Assembly: GCF_024699925.1 (NCBI RefSeq)
Contig: NZ_JAJOMX010000001.1
Location: 744,001 to 808,000, forward strand
DNA length: 64,000 nt
Direction of reading: 5' to 3'
Origin: Mesorhizobium sp. J428
GTDB lineage: Bacteria > Pseudomonadota > Alphaproteobacteria > Rhizobiales > Rhizobiaceae
In this document: positions 1-64,000 of the stretch, piece after piece
Position numbering within the stretch: position 1 is the stretch's first letter
Layout of the letters: each line of letters opens with the position of its first letter
The notes under the pieces: model-generated
Seen by the model: the letters and a program-made list of their open reading frames with translations, nothing else
Told to the model about the DNA's origin: nothing
The model's database searches: none
Translations under genes and position numbers: made by a program

Positions 1-503
1 GTCGGCGCCAGTCCGTGCGGGCAGGCTTCGGGCGCGCGCGGAAGGCAAAGCACGACATCGGATTCCCGCGCCAGGATCGAACCGTCGTTCGAGGTGATCG
101 CGATCAGCGGGATGGAGAAGCGGCGCGCGTAAGACACGATGCCCTTGAGTTCGGCGCTCTCGCCCGACCATGACATGGCGATGACGACGTCGTCGCTAGC
201 GATCATGCCGAGATCGCCGTGATTCGCCTCGGCCGGATGGACAAAGAAAGCCGGTGTCCCGGTGGACGCAAGTGTCGCGGCGAGCTTGGAGCCGATATGG
301 CCACTCTTGCCGACGCCGGTAACGATCACACGGCCGGAAATGCCTGAAATCGTGGAGACCGCATCCGCGAAAGGCCCGGCGAGCCCGTTGTCGAGGGCCG
401 CTGCGAGAGCCGCCATTCCTGCCTGTTCCGTCGTGATCGTCCGCACCGCGGAGCGGATCGCGGCGGCTCGGTCTACAGATTTGCGTTTCAGGCCTGCATG
501 CAT
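1..503 (-). CDS. kdsD: Arabinose-5-phosphate isomerase, KpsF/KdsD family (3' end cut by window)
   Basis: Reverse-strand frame with no stop before the window edge; 167 codons are visible from the ATG at 503. The protein contains a SIS-domain sugar-phosphate isomerase signature: VIVTGVGKSGHIGSKLAATL followed by STGTPAFFVHPAEANHGDLG and later MSWSGESAEL. This family converts ribulose-5-phosphate to arabinose-5-phosphate, the first step of KDO synthesis for LPS or capsule. The C-terminal CBS pair normally present would lie outside the window. Divergent from the outer-membrane protein gene that follows. Family assignment is secure; the distinction between KdsD and KpsF roles is not. Confidence 0.9.
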   Translation of the reverse strand, partial: MHAGLKRKSVDRAAAIRSAVRTITTEQAGMAALAAALDNGLAGPFADAVSTISGISGRVIVTGVGKSGHIGSKLAATLASTGTPAFFVHPAEANHGDLGMIASDDVVIAMSWSGESAELKGIVSYARRFSIPLIAITSNDGSILARESDVVLCLPRAPEACPHGLAP

Positions 504-643
504 GGCGCCCGGATTAGCGCGTCGCCCTGTTCCTGTCCAACGCTGTTTCGGGGCAGCGGGGGCTTCTCAACTCTCCATTAACCATCGCTGTTTACGGTTC
601 GGTAAGCATGGCGCAAGCAGCGCCGTGGCAAATTCGAGTGGTC

Positions 644-2320
644 ATGCCGCGTCTTCGAACCCCTTCGTCGCGCCTGCTGCGCAGCCGGGCCTTGCTGCTC
701 TCGGCCGGCGCCGTGCTGGTTGCGCTCTCGCCGGCGCTCGCCCAGGAGGCCGGCCTGCGCGGGGAGGTGACCGAGGCGGACATCAGGCGGGACCTCGTCT
801 CCCGCCCCTCGCCCCTCTATCCGGTGACGCCGCCGACGCCTGAAGAACAGCGCGCGGCCAATCCAGCCTATATTCCGGAAGGTCCCCGCGCGACCGAGGA
901 AGAGGCCGCCCCCACCGAAACGCTCTCGACCTTGTTTCCCGAACCGACGGGTGATGCCGCAGCGCTCGGAGAACCCGAAGCGGCGGAAAGACCCATCGGC
1001 GTGCGCAAACGCCCGACAGAGACGGAAGCCGTTCCCGAGGAACCGGCCCCGGAGGAAGAAGAGCCTACGTCCGCCAATCCGCGCGCGGAGAAGATCGATT
1101 CGGAGGACGAAGAGCGGAATATCCGCATCGAGCCCGAGAACGTCCGCACCGCCGGCATCGAAAGCCCGGAGCCGGAGGAGGAGGAAAATCCCTACGCGCC
1201 GCTCGGCCTGCGCCTCGGCACCTTCAATGTCATCACCACGCTGGAACAGGGCCTCACATGGACCTCCAACGCGACCTACAGCCCGGAGCCGAAATCGGCC
1301 TTGCTCTCCGAGACGACGCTGCGCCTCAACGCGGCATCCGACTGGTCCCGGCACTCTGCGAACATCAACGCCTATGGCACCTACCGCAAGTCGATCGACG
1401 GCGAGCCGGTCACCGATCCGTCGGCCGGCATCGACGCCACGCTCACCCTCGACTTCGCCGACGACCTGCGCGGCATCGGCAAGCTCGGCTACGCGCTGAA
1501 GCGCGAGGACGCCGACTCGCCCGTCGAGCTCCCCGCGGAGGTCACGTCGCGGCCGATCCGCCAGGAGATCACCGGCAGCCTCGGGCTTGAGAAGGATGTC
1601 GGCAAGCTGCGCTTCGCCGCGACCGCCAACCTGCTGCGCCTCGACTATAGTGACGCCGATCTCAGCGATGGCGACACGCTCTCGCAGCGCGAGCGCAATT
1701 CGACGCTGGTCACCGGTGTTCTTCGCGCCGGCTATGAGATTTCGCCGGCGATCACGCCCTTCGTGGAACTCGAATACGGCCGCCGCAGCTACGATTTCAC
1801 GCCCAAAGACGGAAACCAGCGGTCCTCCGACCGCATGGCCGCTAGGCTCGGCACGGAACTCGATCTCGGCGAAAAGCTCTCCGGCGAGCTGGCGCTCGGC
1901 TATGTGACGGAAAAATTCGACGATGCCGCCCTCTCCGACATCTCGGGCATATCGGCGAGCGCCGACCTGTCATGGTCGCCGCAACGCGGCACGACGGTCG
2001 GCTTCAACGCCTCGACCGAGGTGGAAGGCACGACGACTGCAAACGAGAGCGGGTCGATCTTGTATTCGGGAACCGTCTCGCTGCAGCGGGAGATCCGCGC
2101 CAACCTGTCGGCAAACGCCTCGCTCGGCCTGTCCTGGCGCGATTATGCCTCGACCCCCGACCACGATCTCACCTGGCGCGGCGAGACGTCGCTGACCTGG
2201 TGGCTCAACCGCTATGCCGGGGTGACCGGGCGCTACCGGTTCGAGCACCTGACCAGCACCAAGACGGAAAGCGACACGACGGTCCACAACGTGTTCCTGG
2301 GCGTCACGCTGCAGCGGTAG
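644..2320 (+). CDS. Outer-membrane beta-barrel protein
   Basis: About 558 aa. An Arg-rich N-terminus and hydrophobic core (SRALLLSAGAVLVALSPALA) form a Sec signal peptide cleaved before QEAG. A Pro/Glu-rich acidic linker follows (about residues 30-190), then a region of alternating amphipathic strands ending in a short final strand (HNVFLGVTLQR), as in rhizobial outer-membrane beta-barrel proteins. I prefer the ATG at 644 because it gives a normal signal peptide; an ATG at 608 is in frame. It sits between the KDO isomerase gene and galU, which suits an envelope role, but substrate and function cannot be read from the sequence. Confidence 0.8.
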   Translation: MPRLRTPSSRLLRSRALLLSAGAVLVALSPALAQEAGLRGEVTEADIRRDLVSRPSPLYPVTPPTPEEQRAANPAYIPEGPRATEEEAAPTETLSTLFPEPTGDAAALGEPEAAERPIGVRKRPTETEAVPEEPAPEEEEPTSANPRAEKIDSEDEERNIRIEPENVRTAGIESPEPEEEENPYAPLGLRLGTFNVITTLEQGLTWTSNATYSPEPKSALLSETTLRLNAASDWSRHSANINAYGTYRKSIDGEPVTDPSAGIDATLTLDFADDLRGIGKLGYALKREDADSPVELPAEVTSRPIRQEITGSLGLEKDVGKLRFAATANLLRLDYSDADLSDGDTLSQRERNSTLVTGVLRAGYEISPAITPFVELEYGRRSYDFTPKDGNQRSSDRMAARLGTELDLGEKLSGELALGYVTEKFDDAALSDISGISASADLSWSPQRGTTVGFNASTEVEGTTTANESGSILYSGTVSLQREIRANLSANASLGLSWRDYASTPDHDLTWRGETSLTWWLNRYAGVTGRYRFEHLTSTKTESDTTVHNVFLGVTLQR

Positions 2321-2335
2321 CGGCCGTGCCGTACA

Positions 2336-3229
2336 CTATTCGGTAGGCTTCACCTCGGCCGACAGCCGCTCGATCGCCGACTGGACATGGCCACGCATGT
2401 CCGGCCGCCAGAGGCCGAAGGCGATGTTCGCCTCGATGAAGCCTTCGGGAGAACCGCAGTCGAAGGTGCGGCCGCGATAGTGGAAGCCGTGGAAGGTCTG
2501 AGCCCTGGCGAGCGTCAGCATCGCGTCGGTGAGCTGGATCTCGTTGCCCGCCCCGCGCTCCTGCGTGGCGAGAATGGAGAAGATCTCCGGCTGCAGGATG
2601 TAGCGCCCGTTGATGAACAGGTTGGATGGCGCAGTGCCCGGCTTCGGCTTCTCGACCATCTGCGAGATCTCGAAGCCGGTGTGGACATCCCTGCCCTTGC
2701 CGACGATGCCGTATTTGTGTGCCTCGGCGGGATCGCATTCCTGCACGGCAACGACGTTGCCGCCCGCCTCCTCGTAGAGCTCGACCATCGAGGCCATGCA
2801 GCTCTTCTGCGACTGCATGATCATGTCGGGGAGGAGAAGCGCGAACGGCTCATCGCCCACGAGTTCGCGTGCGCACCACACGGCGTGCCCGAGGCCGAGC
2901 GGCACCTGCTGGCGCGTGAAGCTCGTCGTGCCCGCCTCCGGCTGCATCGCCGACAGCTTGTTGAGCGGCTCCGTCTTGTTGCGCTCCCGCAGCGTCGCGT
3001 TGAGCTCGAACTGGATGTCGAAATGGTCCTCGATCACCGCCTTGTTGCGGCCGGTGACGAAGATGAAATGCTCGATGCCGGCGGCGCGCGCCTCGTCGAC
3101 GACATACTGGATCACCGGCTTGTCGACGACGGTGAGCATCTCCTTCGGGATAGCCTTCGTCGCCGGGAGAAAACGCGTTCCGAGCCCAGCGACCGGAAAC
3201 ACTGCCTTGCGAATCTTCTTCCTGGACAC
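2336..3229 (-). CDS. galU: UTP-glucose-1-phosphate uridylyltransferase GalU
   Basis: 297 aa, normal length for bacterial GalU. The nucleotide-binding signature [20 protein letters not shown] is at residues 11-30, followed by [15 protein letters not shown] and the downstream EKPKPG motif. The enzyme makes UDP-glucose from UTP and glucose-1-phosphate for exopolysaccharide, LPS and cyclic glucan synthesis. It is convergent with the outer-membrane protein gene (15 bp apart) and divergent from the lytic transglycosylase, consistent with an envelope-biogenesis neighbourhood. Confidence 0.95.
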
Positions 3230-3422
3230 CTTTTCCTCCGCGCCGGTTTCACCGACGTTGGTCCGACACTTTCATGCCGGAATTTAGAAATACTGAACAT
3301 TTCCGCAACTGACCAAGCGGAATGCGCATTTGACGTTCAAGTTCCGTATCGTCTCTATGGTAAACTGAATCCTAACCCTCTTCTCCGATGAATTGGCTTC
3401 CGAAACGACGATGGAGGCAAGT

Positions 3423-4643
3423 ATGTTCATTCGCAGAACGACGATCCGCGCGGGGGTTGCCGCTCTTGCGGTCACGCTCGGCTCGATGGTTGCGGCTGCG
3501 CCCGCCCTCGCCGATGCCGGCTTCAAGCGCTGGATCGCCGATTTCCGGGGCGTCGCCGCCGGAGCCGGGATTTCCGGCAGCACCTTCGATCGCGCTTTCC
3601 GAGGGGTCAGCGATCCCGATCCGGAAGTGCTCGAAAAGGCGCGCTACCAGCCGGAGTTCACCGCTCCCGTATGGGACTATTTCGACAACCGGGTGAACGA
3701 GGATTCGGTTCGCGTCGGCCGCGAGATGGCGCGCAAATACAAGTCGACCCTCGACAAGATCGAGGCGCGCTTCGGTGTCGATCGCCACATCCTGCTCGCC
3801 ATCTGGTCGATGGAATCGAACTACGGCGAGATCCTGAAGAACGACAAGGTGATGCGCAACGTCGTGCGCTCGCTGTCGACGCTCGCCTATGCCGACAAGA
3901 AGCGCGCCAAGTTCGCCCGCACGCAGCTGATCGCGGCGCTGAAGATCCTGCAACGCGGCGACATCGACGAGAGCCACCTGACCGGCTCGTGGGCCGGCGC
4001 CATGGGGCACACGCAGTTCATCCCGACGAGCTTCATCGCCTACGGCGTCGACTTCGACGGCAACGGCCGCCGCGACATCTGGAATTCGGTTCCCGACGCG
4101 CTCGCCACCGCGGCCAACCTGCTTGCCAAGAACGGCTGGCAGTCGGGGCAGACGTGGGGCTACGAGGTCACCCTGCCGCAGGGCCGCAAGTTCCCGGGCG
4201 GCAAGGCATCCATCGCCAAGTGGACCGACATGGGCATCACGAGGGCGAGCGGCAAGCCGTTCCGCTCGACAAGCATGTCGGCCGAGCTGAAGGTGCCGGA
4301 CGGACGTTCCGGCCCGGCCTTCCTGGCGACGAAGAACTTCTTCGTGCTGAAGGCCTACAACAATGCCGACAAATATGCCCTGGCAGTCGGCCTCCTTGCC
4401 GACCAGATTGCAGGTTACGGAGAACTCGTGAACGACTGGAACCGGCCCTTCACGAAGCTGACCTTCGCGGAGAAGCAGGAATTGCAGAAGCGGCTGCTCA
4501 CGCTCGGCTATTACGAAGGCGAACTGGACGGCAAGATCGGCACCGGCTCGCGCGAGGCGATCAAGGCGTTCCAGCAGCGCGCCGGTCTCACGGCCGACGG
4601 CCATCCGAGCAAGGAAGTGCTGACGACGCTTCGTCAGAAATAG
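3423..4643 (+). CDS. Lytic murein transglycosylase (MltB-like, GH103) with peptidoglycan-binding domain
   Basis: 406 aa from the ATG at 3423, which has GGAGG at 3413-3417; an in-frame ATG 30 bp upstream lacks such a site. Signal peptide with cleavage after APALA (about residue 30). The catalytic segment IWSMESNYGE places the likely general acid at Glu131, followed by GSWAGAMGHTQFIPTSF typical of MltB-type enzymes. A C-terminal PG_binding_1 repeat (QKRLLTLGYYEGELDGKIG) ends the protein. It cleaves peptidoglycan glycan strands in the periplasm. The next gene starts 10 bp downstream, so the two are probably cotranscribed. Confidence 0.92.
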   Translation: MFIRRTTIRAGVAALAVTLGSMVAAAPALADAGFKRWIADFRGVAAGAGISGSTFDRAFRGVSDPDPEVLEKARYQPEFTAPVWDYFDNRVNEDSVRVGREMARKYKSTLDKIEARFGVDRHILLAIWSMESNYGEILKNDKVMRNVVRSLSTLAYADKKRAKFARTQLIAALKILQRGDIDESHLTGSWAGAMGHTQFIPTSFIAYGVDFDGNGRRDIWNSVPDALATAANLLAKNGWQSGQTWGYEVTLPQGRKFPGGKASIAKWTDMGITRASGKPFRSTSMSAELKVPDGRSGPAFLATKNFFVLKAYNNADKYALAVGLLADQIAGYGELVNDWNRPFTKLTFAEKQELQKRLLTLGYYEGELDGKIGTGSREAIKAFQQRAGLTADGHPSKEVLTTLRQK

Positions 4644-4652
4644 TGGTGGGTT

Positions 4653-5870
4653 TTGCGACACACGGCGTTTCGGAACATCTCATCCAGGGCCATCGCGATC
4701 CTCACGGTCGCGGTGGCCGCGGCTTTTTTCGTGTCGTCGATCGCACCCGTCTTCGCCCAGGATCGCCCGCGTTCGCTTTTCGACTTCCTGTTCCGGTCGA
4801 ACAGGCCACGGCCGGAGGTCGAGATTCCGGAGAAGTTGCCGCCCCCCACGATCAAGCGCAAGACGCCCGCGAGTGCGAGCGAACGCAGCACGCCGGCGCC
4901 GGAAGCCGTCGCCAAGGCTGAGAATGCCCGGGTGGTGCTCGTGGTCGGCGACTTCCTGGCGAGCGGCCTCGCCGAGGGGCTCGAGAGCGCCTATGCCACG
5001 CTTCCCGACGTGCGCGTCGTGGTGAGGGCGAACGGCTCTTCAGGCATCGTCCGCGACGACTTCTACAACTGGCCGGCTGAGATCGGCGGCATCATCGAGC
5101 AGGAAAAGCCTGCGGCGGTGGTGGTCATGCTCGGCGCGAACGACCGCCAGGAAATGCGCGTCGGCGACGTGCGCGAACCGAAGCGTTCCGAGAACTGGAT
5201 GAAGGAATACGAGCGGCGCGCCGTGAATCTCGCCAAGGCGGTGACCGATCGCTCGATCCCGCTGGTCTGGGTCGGAATGCCGTCGTTCAAGAACTCCACG
5301 ATGGCGTCCGACATGCTCGCCTATAACGACGTCTACCGCTCGGCGGCCGAGGCGGCGGGCGGCAGCTTCGTCGACATCTGGGACGGTTTCGTCGACGAGA
5401 ACGGTGCCTTCGTCTCGACCGGTCCGGACATCAACGGCAACCCGGTGAGGCTGCGCTCGGGCGAAAACGGCATCAACCTGACACGGCCCGGCAAGCGCAA
5501 GGTCGCCTTCTACGCCGAGAAGCCGCTGGAGAAGATTCTCGGCACGGCCAGGCCGGCGCAGATCGGTGCGATCGGCCCGAACGGGCTCGTGCCGCAGGCG
5601 CCGGGCGCGGTCGCTCCGGTCGACATCGATCGCACCGTTCCCATTTCGCTGTCCGATCCGGAACTGAACGGCGGACAGGAACTGCTGGGCGCGACATTCA
5701 AGCCCGGCGTGGAAAAGCCCCAGACCGCGGCGGAAAAGCTTACCAAGGAAGGCATCGCACCGCGGCCGGTCGCCGGCCGGGCCGACGATTTCGGCGACGG
5801 CGTCCCGGCGAAATCCGCAACCGGAATTCCCCCGGCGGCAGCGGAGAAGACGACGGCGATCGCGAACTGA
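4653..5870 (+). CDS. SGNH-fold DUF459 protein, lacking canonical Ser and His
   Basis: 405 aa starting at TTG 4653 just after the stop of the transglycosylase; GGTGGG precedes it. The N-terminus is a signal peptide or anchor ([15 protein letters not shown], cleavage near FAQ). The domain from about residue 90 has the SGNH layout: [10 protein letters not shown], then a glycine/asparagine block, MLGANDRQE, and [17 protein letters not shown]. In active SGNH hydrolases the first block holds Ser (GDS) and the last holds His; here these read GDF and GIN. A Pro/Ala-rich C-terminal tail follows. Probably a periplasmic envelope protein; catalytic activity is doubtful. Confidence 0.85.
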
Positions 5871-5892
5871 CCGCCGTCGCCGTTGATCCAGC

Positions 5893-7344
5893 CTATCGCG
5901 GCAGGACCGAAGATCCCATCAGATGCTCGTCGATCGCGCGGGCGGCCTGCCGGCCCTCGCGGATCGCCCAGACGACCAGCGACTGGCCGCGCCGCACGTC
6001 ACCGGCGGCGAACAGCTTGTCGACAGAGGTGCGATAGTCCTTGTCGTTGGCCACGACATTGGTCGAGCCGCGCGCATCGCGGTTGAGCTTCAGCCCTTCG
6101 GCCGTAGACGCAAGCCCGTTCTCCATCGGTCCGGCAAAGCCGATCGCGATGAAGGCGAGATCTGCGCGGATGACGAATTCGGTGCCGGCGATCGGCTTGC
6201 GCTTCTCGTCGACCTCGCAGCACTTCACGCCGGTCAGCGCGCCGTCCTCGCCGATGAACTCCAGCGTCGCGACCTGGAACTCGCGCTCCGCGCCCTCGGC
6301 CTGGCTGGACGAGGTGCGCATCTTGGTCGCCCAGTAGGGCCACACTGTCAGCTTGTCTTCCTTGACGGGCGGCTGCGGGCGGATGTCGAGCTGCGTGACG
6401 CGGACGGCGCCTTGGCGGAACGCCGTACCGACGCAGTCGGATGCGGTGTCGCCGCCGCCGACCACCACCACATGCTTGCCATTGGCGAGGATCGGATCCG
6501 CCGCCCAGGCGACGGAGGCGATCGGCTCGCCGCCGACGCGCTTGTTCTGCTGCACGAGATACGGCATCGCATCGTGCACGCCGGCGAATTCCGTGCCCGG
6601 AATGCCCGCCGGGCGCGGCTTTTCGGAGCCACCACAATAGAGCACCGCGTCATACTCGGCGATCAGTTCGTCGAGCGGCTTGTCGACGCCGACATTGACG
6701 TTGCAGAAGAAGGTGACCCCCTCGCCCTGCATCTGCTCGACGCGGCGGTCGATATAGTGCTTCTCGATCTTGAAGTCGGGAATGCCGAAGCGCATCAGCC
6801 CGCCCGGACGGCTCTCGCGCTCGTAGACATGCACCTCGTGCCCGGTGCGGCCGAGCTGCTGCGCCGCCGCCATGCCGGCGGGCCCCGAGCCGATGATGGC
6901 GACCTTCTTGCCCGTCTTCGCGGCCGCCGGCTGCGGCACGATGTAGCCGCTGTCATAGGCCTTGTCGGCGATCGCCTGCTCGATCGTCTTGATCGCGACC
7001 GGGATGTCCTCGAGGTTCAGCGTGCACGCCTCCTCGCAGGGCGCCGGGCAGATGCGGCCGGTCCACTCCGGGAAGTTGTTCGTCGAATGGAGGTTGCGGA
7101 TCGCGTTGTCCCAGTCGCCATTGTAGACGAGGTCGTTCCAGTCCGGGATCTGGTTGTGGACCGGGCAGCCCGTCGGGCCGTGGCAATAGGGCACGCCGCA
7201 ATCCATGCAGCGCGCGGCCTGTTTCTCGACCTCCTTGTCCGACATCGGCAGCGTGAATTCGCGAAAGTGCCGGATGCGGTCGGAGGCCGGCTGGTACTTG
7301 TGCACCTGCCGGTCGATCTCAAGAAAGCCTGTTACCTTGCCCAT
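5893..7344 (-). CDS. gltD: Glutamate synthase (NADPH) small subunit
   Basis: 483 aa. N-terminal Cys-rich cluster region ([20 protein letters not shown] and [11 protein letters not shown], about residues 40-110) for 4Fe-4S clusters, a FAD-binding [13 protein letters not shown] motif, and a second dinucleotide site [15 protein letters not shown] for NADPH. It passes electrons to GltB for conversion of 2-oxoglutarate plus glutamine into two glutamates. It lies downstream of gltB on the same strand, but about 760 bp away because vapBC intervenes, whereas the two genes are usually close neighbours. Confidence 0.96.
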
Positions 7345-7352
7345 CGAAGTTC

Positions 7353-7772
7353 CTACTCACGATCCACGGGAGCATCCCGCAGCCAATTCTCTACTTTCAG
7401 TCCGGGAACGCGATCGAATTCGCGTTCGTTGTCCGTCACCAGCGTCACCCCGAGTGCCACCGTGTGAGCGGCGATAAGCATGTCGTTCTGGCCGATTATC
7501 CTGCCTGTGCGTTCCAGCAATGTCCGTATGCGCGCGTATGCAAAGTCGGCTGGCGTATCCCAAGGTGCGATCTCAAAACTTGCCAGGGTCTGCTCTATCA
7601 GCCGCTCCAGCTTGGGCGAATCCGCTTTCGTGTAACCAAACCTCAGTTCGGCAGCCACGATGATGCTGGTTCCGAGGTCTCCCACTTCCAAGTTCCGCAC
7701 CCGATTTGCAGCGGCACCATTCGGAAACTTGTAGATGTTCGAGACCACATTCGTGTCGAGCAGATACCTCAC
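7353..7772 (-). CDS. vapC: VapC-family PIN-domain RNase toxin
   Basis: 139 aa PIN domain. The acidic catalytic residues are all visible: Asp6 in LLDTNVVS, Glu42 in AAELRFGY, Asp97 in NDMLIAAH and Asp114 in VTDNEREF. VapC toxins are Mg-dependent RNases, often cutting initiator tRNA. The gene overlaps the end of vapB by 4 bp, so the two are translationally coupled. Its stop is only 8 bp from the start of gltD, so gltD may depend partly on the vapBC promoter. Confidence 0.93.
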   Translation of the reverse strand: MRYLLDTNVVSNIYKFPNGAAANRVRNLEVGDLGTSIIVAAELRFGYTKADSPKLERLIEQTLASFEIAPWDTPADFAYARIRTLLERTGRIIGQNDMLIAAHTVALGVTLVTDNEREFDRVPGLKVENWLRDAPVDRE

Positions 7773-8044
7773 TTCGGAAGGTCCAGGTCCACCGGGTCGG
7801 GCGGGAAATCCTCTATTTCCGGAAACTCGTCGTCGGTCAGCGGCGGTTGCTGCCGCAACCAGTCGATGAGCTCGCGAGGAGACCTCCGTTTCCTGCCGGG
7901 TGAGATCGTAAGGCTGCCGTCGGCCTGCCTGCTGATCGTGACTTCATCTCCCTCAAGCTCGAATTCCTTAGGAATGCGCACCGCCTGACTCCGCCCATTG
8001 CGGAAAAGGCTGGCGGTGCGCGTTTTGTTGTCGTGTGCGTTCAC
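7769..8044 (-). CDS. vapB: VapB-family antitoxin
   Basis: 91 aa from a GTG at 8042-8044 preceded by AAGGAGAGG, which decides the start; an ATG farther upstream (8083) lies inside the operator palindrome. N-terminal AbrB/SpoVT-like segment (TASLFRNGRSQAVRIPKEFE, then DEVTISRQADGSLTISP) for DNA binding, and an acidic Pro-rich tail (FPEIEDFPPDPVDLDLPK) of the kind that occupies the VapC active site. The complex normally represses its own promoter through a palindrome such as the one directly upstream. Confidence 0.92.
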   Translation of the reverse strand: MNAHDNKTRTASLFRNGRSQAVRIPKEFELEGDEVTISRQADGSLTISPGRKRRSPRELIDWLRQQPPLTDDEFPEIEDFPPDPVDLDLPK

Positions 8045-8054
8045 CGAACCTCTC

Positions 8055-8086
8055 CTTATGGCATATGACAAAGCATATGCCATAAG
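8055..8086. promoter_or_regulatory. vapBC operator: perfect 13-bp inverted repeat
   Basis: CTTATGGCATATG (8055-8067) and its exact reverse complement (8074-8086) flank a 6-bp spacer. It starts 10 bp upstream of the vapB GTG and its inner edge merges with the AAGGAGAGG ribosome-binding site. Position and symmetry match VapBC autoregulatory operators. Confidence 0.8.
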
Positions 8087-8107
8087 TCGCTCTATTTCAA
8101 CGGACCC

Positions 8108-12817
<4,710 letters not shown>

Positions 12818-12926
12818 CGCTTCATCCTCCTGTTCGATCGGGGAATCGGTCCCCGCACCCATCGCGCGCAAGGCCGGAATGGCGCGATGATACGCCAATT
12901 CCGGCCATCGTAACGACGATAATTAA

Positions 12927-12941
12927 GACAGTAGTGCTGTC
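12927..12941. promoter_or_regulatory. Small palindrome in the gltB/threonine aldolase intergenic region
   Basis: GACAG-TAGTG-CTGTC in the AT-richer 370-bp spacer between the gltB start (12817) and the divergent aldolase gene (13185). The position suits a regulator site for gltB or the aldolase gene; no regulator can be named. Nothing else was recognised in this spacer. Confidence 0.3.
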
Positions 12942-13184
12942 CTATATTTTGTATGGCAGAAATCGGGCGGCCACACAAGACCGAATTGCAAAGGTTGAGG
13001 TCAGGCCGCGTATTTTTAATGCATGAGGCGTGCGGTCACTGGAAATTTTCTTTCGCCACAGGCCGGCAGGCGCAAATGCCGCACCGGACGGCAAGCCGGC
13101 CGCTGACCGTCGCCCGCCGAAAGACGCTTGCACAAGACGATCTGAACGAACAGTGTCCCGCCGCACCGCAGAACAGGGGCCAGC

Positions 13185-14240
13185 ATGATCTTCTCCTCCG
13201 ACAACTGGGCCGGCGCCCATCCATCCATCGCCGAGAGCCTCGTCAGACACGCCGGAGGCTTCGCACCGGCCTACGGGACGAGCGACCTCGACAAGGCGGT
13301 CGACGCCACGTTCAGCCGGATCTTCGAACGCGATGTCGCCGTCTTCTTCGTCGGCACCGGCACGGCCGCGAACTCGCTCGCCATGGCCGCCTGCTACAGG
13401 CCGGGCGGCGTGGCCTTCTGCCATTCCGAGGCGCACATGATCGTCGACGAGTGCGGCTCGCCCGAGTTTCTCGCCGGAGGCATCCGGCTCTGTCCAGTTA
13501 CGGGCGCGCGCGGCAAATTCAGCCCGGACGCGCTCTCCGCGGCGATCGATCGCTATTCGGCCCGAGTCGTTCATTCCGGCCAGCCCATGGCGGTCTCGAT
13601 CACCCAGGCGACGGAGGTCGGAACAGTTTACTCGCTGGACGAGATCGAGGCGGTGGCCGGGATCGCCCACGCCCACGGATTGCCCTTGCACATGGACGGC
13701 GCGCGTTTCGCCAATGCGCTCGTGGCGCTGGAGACTACGCCGGCGGAAATGACCTGGAAGCGCGGCGTCGACCTGGTTTCCTTCGGCGGCACCAAGAACG
13801 GCTGCTGGTGCGCGGAGGCGCTCGTCGTCCTCGATCCGGCAAAGGCTACCGAGATCCCCTTCCTGCGCAAGCGGTCGGCGCATCTCTTCTCGAAATCCCG
13901 CTTCATCGCGGCCCAGTTCGAGGCCTATTTCGCCGAGGATTTGTGGCTCGCCTCCGCCCGCCACGCCAATGCGATGACGAAGCGGCTGGCGGACGTGCTC
14001 TCCTCGTCCAACCGCGTCAAGCTTGCCTGGACGCCGGACGCGAACGAGGCCTTCGCCGTGATGCCGCGCGCACTGATGGAAGAGCTGAACGCCCAGGGCG
14101 CCCGCTTTTACCCCTGGGCGACGCCTGCATCCTATGAGGAGCCGGTCGCCGACGACGAGACCTTCTGCCGCTTCGTGACGAGCTTCGCCACCCGCGACGA
14201 GGATATCGACGCGTTCCGCAGGCTTTTGATGTCGAAATAG
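13185..14240 (+). CDS. Low-specificity L-threonine aldolase-like PLP enzyme
   Basis: 351 aa, fold-type I PLP enzyme of the beta-eliminating lyase/threonine aldolase family. Signs are SSDNWAGAHP at the N-terminus, FVGTGTAANSLA, LHMDGARFANAL (Asp171 for the PLP nitrogen) and SFGGTKNG (Lys204 for the Schiff base). Expected reaction: threonine or allo-threonine to glycine plus acetaldehyde; related beta-hydroxy amino acids are also possible substrates. Monocistronic by context. Confidence 0.9.
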   Translation: MIFSSDNWAGAHPSIAESLVRHAGGFAPAYGTSDLDKAVDATFSRIFERDVAVFFVGTGTAANSLAMAACYRPGGVAFCHSEAHMIVDECGSPEFLAGGIRLCPVTGARGKFSPDALSAAIDRYSARVVHSGQPMAVSITQATEVGTVYSLDEIEAVAGIAHAHGLPLHMDGARFANALVALETTPAEMTWKRGVDLVSFGGTKNGCWCAEALVVLDPAKATEIPFLRKRSAHLFSKSRFIAAQFEAYFAEDLWLASARHANAMTKRLADVLSSSNRVKLAWTPDANEAFAVMPRALMEELNAQGARFYPWATPASYEEPVADDETFCRFVTSFATRDEDIDAFRRLLMSK

Positions 14241-14348
14241 ATCCTGACCGGATTGTCAGGAGCTCCGCCCGCCCCTGCTGGCTGGGCGGACCCGGGCCTC
14301 CTAGTTGTGTCATGGGCGGATCGCCAGTGACGGAACAGGAGCCACACG

Positions 14349-14738
14349 ATGTCCTCATTCGCGGAATTCATGGACCGGCGCGAAGCCGCGGCCGAAGCGT
14401 ATGTGCGCGGCCGGTCCGACAAGGTCGAAGCCATGGCCTCCGAAACCGAGCCGTCGACCTTCTTCGGCCCCGACGGCAAGGTGCTCGCCGGCAGGAGCGC
14501 GATCGTCGAATCCTACCAGGCGGGCGCCTCGCGGTTCGGGTCGGATGGAGAGAGCCGGCTGGACGTGATGCAGTCTGCCGAGGGCGGCGACATCGCCTAT
14601 TGGTGCGGCATCCAGCGGGCGATCGTCGACCTGGACGGCAAGGCCGTCCCGATGAACTTGCGCGTGACCGAACTGTTCCGCCGCGAAAACGGCGAGTGGC
14701 GGCTGGTGCACCGCCACGCCGATTTCCTGCGGGAGTAG
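14349..14738 (+). CDS. NTF2-like / SnoaL-like domain protein
   Basis: 129 aa single-domain protein with the cone-shaped NTF2-like pattern: N-terminal helices (FAEFMDRREAAAEAYVRG), a central segment with GPDGKVLAGRSAIVESYQAG, and a C-terminal strand set ending in NGEWRLVHRHADFL, characteristic of DUF4440/SnoaL-type proteins. AGGAGCC precedes the ATG. Function unknown; members are often small-molecule isomerases or ligand-binding proteins. Confidence 0.8.
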   Translation: MSSFAEFMDRREAAAEAYVRGRSDKVEAMASETEPSTFFGPDGKVLAGRSAIVESYQAGASRFGSDGESRLDVMQSAEGGDIAYWCGIQRAIVDLDGKAVPMNLRVTELFRRENGEWRLVHRHADFLRE

Positions 14739-14747
14739 GAAACGGAA

Positions 14748-14767
14748 GCGGCGCCCGAAGGCGCCGC
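14748..14767. terminator. Hairpin between convergent genes
   Basis: Perfect 8-bp stem GCGGCGCC/GGCGCCGC with a 4-nt loop between the convergent NTF2-like gene and hsp20. It has no U-run, so it may be a weak or Rho-assisted bidirectional terminator. Confidence 0.45.
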
Positions 14768-14790
14768 CATGATGTGCCGTGAAGGCTGGA

Positions 14791-15258
14791 TTACGCGGCC
14801 GCTTTGGCCTCGATCTGCTTCGAAGGCTTGGCCGCGGTCGCAATCGCGATCTTGCGCGGCTTCATCTCTTCCGGAATGTTCCGCTTCAGATCGACATGGA
14901 GCAGGCCGTTCTTCAGCGTCGCGCCCGTTACCTCGACATGGTCGGCGAGCTGGAAGCGGCGCTCGAACGCGCGGGACGCGATGCCGCGATAGAGCAGCTC
15001 CGAGCCCTCATTGGCGCTTTCCTCGGACTTCTCGCCCTTGACGGTCAGCACGTTGCGGTGAGCCTCGATCGAGATCTCGTTCTCGCCGAAGCCGGCAACC
15101 GCCATCGTGACGCGGTAGGCGTCCTCGCCGGTGCGCTCGATATTGTAGGGCGGGTAGGTCTGGCCGCCGTCGGGCTGGCCGATCTGGTCCAGCATCGAGA
15201 AGAGACGGTCGAAGCCGACGGTGGAACGATAGAGCGGCGAAAAATCAACAGAACGCAT
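14791..15258 (-). CDS. Small heat-shock protein Hsp20 (IbpA-like)
   Basis: 155 aa from the ATG at 15258, whose GGGAG Shine-Dalgarno sequence lies in a thermometer hairpin. The alpha-crystallin domain runs from about YPPYNIERTGEDAYRVTMAVAG through GEKSEE to RRFQLADHVEVTGA and LLHVDLKRNIPEE. ATP-independent holdase that keeps unfolding proteins soluble. The N-terminal MRSVDFSPLYRSTVGFDRLF is typical of class A rhizobial sHsps. Heat regulation is indicated by an RpoH-like promoter plus a ROSE-like leader. Confidence 0.95.
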   Translation of the reverse strand: MRSVDFSPLYRSTVGFDRLFSMLDQIGQPDGGQTYPPYNIERTGEDAYRVTMAVAGFGENEISIEAHRNVLTVKGEKSEESANEGSELLYRGIASRAFERRFQLADHVEVTGATLKNGLLHVDLKRNIPEEMKPRKIAIATAAKPSKQIEAKAAA

Positions 15259-15357
15259 GGGTGTTCTCCCTTGAGCAACAAGTCTTGCGTGATGACCGAC
15301 TCTCGAAAACCCGTAGCGGCGTTTCCTGTCGGCCAGTGACCCCTTCAAGGCGGCCAC
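15259..15357 (-). promoter_or_regulatory. ROSE-type RNA thermometer in the hsp20 5' leader
   Basis: About 99-nt leader. Its last hairpin (15262-15280) pairs UGUU-G-CUC with GAG-AACA around an AAGG loop. The Shine-Dalgarno AGGGAG is in the loop and 3' arm, and an unpaired G bulges from the anti-SD arm. A bulged G opposite the SD is the hallmark of rhizobial ROSE elements, which open on heating. Upstream sequence can form further GC-rich stems. Structure was paired by hand, not computed. Confidence 0.7.
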
Positions 15358-15364
15358 GACAGTG

Positions 15365-15393
15365 ATTTGGGAACGGCATTTTGCGATTTCAAG
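15365..15393 (-). promoter_or_regulatory. RpoH (sigma-32)-like promoter of hsp20
   Basis: On the reverse strand CTTGAAA (15387-15393), then 15 nt, then CCCAAAT (15365-15371), close to the heat-shock consensus CTTGAAA/CCCCAT. A start near 15357 would give the roughly 100-nt ROSE-type leader. Confidence 0.65.
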
Positions 15394-15546
15394 GATTTTT
15401 CGCTCCACCTTCGATGAACGCAGGATGAACCGCCGCTTCGGATGCCGTTCAGGCCGGAACGTCTAGAGTTCGACCATGGATCAAGGGTCGATCGGGGCCT
15501 GCGATCCCGGTTCGGGTGTATCGTCCCTTCCACCCGGGCTTGAATC

Positions 15547-15582
15547 GGCCGGAGGCGGCATGTCCGCTTCCGGCCATTTTTT
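15547..15582 (+). terminator. Strong Rho-independent terminator with no annotated gene upstream
   Basis: 12-bp stem GGCCGGAGGCGG/CCGCTTCCGGCC (one G-U pair), 5-nt loop, then ATTTTTT. It terminates a forward transcript, yet the only upstream forward DNA back to 15409 holds no convincing gene. The 15409-15716 spacer contains nothing else recognisable. Confidence 0.7.
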
Positions 15583-15716
15583 ACCGATCGCGAGGATGCG
15601 GGACCGCTCGACATCCGACGGTTACCTCGGCGCCTTTGACATGCCCCGAGCCTTCGGAGGCTTTGCTTTTACGGCCGTCCTCCCTATCAAGGATCGCAGT
15701 GCCACCGGATTCTTCA

Positions 15717-16673
15717 ATGACCGAATCTCTGGTCGACATTCCCGAAAACCCCGCGCCCGACTGGGGCGAGGTCGAACGCTTTTCCGCCCATGACGGCCGA
15801 TCCATCCGCTATGCCCGCTTCCCGGCGCAGACGCGGCCGCTGAGAGGCACCGTCGTCATCCTCGCCGGGCGCAACGAGTGCATCGAGAAGTATTTCGAGA
15901 CGATCCGGGGGCTCTCTGCGCGCGGCTTCGGCACCGCCATCATGGACTGGCGCGGCCAGGGCGATTCGGAGCGGCTGCTGCGTGACCGCGCCCGCGGCTA
16001 TGTGACGAGTTTCGACGAATACGTCTCGGATCTGGAAAAATTCTTCGACGATGTCGTCCTGCCGGACTGCCGCGGCCCCTATTACATCCTCGGCCACTCG
16101 ACCGGCTCCCTGATCGGACTGCTCGCGACCCCGCGCCTTTTCAACCGCGTGCGGCGCATGGTCCTCGTGGCGCCGTTGGTCGAATTCGTCGGTCTGCCGG
16201 TCTCGATGACGGCGCTGCGCCGGATGACCGCTTTCCTCTACAGCCTCGGCCTCGGCACGCTCTACGTCTCCGGCGGCCCGCGCCCGAAGGGTGGCTATCC
16301 CTTCGCCGCGAACAAGCTGACGACCGATCTCGCCCGCTTCGCCCGCAACACCGCCCTGTTCAACGAAGCGCCCCATCTTGCGATGGGCGGGCCGACGGTC
16401 GCATGGGTGCACGCGGCCTGCGTCGCGGCCGAGCGCGTGCGCGATCCCGATTTCGCGGCAAAACTGCACATTCCGACGCTGTTCGTCGCCGCCGGCGGCG
16501 ACGAGGTCGTGTCGACGCCGGCCATCGAGGCCCTGTCGCGGACGATGCGGTCCGGATCGGTCGTCACGATCGACGGCGCGCGCCACGAAATCCTGCAGGA
16601 AGCCGACATCTATCGGGAGCAGTTCTGGGCGGCCTTCGACGCGTTCATACCCGGCGAAGACGCCGAGGACTGA
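15717..16673 (+). CDS. Alpha/beta hydrolase, lysophospholipase-like (PldB family)
   Basis: 318 aa from the ATG at 15717; upstream in-frame codons are poor coding sequence. The fold shows an oxyanion region (VVILAGRNECIEKYFETI), DWRGQGDS, the nucleophile elbow LGHSTGS, then late VAAGGDEVVS (Asp) and DGARHEIL (His), completing Ser-Asp-His. The serine hydrolase family acts on lysophospholipids or monoacylglycerols; substrate uncertain. Convergent with hisN, 6 bp apart. Confidence 0.9.
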   Translation: MTESLVDIPENPAPDWGEVERFSAHDGRSIRYARFPAQTRPLRGTVVILAGRNECIEKYFETIRGLSARGFGTAIMDWRGQGDSERLLRDRARGYVTSFDEYVSDLEKFFDDVVLPDCRGPYYILGHSTGSLIGLLATPRLFNRVRRMVLVAPLVEFVGLPVSMTALRRMTAFLYSLGLGTLYVSGGPRPKGGYPFAANKLTTDLARFARNTALFNEAPHLAMGGPTVAWVHAACVAAERVRDPDFAAKLHIPTLFVAAGGDEVVSTPAIEALSRTMRSGSVVTIDGARHEILQEADIYREQFWAAFDAFIPGEDAED

Positions 16674-16679
16674 CCGCGC

Positions 16680-17453
16680 TCAGCCGTTGATGAGTTTCAG
16701 CGCCTTCTCATGCAGGACCGGATTGGCGCTGGCGAGGATGTCGCCGCCGCCTTCGGCTGCCCCGCCCGTCCAGGTCGTCACCACGCCGCCCGCCTGCTCG
16801 ATCAGCGGGATCAGCGCGACGATGTCGTAGGCCTGCAGGCCCGCATCGACCGCGATGTCCGCATGCCCGGCGGCCACCATGGCAAAGGCATAGCAGTCGG
16901 TGCCGTAGCGCGGCAGGCGCACCGAGGCTTCCAGCCGGTCGTAGCGCTCGCGCATCGCGCCCTTGAACAGCGCCGGCGTGGTGGTGAACAGGGTCGCGTC
17001 GGAAAGCGCCACCGTCGCGCGCGTCGCAAGCCTGCGCGGCCCGCCGGGCCCCTCGAAATGCGCGCCGTCGCCGAGCGCGTAGAAGAGCTCGCCGGTGAAG
17101 GGCTGCGACATCAGCCCCGCCTTGGCGTCGCCCTCGATCGTCAGGCCTACCAGCGTGCCCCACACCGGCAGGCCGGAGATGAAGGCGCGGGTTCCGTCGA
17201 TCGGATCGATGACCCAGACATGGCTGGAGGTGATGTTCTCCGCGCCGTGCTCCTCGCCCAATATGCCGTGGCCGGGATATTCGGATAGGATAAGCGCCCG
17301 GATGGCGCGCTCCGCCTCGCGGTCGGCCTCCGTCACCGGATCGAACCCCGACGCTTCCTTGTTGGATATCGAGCCTTCCATCCTGAAGCGCGGCAGCGTC
17401 TCCGCGGCCGCGACGGCGGCCAGCCGGCGCATGAAGTCGGCGCTGACGGTCAT
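16680..17453 (-). CDS. hisN: Histidinol-phosphatase, inositol monophosphatase family (HisN type)
   Basis: 257 aa from the ATG at 17453. Metal-binding IMPase motifs: GEEHGAE, then WVIDPIDGTRAFISGLP (Asp-Pro-Ile-Asp-Gly) and late AYDIVALIPLIEQAGG. The FISGLP variant after IDGT is typical of HisN-type histidinol-phosphate phosphatases, the last-but-one enzyme of histidine synthesis in many alphaproteobacteria. Older annotations called such genes suhB, which matters for the sRNA directly upstream. Confidence 0.88.
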   Translation of the reverse strand: MTVSADFMRRLAAVAAAETLPRFRMEGSISNKEASGFDPVTEADREAERAIRALILSEYPGHGILGEEHGAENITSSHVWVIDPIDGTRAFISGLPVWGTLVGLTIEGDAKAGLMSQPFTGELFYALGDGAHFEGPGGPRRLATRATVALSDATLFTTTPALFKGAMRERYDRLEASVRLPRYGTDCYAFAMVAAGHADIAVDAGLQAYDIVALIPLIEQAGGVVTTWTGGAAEGGGDILASANPVLHEKALKLING

Positions 17454-17531
17454 GTATCCCCCTGTTTCGTTGCCTATCTGCCACATTTGGAGGCAGGCAA
17501 ATCAGTGTGAATTATTTTTAAGCGTTTCGCC

Positions 17532-17560
17532 TTGACATTTGTGCAATGCAGCAAGATTGT
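17532..17560 (+). promoter_or_regulatory. Sigma-70 promoter of the sRNA
   Basis: TTGACA (17532-17537), 17-nt spacer, GATTGT (17555-17560), facing away from hisN and toward the sRNA. A start near 17567 is expected. Confidence 0.6.
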
Positions 17561-17566
17561 AACGAC

Positions 17567-17650
17567 AGACGGGTTCGCCCGTCTATGCCCTCCTTGGGCG
17601 TTTCCTCCCTAGACTTGGACCGCGTCGTGCGAACGATGCGGTCTTTTTTT
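17567..17650 (+). ncRNA. Probable suhB/mmgR (alpha-r8) family trans-acting sRNA
   Basis: About 84 nt with three parts: a UUCG-capped hairpin AGACGGG/CCCGUCU (17567-17584), an unpaired stretch holding two CCUCC motifs including UUUCCUCCCU (17601-17610), and an 11-bp Rho-independent terminator (17618-17643) ending in seven U. This is the organisation I recall for the rhizobial suhB/mmgR family, whose anti-Shine-Dalgarno motifs pair with mRNAs through Hfq. It lies immediately upstream of an inositol-monophosphatase gene, the family's namesake position. Assignment is from memory, not a covariance search. Confidence 0.7.
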
Positions 17651-17675
17651 GTCCGGCCGGAGCGGATGCGGGCGG

Positions 17676-18593
17676 CTATTCGGCGGCGAGCGCCGGGCGG
17701 TCGAAGAAGAAGTCGGCAAATGCCATCAGCCGCGCGGAGAACTCGGTCAGGTCTTCCGCCAACGCCTCGAAGCCGGCCGACTTCTCGTAGGTCCGCTCGT
17801 TCATGTAGAGGCCGCGGTTGATCTCGATCTGCATCGCGTGCAGGCCCTTGCCCGGCCGGCCGTAGTGTTCGGTGATGAACCCGCCAGCATAGGGCTTGTT
17901 GTGGGCGACCGTGTAGCCCATCGAGGTCAGGATCGCGATCGCCTGTTCCGACAGCGGCCCCGCCGCCGATGCGCCGAACCGGTCGCCGAGGATGAAATCC
18001 GGCCGCAGCCCCGCCTCCCCCACCCGGATCGAGGCCGGCATCGAGTGACAGTCGATCAGGATCGCGCGGCCGAAATGCGAATGCGCCCGCATCAGGAGAC
18101 TGCGCAGGCGCTGGTGATAGGGCTTGTAGAACAGGTCGATGCGCGAGAGCGCCTCCGCCAGCGGCAACCGGCCCGAATAGATGTCCTGACCCTCGCCGAC
18201 GATACGAGGGATGGTGCCGAGCCCGCCCGCGACACGCGCCGAGCGCGCATTGGCGAACGGCGGCAGGGGTTCGGCGAACATCCGCGGGTCGAGCTCCCAC
18301 GGCTCGCGGTTGACGTCGAGATAGGCGCGCGGGAAGTTGGCGGCGAGCAACGGTGCGCCGAGCGAGGCGACGCCGGCGAAGAGTTCGTCGACATAGCAGT
18401 CTTCCGAACGGCGGATGCCCTCGCCGTCGAGGCGGATCATGCCGAGGAAGCGCTCCGGGTAATAGCTACCGCTGTGGGGCGAGTTGAAGACGAAGGGAAC
18501 GACAGGATCCGCGGGCGCGATCTCGAAAAAGGGTGTCGTTTCAGCGAAGTCCGCGCCTGCGTTCATCAATCTTCGGTCGGTTGGATAGGCCAT
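17676..18593 (-). CDS. N-formylglutamate amidohydrolase family protein
   Basis: 305 aa. Family signatures are FVFNSPHSGSYYP near the N-terminus, VDELFAG, FPRAYLDVNREPWELDP, and ILIDCHSMP, with likely zinc ligands among the conserved His, Glu and Asp residues. Hydrolyses N-formylglutamate to glutamate plus formate in histidine degradation or acts on related N-acyl amino acids. No other hut genes are adjacent, so the pathway role is uncertain. Confidence 0.9.
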   Translation of the reverse strand: MAYPTDRRLMNAGADFAETTPFFEIAPADPVVPFVFNSPHSGSYYPERFLGMIRLDGEGIRRSEDCYVDELFAGVASLGAPLLAANFPRAYLDVNREPWELDPRMFAEPLPPFANARSARVAGGLGTIPRIVGEGQDIYSGRLPLAEALSRIDLFYKPYHQRLRSLLMRAHSHFGRAILIDCHSMPASIRVGEAGLRPDFILGDRFGASAAGPLSEQAIAILTSMGYTVAHNKPYAGGFITEHYGRPGKGLHAMQIEINRGLYMNERTYEKSAGFEALAEDLTEFSARLMAFADFFFDRPALAAE

Positions 18594-18756
18594 GCCGGCA
18601 GTTCCCGCACCGTGCCACCCGCACGGCGTCCTGTCCAGTGCGGCTGCCGGCAGTGGGCGCGCGCGTTCACTTGATATTTACCCGCCGCCTTTCATATACA
18701 GAACATGGTTAACGGGCGGGTTTTCATCCGCCTGCACATGTGATTCGGACGGGACA

Positions 18757-19119
18757 ATGGCACGAATTCTCCTTGCGGAAGACGATGACGACATGCGCCG
18801 CTTCCTCGTGAAGGCGCTGGAGAGGGCGGGCTACGACGTCTCCGATTTCGACAATGGCGCATCGGCCTACGAGCGGCTGCGCGAGGAGCCGTTCTCGCTG
18901 CTCCTGACCGACATCGTCATGCCGGAGATGGACGGCATCGAGCTCGCCCGCCGCGCGACCGAGATCGACCCGGACCTGAAGGTGATGTTCATCACCGGCT
19001 TCGCCGCCGTCGCCTTGAACCCCGATTCGAAGGCTCCGCGCGACGCCAAGGTCCTGTCGAAGCCCTTCCACCTGCGCGATCTCGTCAACGAGGTCGAGAA
19101 GATGCTGCAGGCGGCCTGA
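18757..19119 (+). CDS. cpdR: CpdR-like single-domain response regulator
   Basis: 120 aa receiver domain only, with acidic pocket E8-D9-D10, phosphorylation site Asp52 in LLLTDIVMPEMDG and the Lys of VLSKPFHL. Start chosen at ATG 18757; upstream in-frame residues are not conserved-looking. In alphaproteobacteria CpdR, controlled by the CckA-ChpT phosphorelay, brings ClpXP to the pole for CtrA/PdeA degradation and cell-cycle control. Length, lack of an output domain and genomic context support CpdR. Confidence 0.88.
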   Translation: MARILLAEDDDDMRRFLVKALERAGYDVSDFDNGASAYERLREEPFSLLLTDIVMPEMDGIELARRATEIDPDLKVMFITGFAAVALNPDSKAPRDAKVLSKPFHLRDLVNEVEKMLQAA

Positions 19120-19220
19120 GCGCCGCCCGCCCCCTGCCCGGCTCCGCTGGGCGCGCTCATTTCCCCGCCATTTGGCTATTGACGCCCGGCGTCAGGCATG
19201 ATGTATGCGCCGCGTCGGAT

Positions 19221-19295
<75 letters not shown>

Positions 19296-19997
19296 TTCGA
19301 ACTTCATGATTTAGTTGGATTATTTAGTGTTGCCAGCTCGCGCGAGGAGCGCTCGGCCAAAACCCAGCAACAAGCTAGCAACAGCCGGCAGAGACTTCCC
19401 GGGCTTTTGAGGTATCTCGCGAGAAGCCAAAACGCCTTCGCAACCGAACCGAGAACCAGCAAACCGCACGCCATGCATGAGCGTCGGAGCGAGGCGCAGA
19501 GCGGACCTTGTCGACGCGGCGCTCCTTCTGGCTCCTGTCGAAGACCTCCCCTGCCACAAACGACGATTGTATTGGGTATGCCAATCCGCCGCTGACATCT
19601 GTCGGGGGAAGGGCGATGAAGACGTGTAACGCGCAAGAACACATGGCATTTACCGGGATTAGGCGGGAACAGCCGGGATCAGGCGAAAAATGCTGGAAAT
19701 CCACAGGGTTGCGGGCGAAGGGGCGGTAGGCGGCGTTGGGGCGGCGCGCAACTTTGAAAAGGCGAAAAAAGCAGGATTCCGGTGCCGAAAAACGCAATGA
19801 AATCAATCCGAGGTGGGAAATCGCTTCCCACCTTGCCACATTTGCGTGGAATCGCCGCAAGATACTGAAAGCATTGAGATAACTGCACGCCCCGGCCACA
19901 CGTGAATTGTGGCGAGGTGGGAACTCTTGTTGCTTTCGGCTCAGCTGCATTTCACAGCAAGGTCTCCACCCATCGAGGTCCGAAATCCGGAAGACCG
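19296..19997. other. About 700 bp without a supportable gene between tRNA-Val and the secreted protein gene
   Basis: No frame here has coding-like composition with a ribosome-binding site. The stretch contains a short near-repeat CCGGGATTAGGCG / CCGGGATCAGGCG (about 19658 and 19674) and an inverted repeat GGTGGGAA/TTCCCACC near 19812-19833. It could be decayed mobile DNA behind the tRNA, but no integrase remnant was recognised. Confidence 0.5.
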
Positions 19998-20387
19998 CTA
20001 CATCGGCACGCGACAAACTTCTGCGATCGTGGACAGCAGGTTCGGGCCAGCTTCCTTCTTCGCGAAACTGAACGATCCCGTGTCGCGGTTTTCACGGAAG
20101 GGTGTCAGCGCCAAGGCAGTGAAGTTGAGGTCGGTCCCGAACGGGCGAAAGCCGGTGTAGGCGCCAAACAGGCTCTTGCCGTTCACCTCACCGCAGACGA
20201 TGTCACCGTCGCGGCGGAGATTGCGGAACTGCAGGGCGACGGGATCATACGTCCCAACGTTGAAGGCACGAACCACGATCTCGAAAGTAGGTCGGGGGAA
20301 GGTGCGATTGGAGTCGTCGATGATCGTCTGAGCCTGGGCCACCCCAGAGGCGGCAATCAAAGTCGTAAGGGCAAATAACGCTCTCAT
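19998..20387 (-). CDS. Secreted protein of unknown function
   Basis: 129 aa from the ATG at 20387 preceded by GGGAGGATCAG. A clear signal peptide (MRALFALTTLIAASGVAQAQ) is followed by a small domain with two Cys (IVCGEVNG and EVCRVP) that could form a disulfide. Not recognised as a named family. It lies just outside the inferred left end of the prophage and is probably host DNA, though phage cargo cannot be excluded. Confidence 0.7.
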   Translation of the reverse strand: MRALFALTTLIAASGVAQAQTIIDDSNRTFPRPTFEIVVRAFNVGTYDPVALQFRNLRRDGDIVCGEVNGKSLFGAYTGFRPFGTDLNFTALALTPFRENRDTGSFSFAKKEAGPNLLSTIAEVCRVPM

Positions 20388-20443
20388 CTGATCCTCCCAG
20401 TTCCCAACACTATCGCAATCCCGGCATGCAATCGACGCCAACT

Positions 20444-20463
20444 ATTTGAGTGGTCTCAAATGG
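20444..20463. repeat. Inverted repeat at the inferred left end of the prophage
   Basis: ATTTGAG-TGGT-CTCAAAT (20444-20461). Its right arm with the next two bases contains TCAAATGG, also present in inverted orientation in the two repeats at 63362-63404. Candidate transposase-binding site of the left end. The rest of 20388-20639 holds no gene. Confidence 0.4.
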
Positions 20464-20639
20464 TTGATCCTCCAAGAGTGCTACTGATAGCCTGCTAAGG
20501 GGCTTGGGGGAGACCATTGGACACATACTGACGGCCAGCGGCGCGTGATCATTCTCTATTGTTGCCGTGCCTAAGCCCGCGATCGCGCGGGCAAGTGCGT
20601 TTATTGCGTTCACGCCATCCCACGAGATCTAGCGGACGA

Positions 20640-21143
20640 TTAGGAAGCCTCGCGTTTGCCGGTGCCGGGCGCGGCGGCTGCCGCTTTCAGTTCGGTTCGT
20701 ATCCGGTTTTCCAGCCATGGTGCCAACGAGCGCGCCTCGGCCTCGTCGGCCGGATTGTCCATACGGGAAACAAGCGCCTGCAGATGTCGGATCGTCTCGG
20801 GCATAAGCGCGTCGGCCGGCAGCTTCACGCCGTCTTCGCGATAGACCCGGCGCAGGACCTGGTCGACGACGCGCATTGCCTCGGCCGGAACGACAGCTGT
20901 GACGATGCTTTGCGTCTGCATCTGCACAAGTGGCTCGCCTGCTAGAACGCTGATCGGGATACCAGCAGCTGCTGCGATCCTTGTCGCGTTTGCAAACGAC
21001 GCTGTCCTGCTCTTCGCAAGATACTTCTCAAGCGTCTTCTTCGGAATTCCTGTGCGCTCAGCCATGGCGGGAACACCTCCTCCGGCCTGTATGGCGTCGC
21101 GAATTCGCTGCAGAAACGCTTCTTCGTCGGCGTCGTCTCCCAT
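20640..21143 (-). CDS. Phage repressor-like HTH protein
   Basis: 167 aa, transcribed leftward from the operator region, as Mu c repressors are. The N-terminal helix-turn-helix (AMAERTGIPKKTLEKYLAKSRTASFANATRI) resembles XRE-type domains and is followed by a helical C-terminal half without a LexA-type peptidase. Start taken at ATG 21143; the only purine-rich site (GGAGAAGA) is somewhat distant. Probably maintains lysogeny by binding the two ACCCC-N4-GGGGT sites. Confidence 0.8.
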   Translation of the reverse strand: MGDDADEEAFLQRIRDAIQAGGGVPAMAERTGIPKKTLEKYLAKSRTASFANATRIAAAAGIPISVLAGEPLVQMQTQSIVTAVVPAEAMRVVDQVLRRVYREDGVKLPADALMPETIRHLQALVSRMDNPADEAEARSLAPWLENRIRTELKAAAAAPGTGKREAS

Positions 21144-21165
21144 TTGAATAAAATCTTCTCCATCC

Positions 21166-21201
21166 ACCCCGAATGGGGTTGATTGACACCCCACTTGGGG
21201 T
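21166..21201. promoter_or_regulatory. Paired repressor operators
   Basis: ACCCCGAATGGGGT (21166-21179) and ACCCCACTTGGGGT (21188-21201), two palindromes of form ACCCC-N4-GGGGT exactly 22 bp apart, on one face of the helix, between the divergent repressor and Ner-like genes. Confidence 0.75.
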
Positions 21202-21210
21202 TATTGCTAT
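21183..21210 (+). promoter_or_regulatory. Early rightward promoter
   Basis: Consensus TTGACA at 21183-21188, 16-nt spacer and a weaker TGCTAT at 21205-21210. The -35 ends inside the second operator, so repressor binding would block it. Confidence 0.55.
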
Positions 21211-21294
21211 CGATACGGCCCATGATCTCGGGCCAGATTTCTACTGCATGAACCAACAAAAAGCCGGGTGTCCGGCCTCAAGTCGGGAAGTTCG

Positions 21295-21585
21295 ATGGCA
21301 CGACGAATTTGGAACCGTCACACGATCCTCGCCGAGCTTAGGTCGCGGGGCATGACCCTGGCCAAGCTGGCGGAGATCTACGAGATCAGCCCGCATTCGG
21401 TCTGTCACGTCTGGAAGCGCCCCAACGCAAAGGCCGAGGCAGCCATCGCCGATTTCCTCGGCGTGCCGGCCGAGGAGCTGTTCGAATTCGATGGCCGGTA
21501 TCCCAAACGGACCGCCGTCGTCCTCTCTAGCAAATACGACACGCCGCCTGCGAGTCCGAATCCCAACGGGAGGGCGGCAGCGTGA
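21295..21585 (+). CDS. Ner-like early DNA-binding protein
   Basis: 96 aa from ATG 21295. The segment WNRHTILAELRSRGMTLAKLAEIYEISPHSVCHVWKRPNAKAEAAIADFLG is a Ner/Nlp helix-turn-helix (described by position: residues 4-55). In Mu, Ner is the first early protein and shuts down repressor and early transcription. The gene is first rightward from the operator region, matching Mu ner. Confidence 0.85.
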   Translation: MARRIWNRHTILAELRSRGMTLAKLAEIYEISPHSVCHVWKRPNAKAEAAIADFLGVPAEELFEFDGRYPKRTAVVLSSKYDTPPASPNPNGRAAA

Positions 21586-21597
21586 TCCGGCGCCTGA

Positions 21598-21990
21598 TCA
21601 GAAGTCTTCTGGCCGGAAGCGCGCGGCCGGCCTCGCATCCGCCGCAGGGGCGCGTTCCGACCTTTGCCGAGCGGTTGGAGAGAGCTGAGGCCGAGGTAGA
21701 TCTGCCTCCGTGGTTTTCCACTCGCTCTCGAAGGGAAGAGCATCTTCCCGAACCCGTTTCATGCACTTCCACGCCATCTCGTGGATGTGTTGAACCCGGG
21801 CTTCCTGCTCGCGGGTCATGCGGTCCGACCAGCCTCTCGGAAAGGCTTCGTGACCGATGATCGCCTCCAGTTCGGCAGCGAAGTCCTCGTGGCTTGCATA
21901 CAGCTTGGCCAGCGCGGTTCTGAGCAGCAGCTCATATGCCGAGAGCTGCACCTCCAGCTTTTCGACGCGATCCTTCAATGGTTCCTGCAT
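21598..21990 (-). CDS. Reverse-strand coiled-coil protein of unknown function
   Basis: 130 aa from an ATG at 21990 with a strong GGAGGAGACG site. The N-terminal half has heptad-like helices (EPLKDRVEKLEVQLSAYELL), then a helical stretch with EDFAAELEAIIGHEAF; the C-terminus is Pro/Arg-rich and low in complexity. It runs opposite to the rightward early operon and ends near the ner stop. A forward frame starting at 21582 shares this DNA but looks less coding-like. Confidence 0.6.
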   Translation of the reverse strand: MQEPLKDRVEKLEVQLSAYELLLRTALAKLYASHEDFAAELEAIIGHEAFPRGWSDRMTREQEARVQHIHEMAWKCMKRVREDALPFESEWKTTEADLPRPQLSPTARQRSERAPAADARPAARFRPEDF

Positions 21991-22143
21991 CGTCTCCTCC
22001 AATTCGAGGTTCGAGGGGATGAGAGGTTCCGGGCGGCGGTGGTGCGCCGTCCGGAACCGACTGATCACCGACGCTAGCCGGAGACGGTGCGTCGCGGAAA
22101 GGTCAAATCGCACGGCGGATTTTGACAGCGGAGGGCTCGTCTA

Positions 22144-22980
22144 ATGCCCGTTCCGTCAAATCCCGACGCGATCGTTGACATCGCCATCGACCTGATCGAC
22201 GTGCCGGCCGGGCGCAGGAAGCTCGATCCGAAATGGGTCGAGACGCTGGCCGGCCTGTTCGCCTCGCAGGGGCAGCTGTCGCCGATCGAAGTGATCGCCC
22301 GGAGCGACCGCTTCCAGCTCGTCTTCGGCGCGCACCGCCTCGCGGCAGGCTCGAAGGCCGGCTGGAGCACTATCCGCGCGGCCGTGAAAGATGCCGCGAC
22401 CTTCGCCTCCGAGGCGGAGATCAAGCTGCGGGAAATCACCGAGAACCTCGCCCGACGCGAGCCCTCGGTGCTCGATCGGTCCGTCGACATTGCGACTTGG
22501 CGGGAGATCTATAACGCCGCTCACGCTATCTCAAAGGGCGGACGGAAGCCGAAGGACGCCGACCAGCAAGAACTTACTGCAAAGTTTGCAGTAAGTTTCA
22601 CGCGGGCCGCTCAGATAGCGTTCCAGCTATCCGAGCGCAGCATTTTCCTGGCCGTCAAGATCGCCTCGATCCCGGCCGATCTGCGCGACGCCATCGCCCT
22701 TTATCCGATCGCCGAAAACCAGTCCGAGCTGCTGCAACTCGCCTCCGAGCCGGTGGGCCGGCAGCAGTTGATCGTCGGTGTCTTGACGCGCACGGCGCGT
22801 CCCGCAGCCTCGGTCAGCGATGCAATCGCCGAGATCGACCGGGCGCCGAAGCCTCGTCCCTCCGCGGCCTGGGAAAAGCTGTCCGGCGTGTTTTCCCGCA
22901 TGAAGGAGAAGGACCAGAACCGCTTCTTCGACCTGCATGAAGGCGCGATCCGGCGCTGGCTGGCCGAGCGGGGCGGCTGA
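22144..22980 (+). CDS. ParB/RepB-like N-terminal domain protein
   Basis: 278 aa. ParB-type N-terminal domain: IDVPAGRRKLDPKWVETLAGLF, GQLSPIEVIAR, FGAHRLAAGSKAGW and ITENLARREPSVLDRS, followed by a helix-turn-helix region (FTRAAQIAFQLSERSIFLAV, about residues 155-175). Such proteins are found in early regions of alphaproteobacterial Mu-like phages; there is no adjacent ParA, so a regulatory role is more likely than partition. Its own coding sequence contains a 27-bp perfect palindrome. Confidence 0.88.
   Translation: MPVPSNPDAIVDIAIDLIDVPAGRRKLDPKWVETLAGLFASQGQLSPIEVIARSDRFQLVFGAHRLAAGSKAGWSTIRAAVKDAATFASEAEIKLREITENLARREPSVLDRSVDIATWREIYNAAHAISKGGRKPKDADQQELTAKFAVSFTRAAQIAFQLSERSIFLAVKIASIPADLRDAIALYPIAENQSELLQLASEPVGRQQLIVGVLTRTARPAASVSDAIAEIDRAPKPRPSAAWEKLSGVFSRMKEKDQNRFFDLHEGAIRRWLAERGG
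22571..22597. repeat. Perfect 13-bp inverted repeat inside the ParB-like gene
   Basis: AACTTACTGCAAA, one base, then its exact reverse complement. A chance perfect palindrome of this length is very unlikely in 43 kb. Candidate parS-like binding site for the encoded protein. Confidence 0.75.
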
Positions 22981-23441
22981 TGAAAAAGCCCCGGCGCGAC
23001 ACGTTCACCGCAGACCTGTTCCGCGACTATCAGCCGGAGCAGGTGGTCGATCGCTTCGACCCGGAGGCGGTGCAGGCGTGGTCACTGTCGGGGCGCCTGT
23101 CGAAGGCGGTCGCGATCACCATGGACGAGGCCGGCATGTCGCGTGCCGAGATCGCGGCCGAGATGACGGACATGACCAAGGTCGCCGTCTCCAAGTCGAT
23201 GCTTGACGGCTATGCCAGCCAGGCGCGCGAGCAGCATTCGATCTCCGCCGTGCGGCTGGCCGCACTGGTCGCCGTCACCGGCGATGCGCGCGCCTTGAAC
23301 GTGCTTCTCGAAGAAGCCGGGCTGATCGCCGTTCCGAAAAAATACGAGGCGCTGTTGCGACGCGAGATGGCCCGCGAGGCCCGCGAGCGCGCGGCGCGCG
23401 ACGAGCAGGCTTTCGATGCCGAGTGGAGGGCAAGACGATGA
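22980..23441 (+). CDS. Early regulatory protein with HTH region (CII/Cp76-like)
   Basis: 153 aa, start overlapping the ParB-like stop (TGATG). The region AVAITMDEAGMSRAEIAAEMTDMTKVAVSKSMLDGYAS suggests a helix-turn-helix followed by a conserved-looking ISAVRLAALVAVTGDARALNVLLEEAG segment, as in phage regulatory CII-type proteins. The C-terminus is Arg/Glu-rich. Probably a DNA-binding early regulator; family assignment tentative. Confidence 0.65.
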   Translation: MKKPRRDTFTADLFRDYQPEQVVDRFDPEAVQAWSLSGRLSKAVAITMDEAGMSRAEIAAEMTDMTKVAVSKSMLDGYASQAREQHSISAVRLAALVAVTGDARALNVLLEEAGLIAVPKKYEALLRREMAREARERAARDEQAFDAEWRARR

Positions 23442-23557
23442 AGGACATGCTGCAGGACATAAGCTCGCTGATCGCCGTCGCGCTCTTTGCCTACGGGATA
23501 CTGTCGCTGGCGGACGTCGCCAGCCTGCTGGTACTGGCCGGGCGGGTGCTGAATTGA
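23438..23557 (+). CDS. Small membrane protein 1
   Basis: 39 aa starting at ATG 23438, overlapping the end of the preceding gene by 4 bp. One hydrophobic helix (SLIAVALFAYGILSLADVA and following Leu/Val). Function unknown; tight overlaps on both sides support it being translated. Confidence 0.6.
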   Translation: MKDMLQDISSLIAVALFAYGILSLADVASLLVLAGRVLN

Positions 23558-23691
23558 GCGCGCGGGCGTCCACCGTCTCGCGCCGGCTGGCCGCGCTGCG
23601 CCGCGCGCTGCTGGTCCAGGAAATGGTGCTGATCGGCACGATCGTCGCCGCCCTGCTGATGGGCATCGCCTCGATGCTCGGAGCGATCTGA
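23554..23691 (+). CDS. Small membrane protein 2
   Basis: 45 aa, TTG start at 23554 overlapping the previous stop. A basic N-terminus (TVSRRLAALRRALL) precedes one transmembrane helix (MVLIGTIVAALLMGIASMLG), so N-in topology is likely. Function unknown. Confidence 0.55.
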   Translation: MSARASTVSRRLAALRRALLVQEMVLIGTIVAALLMGIASMLGAI

Positions 23692-23927
23692 TGTCGCTGC
23701 TGTCCCTGATCCTTTCCGCGCCGGCCCTTCCCGGCTGGCTGCGGCAGGCGCCTGCCGTCTCCTCCTCCCCGGCGGCAGGCGCTCCTCTTTGCGAGCGCTG
23801 CCACGGCGCCGGCATCGTCTTCGACTGCGCCCACTGGCCGCGATGCGGATGCCCTGGCGGAGCGGTGGCGCATCATTGTTCCGGCCGGACGGTCGCATGC
23901 ACCTGCAGGGAGGGGGCGGATGGCTGA
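23691..23927 (+). CDS. Cys-rich small protein
   Basis: 78 aa, start overlapping the previous stop as TGATG. A short hydrophobic N-terminus (MSLLSLILSAPALPGWL) is followed by CERCHGAGIVFDC, CGCPGG, HHC and CTC: a CxxCxGxG-like zinc-binding pattern resembling a DnaJ-type or zinc-ribbon knuckle. Function unknown. Confidence 0.6.
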   Translation: MSLLSLILSAPALPGWLRQAPAVSSSPAAGAPLCERCHGAGIVFDCAHWPRCGCPGGAVAHHCSGRTVACTCREGADG

Positions 23928-24891
23928 CGGAACCGCGATCGAGTGGACGGATGCCACCTGGAATCCGGTGACGGGGTGTCAGGTGACGTCCCCGGGATGC
24001 CGCTTCTGCTATGCGATGAAACTGGCGGGAACTCGCCTGCGAAACCATCCGAGCCGCGAAGGCCTCACCGTCGAAACCAAGAACGGCCCGGTGTGGACGG
24101 GTGCGGTGCGGTTCAACGAGGGCTGGCTTGATCAGCCCCTGCGTTGGACGAAGCCGCGCAAGATCTTCGTCTGCGCGCATGCCGACCTGTTCTATGACGC
24201 TGTTCCCGATGAGTGGATCGACCGCGCCTTCGCCGTCATGGCGCTTGCCCAGCAGCACACGTTTCAGGTGCTGACGAAACGCCCCGACCGCATGTGCCGG
24301 TATATACGCGCCGGCCGGCGCCTGACGTTGTCTGATGGCTCGACCGTGAGCTGGGACAAGCCTCTTGCAAACGTCTGGCTCGGAACCTCCGTCGAAGATC
24401 AGCAGCGCGCGGAGGAGCGGCGCCTGCCACTATATCTAGTTCACGCCGAAGGGTGGCAAACTTGGGTAAGCTACGAGCCTGCGCTCGGGCCCATCTACTG
24501 GGATGGATGGGAGTTCATCCGCTGGCTGGTGGCCGGCGGCGAGAGCGACATGGACGGCGTCAGCGCGCGACCTTCACATCCGCACTGGCACCGCCTCGCG
24601 CGGAATTTCTGCGCCGCGCACGGCATCGCCTTTGACTTTAAGCAGTGGGGTTCGTGGGCAGCAGCCTGCCAGATGACGGACCGAGAGGTGGATGCGCTCT
24701 TCGGTAATGGCGGTGCCTGCAAGGTCGAAGAGATTGTGCTGCGGGCCGATGGAACGCAGCGTCAGAGCGGCTCGTCGGATGCGTTCGGTGGCTACCGGCC
24801 AGTGGTCATGTTCCGGGTCGGTAAGAAGCACTCCGGCCGGCTGCTCGACGGACGGCTGCACGACGCATTCCCGCAGGGAGGCGCACTGTGA
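23920..24891 (+). CDS. Phage Gp37/Gp68 family protein (DUF5131)
   Basis: 323 aa with AIEWTDATWNPVTGC at the start and a Cys triad C20-x6-C27-x2-C30 (GCQVTSPGCRFCYAM), then WLGTSVEDQ and SYEPALGPI typical of the family. The spaced cysteines and overall pattern resemble radical-SAM-like enzymes, suggesting an Fe-S-dependent nucleic-acid or protein modification, but no reaction is established. A cargo gene within the early operon. Confidence 0.8.
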   Translation: MADGTAIEWTDATWNPVTGCQVTSPGCRFCYAMKLAGTRLRNHPSREGLTVETKNGPVWTGAVRFNEGWLDQPLRWTKPRKIFVCAHADLFYDAVPDEWIDRAFAVMALAQQHTFQVLTKRPDRMCRYIRAGRRLTLSDGSTVSWDKPLANVWLGTSVEDQQRAEERRLPLYLVHAEGWQTWVSYEPALGPIYWDGWEFIRWLVAGGESDMDGVSARPSHPHWHRLARNFCAAHGIAFDFKQWGSWAAACQMTDREVDALFGNGGACKVEEIVLRADGTQRQSGSSDAFGGYRPVVMFRVGKKHSGRLLDGRLHDAFPQGGAL

Positions 24892-25238
24892 CCCGATGCT
24901 GTCCGCACTGCGGTCTCTCAAGCCCCACGCTGCTCCCGTCGCTGACCTTGGATCACGACAGGAACACGATCACCCGTGGTCTAGTAACAGTTCGTCTAAA
25001 GCCAGCGGAGTTCCTGGTCTTCGTAGCATTGGTGTCTGCGTTCCCACGGCTTGCTCGCAGAGAACAGCTCCACTCCTCGCTGGTGGCTGCCCGGTCGGAG
25101 TGGGACGAGCCCGAGCCACGCATCATCGACGTCTATCTCGCTAGGATCAGACCCTCGCTCGGCCGTCTCAACCTGGGAGTCAGATCAACTCCCGGAATGG
25201 GCTGGGAGATAGTCGACCAATTGGGAGCCGCTCGATGA
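24888..25238 (+). CDS. Zinc-knuckle plus winged-helix DNA-binding protein
   Basis: 116 aa, GTG start overlapping the preceding stop. N-terminal CCPHCG knuckle, then an OmpR-type winged helix (ITRGLVTVRLKPAEFLVFVA, PRIIDVYLARIRPSL, GVRSTPGMGWEIVD). No receiver domain. Lies immediately before the transposase gene; probably a phage transcription factor. Confidence 0.7.
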   Translation: MTRCCPHCGLSSPTLLPSLTLDHDRNTITRGLVTVRLKPAEFLVFVALVSAFPRLARREQLHSSLVAARSEWDEPEPRIIDVYLARIRPSLGRLNLGVRSTPGMGWEIVDQLGAAR

Positions 25239-27452
25239 AGGAGTGGCTGACCCCAAGCGAGATCGCGGCCGAGGCGCTGCCGGACCTGCCGGCGACGAAG
25301 CGGGGTGTCCAGCTCTTCGCGGAACGCTACGGCTGGCTCGACCATCCCGCGCTGGCACGGCCACGCAAAGGACGCGAGGGTGGCGGCGGAACCGAATTCC
25401 ATATCCATCAGCTGCCGACGCTTGCCCGGATCGAATATTGCCGCCGGCATCAGATCGCCGGCGGCGATCCGGCCCCGTCCGAGCACATCACCATGTCCGT
25501 CGGCGCGACCAACGCTCGCGCGACACTCGAACGCGACGCCCGCCTTGCCATCATTCGCGCCTTCCGACGCCTGTCGGACGGGCTGGCGCTCACCCAGGTC
25601 AGCCGCCTGCAGATCTTCACGGACCGATATAACCAGGGGCTGATCGAGATCGAGGGATGGATCCTGAAAGCGGTCCCTGCGGTTTCAAAGCGCTCGCTGG
25701 CGCGGTGGCTTTCATCTGCTGCGAAGGGCAAGGCGCTCCAGCTCGGACACGACCCCGCCGCCGCCCCGCAAGGGAACCGGCGTGCTGCACACGGCCAACG
25801 GCGGCCGATTGCGTGATCACATCCTCGGCGTGCTTGTCGCGAAGCCGCACTTTACGGCCGACGAAGTCCGGACCGACTGCATCGCCGAGTTCGGAAAGGA
25901 GATCGTGCTGCGACACGGTGAGGTCGGCGCAATGCCGCCGCTTCGCACCTTCCAGCACTTTCTCAAGGCGCTGAAGGTCGAAGAGCAGGTGCCTCTCGCG
26001 CTCGTAACGAACCCGGACAAGCACCGCTCCCATTTCGCGCTGTCGGGGACCGACGCCTATTCATGGGTGAAGGATCCCAACCAGCTCTGGCAGGTCGATG
26101 CGTCTCCGGTCGACGTCATGTGCCTGGATGGCCGCCACTCGATCTATCTCTGCATCGATATTGCCACGCGGCGCGTCGTGATCACCACCTCGAAGACGCC
26201 GCGGGCCTCTGCCGTGAACCTGATGACGCGCAAGGCCCTGCTGGCCTGGGGTGCGCCTGTGGCGGTGAAGACCGACAATGGAACGGACTTCACTGCGATC
26301 GAGACAATCAGCCTGTTAGATGCGCTGAACATCGATGTCCAGCGATCCACCCGCTACTCGCCCCAGGAGAAGGGCCATGTCGAGCGGGCGATCAAGACGT
26401 TCCAATATGGATTCTGCACCAAACAGCCCGGCTATATCGGTCACGACGTCGAGGACCGGAAGGAGATCGAGGCCCGCAAGGCGTTTGCCGCCCGCCTCCA
26501 TTGCGACGACAAGGACGCCTTCTGCGTCGAGCTGACGGCGGCGGAACTGCAGGCGCGCATAGACCGGTGGGTGGTCGATTACGAAACCTCCGAGCATGAG
26601 TTCGTCGGCCTCGGCAAGGTCATACCCGCCCAGCTCGCCGCTGCTTCCGTCAAACCGATCCGCACCGTCGACGAACGCGCGCTCGACGTGCTGCTCATGC
26701 CCCTTGCCGGCGGCGGCGGCATCCGCACCATGTCCAAGAAGGGGCTGCGGATCGACCATCACTACTATCAGGCCCCCGAGATCCTGCCGCGCACCCAGGT
26801 GTTCGTCCGACTGGACCCCGGCGATGCCGGCATCGTTCGCGCCTATTCCCCCGACCGGCACGAGTTCCTGGCCGTGGCCGTCTGCTACAGCCTGGCCGGC
26901 GTCAATCCCGTCGAGCGGCTGAAGGAGGCGCGGGCAAAGCGCAAGGCGGTCGAAAGAAGCCGCATCGACCCGGCGATCGCGGCGACGCGTCATATCAAGC
27001 CTGGTGACTACTTCCCCCGCCACATGGCGGTAAAGGAGGCCGAGGCCGCCGAGCGCATGAAGGGGCTGGAGAACGTCGTTCCGCTGCCAAGACGGACGCA
27101 GGATCATTCGACGCCGCAGATCGCCGCCGCCATCGAGTCTTTCGATGCGCATTTGAAGGGGCCTCGAAGAGCGGTTTTCGACGATGCGGCAAAGATGCGC
27201 CACCAGCGATTGGTGGCCGAACTCTCGGGATCCGACGATCGCGCCGGCAACGTCACTCCGCTGCGTCGCGAAGAGGCGCCCGCTCAGCGCTTTGCCCGCA
27301 TGATCGAGATCGAGCGCCGGCGGGATGCTGGCGCGCCGCTCAGCGAAGACGAGGCGCATGAGCTCGGCAGCTACCAGCAGAGTTCAGAATACAAGTCCCG
27401 AAAGGCAATGCTGGAAGATTCCGGCGACCAGGCGCCAGTCTCGCGTTCCTGA
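25235..27452 (+). pseudogene. MuA-like DDE transposase, split by a 1-bp insertion
   Basis: Two frames together encode the protein. 25235-25816 gives the N-terminal DNA-binding part (MKEWLTPSEIAAEALPDLPA onward, SKRSLARWLSSAAKGKALQL). The second frame (25782-27452, its readable sequence beginning about 25767) carries the retroviral-integrase core with Asp106, Asp165 and Glu201 (LWQVDASP, VKTDNGTDF, KGHVERAIKTF; numbered from the GTG at 25782) and the Mu C-terminal domain. Removing one C from the C4 run at 25764-25767 restores one 738-aa reading frame with a smooth join, the length expected for this family. As written, the element should not transpose unless ribosomes shift frame. Confidence 0.85.
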
Positions 27453-27460
27453 AAAAAACA

Positions 27461-27475
27461 CCCGGCAAGGCCGGG
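27461..27475. terminator. Hairpin between transposase and MuB genes
   Basis: CCCGGC-AAG-GCCGGG directly after the transposase stop, preceded by seven A on the forward strand (U-run for a reverse transcript). Weak evidence for termination. Confidence 0.35.
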
Positions 27476-27502
27476 CTTCAAAATGACTACGAGGAGCCTT
27501 TA

Positions 27503-28246
27503 ATGCAGCAATCTCAGCCTGGTAGCAAGAGTGGAACGCTCGCGCCGCTCAAGAACGTCACCACCTGCCTGGATGTAGCGTTTCGTATCATCGATCAACC
27601 TGCCGGCGTCGACCGGCTCGGGATGTTCTTCGGACCCAGCGGCTATGGCAAGTCGAAGGCGTCCACGTATCTCCAGAACAAGGTGAGAGCCGCCTATTTC
27701 GAAGTTTTCGACTTCTGGACACGAAAGGTGTTCGTCGAAAGCCTGCTCATAGAACTCGGCGGCAAGCCTCGCGGCACCATTGCCCATATGATGATGGAGA
27801 TCCTGGAGCGCCTGCGCGACGACCCCGACCGCCTGATCATCATCGACGAAGCTGACAAGCTCGTCGACAAGGGCATGATCGAACTGGTCCGCGACGTTTA
27901 CAAGGGCGCGGGCGTGCCTGTGCTGCTCGTGGGCGAGGAGCAGCTTCCGCAGAAGCTCGCGAGCTACGAGCGCTGCGCAAATCGCGTCACGGCCTACGGC
28001 ATGGCAAACCCGTGCGACCTCGAAGACGCGATCGTGCTCGCACGCGCCTATCAGCCCTCGATCGAGATCGAGGAGGATCTGCTGCGGCGCATACTGAGCG
28101 CGACGAACGGTGTCGCCAGCCGCATCGTCGCCTCGCTCAACGAGGTGGCGCAGTTCGCGCGAGCGCGTCGCGTCAGCCGTGTCGGCCTGGCAGGTTATGA
28201 CGGTACCATTTTCACGGGCCGGGCGCCCTCGCGGAGGGCCGCCTGA
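27503..28246 (+). CDS. MuB-like AAA ATPase, transposition activator
   Basis: 247 aa AAA+ ATPase. Walker A GPSGYGKS at residues 44-51, Walker B LIIIDEADKL at 111-120, then sensor-like LLVGEEQLPQKL. It follows the transposase gene, as muB does in Mu, where MuB-ATP coats target DNA, delivers it to MuA and gives target immunity. AGGAGCC precedes the ATG. Confidence 0.92.
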   Translation: MQQSQPGSKSGTLAPLKNVTTCLDVAFRIIDQPAGVDRLGMFFGPSGYGKSKASTYLQNKVRAAYFEVFDFWTRKVFVESLLIELGGKPRGTIAHMMMEILERLRDDPDRLIIIDEADKLVDKGMIELVRDVYKGAGVPVLLVGEEQLPQKLASYERCANRVTAYGMANPCDLEDAIVLARAYQPSIEIEEDLLRRILSATNGVASRIVASLNEVAQFARARRVSRVGLAGYDGTIFTGRAPSRRAA

Positions 28247-28872
28247 TGTCCGCCGTGCTCAAGATCCGTGTTGCAGGCTGTGAGCCGATCCGACGCGGGC
28301 AGGAACATCTCTGGGCGACGATGATGGAGGCTCGGAGCGCCTTCACGGTCGGCGACATCTACAAGAGTTCGGCTGAAAGCCACCGCTCGAACGTCTCGAC
28401 CTATATGCGACGGTTGGAGAACGCAGGCTACATCGAGCGGACAGCTGAGAGCCGGCTCGGGCGCAACGGCACCTCCGAGCCGATGTTTTGCGTTTCCAGG
28501 CGGCAATCCGCCACGCCGGTCATTTCCCGCCAGGGCGATCGAAGCACCGTCGGTCTGTCGCAGCAGAACATGTGGAACGTCATGCGACGACAGCGCGCCG
28601 GCTGGACGGCCAGCGAACTTGCCGTGCTTGCGAGCACTGACGACGTCGTCGTCGCCCGCGCGACGGCGCTCGCCTATTCGACCCGGCTGGCCCAGGCCGG
28701 AGCGCTGATCGTCATAGATGCCGGCAAGCCTGGCACGGAGCGCTGCTGGCGGCTGAAAGGCAGCGCGGACACGGGACCCAAGCCCCCGAAAATCCTGCGG
28801 TCGAAACTCGTCTACGACCAGAACACATCGCGGATCCTTGGCGACATCCTTGCCGAGGAGGATCGACCATGA
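28246..28872 (+). CDS. Early phage protein with winged-helix segments
   Basis: 208 aa, start overlapping the MuB stop (TGATG). Two regions look like winged helices: FTVGDIYKSSAESHRSNVSTYMRRLENAGYIER and WTASELAVLASTDDVVVARATALAYSTRLAQAGALIV (residues about 34-66 and 119-155). No further family recognised. Confidence 0.65.
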   Translation: MSAVLKIRVAGCEPIRRGQEHLWATMMEARSAFTVGDIYKSSAESHRSNVSTYMRRLENAGYIERTAESRLGRNGTSEPMFCVSRRQSATPVISRQGDRSTVGLSQQNMWNVMRRQRAGWTASELAVLASTDDVVVARATALAYSTRLAQAGALIVIDAGKPGTERCWRLKGSADTGPKPPKILRSKLVYDQNTSRILGDILAEEDRP

Positions 28873-29279
28873 ACCGTGGGCCGAAAAAGGGCCTTCGACC
28901 GACCGGGCCGAGCTTCCTCGAAAAGGCCGCGGCCGCGTGGGGCACGCTGCTGCCGGAGTGGGTCGCGGAACTCGCTCGCCTTGCGGATAGGGAGGGCCTC
29001 TCCGGCGCGGGCAGGCATATCGGTTATAGCGCGTCCGCCGTCTCCACCGTCATCGCGAACAAATATCGTGGCGACATGGGCAGTGTTGCCGGCAAGGTGC
29101 GCGGCGCGGTGATGTCGGAAACGGTCAATTGCCCGGTCCTCGGCGAGATCGGCCGCGACCGCTGCCTGGACTGGCAAAAGAAACCTTTCGCCGCGACCTC
29201 TTCCCACCGCGTCCAGATGTTCAAGGCATGCCGAGGCGGGTGCCCGAACGCGCGGCAGAAGCCGGACGGAGGCGCGTGA
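28869..29279 (+). CDS. Early phage HTH-like protein
   Basis: 136 aa overlapping the previous gene by 4 bp. WVAELARLADREGLSGAGRHIGYSASAVSTVIANKYRGD (residues about 31-69) reads as a XRE-like helix-turn-helix. The C-terminus has three Cys (NCPVLG, RCLDW, ACRGGCPNA) that could bind metal. Probably DNA-binding. Confidence 0.65.
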   Translation: MNRGPKKGLRPTGPSFLEKAAAAWGTLLPEWVAELARLADREGLSGAGRHIGYSASAVSTVIANKYRGDMGSVAGKVRGAVMSETVNCPVLGEIGRDRCLDWQKKPFAATSSHRVQMFKACRGGCPNARQKPDGGA

Positions 29280-29566
29280 TGTCCAGGAGCAACGCGACAC
29301 TCATTGCCAGTCATATCGAGCCGATCGTCCAGCAGCTCGTCGACCAGGAGGTTGCGCGGCTGATGGAGCCGGTGGCGCGGCGCAGGACCGCCGCCCAGAT
29401 GGAGACGGACGAGATCATGTCGGCGGCGCGCGCGGTGGGCGAGCTCACCGACCGGCTGCTCCAGGCCCGCTATGCCGGGCAGGGCGAGATCACGGCGCGC
29501 AAGAAGCTGTTCATCGCCAATCTCAAGCTCGCCACCGTGATGCGTCGGCACGGGAGGCTCAAGTGA
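29279..29566 (+). CDS. Early phage protein of unknown function
   Basis: 95 aa, ATG overlapping the previous stop. Largely helical and charged (IVQQLVDQEVARLMEPVARRR, ITARKKLFIANLKLATVMRR); no recognised domain. Stop overlaps the next start by 4 bp, supporting operon membership. Confidence 0.6.
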   Translation: MSRSNATLIASHIEPIVQQLVDQEVARLMEPVARRRTAAQMETDEIMSAARAVGELTDRLLQARYAGQGEITARKKLFIANLKLATVMRRHGRLK

Positions 29567-29859
29567 CGAAGCTGTTCGAGCAGGCCGCCGAGGTCGACAT
29601 CCTCGACGCCGCCGGCCGTCTGATCGCGGATCCGGAACGGGCGGTGGTGAGCCGCGCGGCGATCGTGGCGTTGGCGCAGCTTGTCGAGCGCGCCTGGGAG
29701 ATCTGCATCGAAGCCGACCTGCTCGCGCGGGCCGTCGCCTTGCCGGCCGACGCCGCCAGCGAACACGCGATCCGCACCCAGGCGGAACGCGTCCGAACCC
29801 TCATGGCCGCGCTGAGCGGCGAAACCCAGGAGAAGACCGATGGAAGCAGTGATTCTTGA
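29563..29859 (+). CDS. Early phage protein of unknown function
   Basis: 98 aa, GTG start. Predicted all-helical (KLFEQAAEVDILDAAGRLI, RAAIVALAQLVERAWEICIE), no motif recognised. It overlaps the DUF3164 gene by 20 bp. Confidence 0.55.
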   Translation: MTKLFEQAAEVDILDAAGRLIADPERAVVSRAAIVALAQLVERAWEICIEADLLARAVALPADAASEHAIRTQAERVRTLMAALSGETQEKTDGSSDS

Positions 29860-30490
29860 AGGCCGCCCGACGGGCGAGACGATCGTCAACGGCCGCGCCT
29901 ACATGCCCGACGCCAAGGGCAATCTCGTGCCGGTGGAGATGATCAAGGCCGAGCACAAGCTCGAAGACGAGACGGTGCGGAAGATCTTCGGCTACGCCGA
30001 CGAACTGTCGGCGCAGGTGACCCGGTTCAAGCTTCACACGTTCGACGATCTCGAAGCCTTCGAAGCGCTGCTCGCCCAGGAATACGGCTCTGCGAAGGGC
30101 GGAGCGAAGGGCAACAAGACGTTCATGACCTTCGACGGGCTGAAGAAGGTGCAGGTGCAGGTTGCCGACACGATCGATTTCGGGGCGCAGCTGCAGATTG
30201 CCAAGGGCCTGGTCGACGAATGCCTGACCGAGTGGGCCTCCGACGCCAGGCCGGAGATCCGGGCGATCGTGACGCGGGCGTTCAACACAGACAAGGAAGG
30301 TCAGATCAACCGTGCCGAGATCTTCATGCTGCTGCGCCTCGACATCGAGGACGAGCGCTGGAAGCGCGCGATGGACGCGATCCGCGACGCCATGCGGGTC
30401 GTCGGATCGAAGATCTACGTCCGGTTCTACAAGCGCGCCGACCACAAGGCCCGCTGGGAGCCCGTCACGATCGACATGGCCAAGGCGTGA
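29840..30490 (+). CDS. DUF3164 family protein
   Basis: 216 aa. NGRAYMPDAKGNLVPVEMIK near the N-terminus and MTFDGLKKVQVQVADTIDFG then FNTDKEGQINRAEIFMLLRL are typical of DUF3164, a family recurrent in Mu-like phages, where members lie between the transposition genes and gemA. Biochemical role unknown. Confidence 0.88.
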   Translation: MEAVILEGRPTGETIVNGRAYMPDAKGNLVPVEMIKAEHKLEDETVRKIFGYADELSAQVTRFKLHTFDDLEAFEALLAQEYGSAKGGAKGNKTFMTFDGLKKVQVQVADTIDFGAQLQIAKGLVDECLTEWASDARPEIRAIVTRAFNTDKEGQINRAEIFMLLRLDIEDERWKRAMDAIRDAMRVVGSKIYVRFYKRADHKARWEPVTIDMAKA

Positions 30491-30500
30491 GGAGGTGGGG

Positions 30501-30719
30501 ATGAACATCCACCAGCGGATGAAGCGCGAATTTGATCTCGCCAGGACCTATGCGCGCGACGGCGCTTTCCACACGGGCGCGAAGATCCTCCGTGACCTCT
30601 CAAACGAGGTGAAGTCGCACGCCGAATATTGCGACGATCTGCTCGCAAAGGCGATAGGCGCTGACCCGCTGAACCTCGCCGGCTCCGGTCCGACGCTGAT
30701 CGAGCCGAGGGAGGGCTGA
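30501..30719 (+). CDS. Small early phage protein
   Basis: 72 aa from ATG 30501 with GAGGAGGTGGGG directly upstream. Helical, charged sequence (HQRMKREFDLARTYARDGAF, ILRDLSNEVKSHAEYCDDLL). No family recognised. Confidence 0.6.
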   Translation: MNIHQRMKREFDLARTYARDGAFHTGAKILRDLSNEVKSHAEYCDDLLAKAIGADPLNLAGSGPTLIEPREG

Positions 30720-30722
30720 GAG

Positions 30723-30947
30723 GTGGTCAACGCAGCTACACTCGGTCCCGAAGCCGCCATCCTCGACATCCTCGCCGACGAGGACGACGATTTGCATATC
30801 GGCGAGGCTTTGACGGTGCTGCTCAACGTCGTTGCCGGCATCTGCTGCGAAGACCGAAATCCACACGAGCTGGCGATCGAGTTCGGGGTGAGGCTCGGGC
30901 GCCACGTGTCCGACGAGGTGGATCGCCAACACAGGGTGCTGTCATGA
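30723..30947 (+). CDS. Small early phage protein
   Basis: 74 aa with a GTG start and AGAGG upstream. Acidic, helical (ILADEDDDLHIGEALTVLLN). No family recognised; the stop overlaps the next gene. Confidence 0.5.
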   Translation: MVNAATLGPEAAILDILADEDDDLHIGEALTVLLNVVAGICCEDRNPHELAIEFGVRLGRHVSDEVDRQHRVLS

Positions 30948-31306
30948 GCGGTGCCATCGCCACGCTCGGTTACAGCAGCCGAACCGAGGCCGTCTTGGCC
31001 ATGCGCCGGCAGGGACGGACCACGCGCGAGATCGCGGAGGCGATCGGTATCGACGTGAAGACGGTCAGCGCGCTCGAATGCTCCGCGGCGCGCTGGCCCA
31101 AACACGCTGGTGACCACGTTCCTAGACCGTCCTTCGACGTGGTCGCCAGCATCTCCCTCAACACAAGGCAGAGGCTCCGGCCGGCCGCCGCAGCGCGCCA
31201 GATGAATGTCGAGCAGCTGATGCGGCTCATCATCGAGAAGGTAGCCGAGGACGGACTGGTCGACGCTGTGCTCGATGATCGCGACCTCGTGCAGGAGCTG
31301 CGCTGA
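30944..31306 (+). CDS. HTH-containing early phage protein
   Basis: 120 aa. EAVLAMRRQGRTTREIAEAIGIDVKTVSALE is a sigma-70 region 4-like helix-turn-helix (residues about 15-45); a second helical part (RQMNVEQLMRLIIEKVAEDGLVD) may be ribbon-helix-helix-like. Probably a DNA-binding regulator. Confidence 0.65.
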   Translation: MSGAIATLGYSSRTEAVLAMRRQGRTTREIAEAIGIDVKTVSALECSAARWPKHAGDHVPRPSFDVVASISLNTRQRLRPAAAARQMNVEQLMRLIIEKVAEDGLVDAVLDDRDLVQELR

Positions 31307-31509
31307 TGGACCATTGGCAACGCATCCGTCAGATCGAAGACGTTCTCGCGCGTGTGCTCAATCGCGGGTGCTTCGAAGTCGTCCAACGGGACGGCGAACG
31401 CTTGGTGAGAGCCCACCTCATCGGCCCGCCGGAACTTTGCGAACTGGTCGACGGGCAGCCGGTCCTCCTCCGTTCTATCGCCGAGGATCTTGAAAGGGCG
31501 CTGTCATGA
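31306..31509 (+). CDS. Small phage protein of unknown function
   Basis: 67 aa, ATG overlapping the previous stop (TGATG). Alternating charged and hydrophobic residues (WQRIRQIEDVLARVLNRG, ERLVRAHLIGPPELCELVDG). No family recognised. Confidence 0.55.
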   Translation: MDHWQRIRQIEDVLARVLNRGCFEVVQRDGERLVRAHLIGPPELCELVDGQPVLLRSIAEDLERALS

Positions 31510-32141
31510 ACCCGACCGCCGCCATCCATGTCGCGAAGAAGCAGCTCGGCCTCGACGACGACACCTATCGCGACCTGCTGCAGCGCGTGACCGGGAAGCG
31601 TTCGGCGGGCGACATGTCCGAAGCCGAGCGGCAGGCCGTGCTTGACGAGATGCGGCGCCAGGGGGGCGGTTTCAAACCCGGTTCAAACGGGTCTCGAAAG
31701 CCGCTTGAAGGCCGGTTCGCGAAGAAGCTGCAGGCGCTCTGGATCGCCGGCTGGAACCTCGGTGTCGTGCGCGATCGCGACGATGCCGCGCTGATCGCCT
31801 TCGTCCGGCGGCAAACGCATATCGACCATGTCCGCTTCCTCGTCGACGCGGCCGAGGCACGCAAGGCGGTGGAGGCGATCAAGGGATGGCTCACCCGCGA
31901 GGCCGGCGTCGACTGGAGCGACGGCAGCGACAAGCCGGCCTGGCTGCGCGAGCCGGGCGCACAGATCGCCATGGCGCAGTGGTCGCTCCTGGCGAACGCC
32001 CACGTCGTCGAACGCGACTTCACCGCCTTCCACAACTTCGTCCAGGCGCGCGCCTTCCGCCCACTCGGCCAGATGAAGGCGGGCGAGTGGAAGGGCATCA
32101 TGAACACGCTCGGCGAGCGGGTGAGAAAGGTGCGGGGATGA
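31506..32141 (+). CDS. gemA: GemA-like regulator (Mu gp16, DUF1018)
   Basis: 211 aa. N-terminal AIHVAKKQLGLDDDTYRDLLQRVTGKRSAGDMS is the family signature, and LWIAGWNLGVVRDRDDAALIAFVRRQT with late GEWKGIMNTLGERVR completes it. In Mu, GemA influences host gene expression and DNA topology. Its position before the Mor-like activator matches Mu order. Confidence 0.9.
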   Translation: MNPTAAIHVAKKQLGLDDDTYRDLLQRVTGKRSAGDMSEAERQAVLDEMRRQGGGFKPGSNGSRKPLEGRFAKKLQALWIAGWNLGVVRDRDDAALIAFVRRQTHIDHVRFLVDAAEARKAVEAIKGWLTREAGVDWSDGSDKPAWLREPGAQIAMAQWSLLANAHVVERDFTAFHNFVQARAFRPLGQMKAGEWKGIMNTLGERVRKVRG

Positions 32142-32389
32142 GCAAGCGTCGTCGCAAGAGCTGGCTCCTCAAGCTCGACCGGGAAACCCTGCAGCGCATG
32201 GCTGCAGAGCTGTGGACCGGGCATGCCGGGCTTCTCGACCAAGGCTACTGGCTGTCGCCGAAGTCGGGCATCTGGCGCGCCGCCAATGGCACGTTCACGG
32301 CTCGGCTGGCTTATCGCTCGCAGCGCAGCGACCTGGTCTCGTCGCTGGTCGTGACGATCCGCGGCATCCAGCCGGAGGCGAGCCGGTGA
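32138..32389 (+). CDS. Small basic phage protein
   Basis: 83 aa, start overlapping the gemA stop. Very basic N-terminus (MSKRRRKSWLLKLDRETLQR); aromatic middle (GYWLSPKSGIWRAANGTF). Possibly nucleic-acid binding; no family recognised. Confidence 0.55.
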   Translation: MSKRRRKSWLLKLDRETLQRMAAELWTGHAGLLDQGYWLSPKSGIWRAANGTFTARLAYRSQRSDLVSSLVVTIRGIQPEASR

Positions 32390-32405
32390 GCGCGCTGCCG
32401 CACGT

Positions 32406-32415
32406 GGGGGGGGGG
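32406..32415 (+). repeat. G10 homopolymer in the leader of the MT-A70 methyltransferase gene
   Basis: Ten consecutive G ending 7 bp before the methyltransferase ATG at 32423, where they double as the purine-rich ribosome-binding region (GGGGGTGACCTC). Length changes would alter translation spacing. Confidence 0.6.
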
Positions 32416-32422
32416 TGACCTC

Positions 32423-32995
32423 ATGACCCCATGGCCCTTCGGTTCCCTGATGCCGTTCAAGTATGGCGCGATCATCGCCGATCCGCCGTGGTCGTATCGC
32501 ATGCGCTCGGAAAAGGGCTACGAGAAGAGCCCCGAGAAGCACTACGCCACGATGGATGAGGCGGAGATCTCCGCTTTGCCGGTCGCGCATCTCGCCGGCG
32601 GCGACTGCCTCCTTTTCCTCTGGTCGACCTGGCCGCATCTGCCGATGGCAATGCGCGTCATGTCGGCTTGGGGCTTCAGCTACAAGACGGGCGGCGCCTG
32701 GGTGAAACGGACGCCGACCGGCAAGCCCGTGTTCGGGACCGGCTACCTTCTTCGCTCCGCAACGGAGCCGTTCCTCGTTGGGACGATCGGCGAGCCGGCC
32801 ACCCGGTCGAAATCGGTCCGGAATCTGATCGACGCATTGCGGCGCGAGCACAGCCGCAAGCCGCCCGAGATCCGTGAGATGGTCACAAGGCTGATCCCCG
32901 ACCGCTTCGCATGCGAGCTGTTCGCGCGTGAGCCCTGGCCGGGCAATGACGTGTGGGGCCAGGAAGCGTCCAAGTTCGCGGGAGAGGACGCTTGA
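32423..32995 (+). CDS. MT-A70 family adenine N6-methyltransferase
   Basis: 190 aa. The catalytic DPPW tetrad is Asp20-Pro-Pro-Trp23 (YGAIIADPPWSY), followed by LLFLWSTWPHLPMAMRVMSAWGF, LRSATEPFLVGTIG and SRKPPEIREMVTRL, all typical of bacterial and phage MT-A70 proteins that methylate adenine in DNA or RNA with SAM. No cognate restriction gene is near, so it probably shields phage DNA from host nucleases. Confidence 0.92.
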   Translation: MTPWPFGSLMPFKYGAIIADPPWSYRMRSEKGYEKSPEKHYATMDEAEISALPVAHLAGGDCLLFLWSTWPHLPMAMRVMSAWGFSYKTGGAWVKRTPTGKPVFGTGYLLRSATEPFLVGTIGEPATRSKSVRNLIDALRREHSRKPPEIREMVTRLIPDRFACELFAREPWPGNDVWGQEASKFAGEDA

Positions 32996-33000
32996 CGGCC

Positions 33001-33213
33001 ATGGCCCGCATCCGCCCGATCGACCCGCCGCCGCTCCTCGTCTGGAGTGAGCTGGCGGCGATCGACCGGCTGCAGGTGCAGCGCGAGGAACTGATCCGGC
33101 GGATCAAGCTTCTGCCGCCGCGTTCCTTCCGTCGCGTCGAGCTGGAGGCGCGGCTGCGGCTCGTGACGGCGCAGCAGCTCGAGCTGCAGAACACGCTCGG
33201 GGACCGGCTTTGA
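33001..33213 (+). CDS. Small phage protein of unknown function
   Basis: 70 aa from ATG 33001; a TTG at 32992 overlapping the methyltransferase stop is an alternative start. Pro-rich start then a long amphipathic helix (LAAIDRLQVQREELIRRIKL). Its stop overlaps the Mor-like gene. Confidence 0.55.
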   Translation: MARIRPIDPPPLLVWSELAAIDRLQVQREELIRRIKLLPPRSFRRVELEARLRLVTAQQLELQNTLGDRL

Positions 33214-33608
33214 CGCACGATCCTGACCGCTCCTGGTTCTCGCCTCTGCTCAACCGAATCGCCGATGTCGCCGGCGTACGCGCCGCGCTGATGCTCGGCC
33301 GGGAGAAGGGTTGCCAGACGGTCTACATCCCGCGCCGTTTCGGGCCGCAGCACTGGCTGCCGAAGCTAGTAGGCGACGAGGCCGCAGCGGCACTGGCGAA
33401 GGAGTTCGGCGGCAGCAAGATCGATATTCCGCCCGCGCTTGTCGGGCAAAAGCGCAAGCGCCGGGCCGCCATTGCCGAAATGACGCAGAACGGATACTCG
33501 ATAGCGAGGATCACGCACGCCCTCGGCGTCGCGAAGTCAACCGTCAAGGACCATCGCCGCAGACTGCGCGGTGATGAGGACGACGGCCCCCAAGGCAAAC
33601 TCTTCTGA
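33210..33608 (+). CDS. Mor/C-family middle transcription activator
   Basis: 132 aa. Mor-like layout: N-terminal helical dimerisation part (LNRIADVAGVRAALMLGREKGCQTVYIP) and C-terminal helix-turn-helix (NGYSIARITHALGVAKSTVKDHRRRL, residues about 91-116). In Mu, Mor activates the middle promoter and C the late ones. It is the last gene before the lysis genes, so it probably switches on late transcription. Confidence 0.88.
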   Translation: MTHDPDRSWFSPLLNRIADVAGVRAALMLGREKGCQTVYIPRRFGPQHWLPKLVGDEAAAALAKEFGGSKIDIPPALVGQKRKRRAAIAEMTQNGYSIARITHALGVAKSTVKDHRRRLRGDEDDGPQGKLF

Positions 33609-33617
33609 TCAGCAAGG

Positions 33618-33702
33618 GGGGCCGAAACCGGCCCCATGATCCGGCGCCCGGACAGGCCCACAACACCCCCGAACCGGCCCGGTCCCGCTCTCGCGGGCCG
33701 GC
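33618..33702 (+). terminator. Two GC-rich hairpins between the Mor-like gene and lysis genes
   Basis: GGGGCCG-AAAC-CGGCCCC (33618-33635) and CCGGCCCG/CGGGCCGG (33675-33702, followed by CCCTTT). Probably mark the end of the early/middle transcript; a late promoter should also lie in this 116-bp gap but none was clear. Confidence 0.4.
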
Positions 33703-33724
33703 CCTTTCCACACCGGGGGCCACG

Positions 33725-34612
33725 ATGGACGCCGAAACCCGCCAAGCCGCAACCGCGATCGCCAACGCCAAGGGCTGGGAGCCGCCGGCGCTGCTGGCCG
33801 TGATCGAGATCGAGAGCGCCGGCAAGGTGTTCGCGACGGTCAACGGCCGCAAGGAACCGATGATCCGCTTCGAGGGCCACTATTTCGATCGGCGGCTGCC
33901 GGCCGACAAGCGCGCCGTGGCGCGAAAGGCCGGGCTCGCCAGCCCTACCGCCGGCGCGGTGAAGAACCCTGCCTCGCAGGCGGCCCGCTGGGCGATGCTC
34001 AATCGCGCGATCGAGATCGACGCGACGGCGGCGCTGGAATCGGTGTCGTGGGGCCTCGGCCAGGTGATGGGCTCGCACTGGGAATGGCTCGGCTATTCGA
34101 GTGTCGGGAACATGGTCAATGTCGCCCGCTCGGGGGTCTCCGGCCAGATCGACCTGATGGTGCGCTACATCGAGAAGGCAGGCCTGTCGGACGAACTCGC
34201 ACGGCGCGACTGGGCAGGCTTTGCCCGCGGCTACAACGGGCCGAACTACAAGAAGTACGGCTACGACACGAAGCTCGCGGCAGCCTATCGCCGCCAGCTC
34301 GGCTCGTCGGCGCCGGTCGCGCCGTCGACGAACGAAGGCTTGCTGCGGATGGGATCGAAGGGCGACGCCGTCCGCGACCTGCAGACGCTGCTGCGGCGCG
34401 CTGGCCACGCGATCCATGTCGACGGCGATTTCGGACCGGCGACGCGCGACGCGGTGCGGGCCTTCCAGACGGCGGCCGGCCTCGACGCGGACGGTATCGC
34501 CGGGCCGGCGACGCTCGCCGCGCTCGATCGCTACCGGCAGTCTGCCTCGCCCGCCGTCGAGAAACCTTCCGGCTGGCTAGAGCTGCTGCTCGCTTTGCTG
34601 AGGAGCCTGTGA
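33725..34612 (+). CDS. Endolysin: N-acetylmuramidase (DUF3380) with peptidoglycan-binding domain
   Basis: 295 aa. N-terminal muramidase domain with LLAVIEIESAGKVFATVNGR (catalytic Glu in the IEIESAG segment), IRFEGHYFDRRLP, SWGLGQVMGSHWEWLGY and FARGYNGPNYKKYGYD. The C-terminal PG_binding_1 domain (MGSKGDAVRDLQTLLRRAGH, residues about 205-275) anchors it to the wall. No signal peptide, so it needs the holin for release. First gene of the lysis cluster. Confidence 0.92.
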   Translation: MDAETRQAATAIANAKGWEPPALLAVIEIESAGKVFATVNGRKEPMIRFEGHYFDRRLPADKRAVARKAGLASPTAGAVKNPASQAARWAMLNRAIEIDATAALESVSWGLGQVMGSHWEWLGYSSVGNMVNVARSGVSGQIDLMVRYIEKAGLSDELARRDWAGFARGYNGPNYKKYGYDTKLAAAYRRQLGSSAPVAPSTNEGLLRMGSKGDAVRDLQTLLRRAGHAIHVDGDFGPATRDAVRAFQTAAGLDADGIAGPATLAALDRYRQSASPAVEKPSGWLELLLALLRSL

Positions 34613-35043
34613 TGGACCTCGCCGTCATCCTTGGACTTGTCGGCGCCGCAGGGCTGTTCCTGTCCACCGGCTTCGCCTGGCTCTCAAAAGGTCGGCTCAG
34701 CTATCTGCCGGAATGGCTCGATTGGCTGATCGCCTTCTTCGTCGTGCTGCTGCTGATCTCATTCGGCGCGCTCGGAACGCGTGAGGCCGACGTCCACGAC
34801 GCCGCGAGCGGATGGTCATACCCGCTGTCGTGTTGCTCGAACTTCGACTGTCGCGAGGCGACGACGGGCGAGGTGCAGGAGCGGCCCGAGGGCTTCGTCA
34901 TCGCCGGCACCGGCGAGGTCGTGCCGATGACCGACAAGCGGATCCGCAATTCGCCGGACGGCAAGTTCCACTGGTGCGCGCACCAGGCCGGTGTCGATGC
35001 CGGTCGCACGATCTGCCTGTTCGTTCCGCCGCGGGGGTTCTGA
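34612..35043 (+). CDS. Membrane-anchored protein with Cys-rich exported domain
   Basis: 143 aa, ATG overlapping the endolysin stop (GTGATG). Two N-terminal transmembrane helices (LAVILGLVGAAGLFLSTGFA and WLIAFFVVLLLISFGAL), then an exported domain with CCSNFDC, DKRIRNSPDGKFHWC and TICLFVPP. Disulfides are likely. The exported part recurs in rhizobial phage and chromosomal proteins I cannot name. Lysis-gene context suggests an accessory role there. Confidence 0.7.
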   Translation: MDLAVILGLVGAAGLFLSTGFAWLSKGRLSYLPEWLDWLIAFFVVLLLISFGALGTREADVHDAASGWSYPLSCCSNFDCREATTGEVQERPEGFVIAGTGEVVPMTDKRIRNSPDGKFHWCAHQAGVDAGRTICLFVPPRGF

Positions 35044-35045
35044 TC

Positions 35046-35243
35046 ATGATCGCGGCCATCTTCGCCTGGTTCGCAGCATTGCTGGCAATGGCGATCGGCG
35101 CCGGCGTCTTCGTGGTCTCGTTCATGCTCGGCCGCATCGACTATTCGCGCAACCCGACCCTCGTCGTGGCGCGCTGGGCCGGCGCTGGCCTCTTCCTGCT
35201 CGGCCTGGCGCTGGCGGGGACTAATATCTGGGAGCTGTTCTGA
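35046..35243 (+). CDS. Two-helix membrane protein, possible holin or antiholin
   Basis: 65 aa with two transmembrane segments (AIFAWFAALLAMAIGAGVFV and AGAGLFLLGLALAGTNIW) around a short charged loop with Arg-Asn. Located between endolysin and the three-helix holin; could be a class II holin, antiholin or spanin-like component. Its stop overlaps the next ATG. Confidence 0.65.
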   Translation: MIAAIFAWFAALLAMAIGAGVFVVSFMLGRIDYSRNPTLVVARWAGAGLFLLGLALAGTNIWELF

Positions 35244-35795
35244 TGGGCCTCGAAACCATCCTGATCGCCGTCGCCGCCAAGGTCGGCGCGCCGCTGGTGA
35301 AATCGATCCTGGAGAAGAAGATCGGCGGCAAGGCGGGCGAGATCGGCGGCGCCGTAATCGACGCGATCGCCGGCAAGGCGGACGTCACGCCGGACGAGCT
35401 GCCGAGGCTGCCGACCGACGAGCTGGAGGAGGCCGTGCGCCAGGTCGAGGCCGAGGCGCCGGAAATGATCGCGGCCTTTGTCGAGCAGCAGCGGGAACAG
35501 AACCGGTTGCAGCTCGAAGAGATGAAGACGGAACCGGCGTGGACCTGGGCCTGGCGCCCGGCCGGCATGTGGATGTTCAACGCACTGGTGGTCTGGGCAC
35601 GTCGTCCTGGTCCCGCTCGCCAACATGATCGTCCGAACCCTTGGCGGCTCTTCGACGATCGAGCTGATCGTCGATGTCGGCACCTTCTTCTCGCTCTACC
35701 TGACCTTCTCCGGCTTCTACATGGGCGGGCACACGGTCAAGGCGCTGGGCGAGAGTGCCGTCACGACGGTGCGCAGCTGGAAGGCCCGCGCATGA
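35243..35795 (+). pseudogene. 3TM-type holin disrupted by a 1-bp insertion
   Basis: The frame from 35243 encodes TILIAVAAKVGAPLVKSILE, an acidic coiled middle and PAWTWAWRPAGMWMFNALVV, typical of holins of 3TMs. After GTC TGG (35591-35596) it degenerates into Arg/His-rich sequence. Deleting one G from 35595-35597 restores LANMIVRTLGGSSTIELIVD and SLYLTFSGFYMGGHTVKALG ending at 35795, a 183-aa holin whose stop overlaps the next ATG. As written, the frame runs into the following gene to give a 256-aa chimera. Confidence 0.82.
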
Positions 35796-36013
35796 GGGCG
35801 ACCGACGCCATGATCGAGCAGGCCGAGGCCCGTGTCGCCGAGGAGGTCGATGCGCGCGTGGCGCGCATCCAGGAGAAGCTTGCCGTGCGTTCGTCGCGGC
35901 TCGTCTGTGACTGCGGCGAGGAGATCTCGCCGGCCCGGCGCGAGGCGTATCCCAATGCCCGCGACTGCATCGAATGCGCGCGGCGCATGGAACGCATGAG
36001 GAGACGCGCGTGA
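35792..36013 (+). CDS. TraR/DksA-like zinc-finger protein
   Basis: 73 aa from ATG 35792. Helical N-terminus (DAMIEQAEARVAEEVDARVA) then a C4 zinc finger CDCGEEISPARREAYPNARDCIEC, the pattern of phage TraR/DksA/C4-type proteins that bind RNA polymerase through the secondary channel. Because of the holin insertion it is now also in frame with the holin gene. Confidence 0.82.
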   Translation: MRATDAMIEQAEARVAEEVDARVARIQEKLAVRSSRLVCDCGEEISPARREAYPNARDCIECARRMERMRRRA

Positions 36014-36369
36014 TGCTTCAGGAAATCAAGGACTGGCTGGGGGTCGCCGCACTTCTGATTTCGGTGGGGGGCTTCCTCTACGCCTGGCTAAGCTCCGGCG
36101 CGAAGAAGGCGATGACGGACCTGGAGGTCTTCAAGAGTGCCGAGGCCGAACGGTGGGAGAAGATCGACGCTGTGTTCATCGAGCATGAGCGCCGGGTCCA
36201 GTCGATCGAGAACGAACTGAAGCACCTTCCCAGCCAGAAGTCGGTCCACGAGCTGCAACTGACGCTCAAGGACATGCAGGTCGAGATGGCGAAGATCGGC
36301 GCTTCAGCGGATCAGTCGGCCCGGACCGCCGCCCGCGTCGAAACCTACCTCCTGGAGCATGGCAAGTGA
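36013..36369 (+). CDS. DUF2730-like membrane-anchored coiled-coil protein
   Basis: 118 aa. One N-terminal transmembrane helix (LGVAALLISVGGFLYAWLSS), then a long coiled coil (AERWEKIDAVFIEHERRVQS, MQVEMAKIGASADQSARTAA). This architecture and its position before the gp26/27-like genes match DUF2730 of Mu-like phages. Possibly a spanin-type or lysis accessory protein. Confidence 0.75.
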   Translation: MLQEIKDWLGVAALLISVGGFLYAWLSSGAKKAMTDLEVFKSAEAERWEKIDAVFIEHERRVQSIENELKHLPSQKSVHELQLTLKDMQVEMAKIGASADQSARTAARVETYLLEHGK

Positions 36370-36662
36370 GCTACGCCGAACATCTCGAAGCCGACGCCCG
36401 CCTGGTCATCCTGCGCGAACTCGCCAGGCAAACCGGCGGCAGCCTGAACGAGAATATCCTCGTCAAGGTTCTTGACGCGTTCGGCTACCATCGCTCGCGC
36501 GAATGGGTGCGAACCCAACTGCGCAAGCTCGACGATGTCAGCGCGGTCAGATTGACCGAACAGGGCACAGTCATGATCGCCTCGATCACCCGCGCCGGCC
36601 TAGACCACGTCGAGCGCCGCTCGGTCCTCGAAGGCGTGGCGCGCCCATCTCCGGAGGCGTGA
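36366..36662 (+). CDS. Phage winged-helix-like protein
   Basis: 98 aa, GTG start overlapping the previous stop. LVILRELARQTGGSLNENILVKVLDAFG and REWVRTQLRKLDDVSAVRLTEQGTVMIASITRAGLDHVER (residues about 15-42 and 47-86) form an ArsR-like winged helix. Similar small genes precede the small terminase in Mu-like phages. Confidence 0.75.
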   Translation: MSYAEHLEADARLVILRELARQTGGSLNENILVKVLDAFGYHRSREWVRTQLRKLDDVSAVRLTEQGTVMIASITRAGLDHVERRSVLEGVARPSPEA

Positions 36663-36663
36663 C

Positions 36664-37260
36664 ATGGCGAAGCGTTCCGGCCGCGGCCGCCTGTCCGGCA
36701 TGGAACAGCTGCCGGAGGAGGCATCCCCGATCATCGCCGCGGCGGCCGAGGCGCTGCGCGACCGAGAGCGGACCCAACTCGACATCTACGAGGAGTTTTT
36801 CAACGCCCTCAACGCGCTGAAGCGCGGGCACCGCGGCGAGCTCGAGTTCACCATCCCGTCGTTCTCGGCGTTCAACCGCTACTCGATCAGGCTCGCGACG
36901 CTGACCCGGCGGCTGGAGGAGACCCGAGAGATTGCGGCGGCGATCTCGAAGCGCTTCGATGCGGAGGCCTCCGACGACCTGACGCTCATTGCGGCCGAGG
37001 CGATCAAGACGCTCGTCTTCGAGGTGTTGACTGCTGCTGGCGAAAGCGGCGTCGACCCCAAGGGCGCGATGCAGCTTGCCGGCGCTCTCTACCGCGCCAC
37101 CCAGGCGCAGGGTGTGTCGACCGCAAGGCGCATCAAAGTCGAGAAGGAGTTCGGCGACAAAGTGGACGACGCCGTCGAGACGATCGTGCGCGAGAAGGGA
37201 ATGACCGCCGAGACCGCCGAGGCGATCAAGGCGAAGATCCTCGGGGTGAGGAAGACGTGA
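36664..37260 (+). CDS. Small terminase subunit (Mu gp27, DUF3486)
   Basis: 198 aa. MAKRSGRGRLSGMEQLPEEA is the typical start, followed by a helical middle (FTIPSFSAFNRYSIRLATLT) and a C-terminal AETAEAIKAKILG. Recognises phage DNA for packaging together with the large subunit. In related phages it is immediately followed by the large terminase; here one gene is inserted between. Confidence 0.88.
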   Translation: MAKRSGRGRLSGMEQLPEEASPIIAAAAEALRDRERTQLDIYEEFFNALNALKRGHRGELEFTIPSFSAFNRYSIRLATLTRRLEETREIAAAISKRFDAEASDDLTLIAAEAIKTLVFEVLTAAGESGVDPKGAMQLAGALYRATQAQGVSTARRIKVEKEFGDKVDDAVETIVREKGMTAETAEAIKAKILGVRKT

Positions 37261-37829
37261 GTTCGACCGATCTCTTTGGGAGTAATTCGGTGCGCCGCGA
37301 TGCGACCTTCGCGGATGCCGGCTCATGTCGTCTGACCCTCACCCGCGACTGGGGACCTGGGCGCACCGCCTGTATGATAGGCTGCAATCCTTCGCGTGCC
37401 GGTCGAGCTAGCGACGATCCGACTTCCTTGTGGTGGATGCGATGGGGGCAAGCGCTTGGTTTCGGCAGGTTCGTAGCCGTTAACCTTTACCCGTTCATCA
37501 GCAGCAGCCCGGCGGAATGTCGCACGCGGGCGGCTTGGCAAGAGAACGGCCCTGACTGGCTCGCTCGCGACCTGATGCAGGCAAATCTCGATGTCGTGGT
37601 GCGCGAAGCGAAATCGGCGGACATGGTGATTGCCTGCTGGGGCGCGATAGCTTGGGACTTGGAATGGGCCGAACATGTCATTGAAGCTATCCAGTTCGGG
37701 GATGAGCCATGGCCGGACCTCTATTGCTTTGGTCGAACCGCGGGCGGTGCACCCACGCATCCGATGGCGCGCGGCAAGCATAGGCTTCCGCGCGACGTTG
37801 AGCCAAAGCTCTGGCGGGCGGCGCGATGA
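37257..37829 (+). CDS. DUF1643 protein inserted between terminase subunits
   Basis: 190 aa, GTG start overlapping the small-terminase stop. RLTLTRDWGPGRTACMIGCNPSRAGRASDDPTSLWWMRW (residues about 25-63) and VIACWGAIAW are DUF1643 signatures. The family occurs in phages and near defence genes and has no firmly assigned activity. Its stop overlaps the large terminase start, so it is a tightly coupled cargo gene. Confidence 0.85.
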   Translation: MSSTDLFGSNSVRRDATFADAGSCRLTLTRDWGPGRTACMIGCNPSRAGRASDDPTSLWWMRWGQALGFGRFVAVNLYPFISSSPAECRTRAAWQENGPDWLARDLMQANLDVVVREAKSADMVIACWGAIAWDLEWAEHVIEAIQFGDEPWPDLYCFGRTAGGAPTHPMARGKHRLPRDVEPKLWRAAR

Positions 37830-39523
37830 CCGCACCGATCAGTCAGGCCGACTGGGCGCAGCTCCGCCGGGAGTCGATCGAGATCATGCCGGAGCTGGCC
37901 GACAAGCTCGGCCTGCCGAATGTGCTACTGCGCTACCAGGGCGACACGGTTGCCGAGCTGGAAAGCGGCACGGCCCTCCTGGTGATCGAGAAGAGCCGAC
38001 GCGTCGGCCTCACTTGGGGGCTCGCCTCCTATGCCGTGCTGCGCGCCGCCAGGGCGCGCTCGGCCGGCGGCATGGACGCGATGTATATCTCCTACTCCCA
38101 GGAGATGACCCGCGAGTTCATCGACGCCTGCGCCATGTGGGCGCGCGCCTATGCGATCGCCGCCGCCGACGTCCAGGAGTTCATCTTCGACGACACGGAT
38201 CCGCGCACACCGGACGAGACGCGTCAGATCAAGGCGTTCCGGATCCAGTTCGCGTCGGGCTTCGAGATCCTCGCACTGTCATCGGCGCCGCGGTCGCTGC
38301 GCGGCAAGCAGGGCCTGGTCATCATCGACGAGGCGGCCTTCGTCGACAGTTTGAAGGAACTGCTGAAGGCCGCACTCGCCTTTCTCATGTGGGGCGGCCA
38401 GGTCGTCGTCTGCTCGACCCATAACGGTTCCGAGAACGAGTTCAACGTGCTCGTCCAGGACATTCTCGGCGGGCGGCGCAAGGGCAAGCACAAACGCATC
38501 GACTTCGACCAGGCGCTGCAGGATGGGCTGTTCGAGCGCATCTGCCTCGTCACCGGCAAGGAATGGTCGGCGGAGGCCGAGGCGGCCTGGCGCCAGGATA
38601 TCATCGACTTTTATGCCGACGGCGCTGACGAGGAGCTGTTCTGCATCCCGTCGATGGGCTCCGGCGCCTGGCTCACCGCTCCGCTGATCGAAGCGCGCAT
38701 GACGCTCGACCCGGAAGAGGCACCGATCCTGCGCGTCGCGCTTCCCGCCGATTATCTGCAGCGCCCCGAGGTCGATCGGCGGCACCTCCTGGCGGCACAG
38801 ATTGACGGTCTCGACGATGCGCTGAAGCTGCTTAGCCCGAAGCACATTCATGCGTTCGGCTACGACCCGGCGCGGATGAACGATCCGGCTGTCATCACGC
38901 TGCTTGCGGTCGACGGCCTCCTCAGGCGTCGCACGGCCCTCACGGTCGAGTTCAGAAACGTGCCGTTCGATGAGCAGAAGGCCATCGCCAGGCAGATCAT
39001 CAGGGCTACCCCACGCCTCGTCGGTGCGGCCGTGGACGCGACCGGGATGGGCATGAACCTTGCCGAGGATCTCGGGCGCGAGTTCGGCTTCTACATTCCG
39101 AACGACGATCCCACGAAGGTCGTCTACGGCCTGGTGTGGCAGGTGAAGCTCTCGACTGGCTGGTACAACGAGCACATGCCCCCGGTGAAGGTCGCGTTCG
39201 AGGATGGCGCGATCGCGCTTACGAAGGACGTCGAACATCTCGCCGACCTGCGGCTGGTGAAGGTGATCCGAGGCGTGCCGACGATCCCGGAGGAGCGGGT
39301 CGCCGTCGCGGGAAAGAAGCGCCACGGCGACTTCGCGGTCGCCCTGGTGCTCGCCTACGCCGCCAGCCGCCTGCAGTGGCACGAATACGGCTACACGCCG
39401 GTCGGCCGGCCCCGAACGAAATACGACGAGGCGGACGCCGCGACTGGCGACATGCGCATGACGGCCGATGAGAAGCCGCGGCCATTCCGCATGGCAAGCC
39501 TGCGGCGGGGCGGAGCATGGTGA
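37826..39523 (+). CDS. Large terminase subunit (Mu gp28-like)
   Basis: 565 aa packaging ATPase-nuclease. Walker A-like VIEKSRRVGLTWG at residues 53-65, Walker B QGLVIIDEAAF at 162-172, coupling motif VVVCSTHNGSENEF, and a C-terminal RNase H-like nuclease with FGYDPARMNDPAVITLLAVD and AVDATGMGMNLAE as candidate acidic sites. Packages DNA into preformed heads; Mu-type phages cut a headful with host DNA at the right end. Confidence 0.93.
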   Translation: MTAPISQADWAQLRRESIEIMPELADKLGLPNVLLRYQGDTVAELESGTALLVIEKSRRVGLTWGLASYAVLRAARARSAGGMDAMYISYSQEMTREFIDACAMWARAYAIAAADVQEFIFDDTDPRTPDETRQIKAFRIQFASGFEILALSSAPRSLRGKQGLVIIDEAAFVDSLKELLKAALAFLMWGGQVVVCSTHNGSENEFNVLVQDILGGRRKGKHKRIDFDQALQDGLFERICLVTGKEWSAEAEAAWRQDIIDFYADGADEELFCIPSMGSGAWLTAPLIEARMTLDPEEAPILRVALPADYLQRPEVDRRHLLAAQIDGLDDALKLLSPKHIHAFGYDPARMNDPAVITLLAVDGLLRRRTALTVEFRNVPFDEQKAIARQIIRATPRLVGAAVDATGMGMNLAEDLGREFGFYIPNDDPTKVVYGLVWQVKLSTGWYNEHMPPVKVAFEDGAIALTKDVEHLADLRLVKVIRGVPTIPEERVAVAGKKRHGDFAVALVLAYAASRLQWHEYGYTPVGRPRTKYDEADAATGDMRMTADEKPRPFRMASLRRGGAW

Positions 39524-39535
39524 TGGAGAACCGAC

Positions 39536-41110
39536 ATGGCTGAGAAGCGCGTGCAGCTGCTCGACGCGTTCGGGCGGCCAATCAACCTTCAGGCGCTGAA
39601 GGAAGAACAGGCTGCCCCGACGATGGGCAGCGTGCGTCGCCATGATGCGATGCATCCGGCAGCCGGCCTCACCCCGGGCCGCCTTGCGTCGATCCTGCGC
39701 GAATCGATCGAGAACAATCCGGAAGCCTACCTCGCGCTCGCCGAGGACATGGAGGAGCGCGATCTGCACTATGCCAGCGTGCTGTCGACCCGCAAGCTCC
39801 AGGTCGCTGGGCTGGAGATCACGGTCGAGGCCGCTGGCGAAGACGCCGAGTCGGTGAAACATGCCGACCTGGTGCGCGAGTTCATCGAGCGTGACGCCTT
39901 TGAAATCGAGCTGCGCGACATCCTGGACGCGGTCGGCAAGGGCTTCTCGGCCACCGAGATCTGCTGGGACAGTTCGGAAGGCGACCACAGGATCCGCGCC
40001 CTGAAGTGGCGCGATCCGCGCTGGTTCGAGTTCGACCGGGTCGACGGCGAGACGCTCCGGCTGCGCGACAACGCCGGCCCGGTCGAGCTGACCCCGTTCG
40101 GCTGGGTCATTCACCACGCAAAGGCCAAGTCGGGCCTGCCGATCCGCGGCGGCCTGGCGCGCGGCGCAGCGTGGGCCTTCCTGTTCAAGTCCTTCACGAT
40201 CAAGGATTGGGCGATCTTCGTCGAAGCCTACGGCCAGCCGCTGCGCCTGGGCAAATACGACGCCGGGGCAACCAACGAGGACAAGGACAAACTGCTTGAT
40301 GCGGTGACCTCGATCGGCACCGATTATGCGGCCATCGTGCCGAACGGCATGGCGATCGAATTCATCGAAGCAAACCTGAGCGGCAGCCACGAACTCTACG
40401 AGAAACGGGCGGACTGGCTGGACCGCCAGATCTCCAAGCTCGTGCTCGGCCAGACGGCGACGACGGATGCGATCAAGGGCGGCTACGCCGTTGGCAAGAC
40501 TCATGACGGGGTGCGCGCCGATCTTGAGCGCGCCGACGCGAAGCAGCTCGCCGGCACGCTCAACCGCGATATCTCGGTCCCGCTCGTCGCGCTCAATTTC
40601 GGGCTACAGAAGAAGTATCCGCGGATCAAGATCGGCCGCCCGGAAGAGATCGACGTCGACAAGCTCGTGGCCAACGTCGAGAGGCTGGTGCCGTTGGGCC
40701 TCGAAGTGGGCATGGCCACGATGCGCGACAAGCTTGGCCTTCCGGATCCGGCCGCTGGCGAAAAGCTGCTCCAGGTGCGACGCCCGGACGTGCCGGCGGC
40801 GGGTGTCGGTCCTGACGGAAAGCCGCTGCCGCAGGCTCCCCCACCGCAGCAGTCGCTGCAGCAGGAAATGTCGCCCACCGACGCGATCGACACCGCCGTT
40901 GCCGGGACCATCGACGATTGGGAGCCGCTGGTCGGTCCGATCGTGGCAGGCCTCGCCGGCAGGATCGCAGCGGCCGGCTCTCTCGACGAGGTCAAGCAGA
41001 TCCTCGCCGAGCGCTTTCGCGACATGGATCTCTCCGCGCTCACCGAGCAGCTCGCCCGGGCGGCGTTTGCGGCGCGCCTGGCCGGTGAGGCCGACGAAGA
41101 TCTCGCATGA
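39536..41110 (+). CDS. Portal protein (Mu gp29-like, DUF935)
   Basis: 524 aa. ATEICWDSSEGDHRI, LKWRDPRWFEFD, WVIHHAKAKSGLPIRGGLAR and LVLGQTATTDAIKGGYAVGK are the DUF935 landmarks. Forms the dodecameric portal ring for DNA entry and tail attachment. The C-terminus overlaps the gpF-like gene by 4 bp. Confidence 0.93.
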   Translation: MAEKRVQLLDAFGRPINLQALKEEQAAPTMGSVRRHDAMHPAAGLTPGRLASILRESIENNPEAYLALAEDMEERDLHYASVLSTRKLQVAGLEITVEAAGEDAESVKHADLVREFIERDAFEIELRDILDAVGKGFSATEICWDSSEGDHRIRALKWRDPRWFEFDRVDGETLRLRDNAGPVELTPFGWVIHHAKAKSGLPIRGGLARGAAWAFLFKSFTIKDWAIFVEAYGQPLRLGKYDAGATNEDKDKLLDAVTSIGTDYAAIVPNGMAIEFIEANLSGSHELYEKRADWLDRQISKLVLGQTATTDAIKGGYAVGKTHDGVRADLERADAKQLAGTLNRDISVPLVALNFGLQKKYPRIKIGRPEEIDVDKLVANVERLVPLGLEVGMATMRDKLGLPDPAAGEKLLQVRRPDVPAAGVGPDGKPLPQAPPPQQSLQQEMSPTDAIDTAVAGTIDDWEPLVGPIVAGLAGRIAAAGSLDEVKQILAERFRDMDLSALTEQLARAAFAARLAGEADEDLA

Positions 41111-42468
41111 CGATCACGCTCGACCCGCTGCCGCCGCGAGAGGCAATCGCCGCCCTGGCGCGTCGTGGGGCGCGGCTCGAAGAAAGCTTCGCCTGGCAGG
41201 ACGTCTGGCAGGAGACGCATGGCGAGATGTTCACGGTCGCGAAGTCGGCCGGTTTCGACATTCTGAGCGACATCTATGCCGCCCTGCAGAAGGCGCTGGC
41301 CGAGGGAAAGACCTTTCGCGATTTTGCCGAGGAGCTCACCCCCGTGCTTCAGGCAAAGGGATGGTGGGGGCGAAAGGCGACGTTCGACCCGCTGACCGGG
41401 GAGCCGGTGATGGCGCAGCTCGGCAGTGTGCGCCGGCTGCAGACGATCTTCGACACGAACATGCGCGTGTCGTATGCGGCCGGGCATTGGGCGAGCTTCG
41501 AGCGCAACAAGGCATCCCGCCCGTTCCTCCGCTATGTCGCCATCCTCGACGAGCGGACGCGGCCGGCCCATGCCGCCCGGCATAATCTCGTCCTGCCCAT
41601 CGACCATCCCTATTGGAACACCTGGGCGCCGCCTTGCGGCTGGAATTGCCGTTGCACCCTGCAGAGCCTCAGCCAGCGCGACGTCGACCGCATGGTGGCC
41701 GAGGGCGTCCCGCTGAAGTTCGAGCCCCCCGAGGATACATTCCGCGACTATGTGAACAGGCGCACCGGCGAGGTGAGCCGCGTGCCGGACGGCATCGATC
41801 CGGGCTGGGCCTACAATCCGGGAAAGACCGGTCATGCGCCTGCGCTCGCCCAGGCGGAGGCGAAGATGGCGCGAGGGCTATTCGGCGAACTGCCGCGCAT
41901 GTGGCCGCCGCCGCCCGGAACTCAAGCCGAGCTCGATAAGCTCGCGACGCGTCTGTCCGAGGCACAGGCCGATTGGGAGGACACGCTCACGCCGCACGAG
42001 GTCGAGGCGATAGCCTACTACAAGGGAACAGGCGCGCGCCCGATGAACGCGATGCTACGCGGTGATGAGGCCACGCTGGAAGAATATGAGGAAGAGGACC
42101 TCGATATCGCTCGCGCGCTCGCCGACGACCTGGATGAGGCGATCGGCCGGGCAACTCTCCCCGCTAACGTGCGCACCTGGCGCGGGGTGCCGGATAGTGT
42201 CGCCGAAGGCTTTCGCGGGCTGAAGCCGGGAGACACGCTCCGGGACGACGGCTTCTTCTCGTCTTCACTGAATCAGCGTGTCGCGGAATCGTTCGGCGAC
42301 TTCGTGATCGAAGTGCGTGTGCCGGAAGGTGCGCCAGCGATCGCGTTCGTGCATTTCATTCCGGACGTCAATCATGTAGAATACGAGGTGCTGGTGGCGC
42401 CGGGCGTCGAGATGACGGTCGTCGAGGTTCGCCCCGAAGGGCTGGTTGTAGAGGTGAAGCGAAAGTGA
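41107..42468 (+). CDS. gpF-like head morphogenesis protein fused to an ADP-ribosyltransferase domain
   Basis: 453 aa. Residues 1-230 form the Mu gp30/SPP1 gp7 minor head domain: LQTIFDTNMRVSYAAGHWAS, then ERTRPAHAARHNLVLPIDHP and CGWNCRC. Residues about 295-453 match an ADP-ribosyltransferase exoenzyme: AIAYYKGTGARPMNAMLRG, VRTWRGVP with Arg359, DDGFFSSSL with Ser385-387, and NHVEYEVLVAPG with Glu425-Tyr-Glu427. The full R-STS-ExE signature is present, so it may be active. Packaged with the head, it could be ejected into the host to modify a target. Confidence 0.88.
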   Translation: MTITLDPLPPREAIAALARRGARLEESFAWQDVWQETHGEMFTVAKSAGFDILSDIYAALQKALAEGKTFRDFAEELTPVLQAKGWWGRKATFDPLTGEPVMAQLGSVRRLQTIFDTNMRVSYAAGHWASFERNKASRPFLRYVAILDERTRPAHAARHNLVLPIDHPYWNTWAPPCGWNCRCTLQSLSQRDVDRMVAEGVPLKFEPPEDTFRDYVNRRTGEVSRVPDGIDPGWAYNPGKTGHAPALAQAEAKMARGLFGELPRMWPPPPGTQAELDKLATRLSEAQADWEDTLTPHEVEAIAYYKGTGARPMNAMLRGDEATLEEYEEEDLDIARALADDLDEAIGRATLPANVRTWRGVPDSVAEGFRGLKPGDTLRDDGFFSSSLNQRVAESFGDFVIEVRVPEGAPAIAFVHFIPDVNHVEYEVLVAPGVEMTVVEVRPEGLVVEVKRK

Positions 42469-42680
42469 GCGTGGACAGGAACATGTTGGAAGCGGATCTC
42501 GCCGGGCTCGTCCCGAGCGGGCGCGCTCGCGACACATACCTGCGCCTGGGTGACGATCGCCTTGCCGCCGCCATCGCTAGACTGCGCCGCGACGAGGCTC
42601 GCTTGCGCCGCGACGGCCATATTGCAAGCACAGGCTTTGGCCTCCAGCTCGTCTCCGAGCAGGATCGCTCAGGAGCGTGA
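42465..42680 (+). CDS. Small protein coupled to the ADP-ribosyltransferase fusion gene
   Basis: 71 aa, GTG start overlapping the stop of the fusion gene. Acidic N-terminus then Arg-rich helix (DDRLAAAIARLRRDEARLRR). No family recognised. Its coupling to the toxin-like domain allows an accessory or immunity role, which is only a guess. Confidence 0.6.
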   Translation: MSVDRNMLEADLAGLVPSGRARDTYLRLGDDRLAAAIARLRRDEARLRRDGHIASTGFGLQLVSEQDRSGA

Positions 42681-42739
42681 GTGCCCCTTGGATGGTCCCT
42701 GAGGCCGTCCAGAACCTTCAATACGCCTCCTACCCCGTT

Positions 42740-42753
42740 TAAAACCGGTTTTA
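42740..42753. repeat. Palindrome TAAAACCGGTTTTA in a 267-bp gap
   Basis: Perfect 14-bp palindrome in the noncoding spacer (42681-42947) before the protease gene; the spacer also holds GC-rich hairpins such as GGCCGAATTCGGCC. May be a regulator site for the head genes. Confidence 0.35.
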
Positions 42754-42947
42754 CGGCGGTGTTTTCGTCCGACCGGGGAGACATCTTTTGAGTTTTGGCA
42801 GATTGACCTCCGATCGGGTCTCGTGACAGCCTGATCGTGGCGCAGGTCGCGCCGGCCTGCGCCGGCGTCCCTTAGCCAGAACGACTGGCACTGGATGGCC
42901 GAATTCGGCCACCCGACTGACACGCCCGCCGCTGGCTAGATGCGGCG

Positions 42948-44045
42948 ATGTTTCGTCCCTCAACCTTCACTTCGCTGCACGCCGCCGCCGATACAGCCGG
43001 CCTGGCGCTGTGCGCGGCGTTCCCGCTGCCCGCCTTCGAGGATGACAAGATCCCGGAGTGGATCAATCTGCTTCCCGCCGGCGCGATCATCACGACGGTG
43101 GACGGACGCGGTCCCTACAAGGTCCCGAGCGCGCCCGAGGTGGTTCGCGCCAGCCTGCAGCAGGCGGCCGGACCGATGGTCCTCGACGAGAACCACGCGA
43201 CGGACATTGCCGCCGCCAGGGGAGAGTCGGCACCGGCGCGGGGCTGGATCGTCGAGCTCGACGCTCGGTCGGACGGCATCTGGGGCAAGGTCGAATGGAC
43301 GAGGTCCGGCCTCGAACTGATGGCGGAGAAGGCCTACCGCTACATCTCCCCGGTCATCACACACACGAAGGACGGCACCGTCCTCGAGATCCGGCGCGCG
43401 TCGCTGGTCAACAAGCCCAATCTGCGCGGCATGGCTGCGCTTCACCAGGAGAACACCATGGACCTGCTTACCAAGCTCCTCGCCGCGCTCGGCCTTCCGG
43501 CGGCCACGACGGAAGAAGCTGTGATCGCCGCCGTCACGACGATGCATGCCCAGCAGGCCGCGTCGTCGACTGCGCTCCAGGCCGCTCTCTCGCCGATCGC
43601 CAAGGCAGTCGGCCTCCCGGAAACATCTGACGCGGCGGCGGTGCTGGCCGGCGTCGAGGCGGTGAAGGGCGGCGACCAGGAGGTCACCGCGCTGCAGGCG
43701 GAACTGACCCGTGTCGCGACCGAGCTGAAGTCCCTGCAGGAGGGCGGCAAGAAGAAGGCTGCCGAGCTCTTCGTCGACCAGGCGATCAAGGCCGGCCATG
43801 TCGGCGTGAAGCCGTCGCGCGAGCGCTTCATCGCGCTCCACATGGCCGATCCGGTCGAGACCGAGAAGATGATCAACGCCATGCCGACGCTCGGCGTCGG
43901 AGGGCAGGTGGTCCCCAACACGCCGCCCGCAGCCAATGGCGAGATCTCGCTCAATGCCGAGCAGATTGCCGTCGCAAAGGCGCTCGGGGTCGACCCCAAG
44001 GCCTACGCCGATACGCTGAAGAGAGAGCGCGAAGCCGCGCTCTGA
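42948..44045 (+). CDS. Phage protease/scaffold (Mu protein I-like)
   Basis: 365 aa. N-terminal protease part with EWINLLPAGAIITTVDGRGPY, LDENHATDIAAARGESAPARG and YRYISPVITH, matching Mu gp32. The C-terminal third is helical scaffold-like (VTALQAELTRVATELKSLQE). Such proteins process themselves and the scaffold during prohead maturation. An internal start produces the scaffold part separately (next entry). Confidence 0.9.
   Translation: MFRPSTFTSLHAAADTAGLALCAAFPLPAFEDDKIPEWINLLPAGAIITTVDGRGPYKVPSAPEVVRASLQQAAGPMVLDENHATDIAAARGESAPARGWIVELDARSDGIWGKVEWTRSGLELMAEKAYRYISPVITHTKDGTVLEIRRASLVNKPNLRGMAALHQENTMDLLTKLLAALGLPAATTEEAVIAAVTTMHAQQAASSTALQAALSPIAKAVGLPETSDAAAVLAGVEAVKGGDQEVTALQAELTRVATELKSLQEGGKKKAAELFVDQAIKAGHVGVKPSRERFIALHMADPVETEKMINAMPTLGVGGQVVPNTPPAANGEISLNAEQIAVAKALGVDPKAYADTLKREREAAL
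43458..44045 (+). CDS. Nested in-frame scaffold protein (Mu gpZ-like)
   Basis: 195 aa from ATG 43458 (codon 171 of the protease gene), preceded by AGGAGAACACC, a better ribosome site than many phage genes here have. Mu makes its scaffold Z from an internal start in gene I in the same way. Content is helical and Ala-rich (MDLLTKLLAALGLPAATTEE). Confidence 0.65.
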   Translation: MDLLTKLLAALGLPAATTEEAVIAAVTTMHAQQAASSTALQAALSPIAKAVGLPETSDAAAVLAGVEAVKGGDQEVTALQAELTRVATELKSLQEGGKKKAAELFVDQAIKAGHVGVKPSRERFIALHMADPVETEKMINAMPTLGVGGQVVPNTPPAANGEISLNAEQIAVAKALGVDPKAYADTLKREREAAL

Positions 44046-44070
44046 AACGAAACCCCACGAGGATCCGCAG

Positions 44071-44523
44071 ATGACCCTTTCCGCCGACCGCAATACGCCC
44101 CGCGCCGAGGGCGATATCCAGAAGCAGGGCATGGCCGCCTCCGTGGTCTGCTACGCCGGCGGCATCCTGATGCGTAACGCCGCCGGCTACCTGACCAAGG
44201 GCGCCACCGCGACCGGTTCGGTCGGCGTCGGCATGGCCCTCGAACGCAAGACCGGCGGCGCGTCGGCCGGCGACGAGAAGATCAATTTCCGGAAGGGCTC
44301 CTTCTGGTTCAAGAACTCGACCTCGACCGACGCGATCACCGTCGCCGAGATCGGCGACATCTGCTTCATCGTCGATGACGAGCAGGTGGCCAAGACCAAC
44401 GGTACCGGGACGCGCTCCCCTGCCGGCTTCGTCGAGGACGTCAACTCGTCACTTGGTATCCTGGTCCGCTTCGACGAGGTGCTCACCCGCCTCTACGTCG
44501 AAGGCATCGCCAACCCGGTCTGA
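44071..44523 (+). CDS. Capsid decoration/cement-like protein
   Basis: 150 aa, beta-rich and Gly/Thr-rich (MAASVVCYAGGILMRNAAGY, GSFWFKNSTSTDAITVAEIG, ICFIVDDEQVAKT). Position between scaffold and major head protein and the DUF2190-like pattern point to a head decoration protein. AGGATCC precedes the ATG. Confidence 0.75.
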   Translation: MTLSADRNTPRAEGDIQKQGMAASVVCYAGGILMRNAAGYLTKGATATGSVGVGMALERKTGGASAGDEKINFRKGSFWFKNSTSTDAITVAEIGDICFIVDDEQVAKTNGTGTRSPAGFVEDVNSSLGILVRFDEVLTRLYVEGIANPV

Positions 44524-44557
44524 TCGGCCTTTCCACACCCAACAGGAATCCGCCACC

Positions 44558-45451
44558 ATGCTCATCAATAGCGCCAATCTCGACCATCTTCGGATCGGCT
44601 TCACGACGGCCTTCCAGGCTGGCCTGTCGCAGGCTCCGAGCCAGCACAAGCGCATCACCACCACATTCCGTTCGACGACCGCCATGAACGACTATGGCTG
44701 GCTCGGTGACCTGCCCGGGATGCGCGAATGGACCGGACCGCGTGTGATCCACAGCCTCAAGCAGTACAACTACCGGGTCGAGAACAAGTCCTGGGAAGAG
44801 ACGATCGGCGTCAACCGCGATCATATCGAGGACGACAATCTTGGCATCTATGCACCGCGCTTCACGGCGATGGGCCAGGCGGTCGGCTCCAGCTTCGATA
44901 CGCTGTCCTTCGCCCTGCTGAAGGCCGGCTTTGCCACCGCCTGCTATGACGGCCAGTATTTCTTCGATACCGATCATCCGGTGCTGGACGAGAATGGTGC
45001 GCCTCAGTCCGTGGCCAATACGGACGGCGGCGCGGGCACGCCCTGGTTCCTGATCGACTCGAAGAAGCCGATCAACCCGGTGATCCTGCAGATCCGCAAG
45101 GACGCGCAGTTTGTCACAAAGGACGATCCCCGCGACGACCGCGTATTCATGAACAAGGAGTTCCTCTACGGCGCGGATGGCCGCTGGAACGTCGGCTTCA
45201 GCTTCTGGCAGTGGAGCTGGGGGTCGAAGCAGACGCTGAACGCCGCTAACTACGCGATCGCCCGTGCCGCGCTCGCCGGAATGAAGGGCGATTATGGCCG
45301 GCCGATCGGCGTGACGCCCGACCTCCTCATCGTGCCGCCGTCGCTGGAAAGCGCCGCGCGCAAGCTGCTCAATTCCGAAAATGCCGCCGGCGGCGAGACC
45401 AACGAGTGGAAGGGCACGGCCGAGCTGCTCGTGGTGCCCTGGCTCGCCTAA
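44558..45451 (+). CDS. Major head protein (Mu gpT-like)
   Basis: 297 aa. HLRIGFTTAFQAGLSQAPSQ, NDYGWLGDLPGMREWTGPRV, ENKSWEETIGVNRDHIEDDN and YFFDTDHPVLDENG are landmarks of Mu gpT-type HK97-fold capsid proteins. CAGGAATCCGCCACC precedes the ATG. Forms the icosahedral shell. Confidence 0.94.
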   Translation: MLINSANLDHLRIGFTTAFQAGLSQAPSQHKRITTTFRSTTAMNDYGWLGDLPGMREWTGPRVIHSLKQYNYRVENKSWEETIGVNRDHIEDDNLGIYAPRFTAMGQAVGSSFDTLSFALLKAGFATACYDGQYFFDTDHPVLDENGAPQSVANTDGGAGTPWFLIDSKKPINPVILQIRKDAQFVTKDDPRDDRVFMNKEFLYGADGRWNVGFSFWQWSWGSKQTLNAANYAIARAALAGMKGDYGRPIGVTPDLLIVPPSLESAARKLLNSENAAGGETNEWKGTAELLVVPWLA

Positions 45452-45546
45452 CGCATTCGGCGGCTGGTGCCCCTGGCCGCCGATCTGCCCGCCGGCAGTG
45501 TATCGCCGGCGGGTCTTTTGGAAGCAACCTCATCCGGAGTGTTCAC

Positions 45547-45846
45547 ATGCTCAAGAGAATGGGCCTCGTCTTCGCCCTGGCGGCCAGCGTGTTGGCCGCG
45601 TCGTTCACCGCCTTCGTCCTCCCCGCTTCGGCGGCCGCCGAGCCGTTCGTGTCGGCGCTCACCCCGTCCGGCTCCTACGCGATTGTGTCGATCGCACCGG
45701 CGCTGCTGATCTTCGTCTTCGTGTCCCTGGTCCTGCTCGGCGTGCCGGCTCGTATCGCCTTCCGCGCCGCCAGGCGCTGGGTGGGGGCCGGTCTTACGCG
45801 CGTGTCCGACCTGTTCAGTCCGCGACCGCTTCCATCGCCGAGTTGA
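45547..45846 (+). CDS. Exported membrane protein of unknown function
   Basis: 99 aa. A signal peptide (MGLVFALAASVLAASFTAFV, cleavage near ASA-AAE), an exported segment, one transmembrane helix (IVSIAPALLIFVFVSLVLLG) and a basic tail. A membrane protein amid head genes is unexpected; it may act on the host surface, for example in exclusion, but nothing in the sequence proves this. Confidence 0.65.
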   Translation: MLKRMGLVFALAASVLAASFTAFVLPASAAAEPFVSALTPSGSYAIVSIAPALLIFVFVSLVLLGVPARIAFRAARRWVGAGLTRVSDLFSPRPLPSPS

Positions 45847-45944
45847 GGGGGCGGCGATGTAGGACTGATCCGCCGGGCGCGATCCCGGCGGGTCTTTCGA
45901 AGGACGGCCCGCGCGGCCCTCCTCCCAAAGACCCGGAGATAGAC

Positions 45945-46532
45945 ATGGCGAAAGCATCAAAGCCGACTCGAGCGGTCGAAGTTCCCGAGGGCGCAGCCGT
46001 GGCGAAAGCCGCGGTGGGCAAGCGTCCGGTCGACGCGGGCGGCGCGCAGCCCGACCCGACCTTGGCCGAGGAGCACGTCGACTCCTCGGCGACGAATACC
46101 CCGAGGGGGAGCTCTGGCACGGCTCGCGAGGCCTCCAGCGCCGGTAGCGGTGTGGCGATCGACGGATCTGCCACCGGGACACAGTCCGGCTCCCCGAACC
46201 CTTCCGAAGATGCCTCCCAGGCTGTGACCGAGGGCGGCGGGACCGGTGCTTCAGAGGCCGGTCCCGCCAGCGCCGCGTTTCTGGTTCCGGAGGACGTGGT
46301 CAATGAGGCTCACGCGAAGTATCCGCTGCTGTTCGGGGCGTGGGAGGCGTGGAGAGCCGCGAGCCCGGATGCGCCGCCGACCTCGATCCAGATCAAGTCG
46401 AAGGTTGAGGGGTTTCGCCGCGCCGGCATCGCGCATTCCCGCACCCCGACCGAACACCCGATCGGCACCTTCAATCCCGACCAGGTTGAGGCCTTGCTCG
46501 CCGAGCCACATCTGACCGTGAGGTTCGTCTGA
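45945..46532 (+). CDS. Mu gp35-like protein
   Basis: 195 aa. The N-terminal 110 residues are low-complexity Ala/Gly/Ser/Thr. The C-terminal part (SIQIKSKVEGFRRAGIAHSR, HPIGTFNPDQVEALLAEPHL) matches the small gp35/HI1506-like domain found before gp36 in Mu-like phages. GGAGATAGAC precedes the ATG. Probably head-completion related. Confidence 0.78.
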   Translation: MAKASKPTRAVEVPEGAAVAKAAVGKRPVDAGGAQPDPTLAEEHVDSSATNTPRGSSGTAREASSAGSGVAIDGSATGTQSGSPNPSEDASQAVTEGGGTGASEAGPASAAFLVPEDVVNEAHAKYPLLFGAWEAWRAASPDAPPTSIQIKSKVEGFRRAGIAHSRTPTEHPIGTFNPDQVEALLAEPHLTVRFV

Positions 46533-46534
46533 TC

Positions 46535-46966
46535 GTGACCTACGCCGTCAAGCAGGATCTGATCGACCGGTTCGGGGAGAAGGAACTCCGCGAGCTGACC
46601 GATCGCGTCAATCGCCCGCCGACCACGATCGACGACGTCGTCGTCGGCCGTGCCCTGGCGGACGCTGACGGCCTGATCGACGGCTATGTCGGCAAGCGTT
46701 ATGCGCTGCCGCTGGCGGAAGTGCCGCCCATGCTCACCAAGACCGCCGCGGATCTCGCGCGCTACTTCCTGCACGGCAAGGCGGCGGACAAGGACAGTCC
46801 GGTGACCGCGGCTTACAACCAGGCTGTCGCCTGGCTGCGCGACGTGTCGAAGGGCCTGGTCGAGCTTGGCAACGGGGCCATCGAGCCGCAGGCCGCCGGC
46901 GGCGGTTCGGTGAAGACCAGCCGCCCGAACCGCGTCTTCACCCGCGACACGATGGGGGGCTTCTGA
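46535..46966 (+). CDS. Head-tail connector, Mu gp36-like (DUF1320)
   Basis: 143 aa, GTG start. TYAVKQDLIDRFGEKELREL, ALADADGLIDGYVGKRYALP and VPPMLTKTAADLARYFLHG are DUF1320 signatures. A gp6-like adaptor that fits below the portal. Its stop overlaps the gpG gene. Confidence 0.9.
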   Translation: MTYAVKQDLIDRFGEKELRELTDRVNRPPTTIDDVVVGRALADADGLIDGYVGKRYALPLAEVPPMLTKTAADLARYFLHGKAADKDSPVTAAYNQAVAWLRDVSKGLVELGNGAIEPQAAGGGSVKTSRPNRVFTRDTMGGF

Positions 46967-47535
46967 TGGCGGATGGCCTCACCCTCAGGCTCGACGATCT
47001 GGAGGTTCGCCGGGATCTTGAGCAGCTCGTGCGCCGCGCCGACAATCCGGAGGCCGCGTTCCACGCGATCGGCGCCTATATGGTCACGGCGACCCAGCGC
47101 CGCTTCGAGCGCGAGACCGGGCCGGACGGCCAGCCATGGCAGCGGCTCTCGCCGCGCACGGCAGCCAAGCGCATCGGCTCGCGCCGGCGCGGCTATGAGA
47201 ACATCCTGCGCGTAAAGGCGCGGCTCTATTCGAGCCTCGCCTACGAGGCCTCCGCCGACCAGGTCGCGATCGGCACCAATGTCGCCTACGCGGCTGCGCA
47301 GCACCTCGGTGCCGAGATCCAGATGCCGGCGCGCGAACAGGACATCAACCTGTCGATCGGCAAAGGCCGGCGGCGCTTTGTGCGGGCATCTTCCAAGCGG
47401 AAGGAGACCCGCCGCGTCTCAGTCGGCGAGCACGTCATCCGCATCCCGGCGAGGCCCTATCTCGGCGTCGATGAGACCGACCAGGCCGAGATCCGCAGGA
47501 TCGTCGAGGATCACTACAGGGGCGAGGCACGATGA
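46966..47535 (+). CDS. Virion morphogenesis protein (Mu gpG-like)
   Basis: 189 aa. AIGAYMVTATQRRFERETGP, DGQPWQRLSPRTAAKRIG, YSSLAYEASADQVAIGTNVA and RIPARPYLGV define the phage virion morphogenesis/tail completion family. Needed for head-tail joining. Confidence 0.9.
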   Translation: MADGLTLRLDDLEVRRDLEQLVRRADNPEAAFHAIGAYMVTATQRRFERETGPDGQPWQRLSPRTAAKRIGSRRRGYENILRVKARLYSSLAYEASADQVAIGTNVAYAAAQHLGAEIQMPAREQDINLSIGKGRRRFVRASSKRKETRRVSVGEHVIRIPARPYLGVDETDQAEIRRIVEDHYRGEAR

Positions 47536-47966
47536 GCGCGGTCGCATCGATCATCGAACGGCTGAAGCCGGACACGGACGCGATGTTCGCGATCGTCGAG
47601 GGCGCAGGAGGCTGGGCTGCGCTGAACGGCAAGCTGCCGACCGCGCGGCCCGCCGCCTATGTCGTGACGCTCAAGGAGGCCGGTGGCGACAATGAGCGCA
47701 TGACTGGGCCGGTGATGCAGAAGCTGGAGAGCGACATCGCCGTGATCATCGTTACGGACAATGTCTCCGATCCCATCGGCGGTGCAGCCTCCGACGATAT
47801 CGAGGTGCTCAAGCAGTGGGTGCGCGCGCGCCTGCTCGGTTTCACGCCGGCGGGCGCCGACGAGCCGCTGATCTTCGTCTCCGGCGAGCTGCTGCAGACG
47901 CGCAACGGAAGCGTCTGGTGGGAAGATGTGTTCGGCAACGCCGCCTATATCGAGGAGCAATTCTGA
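47532..47966 (+). CDS. Tail terminator-like protein (gp37-type)
   Basis: 144 aa. Pattern IIERLKPDTDAMFAIVEGAGG, RPAAYVVTLKEAGGDN, and VMQKLESDIAVIIVTDNVSD resembles tail terminator/gp37 proteins that cap the tail tube. Overlaps gpG by 4 bp and the next gene by 1 bp. Confidence 0.75.
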   Translation: MSAVASIIERLKPDTDAMFAIVEGAGGWAALNGKLPTARPAAYVVTLKEAGGDNERMTGPVMQKLESDIAVIIVTDNVSDPIGGAASDDIEVLKQWVRARLLGFTPAGADEPLIFVSGELLQTRNGSVWWEDVFGNAAYIEEQF

Positions 47967-48160
47967 TGAGCGACAAACCCTATGTCGAGCCGATAGGCGG
48001 CAGCTATGTGGTGGACGAGGCGACGGGCTCGGCCCGCCGCGTCGGCGGGACAGAGGAGCCGAAAGGCGCCCGCCCGCGCCCGGCCGATCTGGACCGCGCC
48101 GCCAAGGCGCAGCGCAGCTCTCCTGACGAGGCCGGACCGGCCGCGAAGAAAGGCAAATAG
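47966..48160 (+). CDS. Small phage structural-region protein
   Basis: 64 aa: PYVEPIGGSYVVDEATGSAR then a Pro/Lys-rich disordered tail ending in KKGK. No family recognised; position right before the tail tube gene is common for such peptides. Confidence 0.6.
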   Translation: MSDKPYVEPIGGSYVVDEATGSARRVGGTEEPKGARPRPADLDRAAKAQRSSPDEAGPAAKKGK

Positions 48161-48162
48161 CC

Positions 48163-49092
48163 ATGGCCAAGCGGTACTGGCGCAAGCTCGCGCTCCTCGC
48201 CAAGGTCGAGACGGTCTACGGCACCGACGCGGTGCCCGCCGGCGCGGCCAATGCGATCCTCGCCATCAACGTGACGCACAGGACGATCGTCGCCGACCAG
48301 CTGACGCGCGACCTCATGACCCCCTGGATGGGCCATCAGGGCGTCATCCTCGACGGCGTCGTCTCGACCCTGGAGTTCCAGGTGGAGCTTGCCGGCTCGG
48401 GCACGGCCGGAACGGCGCCCGCCTACGGCGCCCTGCTGCGGATGTGCGGCATGGCAGAGGCCGTGTCCGCGGGCGTCTCGGTCACCTATACGCCGGTATC
48501 GGCCGGCTTCGATGCGGGCACGATCTATTTCAACCAGGACGGCGTGCGCAAGATCATGCTGGGCACCCGCGGCAACGTCTCCGCCGACCTGGCGCCCGGT
48601 AACGTCCCTCGCCTGAGGTTCAGCTTCACGGGGCTCCTCGGGACCATCACCGACACGGCTCTGCCGGCAGTGACCCTCACGGCGTTCAAGAAGCCGGTGC
48701 CGGTCAATCCCGACAACACGACGCTCTCCCTGCACGGGCTCACGCTGATCGGCGAGCGGTTCACCTTCGACCTCGGCAATGTGGTCGAGAAGCGGATCCT
48801 TATCGGCGAGAAGAGCATCCAGATCACCGATCGCAAGACGGTCGGGTCGATCGTTGCCGAGGGCGTCCCGATCGCGACGAAGAACTGGTATTCGACCGCG
48901 CTCGATCACACGGTTGGGCCGGTCGAGTTCGAGCATGGCGTCACGGCTGGCAACATCGTCACGATCGGAGGACCGTCGGCGCAGATCGGACCGCCGGAAG
49001 ACGGCCAGACGCAGGGCATCATCAACAACACGCTGCCGCTGATGATGCTGCCTGACGCCGGCAACGACGAGCTGTCGATCGTCTTCACCTGA
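48163..49092 (+). CDS. Tail tube protein (siphovirus type)
   Basis: 309 aa. YWRKLALLAKVETVYGTDAV at the start, a beta-rich body, ILDGVVSTLEFQVELAGSGT, and GNVPRLRFSFTGLLGTITD. Matches tail tube proteins of Mu-like siphoviruses. No sheath gene precedes it, which shows a non-contractile tail. Confidence 0.85.
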   Translation: MAKRYWRKLALLAKVETVYGTDAVPAGAANAILAINVTHRTIVADQLTRDLMTPWMGHQGVILDGVVSTLEFQVELAGSGTAGTAPAYGALLRMCGMAEAVSAGVSVTYTPVSAGFDAGTIYFNQDGVRKIMLGTRGNVSADLAPGNVPRLRFSFTGLLGTITDTALPAVTLTAFKKPVPVNPDNTTLSLHGLTLIGERFTFDLGNVVEKRILIGEKSIQITDRKTVGSIVAEGVPIATKNWYSTALDHTVGPVEFEHGVTAGNIVTIGGPSAQIGPPEDGQTQGIINNTLPLMMLPDAGNDELSIVFT

Positions 49093-49192
49093 CCGCTGCC
49101 GGGCGACGCCCGGCGGCACCCACCTGACCGGGGCGTATTACCCGCTCCTTCAAACGCCGTTGAACCGGCTTTCGAGGAGGCTTTTGCACGCC

Positions 49193-49966
49193 ATGAAGTT
49201 CAAGCTGACGACCGAATATCTCTACTGGTGGCCGGTCACCATCACGCTGCCGGACGAGAACCAGCCAGGAAAGTGGGTGAAGCAGAACTTCACCATGCAG
49301 TTTGCCGCGATCGACGAAGGCCGCGCCAAGGAGATCCACGCTGAGATCTCGGCGCTGCCGAGCGAGGAAGAACGCAACGCGCGCAAGCATGACCTTCTCG
49401 TCGAAGCCTGCCGCGACTGGCGCGACGTGATCGACGGCAACAAGCAACCGCTGCCCTTTTCCAGGGAACTGCTCGTCCAGGCGCTCGGCGTCGTCTGGTA
49501 CCCGAACCGGGATCTACGAGGCCTGGGTGAGATCGCTCGCCGGCGAGGAGGCCCGAAAGGGAAACTGACCGAGGCCGCGCGGGCATGGGCGTTCAACCTG
49601 CTCGGCCGTGACGATCCGACGAAGCCGATCGAGATCGATGAGGACGTGGTGGCGGATTTCGCGGCGCTCGGCGTCACCGTCGAACGACCGCTGGAAGACG
49701 AGGCAAAGGAAGAAACCGACGTGTTCCTGGTGTGGGACAAGAACTGGCCGGCGCTGACTGCCTTCCTGGCGGTCGAAACGCAATGGCGCGTCCTGTCGAT
49801 CGGCATGGCCGGCGTGGTCCGGCGGCTCGGCCTCGACTATGCGGCCGTCGACGTCGTGATGCGCCGCCTGAAGATCAAGAACGCCGTGTTCGAAGATCTC
49901 CAGGCGATGGAGCGCGCGGCCCTGAAGGCCTTCGGCGAGATCGCAGCGAGCGAGGACGGGGCATGA
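49193..49966 (+). CDS. Tail assembly chaperones (G/GT type), fused by an apparent 1-bp insertion
   Basis: 257 aa in the frame as written. The first part (KLTTEYLYWWPVTITLPDEN, YWWP aromatic start) is the short chaperone; the second (EETDVFLVWDKNWPALTAFL, VVRRLGLDYAAVDVVMRRL) is a DUF1799-like extension. The join YPNRDLRGLGEIARRRGG is odd. With one C removed from 49501-49503 the first frame reads YRTGIYEAWVRSLAGEEARK and stops at 49568, directly after the slippery heptamer, restoring the usual -1 frameshift arrangement (124 aa plus extended product). The chaperones coat the tape measure before tube assembly. Confidence 0.78.
   Translation: MKFKLTTEYLYWWPVTITLPDENQPGKWVKQNFTMQFAAIDEGRAKEIHAEISALPSEEERNARKHDLLVEACRDWRDVIDGNKQPLPFSRELLVQALGVVWYPNRDLRGLGEIARRRGGPKGKLTEAARAWAFNLLGRDDPTKPIEIDEDVVADFAALGVTVERPLEDEAKEETDVFLVWDKNWPALTAFLAVETQWRVLSIGMAGVVRRLGLDYAAVDVVMRRLKIKNAVFEDLQAMERAALKAFGEIAASEDGA
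49559..49565 (+). promoter_or_regulatory. Programmed -1 frameshift site G GGA AAC
   Basis: Canonical X-XXY-YYZ heptamer immediately followed by TGA (49566-49568) in the restored short-chaperone frame; the -1 frame continues as GGG AAA CTG ACC into the extension. Closely related to the lambda G/GT signal GGGAAAG. Confidence 0.65.
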
Positions 49967-52900
49967 GCCTGAACTTCGCCCTCGTCATCGACGGCAATGC
50001 GTCCGGCGGCAAGCGCGCCGCGAACGAGGTGACGGTCGCGGTCCAGGACCTCGGCCGGGAGGTGCGCAACACGTCGGCGAACATGCAGGCGGCGGCGAAT
50101 GCGAACCGCCAGGCCGAGACGTCGCACCGGGCCGCGACCGAGGCGATCCGCGGCGAGACGGCTGCGCAGCGGGACCTGACGGCCGCCATTCTGCAGTTCG
50201 CCGGCGTCCGCGCCCCGACCGCCGACAGCGGGCTGGCGGCACGGCAGGCCGATCTCGACGCCTATGGCTCGGCGCTTGACCAGATCCGCGCCAAGCACGT
50301 GCCGCTGTTTGCGGTGCAGCGCCAATATGGCGAGCAGCTGGAGGAGATCGCGGCGGCCGCGCGCGTCGGCGCGATCTCGGAGGACGAGCGGGCGGCGGCC
50401 GCCATGCGGGCCAAGGCCGCCTACGACCTGCAGATCATGTCGCTCACCCGCGGCGGCGCCTCGACCAAGCTTGCCGCGCACGAAATCCAGAACCTGTCGT
50501 TCCAGGTCAACGACATCGCCATGATGCTGATGTCGGGTCAGTCCTTCGGCATCATCATGGCGCAGCAGGGCGGCCAGATCGCGCAGATCTTCGGCAAGCG
50601 CGGCCTGGCGTCGATCATGCCCGAGCTCGCGGCCGGCATCGCGTCACTCATCTCACCGACGACACTAGCGCTCGCCGCAATCACCGCGTTATGCTATGGG
50701 GCGGAGTGGGCCTTTTCCTCAATGCAGGAAGAGGTGGCCAGCACCGATGATGTGCTGAAGCGCCACGACGAGACGATCCGCGCGATCAATGACGCGTGGA
50801 ACGTGGCCCTCCAGGGTCCTGAGAAATACGCTTCGCGCAGCCGCCTGCTGCTGTCTTCGGTCGCACGCCAGAACCTTGTCGCAGTGCAGGCTGCCGCTCG
50901 CCAGGAGGGGCGTGACTTCTTCGGCGAAGCGGGCACCATCCGTAATCGCGTCCCGGGTGGCGGCGATTTCGCCGTCAGCGGAGAATTTCGACCTTTCGAT
51001 GAGGCTTTGAGACAACTCCGCAGGGGGGTCATCGCCGGCAAGCCGGATTTCGACGCCTTCTGGGCCTCGATCAACCAGAAGGTCACCAGCGAGCCAGGCC
51101 TGCGCGTGCTGGGCGATCGGCTCATTCTACTCAGCCAGGACTTCTTCGAAACCGATCGCGCGGCAAAGGAGGCGGCTAAGGCTGTCGAGGCCACAGGTAG
51201 AGCCGCGGCGCAGGCGGCCGAGCGCTTCGACACCTACATGGCGTCATTGGGCAGGCTGAGGGAAGGTAATCAGAACCCGCTGTCCGCGATTGAAGAGGCG
51301 GAACGCGACTATGCCCGTGCGGCGGGCTCGGCGAACTCGCGCGAGGAACGCGACGATGCCTATGACGCCTACCAGCGGCGGCTGCAGCGGATCCGCGAGG
51401 CGCAGGAGATCGCGCAGCTGCAGGCCGGCGGCGGCTTTCCCATGCCCGCGCCCAACCGCGAGGATGCGCTGCCCTCCGCCAGCGACGTGCTGCGCGGCCA
51501 GGATGAGCGGATCCAGTTCCTGCAGCTCGAGGCGCAGCTGATCGGCGCATCCGACCAGGTCCGCGCCCGGCTGATGGCACGACTCGAGGCGGAGCAGGAC
51601 CTGCGCCGCCGCGGCATCGACCTGCAGAGCGAGGAAGCGCGGTCGATCATCGCCAATGCGGAGGCGATCGCCGAGAGCGAGGTCAAGATCGACCGCGCGG
51701 CGCAGGCCTGGGAGCGCTGGCGCTCAGCCGGCGAGGACGCAATCGACGGCGTCGTTGACCGGCTGCTGGAAGGCGACCTTGCGGGGGTGCTCGAAGGGCT
51801 GGGGAAGGACGCAGCCAAATACGCGGTGGACATGCTGATCAAGAACCCGTCGAAGAACGCGGCGTATAATTCCGGCCTGCCGACCATGGAAGACGCCGGC
51901 GGCATCATGGGCCTTCTGGCAAGGATGTTCGGCGGGGCCGACAAGACTGCCGAGTCGGCGATCGGCGCGATCTCTGGGCAAACGGTTGCCTCCATGAACG
52001 TCACGGCCGCCACCGTGATGATCAACGGCGGCATCGGCGGACTGGTCGGAGGCGACCCGGCCGCGAACGTCACCAAGCTGCTGTCGCCCGCAAACAGCAA
52101 CGACCCGAATGTCGGCTCGACGATCGACTTCATGCGGGCCGGCGGCAAGGCCGGCGTCGGGCCGGACTACAATGTCGCCAATGCCACGGCCTTCATCCGG
52201 CAGTATGCCGAGCAGATCGGCATCGACCCTGACATTGCGCTTCGCGTGGCGCGGTCGGAAGGGCTGGCCGATGGCGTCTGGCAGTCGAACCTCTCCCGGA
52301 ACGGCTTCCGTGAGCCGTCCTACGGACCGTTCCAGCTGCTCAAGGGCGGCGCCGGCACCGGCTACGGAACCGGTCTCGGCAATGCTTTTCTCCGGCAGAC
52401 GGGCCTCGATCCTGCCGACCCGGCGAACTGGCAGGCGTCGACCGCCTTTGCGCTTCAGCAGGCCAAGCAGGGTGGCTGGGGACCGTGGTTCGGTGCACGC
52501 GACCAGGGCATTACCGGTTTCATGGGCATCGACCGGAACGCTCCCAACGTGGACCCGGCGGAGGTCCTTAAGTCTTTCCAGAGCACGAGCGATGCCGTGT
52601 CCAAGCTCGGCAAGGTGGCGCTGCCGGCATCCGAGAACCTCGACGTCTTCGGGTCCAGCCTCGGCGATATGGGCAAGTCGCTCCTCGGCGGCCTCGGCTC
52701 GGGTGGAGGCGGCGGTGGCGGAGTCCTCGACTGGATCATGAAGCTGCTCGGCGGCATTCCCGGCTTCGCCGGCGGGACTGAGGGCGCGCCGGAAGGCTGG
52801 GCCTGGGTCGGCGAGAACGGACGCGAGCTGAAGAGGCTGCGCCAGGGCGACGTGATCCGCTCGGCGCCGCGCTCGCAGCAGATGGTGGCCGAGAGCCAGG

Positions 52901-53151
52901 TCGCCGCCAGCCTTGCCGCCGGCCGCAACCATCAGGCGGTCGCGCCGCTGCTGATCCCGCAGAAGCAGACGATCGTTCACAACTACGCCGGTGACGACGT
53001 GACCTCGACCCAGGAGAGCGACGGCGAGGGCGGCGTGCGCGAGGAAATCTTCATCGAACGCAAGGTTGCCGCTGCGATCGCCCGGCCGGGATCGGCGGCC
53101 AACAGGCAACTTCGTGCGGGCGGCTTCAAGCCGAGGAGGGCGCGCCGGTGA
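49963..53151 (+). CDS. Tape measure protein with lytic transglycosylase-like domain
   Basis: 1062 aa from ATG 49963. N-terminal helical repeats (AANANRQAETSHRAATEAIR), the family segment HEIQNLSFQVNDIAMMLMSG and hydrophobic stretch LASIMPELAAGIASLISPTT around residues 170-240. Residues about 743-860 (FIRQYAEQIGIDPDIALRVA, RSEGLADGVW, GPFQLL, QAKQGGWGPWFGA) look like an SLT/lysozyme domain with catalytic Glu in ARSEGL. The C-terminus is Gly-rich then basic. It sets tail length and probably cuts peptidoglycan at DNA entry. Confidence 0.88.
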   Translation: MSLNFALVIDGNASGGKRAANEVTVAVQDLGREVRNTSANMQAAANANRQAETSHRAATEAIRGETAAQRDLTAAILQFAGVRAPTADSGLAARQADLDAYGSALDQIRAKHVPLFAVQRQYGEQLEEIAAAARVGAISEDERAAAAMRAKAAYDLQIMSLTRGGASTKLAAHEIQNLSFQVNDIAMMLMSGQSFGIIMAQQGGQIAQIFGKRGLASIMPELAAGIASLISPTTLALAAITALCYGAEWAFSSMQEEVASTDDVLKRHDETIRAINDAWNVALQGPEKYASRSRLLLSSVARQNLVAVQAAARQEGRDFFGEAGTIRNRVPGGGDFAVSGEFRPFDEALRQLRRGVIAGKPDFDAFWASINQKVTSEPGLRVLGDRLILLSQDFFETDRAAKEAAKAVEATGRAAAQAAERFDTYMASLGRLREGNQNPLSAIEEAERDYARAAGSANSREERDDAYDAYQRRLQRIREAQEIAQLQAGGGFPMPAPNREDALPSASDVLRGQDERIQFLQLEAQLIGASDQVRARLMARLEAEQDLRRRGIDLQSEEARSIIANAEAIAESEVKIDRAAQAWERWRSAGEDAIDGVVDRLLEGDLAGVLEGLGKDAAKYAVDMLIKNPSKNAAYNSGLPTMEDAGGIMGLLARMFGGADKTAESAIGAISGQTVASMNVTAATVMINGGIGGLVGGDPAANVTKLLSPANSNDPNVGSTIDFMRAGGKAGVGPDYNVANATAFIRQYAEQIGIDPDIALRVARSEGLADGVWQSNLSRNGFREPSYGPFQLLKGGAGTGYGTGLGNAFLRQTGLDPADPANWQASTAFALQQAKQGGWGPWFGARDQGITGFMGIDRNAPNVDPAEVLKSFQSTSDAVSKLGKVALPASENLDVFGSSLGDMGKSLLGGLGSGGGGGGGVLDWIMKLLGGIPGFAGGTEGAPEGWAWVGENGRELKRLRQGDVIRSAPRSQQMVAESQVAASLAAGRNHQAVAPLLIPQKQTIVHNYAGDDVTSTQESDGEGGVREEIFIERKVAAAIARPGSAANRQLRAGGFKPRRARR

Positions 53152-53570
53152 CGCTGCCCTCCTATCCTCCCGAACTGCCGAGACCAAACCGTGACGGCTA
53201 CAGGGTTGCGCGCGGCGACGGCCGCACGATCGGCCGAACCGACGCCGGTCCGCCGCCCCGCCGCCGCCGCTTCTCGGCTGTGCCGAAGACCGTCTCCTTC
53301 TCCACCGACCTGTCGCTCAGCCAGAAGGCGCGCTTCGACCGGTTCTACGAGGAGGATACCGCCGAGGGCGCGCTGCCGTTCCTGATGCCCGACCCGGCGA
53401 CCCACGGGACGCCGCTTCTGACCGCCGGCGGCACACCGTTGCTGACCGCCAGCGGCACGCCCTTGCTCATCTCGCGGATCTGGCTTTGCCAGTTCGGCGA
53501 CCAGCTGCCGACCGAGACGCCGCGCGGTGTCGAGTGGCGCGTATCCTTCACGCTCCTGGTGCTGCCATGA
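53148..53570 (+). CDS. Minor tail protein with GTPLLTA tandem repeat
   Basis: 140 aa. VSFSTDLSLSQKARFDRFYE and EDTAEGALPFLMPDP are found in tail proteins that follow tape measures in alphaproteobacterial Mu-like phages. Residues about 86-108 hold three copies of an 8-residue unit (GTPLLTAG, GTPLLTAS, GTPLLIS). Probably a distal-tail or tip-joining protein. Confidence 0.7.
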   Translation: MTLPSYPPELPRPNRDGYRVARGDGRTIGRTDAGPPPRRRRFSAVPKTVSFSTDLSLSQKARFDRFYEEDTAEGALPFLMPDPATHGTPLLTAGGTPLLTASGTPLLISRIWLCQFGDQLPTETPRGVEWRVSFTLLVLP

Positions 53571-54085
53571 GGACCATCTCCTTCAATGCGCGGCTGGCGG
53601 CCGATGCCGAGTCCACGGACGAGATCGAGGTGGTGCTGATCAAGATCACGCATCCGCTGCTCGACGCGCCGATCCGCCTGTCCTCGGACAACACGGAACG
53701 GCTGTCCGTGGATCCACTTGCCTACGTCACCCGCTCGACCTGGCTGACCGACGACGGCTCGCCGTTCAAGTTCATCCTGATGGGCACGCAGATCCCCGAC
53801 GAGACGAGCGAGGAAGCTCCGTCAGGCAACATCGTCATCGCCGATCTCGACAGCGAGATCGCCGAGGTTCTGTGCTCCACGACGGTGCCCGCTACCGTAT
53901 CGATGGCGCTGGTCTATGCGTCGAGCCCGGACGTGGTCGAGCACGAGTTCCTCGACATGAAGCTGCGCTCGGCCGAGATCGACGGCGACCAGATCGTGCT
54001 GTCGTTCAGCAAAGAGCCGGTCCTGGAGGAGAGCTACCCAGCCGCCCGGATGACCAAGGAACGCTTTCCGGGGCTCTACGCATGA
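53567..54085 (+). CDS. DUF1833 tail protein
   Basis: 172 aa from ATG 53567. EVVLIKITHPLLDAPIRLSS, TWLTDDGSPFKFILMG and RFPGLYA at the C-terminus are the DUF1833 pattern. It sits between the distal tail protein and the NlpC/P60-tip fusion, as in gene orders where lambda L-type proteins occur. Confidence 0.82.
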   Translation: MRTISFNARLAADAESTDEIEVVLIKITHPLLDAPIRLSSDNTERLSVDPLAYVTRSTWLTDDGSPFKFILMGTQIPDETSEEAPSGNIVIADLDSEIAEVLCSTTVPATVSMALVYASSPDVVEHEFLDMKLRSAEIDGDQIVLSFSKEPVLEESYPAARMTKERFPGLYA

Positions 54086-57000
54086 GCCACTGGAGCACGC
54101 CCTTCGTCGGCATTCCCTATCTGGACAAAGGCCGGTCGGTGGCCGGCGTCGACTGCTGGGGCCTGGTGCACCTCGTCTTCACGCGCCACCTGGGGATCGC
54201 CGATTTCCCGTCCTACGCCGATCGCTACGCTAGCGACGACGAGCGAGCCGAGATCGCGGCCATTGTCGCCGGCGAGGCCGAGCTGCCGATCTGGAGCCGC
54301 ATCGGCGACGCGCCGCGTCCCTTCGACATCCTGTTCTTCCGGCGCGGGCGATGGGACTCGCACGCGGCGCTCGTCGTCGACGGACGGCGGATGCTCCACA
54401 CGTCGGCGCAGGCCGGCCAGTCGGTAATCGCGCGCTTCGACACGGGCCGCAGGCCGACAGTGTATCGGGCACGATGGAGGCCGGCGGTGAACGCGCTCGT
54501 CCCCGTCACGGCCATGCGCCACATCGACCCAGCGACGGCGCGGGTCGCTGTCGAGCTGCCGGAGGGACTGACGATCGCCGAGATCGTCGAGCACGTCATG
54601 CCCGGCCTGCCCGAACCGGCTCGCGGCCGCGTCCGTGTGGTGCTGGTGACACCGAAAGGCGAGATCGCCATCCGTCGAGGCCTGTGGCATCGCGTGCGGC
54701 CACACGCCGGCGTGCATGTCGTCGTGCGGCTGGTTTCCGGCAAGAGCGCCTTGAGCTCGCTGCTGACGATCCTGGTGTCGATCGCCGCCGCGGCGCTCGC
54801 CGGTCCGCTGGCCTTCCTGCTCACCGGTCCGCTCGGCACCTCGTCGATTGCCTACGGTGTCCTGAAGGCCGGCATCACGCTGGCGCTGACAATGGTCGGC
54901 GGCCTCCTGGTCAACGCACTGATACCCCAGGACACGCCGGAAAAGGAGAAGCCGGCCTTCGCGATCGGCTCCTGGCGCAACCGGTTCACGCCGAACCAGC
55001 CCGTGCCGGACCCGATGGGACGGATCCGCATCTCGCCGCCTTTCGGCGCGTCCAGCTTCACCGAGGTAGTCGGCGACTACCTCTATTCCCGATCGCTGTT
55101 CGTGATCGGCGAAGGCCCGATCGAGATCTCGGAGCCGAAGATCGGCGACACCCTTATCTCGGAATACGATGAGGTGCAGGTCGAGATCCGCGAGGGCTGG
55201 CCGGCCGACGAGCCGCAGACGCTCTATCCGCATCAGGTGTTCGAGGAGTCGCTGAGCGTCGACCTGACCCGGCCGATGCCGCGCGACGACTACGGCAACA
55301 TCATTGCCGGCACGCCGGAATCGAAACCGGTGAACCGGTTCACGGCGAACGACGCGTCGGGCGCCGGCATTCTTCTGTCCTTCCCAGCCGGTCTCTTCGC
55401 TGTCGACGACGACGAGAAGGCATGGGGCATCAACCTCGATGTCCGCTACCGTCTGGTGGGAACCGAGGACTGGACGTCGGGGCCATCGCTCAATCTCTGG
55501 ATGAAGAAGAAGGACCCCTTCTTCCGCATGATCCGGCTCGAGTTCCCGGCGCGTGGCCGCTACGAGATCGAGATCGAGCGGATGTCGCCCTCCGATCCGA
55601 CCGATCCGGACGACAAATACACCTATGTGATGCGCTGCACCTGGGCGGGGCTGCAGTCCTACCGCCCCGAATATCCGCTGAACTACGGCAGGCCGCTCGC
55701 ATTGGTGGCGATCCGGGTCAAGGCGACGTCGCAGCTCAACGGCACGCTCGACACGTTCAACTGCATCGCCGAGCCGCTGCGCAAGGATTACGACTCGGGC
55801 ACAGGGACCTGGATCGTCCGCAAGACGCGCTGGGCGGCTTCCTACGCGGTTCATGTGCTGCAGGCGCCCGGCAACCCGTTCCCGGTTCCGGACGAGGAAA
55901 TCGACTGGCCAGCCTTCGAGGCCTGGCACGACTACTGCGTGCTCAAGGGCCTGACCTACGACCGTATGCACGATTTCGACGCCTCGCTGCAGGAGGTGCT
56001 CGCGGCGATCGGCGCGGCCGGGCGCGCCGCCATCCGCCACGACGGCAGAAAGTGGACCGTCGTGGTCGATCGGCCGCGCGAGTTCCCCGTGACGCATCTG
56101 AGCCCGCGCAACTGTCGCGATTTCCGCCTGGCGCCTTCCTACTTCGATCCGCCGGACGCGTTGCTTGTGCAGTTCCTCGACGAGACGGCCGACTTCGCGC
56201 CGCAGGCGCGGCTCATCCCATGGCCGGTCGATCTAAGGTTCGCCACACAGGCTGCGCTGGCCGCCGATCTCGCCCATGACGACGGCGCAGAGGCCGAGGT
56301 CCATTCGGACACGCTCGACCTCAACAACGGCATCTGGGTGAAGTCGGGCGCTCCGGGAACAGGGTCCTGGACGAGGAAGGTGATGACGCGCATCGAGGAG
56401 ATCGATCTGCCCGGAAGCGTCAATCCTGACAGGGTCTTCGTCGAGACCCGTCGGCGCCAGCACGAGATCATGCACCGCGCTGTTGAGTCGTCCTGCGTGC
56501 AAGACGGGAACATCCGGACCGCGACACCTGGCGACCTGGTGATGGCCTCGCGCGACGTGATCCGCCGCGTCAGACATTCGGCCAGGGTTAAGGCGGTCGA
56601 CGGCAACATGGTCGTGCTCGACGATGCCTTCGAGATGGAAGAGGGCGAGACCTACGCGATACGGTTCCGCGTCTATGTGCCGCCCGCCGGCGAGGGCGAC
56701 GAAGGCTCCGACCACTCGGTTGTCAGAACGATCGCGACCTTCGCTGGACGCACCAGCGTCGTCTACATGACCGGCACCGGCGAGGCACCGGAGCCGCGTT
56801 CGATTGTGCATTTCGGGCCGGCGGCGTCCGACTCGATCCCGCTCATTGTTGCGGCGATCGAGCGCGGCAGCGGCGACACCTCGGTGCTGCACATGCTGCC
56901 ATCGGCCGAGATCATCGACGAGAAGACCGACGCGGAGATCCCGTATCCATGGACGGGGCGGACCGGCCCGATCTATCCGGACCTCAACGTGCCGGCCCCG

Positions 57001-57975
57001 GCACGTATCGTCCAGGTGCTGACCGGTTTGACGGGAACCGAAGACCCGGACGGCCTGTTCGTCTACCTCGCGCCGGGATTGGGCAGCCCGGCGATCATCG
57101 TGTCCTACAAGCTGCGGCATCGGCTCGCTGGCGCGGGGAGCTGGGCCGGCACGCTCACCTGCTCCTCGGCCGATGCCTGGATCGACGTCACCGGCTACGC
57201 CGCGGGCGACAGCGTCGAGCTGCAGCCGCAGGCGGTCAGTGTCGGCGGGGTCGAGGGTGATTGGGGCACGGCAATCACCATCATTGTCGGAAACGATGAT
57301 GAGGACCTGCCGGTCGTGCTGCCGGATGCCAGCGTGACGGCAGGCCTTGGGCATTTCGAGATCGCCTTCGTCACCGGCCCGGACACGAAGACCGTGAAAG
57401 TTCAGGTCTACCACAACACGACCGGCAGCCCGCCCACGGCGGCCGACAAGCTCTGGGCGCCAATGACAGTCGAGGTGAACTCGCCCTACAGCCGCGTCTA
57501 TGGAGACCCGTCCCGGACCAACGACTTCGCCAATTCAGGCTACGACAGCGATACCGTCTGGACGAAAGGCACCGGCTTTACGATTGGCGCGGGCAAGGCG
57601 ACCGGTGTCCCGGGCACGGCGTCCTCGATCACCCAGGCGCTACCTCCCGAAGCCGGAGCCGAGTATCGCTTCGCGGTCGATGTAACCCATCGAGCCGGCA
57701 GTGTCGCGGCCCGCTTTAGCGGCGGGGGCGGCGTGACCGGCACGCAGATGAACACGACCGGCCGGCTTCGGGACACAATCACAGGCATCTCGGGCAACAC
57801 GGTATCCGGCTTCCGGAAGGACGAGTTCTTCGACGGCGACCTCGACAACGCCGTGCGCTTCAAGAAGACGCCGTCCTGCCTGGCACCGGGTGCCCATTAT
57901 GTCTGGCTCGAACCACTCAACGAAGACAACGCCGGCGGTCCGATGTCTGGCCGCTTCGACGTGTTTGTCGACTAG
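54082..57975 (+). CDS. Tail tip protein: NlpC/P60 peptidase fused to TipJ/J-like host-specificity protein
   Basis: 1297 aa. Residues 1-130 are an NlpC/P60 endopeptidase with Cys25 (VDCWGLVH), His94 (DSHAALVVDG) and a third polar residue near His106. From residue 136 the TipJ part begins (NALVPVTAMRHIDPATARVA), with hydrophobic helices (SLLTILVSIAAAALAGPLAF), VPDPMGRIRISPPFGASSF, TRWAASYAVHVLQAPGNPFP and C-terminal fibronectin/carbohydrate-binding-like regions. An internal GTG at 54487 preceded by TGGAGGCC is in frame, so the tip protein may also be made separately. In many relatives these are two genes. Confidence 0.85.
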   Translation: MSHWSTPFVGIPYLDKGRSVAGVDCWGLVHLVFTRHLGIADFPSYADRYASDDERAEIAAIVAGEAELPIWSRIGDAPRPFDILFFRRGRWDSHAALVVDGRRMLHTSAQAGQSVIARFDTGRRPTVYRARWRPAVNALVPVTAMRHIDPATARVAVELPEGLTIAEIVEHVMPGLPEPARGRVRVVLVTPKGEIAIRRGLWHRVRPHAGVHVVVRLVSGKSALSSLLTILVSIAAAALAGPLAFLLTGPLGTSSIAYGVLKAGITLALTMVGGLLVNALIPQDTPEKEKPAFAIGSWRNRFTPNQPVPDPMGRIRISPPFGASSFTEVVGDYLYSRSLFVIGEGPIEISEPKIGDTLISEYDEVQVEIREGWPADEPQTLYPHQVFEESLSVDLTRPMPRDDYGNIIAGTPESKPVNRFTANDASGAGILLSFPAGLFAVDDDEKAWGINLDVRYRLVGTEDWTSGPSLNLWMKKKDPFFRMIRLEFPARGRYEIEIERMSPSDPTDPDDKYTYVMRCTWAGLQSYRPEYPLNYGRPLALVAIRVKATSQLNGTLDTFNCIAEPLRKDYDSGTGTWIVRKTRWAASYAVHVLQAPGNPFPVPDEEIDWPAFEAWHDYCVLKGLTYDRMHDFDASLQEVLAAIGAAGRAAIRHDGRKWTVVVDRPREFPVTHLSPRNCRDFRLAPSYFDPPDALLVQFLDETADFAPQARLIPWPVDLRFATQAALAADLAHDDGAEAEVHSDTLDLNNGIWVKSGAPGTGSWTRKVMTRIEEIDLPGSVNPDRVFVETRRRQHEIMHRAVESSCVQDGNIRTATPGDLVMASRDVIRRVRHSARVKAVDGNMVVLDDAFEMEEGETYAIRFRVYVPPAGEGDEGSDHSVVRTIATFAGRTSVVYMTGTGEAPEPRSIVHFGPAASDSIPLIVAAIERGSGDTSVLHMLPSAEIIDEKTDAEIPYPWTGRTGPIYPDLNVPAPARIVQVLTGLTGTEDPDGLFVYLAPGLGSPAIIVSYKLRHRLAGAGSWAGTLTCSSADAWIDVTGYAAGDSVELQPQAVSVGGVEGDWGTAITIIVGNDDEDLPVVLPDASVTAGLGHFEIAFVTGPDTKTVKVQVYHNTTGSPPTAADKLWAPMTVEVNSPYSRVYGDPSRTNDFANSGYDSDTVWTKGTGFTIGAGKATGVPGTASSITQALPPEAGAEYRFAVDVTHRAGSVAARFSGGGGVTGTQMNTTGRLRDTITGISGNTVSGFRKDEFFDGDLDNAVRFKKTPSCLAPGAHYVWLEPLNEDNAGGPMSGRFDVFVD

Positions 57976-57984
57976 GAGAAATAC

Positions 57985-60789
57985 ATGCCCGAAGGAACGA
58001 TATCGATCGATCTACCTCCGTCCGACACGCTCGCGGAAGTAATCGGCAACGTCGCCGGCGTGCCCAATACGGTTCGCCAGAGCTTCGAAAAGCTCTCGCA
58101 GCAGCTCGCCAGCACCGGGCCTCTTGCTCAAAAGATCGCGGCCGTCTCCGCTGGCGTTCAAAGGCGGCTTAGCCCTGCGGCGCTCGCAACGACCGGCGAT
58201 GTCGTGCTGACCGGTGAACAGACGATCGACGGGACGCTCACCAGCGCGACGCGCGTGGCTGTGTGGAAACAGTCGGCGGGCGCAACAATCACCTATGCGG
58301 ACGGCTCGACGAACTCTCCCGAGAACGGCGTTTACGACACGGCGGCGGGTGCGTGGAGCCGTGCGGCGGATGCAAACATGGCCGCGGAACTTGCGAACGC
58401 GGCCATTTACGTCTCGGGCGGGACTGATAATGGCGGGGTCACGCTCTTCTTCGGGATCGCCGATGACGACGAGCTAGGAACCGACCCTTGCCTGGTCGTG
58501 CAGATCGACGCGAACGACAGCGTTGTGGATCTGGATGACCGTGTCTCCTCCGCCGAGGACGAGATCGAAGCCGCGCGCGGCGGCGAAGCTGATCTCGCAG
58601 CGGCGATTGGCCTGAAGGCAGACGCCACTGCCCTCGCTGACCTTGCAGCAGAAGTTGACCTGAAGGCAAACGCCGATGCCGTGGTCAACAAGAGCGGCAA
58701 CGAGACGATCGCCGGTATCAAGACGTTCAGCTCTCCGCCGGTCGTGCCGGGCGATTCGTTCTCGATCGCCGCGACGAACGGGCTTCAGGCTGCACTGGAT
58801 GGGAAAGCGAGCAACACGGCGCTGGCGGGCGAGATCGCCCGGGCGACTAACGCCGAGGCCGCGCTTGCGCTGGTGAAGGCCAACATTGCTTCGCCGACAT
58901 TTACCGGCACGCCTAATGCGCCGACCCCTGCCGATACGGAGAGTGGAACGAGGGTGCCGACCACACTCTATGTGACGCGCAAGCAGCGGCTTTTGGGGAG
59001 CACGCGGCCCGTCGACACGCCGTTCTATTCCGACGGAAAGCTGGTGCTGGAGACGGACGCCGCAGGCGCCACGCACTTCATCGATCCGGTGACGGGCCAC
59101 CGCTCGATGCGCAACCTGGTGCTCGACGGCGGCCGCGGCCCGGCACAGAACGGCATTCTGCCCGTCGCCTTCGACCGAACCGGCAACGTCATCTCCGGCT
59201 ACTCGGACGGCGACTACATCCAGTTCCACCCGGAGCGCTTCGCGGGCGTCGTCGTCCAGGGCGACCACAACAAGATCTCGCAGCTGTGGTGGATCGAAGA
59301 CAATCACCATCGCGGGGCGCAGATCAAGCGCCAGCTCACCTATTCGCAGCACGGAGTGACGGGCTATCGCTGGGTCAAGTATCCGGACATGGCTGCCGGC
59401 GAGCCCGGCATCGTCATCGCAGAATTCAACGATCATGACCTGATCCGCGACCGCCACAAGAGCCGCCGCGTGCATGTGCACCCGAGCGCGCCGACGGAAG
59501 TGCCGACCAAGATCGTCATGGTCGTGGTCAACTCGCAGTCGAATGGCGTCGGTGCGGGTCCGACCAATGCCGCGTTCCCTGGCATCGGGAACAATGCACA
59601 GACCACGCGCAAAGCCATGCCGCTGCGCCGGCTCGTCCACTCCGCCACCGGAGCGCAGCTCTACAACAAGCTGCTGATGTTCAACGGTGGCGTTATCCCG
59701 CATCAGGACGGCGCCACCGGCCCCATCGCCGCGCTCGACGCGGCACAGATCGCCAGTCTTCAGCCGCTGGTCGAGGGCACGAATGCGGTCGCGACGAACC
59801 GCGAGACGTTCCTCGGTGCGCTGGCGCATCACCTCAACGGTCCGAACGGCTACGACGGTTCAGCCTACATCATCGCCGCGACGCTCGGGGTCGGAGGAAC
59901 CGGGTGGAAGGATCTGTTCTACGATGTTGACGATGTCGGAGCGGAGAGGCAGCAGGCATACCTCAACTGCCTGATCGCCATCGAGCGGGCGCAGGTTCTC
60001 GCGACGAACGTCGGCCTGCCGCTGGAGGTGCACTTCGTCGTCGACCAGGGCGAGAACGACATGGCGGCGGGCATCAGCACCTACCAGGCCCTGATCGAGG
60101 AGTGGCTGCCGATCATGCAGGCCGATGTCGAGGCCATCACCTCGCAGGCCGTCACGCCGCAGCTGTTTCTGGCGCAGACCATGTGGGCGCGTGGCACGGA
60201 GAACAGGCCGGCAGACAGTTCGCTCGCACAGGTCAACGCGGCCATCGCCAATGCCGACGTCCATATCCTGCCGCCCGCCTACTTCGCGGATTACAACGGC
60301 GATACCGCGCACTATCCGGGCTGCGAGCACCAGTGGCGCGGCGCGCTCTACGGCGAGGTGATGGCCGACTGGCTGATCCGGGGCAAAAATTCGGCGCTCT
60401 ACGCCACGGCCGCCACCTACTCCGGGGCGACCATGCAGGCGACATTCACGCATCCGCTTCAGCGTGACAACGATACGATCGTGCCGCCCACGGCAGGAGG
60501 TATCTCGCACAACAACTCGGCCGGAACGACTGTCTCGCTTTCGGCCGTGCGTCTGAACCAGGCCGATCCGACCAAGCTCGATCTCGCCTTCGGGGCTTCC
60601 GTTCCGGGTGGCGCCGCGGAGACGTTCCGTGTCGGTCATGGCGCCCAGGTATCGACGAACGCGCTTGGCTTCGACGTTGGACTCCGCTCCGTCTGGCGGA
60701 GATCGGACTGGGAGCGGTACTCGATGCTCGACGGGCGGCCACTCTACATATTCGCCAATCTCCAGGAAATCGTCGCTCCAGCGGCGTAA
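57985..60789 (+). CDS. Tail fibre with SGNH/sialate O-acetylesterase-like domain
   Basis: 934 aa, GGAGAAATAC before the ATG. N-terminal virion-attachment part, a helical/collagen-like middle (DLDDRVSSAEDEIEAARGGE, KSGNETIAGIKTFSSPPVVP) and, from about residue 500, an SGNH esterase: VVVNSQSNGVGAG (Ser519), VDQGENDMAAG (688-692) and DTAHYPGCEHQW (Asp773, His776). It probably removes acetyl groups from surface polysaccharide during adsorption. A beta-rich C-terminal domain follows. Confidence 0.85.
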   Translation: MPEGTISIDLPPSDTLAEVIGNVAGVPNTVRQSFEKLSQQLASTGPLAQKIAAVSAGVQRRLSPAALATTGDVVLTGEQTIDGTLTSATRVAVWKQSAGATITYADGSTNSPENGVYDTAAGAWSRAADANMAAELANAAIYVSGGTDNGGVTLFFGIADDDELGTDPCLVVQIDANDSVVDLDDRVSSAEDEIEAARGGEADLAAAIGLKADATALADLAAEVDLKANADAVVNKSGNETIAGIKTFSSPPVVPGDSFSIAATNGLQAALDGKASNTALAGEIARATNAEAALALVKANIASPTFTGTPNAPTPADTESGTRVPTTLYVTRKQRLLGSTRPVDTPFYSDGKLVLETDAAGATHFIDPVTGHRSMRNLVLDGGRGPAQNGILPVAFDRTGNVISGYSDGDYIQFHPERFAGVVVQGDHNKISQLWWIEDNHHRGAQIKRQLTYSQHGVTGYRWVKYPDMAAGEPGIVIAEFNDHDLIRDRHKSRRVHVHPSAPTEVPTKIVMVVVNSQSNGVGAGPTNAAFPGIGNNAQTTRKAMPLRRLVHSATGAQLYNKLLMFNGGVIPHQDGATGPIAALDAAQIASLQPLVEGTNAVATNRETFLGALAHHLNGPNGYDGSAYIIAATLGVGGTGWKDLFYDVDDVGAERQQAYLNCLIAIERAQVLATNVGLPLEVHFVVDQGENDMAAGISTYQALIEEWLPIMQADVEAITSQAVTPQLFLAQTMWARGTENRPADSSLAQVNAAIANADVHILPPAYFADYNGDTAHYPGCEHQWRGALYGEVMADWLIRGKNSALYATAATYSGATMQATFTHPLQRDNDTIVPPTAGGISHNNSAGTTVSLSAVRLNQADPTKLDLAFGASVPGGAAETFRVGHGAQVSTNALGFDVGLRSVWRRSDWERYSMLDGRPLYIFANLQEIVAPAA

Positions 60790-60805
60790 CAGAAAGGACA
60801 ATCCC

Positions 60806-61621
60806 GTGACCGGCTCGATCCCGAAAATCCCTTTTGCTCTCCCCCATATCCCTGCGCGACCGGCGTTCACGGTCCCAGGGGCCGAAGGGCGTATGCTCGA
60901 CTTCGAAGACATCGAACTCTGGATACAGCCCGATCTTGGAAATGTGCGGACCGGGGCGGGCAATTATCTGTCGATCACGGGACGCAAGGGCTGGCGGGCG
61001 CAGAGCAACGACGCCAAGATCGCCCTCGGGACCGGGATGGCAAACGCGATCCCGACGATCAATATGGCGGCAGGCGTGACGACATTGGGAAAGCTGCCGC
61101 TGCATGTGCCGGGATACATCATAAGCGGCAGCTACTTTGTCGCCGTCCTGTTCAGATGGGCATCGACGGCGGTGTTCGATGCGACGGTCTATCGCTTCAT
61201 GTCGGCCGGGATCACGGGCGGCGCGGATGTGGAGTTCTACTCGACTTCTAACCGGTTGGTGCTGCGTCACACCGATGCGCTGTCGCAAACGGCTGTCCTG
61301 ACGATGGCCGCCAACACCAGCTATCTGGTCTGGGCGTCCTACGATGCCGCCCTCAATCAGGCAAAGGTAGGTATCAATTCGGCATCGGCGACTGCGTGGT
61401 CCACGAATGCGCTCACGGGGGCCGGAGGAGCTGGGCGCGAGATCGTCATCGGTTCCGTTCTGAACGCCGAAAAGACACAGGGATCGCAGCCGCTGCTTGG
61501 CGAGGTGCGGGGGTTCTGGGCCGGTCGCACACCATGGGTCGCACCGGAAACTGACACGGTGCGGGAGGCCTTCCTGCGCGAAATCGCTTCGCTTTACCCC
61601 GACGACATCACATTGTCCTGA
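60806..61621 (+). CDS. Fibre-associated protein, LamG-like fold suspected
   Basis: 271 aa, GTG start at 60806 with AGAAAGGACAATCCC before it. Beta-rich with LDFEDIELWIQPDLGNVRTG, SGSYFVAVLFRWASTAVFDA and LGEVRGFWAGRTPWVAPETD, suggestive of a concanavalin/LamG-type binding domain. Position right after the fibre gene indicates a receptor-binding tip or accessory fibre. No close family named. Confidence 0.7.
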   Translation: MTGSIPKIPFALPHIPARPAFTVPGAEGRMLDFEDIELWIQPDLGNVRTGAGNYLSITGRKGWRAQSNDAKIALGTGMANAIPTINMAAGVTTLGKLPLHVPGYIISGSYFVAVLFRWASTAVFDATVYRFMSAGITGGADVEFYSTSNRLVLRHTDALSQTAVLTMAANTSYLVWASYDAALNQAKVGINSASATAWSTNALTGAGGAGREIVIGSVLNAEKTQGSQPLLGEVRGFWAGRTPWVAPETDTVREAFLREIASLYPDDITLS

Positions 61622-62184
61622 TCGCGGCATTGCTTGGACAGGCTCGGCGCGAACATCTGCTCGATCGAGCCGGCGCGCGGTCGGCACTGCTCCGGTGCCC
61701 GGCGCGCAGCCGGCGAGGCAAAGGGCAAAGAGGATCAGAATTCGCATGGCACTCCCCGGCTTGGGATCGGGGAGTTGGAAAGCCGCTGACGCAACCGCTT
61801 ACGCCTTCGGGCCGAAGCCCTGTTGTATAGCGCAAGCCTCCCCGAACCGAAGCCGGGTCGGTGAAAACGCTCCCCGGATGCACCGGAGAGCGTTGCGGTC
61901 CCTCGGACCGTTCGTCAGCGGGGTTTCCACGCCCCAGCGCGCCGTTTGAACGCGCCAGGGCGGAATCTAGTCGCGGCGGCTCTCCGCTGCAAGGAAGGAA
62001 AGACGAAACAGCCGGGCGCAGCCGGCACATGTGGATGACCACGGATGGCCCGGAGTTTGCTCCGGGCAGCGGGACCGCCGCCAAGCTGATACCCGCCCGA
62101 CAGCCAGATCACATACCTGTCGCACCCGCTGCCCACGGAAGACCGTGAGCCAGACGAGCGTGACCGATTCCTGGACACCCTTAA
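61622..62184. other. Hairpin-rich 560-bp gap after the fibre genes
   Basis: No well-supported gene. Hairpins: ACTCCCC/GGGGAGT (61751-61775), CTTCGG/CCGAAG (61805-61817), AACGCTCCCCGG/CCGGAGAGCGTT (61866-61894, one mismatch) and CGGTCC/GGACCG (61896-61910). On the reverse strand an ATG at 61747 opens a lipoprotein-like start (MRILILFALCLAGCAPGTG) whose GGGGAG site lies in the first hairpin; that frame then runs antisense through the fibre-tip gene without a stop. Confidence 0.6.
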
Positions 62185-62996
62185 ATGCCCGTTGAAAGCG
62201 AATTCACACCTGTTTCATCGACACACCCGCCGGCGCCTTATATCGGCGGCAAACGCAGGCTCGCGGCCGAGCTGGTGCGCCGCATCGCGGCGGTGCCCCA
62301 TCGGACGTACGCGGAGCCGTTCGTCGGAATGGGAGGCGTCTTCTTCCGCCGCGATCGCAGGCCGCCGGCCGAGGTGATCAATGACCGCAACGGCGAAGTG
62401 GCAAACCTTTTCCGAATCCTGCAGCGCCACTATCCGCAATTCATCGAGACTCTGCGCTTCCAGATCTCCGGGCGGAAGGAATTCGAGCGGCTGAAGGCCT
62501 CGGACCCGTCCACGCTGACCGATCTCGAGCGCGCCGGCCGATTCCTCTATCTCCAGCGGACAGCCTTTGGCGGCAAGGTGGCCGGGCAGAATTTCGGCGT
62601 CGATCCTTATGCCGGCGGCGGCTTCAACCTCACCCGGCTGGTACGGTACTCGAGGGCGTTCACGAGCGGCTCGCCGGCGTCGTGATCGAGTGCCTGGACT
62701 GGCAGGGGTTCATCCGCCGCTATGATCGGCCTGGCACGCTCTTCTACCTAGATCCGCCCTATTGGGGCTCGGAGGGCGACTATGGGAAGACGCTTTTCGA
62801 CCGGTCGCAGTTCGCGCTCCTGGCCGAGGTGCTGCGCGGGATCAAGGGGCGGTTCATCCTGTCGATCAACGACCGGCCGGAGGTGCGGGAGGTATTCGCG
62901 GGCTTCGAGGCCGACGGCGCGGAACTGCTTTACTCGGTGTCGGAAGGCAAGCCGGTCGAGGCGAAGGAACTGATCATCAGCGGGCCTGCGCAATGA
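62185..62996 (+). pseudogene. D12-class adenine DNA methyltransferase, frameshifted by a 1-bp deletion
   Basis: The first frame (62185-62685) has the SAM motif PPAPYIGGKRRLAAEL and AEPFVGMGGVFFRR; the second (62682-62996) has YLDPPYWG, the DPPY catalytic motif, and INDRPEVREVF. The first frame loses sense at about 62644 (RLVRYSRAFTSG); adding one C there gives RLVPVLEGVHERLAGVVIEC and a 270-aa Dam-type enzyme. Either a real null or a base-call error. Dam-like methylation usually protects phage DNA. Confidence 0.85.
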
Positions 62997-63346
62997 GTGG
63001 ACATCAGCAGACCCAGCCGGGCGTCAGCGCCTTGACGCTCCTCGGCCGGCGCTCCATTTCTGTGCCCATGTCCTCAACCCGGCTGGAAACCATAGGCGAT
63101 CTCGTCGATGGCGGCTACTCGCTGCACTACCTGTGCTGGTGCGGCCGACACGGCTGGCTGGACCTTGAGGGTATCGCCGAGGGCTTTGGCCGCGATATCC
63201 GCTACCTGCACGACAACCTAACGCGCCGTCTGTCGTGCGTAGCCTGCAAGCGGAAGGGCCAGATCACGTATCGGCTACACGGACCATTGACGGATGGAAC
63301 GCCCGTCAGCCGGGAGCGGCCTCGGATGCTCTATGGGGCGGGCTGA
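62993..63346 (+). CDS. Cys-rich zinc-ribbon-like protein
   Basis: 117 aa, ATG overlapping the methylase stop (ATGA). Paired cysteines CWCGRHG and CVACKRKG about 40 residues apart suggest a zinc ribbon; the middle reads LEGIAEGFGRDIRYLHDNLT. Function unknown. The last gene before the right-end repeats. Confidence 0.7.
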   Translation: MSGHQQTQPGVSALTLLGRRSISVPMSSTRLETIGDLVDGGYSLHYLCWCGRHGWLDLEGIAEGFGRDIRYLHDNLTRRLSCVACKRKGQITYRLHGPLTDGTPVSRERPRMLYGAG

Positions 63347-63361
63347 GCCGTTTCGCTCGTG

Positions 63362-63404
63362 GTGCCATTTGAACTTGCGCACCGCGCCATTTGATTTTGC
63401 GCGC
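63362..63404. repeat. Two 21-bp direct repeats at the inferred right end
   Basis: GTGCCATTTGAACTTGCGCAC (63362-63382) and GCGCCATTTGATTTTGCGCGC (63384-63404), 22 bp apart, 16 of 21 positions identical. Each holds CCATTTGA, the reverse complement of the TCAAATGG at 20456-20463. Spacing and position suit MuA-type end sites R1/R2; an IS terminus is an alternative. Confidence 0.55.
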
Positions 63405-64000
63405 TACAAGACGGCGTTTACTTGGACCGGTTCTGACGGTCGGCCTGTTCTCACAGGCTGGCTTTGCGGAAACGATGCCGCATTCCGATGCCGCTGCGAG
63501 GCCAGCAGTCCGGCTTTGGGCAGATCGTCTCCGGGCTCGTCAATGGCGCGCTGGGGCTGAAAGAAGACGTGCCGGCCGAGATGGCCGAGCCGTCAGCTTA
63601 CAGGCGGACCTGAGTGGGTGATGCATCTCTGCGGGAAACACCGGGATGCATTTCCGTTCCAATGGATCTTGCTTCGAACAGGCCGACTAGAATGGGGCCG
63701 TTAGCGGGTAGTCCGCTTTTGGGCATTGAGAACCCAATAGCCCTTGAGCAATTGCCGGATCACAACGGCGATGTACGCAAAGATACACATTTCTCCCAGT
63801 GGCCAATATGCCAATGAAGACATAGCGACTGCGCCCGTTATGGGGAAGGCGGATCCGGGCATCCGAGTTGATCCTAGCGACCCGGCTTTGGCGCGGCGAA
63901 ATAAGTTACCACCAATGTCAGGACGGTTGGGCTCCCGGCAACGACGCCGGCCGTGCGGTACCGGCCGTGCAGAGGGCGACCGTACCTGCCCAGCCGACCG
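63405..64000. other. Distal flank without a secure gene
   Basis: Probably host DNA beyond the prophage. Two weak short frames: forward 63488-63613 (41 aa, MPLRGQQSGFGQIVSGLVNG onward, coding-like but without a clear start signal) and reverse 63701-63823 (40 aa, with a hydrophobic MCIFAYIAVVIRQLL). A hairpin GCCGGCC...GGCCG-type GC repeat occurs near 63940-63975. Nothing else recognised. Confidence 0.45.

Follow-up and report, generated by a model that had tools for sequence, protein, structure and literature searches.

Phage head proteins that end in a toxin domain have been described in several forms. In the MuF polymorphic toxins, as presented in the accessible text of PMC5576092, a PF04233 part encoded right after the portal is joined to a C-terminal toxin domain, a small ORF follows downstream, and the genes belong to a prophage. 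Putative ADP-ribosyltransferases (ARTs) made up 14% of the 191 MuF toxins of Jamet et al. 2017 (PMC5576092); according to the same text, the toxins come mainly from Firmicutes, and those of Proteobacteria mostly have tails without known domains. The accessible account of Bxa, encoded in a Bacteroides stercoris prophage, states that it modifies arginines and that Bsi blocks it (PMC11699363). In the available part of its description, the Apk2/IapK/Aph1 system has a MuF toxin whose active site is blocked by a small immunity protein, the product of a gene just downstream; Apk2 is not an ART and makes (p)ppApp (PMC12226406). Head-packaged phage ARTs are represented by T4 Alt and by polyvalent effector proteins, and the accessible portions of PMC5512222 and PMC9503650 describe effectors, PBECR among them, that are fused to gpF or portal domains.

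The locus analyzed here lies in a 64,000-nucleotide stretch of the genome of Mesorhizobium sp. J428, hereafter the window. In common with the MuF toxins it has a C-terminus of a known toxin family, a varying tail on a constant N-terminus, and a small downstream ORF of <150 aa. It differs from the cases in the accessible text of PMC5576092 in its Mu-like prophage, a readable relative from Hyphomicrobiales, an exchange record at the nucleotide level, and its own family of partner genes. With Bxa/Bsi it shares—the likeness being drawn from the available description only—a MuF head protein, a C-terminal ART, and a small adjoining gene. Bxa, which extends to residue 869, is the longer protein, and its gene adjoins one for a hydrolase, BAH (PMC11699363, accessible text), whereas the sole PF03747 (ADP-ribosylhydrolase) match of the window's genome was located on a different contig.

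Thus, the kind of system is already known, as far as the accessible text of these sources goes: the locus agrees with what is described of MuF polymorphic toxins (PMC5576092), and its layout is like that of Bxa/Bsi (PMC11699363). MuF toxins including ARTs, small downstream genes, prophages, and the idea of injection have been published, again by the accessible text (PMC5576092, PMC5512222, PMC9503650, PMC3482391). New here are an unusually clean cassette boundary, ART-tailed gpFs that are not monophyletic, and an undescribed partner family. Judged by titles and the beginnings of abstracts, the subfamily was not described in the freely accessible literature joining MuF, phage, ADP-ribosyltransferase, and immunity, nor in that joining MuF, Alphaproteobacteria, ADP-ribosyl, and prophage.

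The gpF-ART gene in a Mu-like prophage

The genes and segments considered are as follows.

37826..39523, + strand: terminase large subunit (PF03237; phrog_2)
39536..41110, + strand: Mu-type portal gene (PF06074, E 3e-105)
41107..41823, + strand: constant gpF (MuF) part, residues 1-239 (PF04233, phrog_220; common to relatives)
41791..41823, + strand: GIDPGWAYNPG motif, residues 229-239, the divergence point of relatives
41824..42465, + strand: C-terminal tail (residues 240-453) including the ART domain at 285-443 (PF03496; match of a tail profile to solved ARTs)
41827..42650 (right end approximate), + strand: segment swapped relative to the phage contig L002, comprising the ART tail and nearly all of the 71-aa gene
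42181..42387, + strand: stretch of catalytic residues R359, S385/S387, E425/E427
42465..42680, + strand: 71-aa partner gene with a GTG start and a 4-bp overlap with the ART stop
42948..44045, + strand: Mu-like I protease gene (PF10123, E 1e-50)
44558..45451, + strand: major head protein gene (phrog_371, E 1e-118)

Terminase and portal precede the gpF-ART gene, which lies directly 3' of the portal gene, and protease and major head follow it; a transposase, a DNA transposition protein, a connector, a tape measure, and tail genes were encoded farther out. The element, part of whose genes were scanned, is a Mu-like transposable prophage, and its tail is probably of the siphophage type. Two genes of the prophage were split. 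One is the transposase gene, which is divided over two frames and is a single open frame in each of three relatives; the prophage may therefore be dead or defective. A scan of positions 41000-43200 for the sigma-70 consensus, the sigma-70 type only, revealed no promoter-like sites (0.2 expected), and one terminator-like site was found there against 1.2 expected. A suhB/mmgR RNA is also present within the window; like the Breoghania relative described below, it points to an alphaproteobacterial host.

The gpF-ART gene (41107-42468, + strand, ATG start) encodes a protein of 453 aa, occurs in a single copy in the genome, and has a reading frame open throughout. Two Pfam domains were recognized, both above the curated cut-offs: Phage_Mu_F (PF04233; residues 56-185, E 2.8e-21) and ADPrib_exo_Tox (PF03496; residues 285-443, E 1.1e-14, 54.7 bits against a cut-off of 23.4). 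In PHROGs the protein matched phrog_220 (E 8e-83), labelled "minor head protein and DNA pilot". R359, FFSSS (S385-S387), and E425-Y426-E427 were located in the ART. The residues R359, S385, S387, E425, and E427 were invariant in all nine aligned proteins, i.e., that of the window and eight ART-tailed relatives, at a mean column identity of 55%, and the order R, S-x-S, E-x-E within the ART domain was the same in each of the nine. These results bear out the original prediction of a gpF head protein with a C-terminal exoenzyme-type ART, including the positions given for Arg359, FFSSS, and EYE, and the small gene was likewise where it had been placed: the ORF at 42465-42680 overlaps the gpF-ART stop, four bp being common to stop and start.

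A profile built from seven ART tails was compared with solved ARTs and matched over most of the domain. Its best match was 8za7 (Lmo0066; E 6e-12), followed by Vis (4xzj; E 4e-11) and then by binary-toxin A chains and Vip2; a literature search for Lmo0066 with ADP-ribosyl found no publications. The tail gave no significant match to Alt: phrog_802 (Alt family) matched it at only E 0.7 (residues 288-360), and a T4 Alt-type ART was rejected for it. By its sequence the tail is an ART of the R-S-E class, ExE type, joined just past the GIDPGWxYNPG motif of gpF. An ExE motif points to arginine as the acceptor of an ART. Arginine mono-ADP-ribosylation by the tail is predicted from its E-x-E.

Exchange of the tail and the small gene

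The closest view of the exchange came from the phage contig L002, which is also the sister of the window in the tree of the gpF part (51 rows). It had 94% DNA identity to the window across 37827-41826 and was unrelated from there on; the divergence point lies right past the gpF motif GIDPGWAYNPG. Similarity resumed at about 42650, where only the final codons of the 71-aa gene are left, and was found again from 43052, past the gene for a KAP-like NTPase. As identity ends at the motif and resumes at about 42650, the exchanged piece comprises the ART tail and most of the small gene. The tail of L002 gave a weak GNAT match only (E 0.03, below the cut-off) and was followed, with the same 4-bp overlap, by an ORF of 68 aa unrelated to the 71-aa gene.

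Among 24 loci with DNA similarity to the window past position 41650, 14 (one locus being counted twice) ended at 41817-41835, i.e., at the end of GIDPGWAYNPG, and the other 10 faded sooner, at 41655-41691. Relatives of the protein were encoded at 53 loci of virus contigs; one of the 53 matched up to residue 450, and the rest ended by residue 299. We compared 54 gpF proteins, that of the window included, drawn from the 65 loci L001-L065 after removal of seven copies or near-copies and four truncated or misread loci. All 54 had the gpF domain; the remainder of the protein contained PBECR2 in 16, PBECR3 in four, ART (PF03496) in three, LPD3 in one, and, weakly, LPD13 in one, some proteins having two tail domains. 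Eleven of the 54 were short (<270 aa).

The distribution of ART tails on the gpF tree was consistent with exchange. The tree was computed after removal of six exact copies, four truncated or misread loci, and 10 loci with <43% identity in the matched part. A single clade of the eight ART-tailed gpFs of this subfamily was rejected (AU p = 2.8e-7), a result to which mosaicism inside the gpF part could contribute. The ART label required six changes on the tree against a shuffled mean of 8.5, a number as low being reached in 4 of 500 shuffles; the label is thus more clustered than expected by chance, and exchange is not free. Tail and small gene can replace each other's counterparts on a gpF part that stays constant, as in the known family of polymorphic toxins to which the protein belongs; the sequence comparison shows that the two, overlapping as they are, have been swapped between phages as one cassette.

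That the ART tail is common among known phages was rejected: a tblastn search of 50,697 phage records with residues 254-453 found nothing at E 1e-3, and of the 322 records matching the whole 453-aa protein none covered 80% of its length. One named genome, that of Breoghania corrubedonensis (Stappiaceae, Hyphomicrobiales), had a full-length gpF-ART relative. ART matches at L069 and L072 (E about 7e-4) were taken as due to chance.

With this locus, a MuF toxin whose ART can be identified, and which has a partner gene to itself, is placed in a Mu-like prophage of an alphaproteobacterial host, and the locus offers a close view of what such phages swap: a tail with its small gene, from just past a fixed gpF motif. 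That the tail is swapped together with its small gene supports the view of small genes as cognate partners.

The 71-aa protein and its family

The 71-aa ORF could have been a chance frame. This was rejected, since the related prophage of B. corrubedonensis (L066; L052, L066, and L067 are a single locus) has a homologue at the same position, overlapping the end of the ART gene (41% identity over the alignment, phmmer E 5.5e-8). A protein 95% identical to that of the window (P0009) and an ART protein 88% identical to that of the window (P0002) were each encoded on a contig of 153,776 bp, and this equal size suggests that the two genes are neighbours. P0010, P0012, and P0013 were not used as evidence of linkage. 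Matches to the 71-aa protein at E 9.3e-4 to 0.0098 (in seven of the ten genomes with a hit in one scan and in five of the six in another) were regarded as chance.

Two further homologues stand apart from a complete toxin gene. In genome G584 (locus L071), an element that looks like IS3 adjoins what is left of the ART, a remnant of its last ~35 residues with the ExE lost; an intact homologue of 65 aa follows the remnant with the same overlap, and no gpF was found on the contig (15.9 kb). In genome G711, an intact homologue of the 71-aa protein stands alone, no ART or gpF being present within the 14.7 kb read; thus, the family is not strictly tied to the ART. Such orphans are usual for immunity genes.

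A search through the ORFs from 69 loci plus those of the window placed members of the 71-aa family only beside this ART. None was found at the 62 gpF loci that lack an ART tail, a set that includes copies and truncated loci and in which a few loci end soon enough after gpF for a partner to be missed. The ORFs located 3' of other gpF genes were noisy, and no count was drawn from them. Locus L036, which has an ART tail of another subfamily behind PBECR2, was without a gene of the 71-aa family; its overlapping ORF of 66 aa is apparently of low complexity and was left out as a partner.

The 71-aa protein is a member of a small undescribed family. That of the window matched no family of Pfam, PHROGs, or NCBIfam at E 1, and its gene gave no matches in phage and plasmid records. 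Four members of the family gave weak single-member matches in Pfam (best DUF2866, E 0.017; Imm32, E 0.15), with no significant match to known immunity protein families there, and the best match among solved structures was at E 0.21. PADLOC returned no hits for the two window proteins. A model based on the four sequences (mean pLDDT 77) contained helices at residues 5-15, 19-26, and 30-50, the pLDDT being <50 at 55-71. Twenty columns were invariant among the four proteins, seven of them at residues 51-59 (GHIxSTGxG); after the addition of two remoter members, only L8, G51, and G57 were invariant.

The small gene had been proposed as a regulator or immunity factor. Its exchange together with the ART tail, the position of its homologues at the ART or an ART remnant, and its absence from the 62 loci without an ART tail favour immunity over regulation; the immunity part of the proposal is thus the one that our comparison of sequences suggests. 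The orphan partner genes are a test case for capture by hosts against injected toxins, and the ART tail of about 210 aa with the 71-aa protein makes a compact pair for direct testing.

Proposed function and alternatives

We consider it probable that the prophage encodes a polymorphic toxin of the MuF family, in which a head-borne ART would attack newly entered cells and the 71-aa protein would neutralize it in the producer. The gpF-ART protein would take its place in the head close to the portal, like other gpF/gp7 proteins, and be carried in the particle. Within the producer, the 71-aa protein, translationally coupled to the ART, would bind it, perhaps via its conserved GHIxSTGxG end, so that the cell stays functional up to lysis. 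Newly entered cells that lack the partner would have their protein arginines mono-ADP-ribosylated by the ART; competitors would be slowed, or the host shifted to the advantage of the phage. None of our results singled out RNA polymerase, the ribosome, or a defence factor, the targets suggested at first, as what the ART would modify. Injection of the ART from the virion is plausible and has already been proposed for MuF proteins in the accessible text of PMC5576092 and PMC9503650. The small gene, in view of the zero sigma-70-like sites, is expected to be expressed along with the late genes and to shield the producer rather than the quiet lysogen, for which protection by the 71-aa protein is doubtful. 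Against the scheme count the G711 orphan, the ART tail of L036 without this small gene, the lack of a match to known immunity families, and the possible defect of the prophage.

An extension of this scheme, which we hold to be unlikely, makes the 71-aa family a new class of ART-neutralizing proteins that plug the enzyme by the conserved GHIxSTGxG end, which is modelled at low confidence or as disordered; chromosomes retaining the gene but not the ART (the G711 orphan, and G584 with its ART remnant) would owe to it a resistance to phages that inject this ART.

The tail could also be an injected takeover enzyme resembling T4 Alt, acting in every infection, with the 71-aa protein as a partner in folding, packaging, or activity and not an antidote; we regard this as possible, though not probable. 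Head contexts are frequent among phage ARTs, and the accessible text of PMC9503650 interprets MuF fusions as enzymes that are injected and modify the host; the 4-bp overlap and the exchange as a single unit would suit any obligate partner. However, a lone intact homologue and another beside a broken ART would be odd for a chaperone, L002 with its other tail has its own unrelated small gene, and the Alt family was matched only at E 0.7.

A further reading is a toxin of lysogenic conversion directed at eukaryotes, or at other organisms that the host bacterium encounters, from which the 71-aa protein would shield the producer. For this reading speak the activity of Bxa on epithelial cells as well as bacteria, reported in the accessible text of PMC11699363, and the enzymes with eukaryotic targets among the nearest solved relatives; nevertheless, the place of the gene among late head genes and the different tail of the sister phage L002 at the same place make it distinctly improbable. 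Finally, the tail might be inert and have no enzyme activity, the head protein being extended by a degenerate or structural piece and the small gene beside it having no related function. This would agree with the decay indicated by the two split genes of the prophage, but it is very improbable given the open frames and the five catalytic residues kept in nine of nine proteins at 55% mean column identity.

Mosaicism between head and transposition modules

By sequence comparison, the modules of the window prophage and of L002, a phage contig closely related to it at terminase-portal-gpF, are strongly mosaic: the head genes (37827-41826) share 94% DNA identity with L002, whereas the transposase (25782-27452) has 46% protein identity with the transposase of the same L002 record.

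Split transposase and methyltransferase genes

Two genes of the window were each divided between overlapping open reading frames:
25235-25816 and 25782-27452, Mu-type transposase, in different frames
62185-62685 and 62682-62996, DNA methyltransferase (phrog_56)

The transposase was encoded by a single open frame of 734-814 codons in three relatives, namely the records behind L002, L004 (a further phage contig), and L066 (a Breoghania prophage). The split may indicate a prophage incapable of transposition or else an assembly error at 25235-27452. Regarding the methyltransferase region, 62239-62979 demonstrated 73% DNA identity with a stretch located about 190 bp downstream of the gpF gene in L004.

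Regions following the tail cassettes and a double-effector gpF

In L002, whose terminase-portal-gpF stretch is 94% identical to that of the window prophage, the tail cassette is separated from the protease gene by a gene encoding a KAP-like NTPase (L002 5734-7473, minus strand); the best PADLOC match of this NTPase was PDC-S20 (E 1e-78). A conserved stretch around CCGTTTAAAACCG, with no assigned ORF, follows both cassettes (window 42725-42770, L002 5720-5755) and could serve as a recombination or regulatory site.

The gpF protein of another locus, L036 (3989-5722), contained two tandem effector domains, PBECR2 followed by ADP-ribosyltransferase; the latter belongs to a different subfamily from the ADP-ribosyltransferase of the window.
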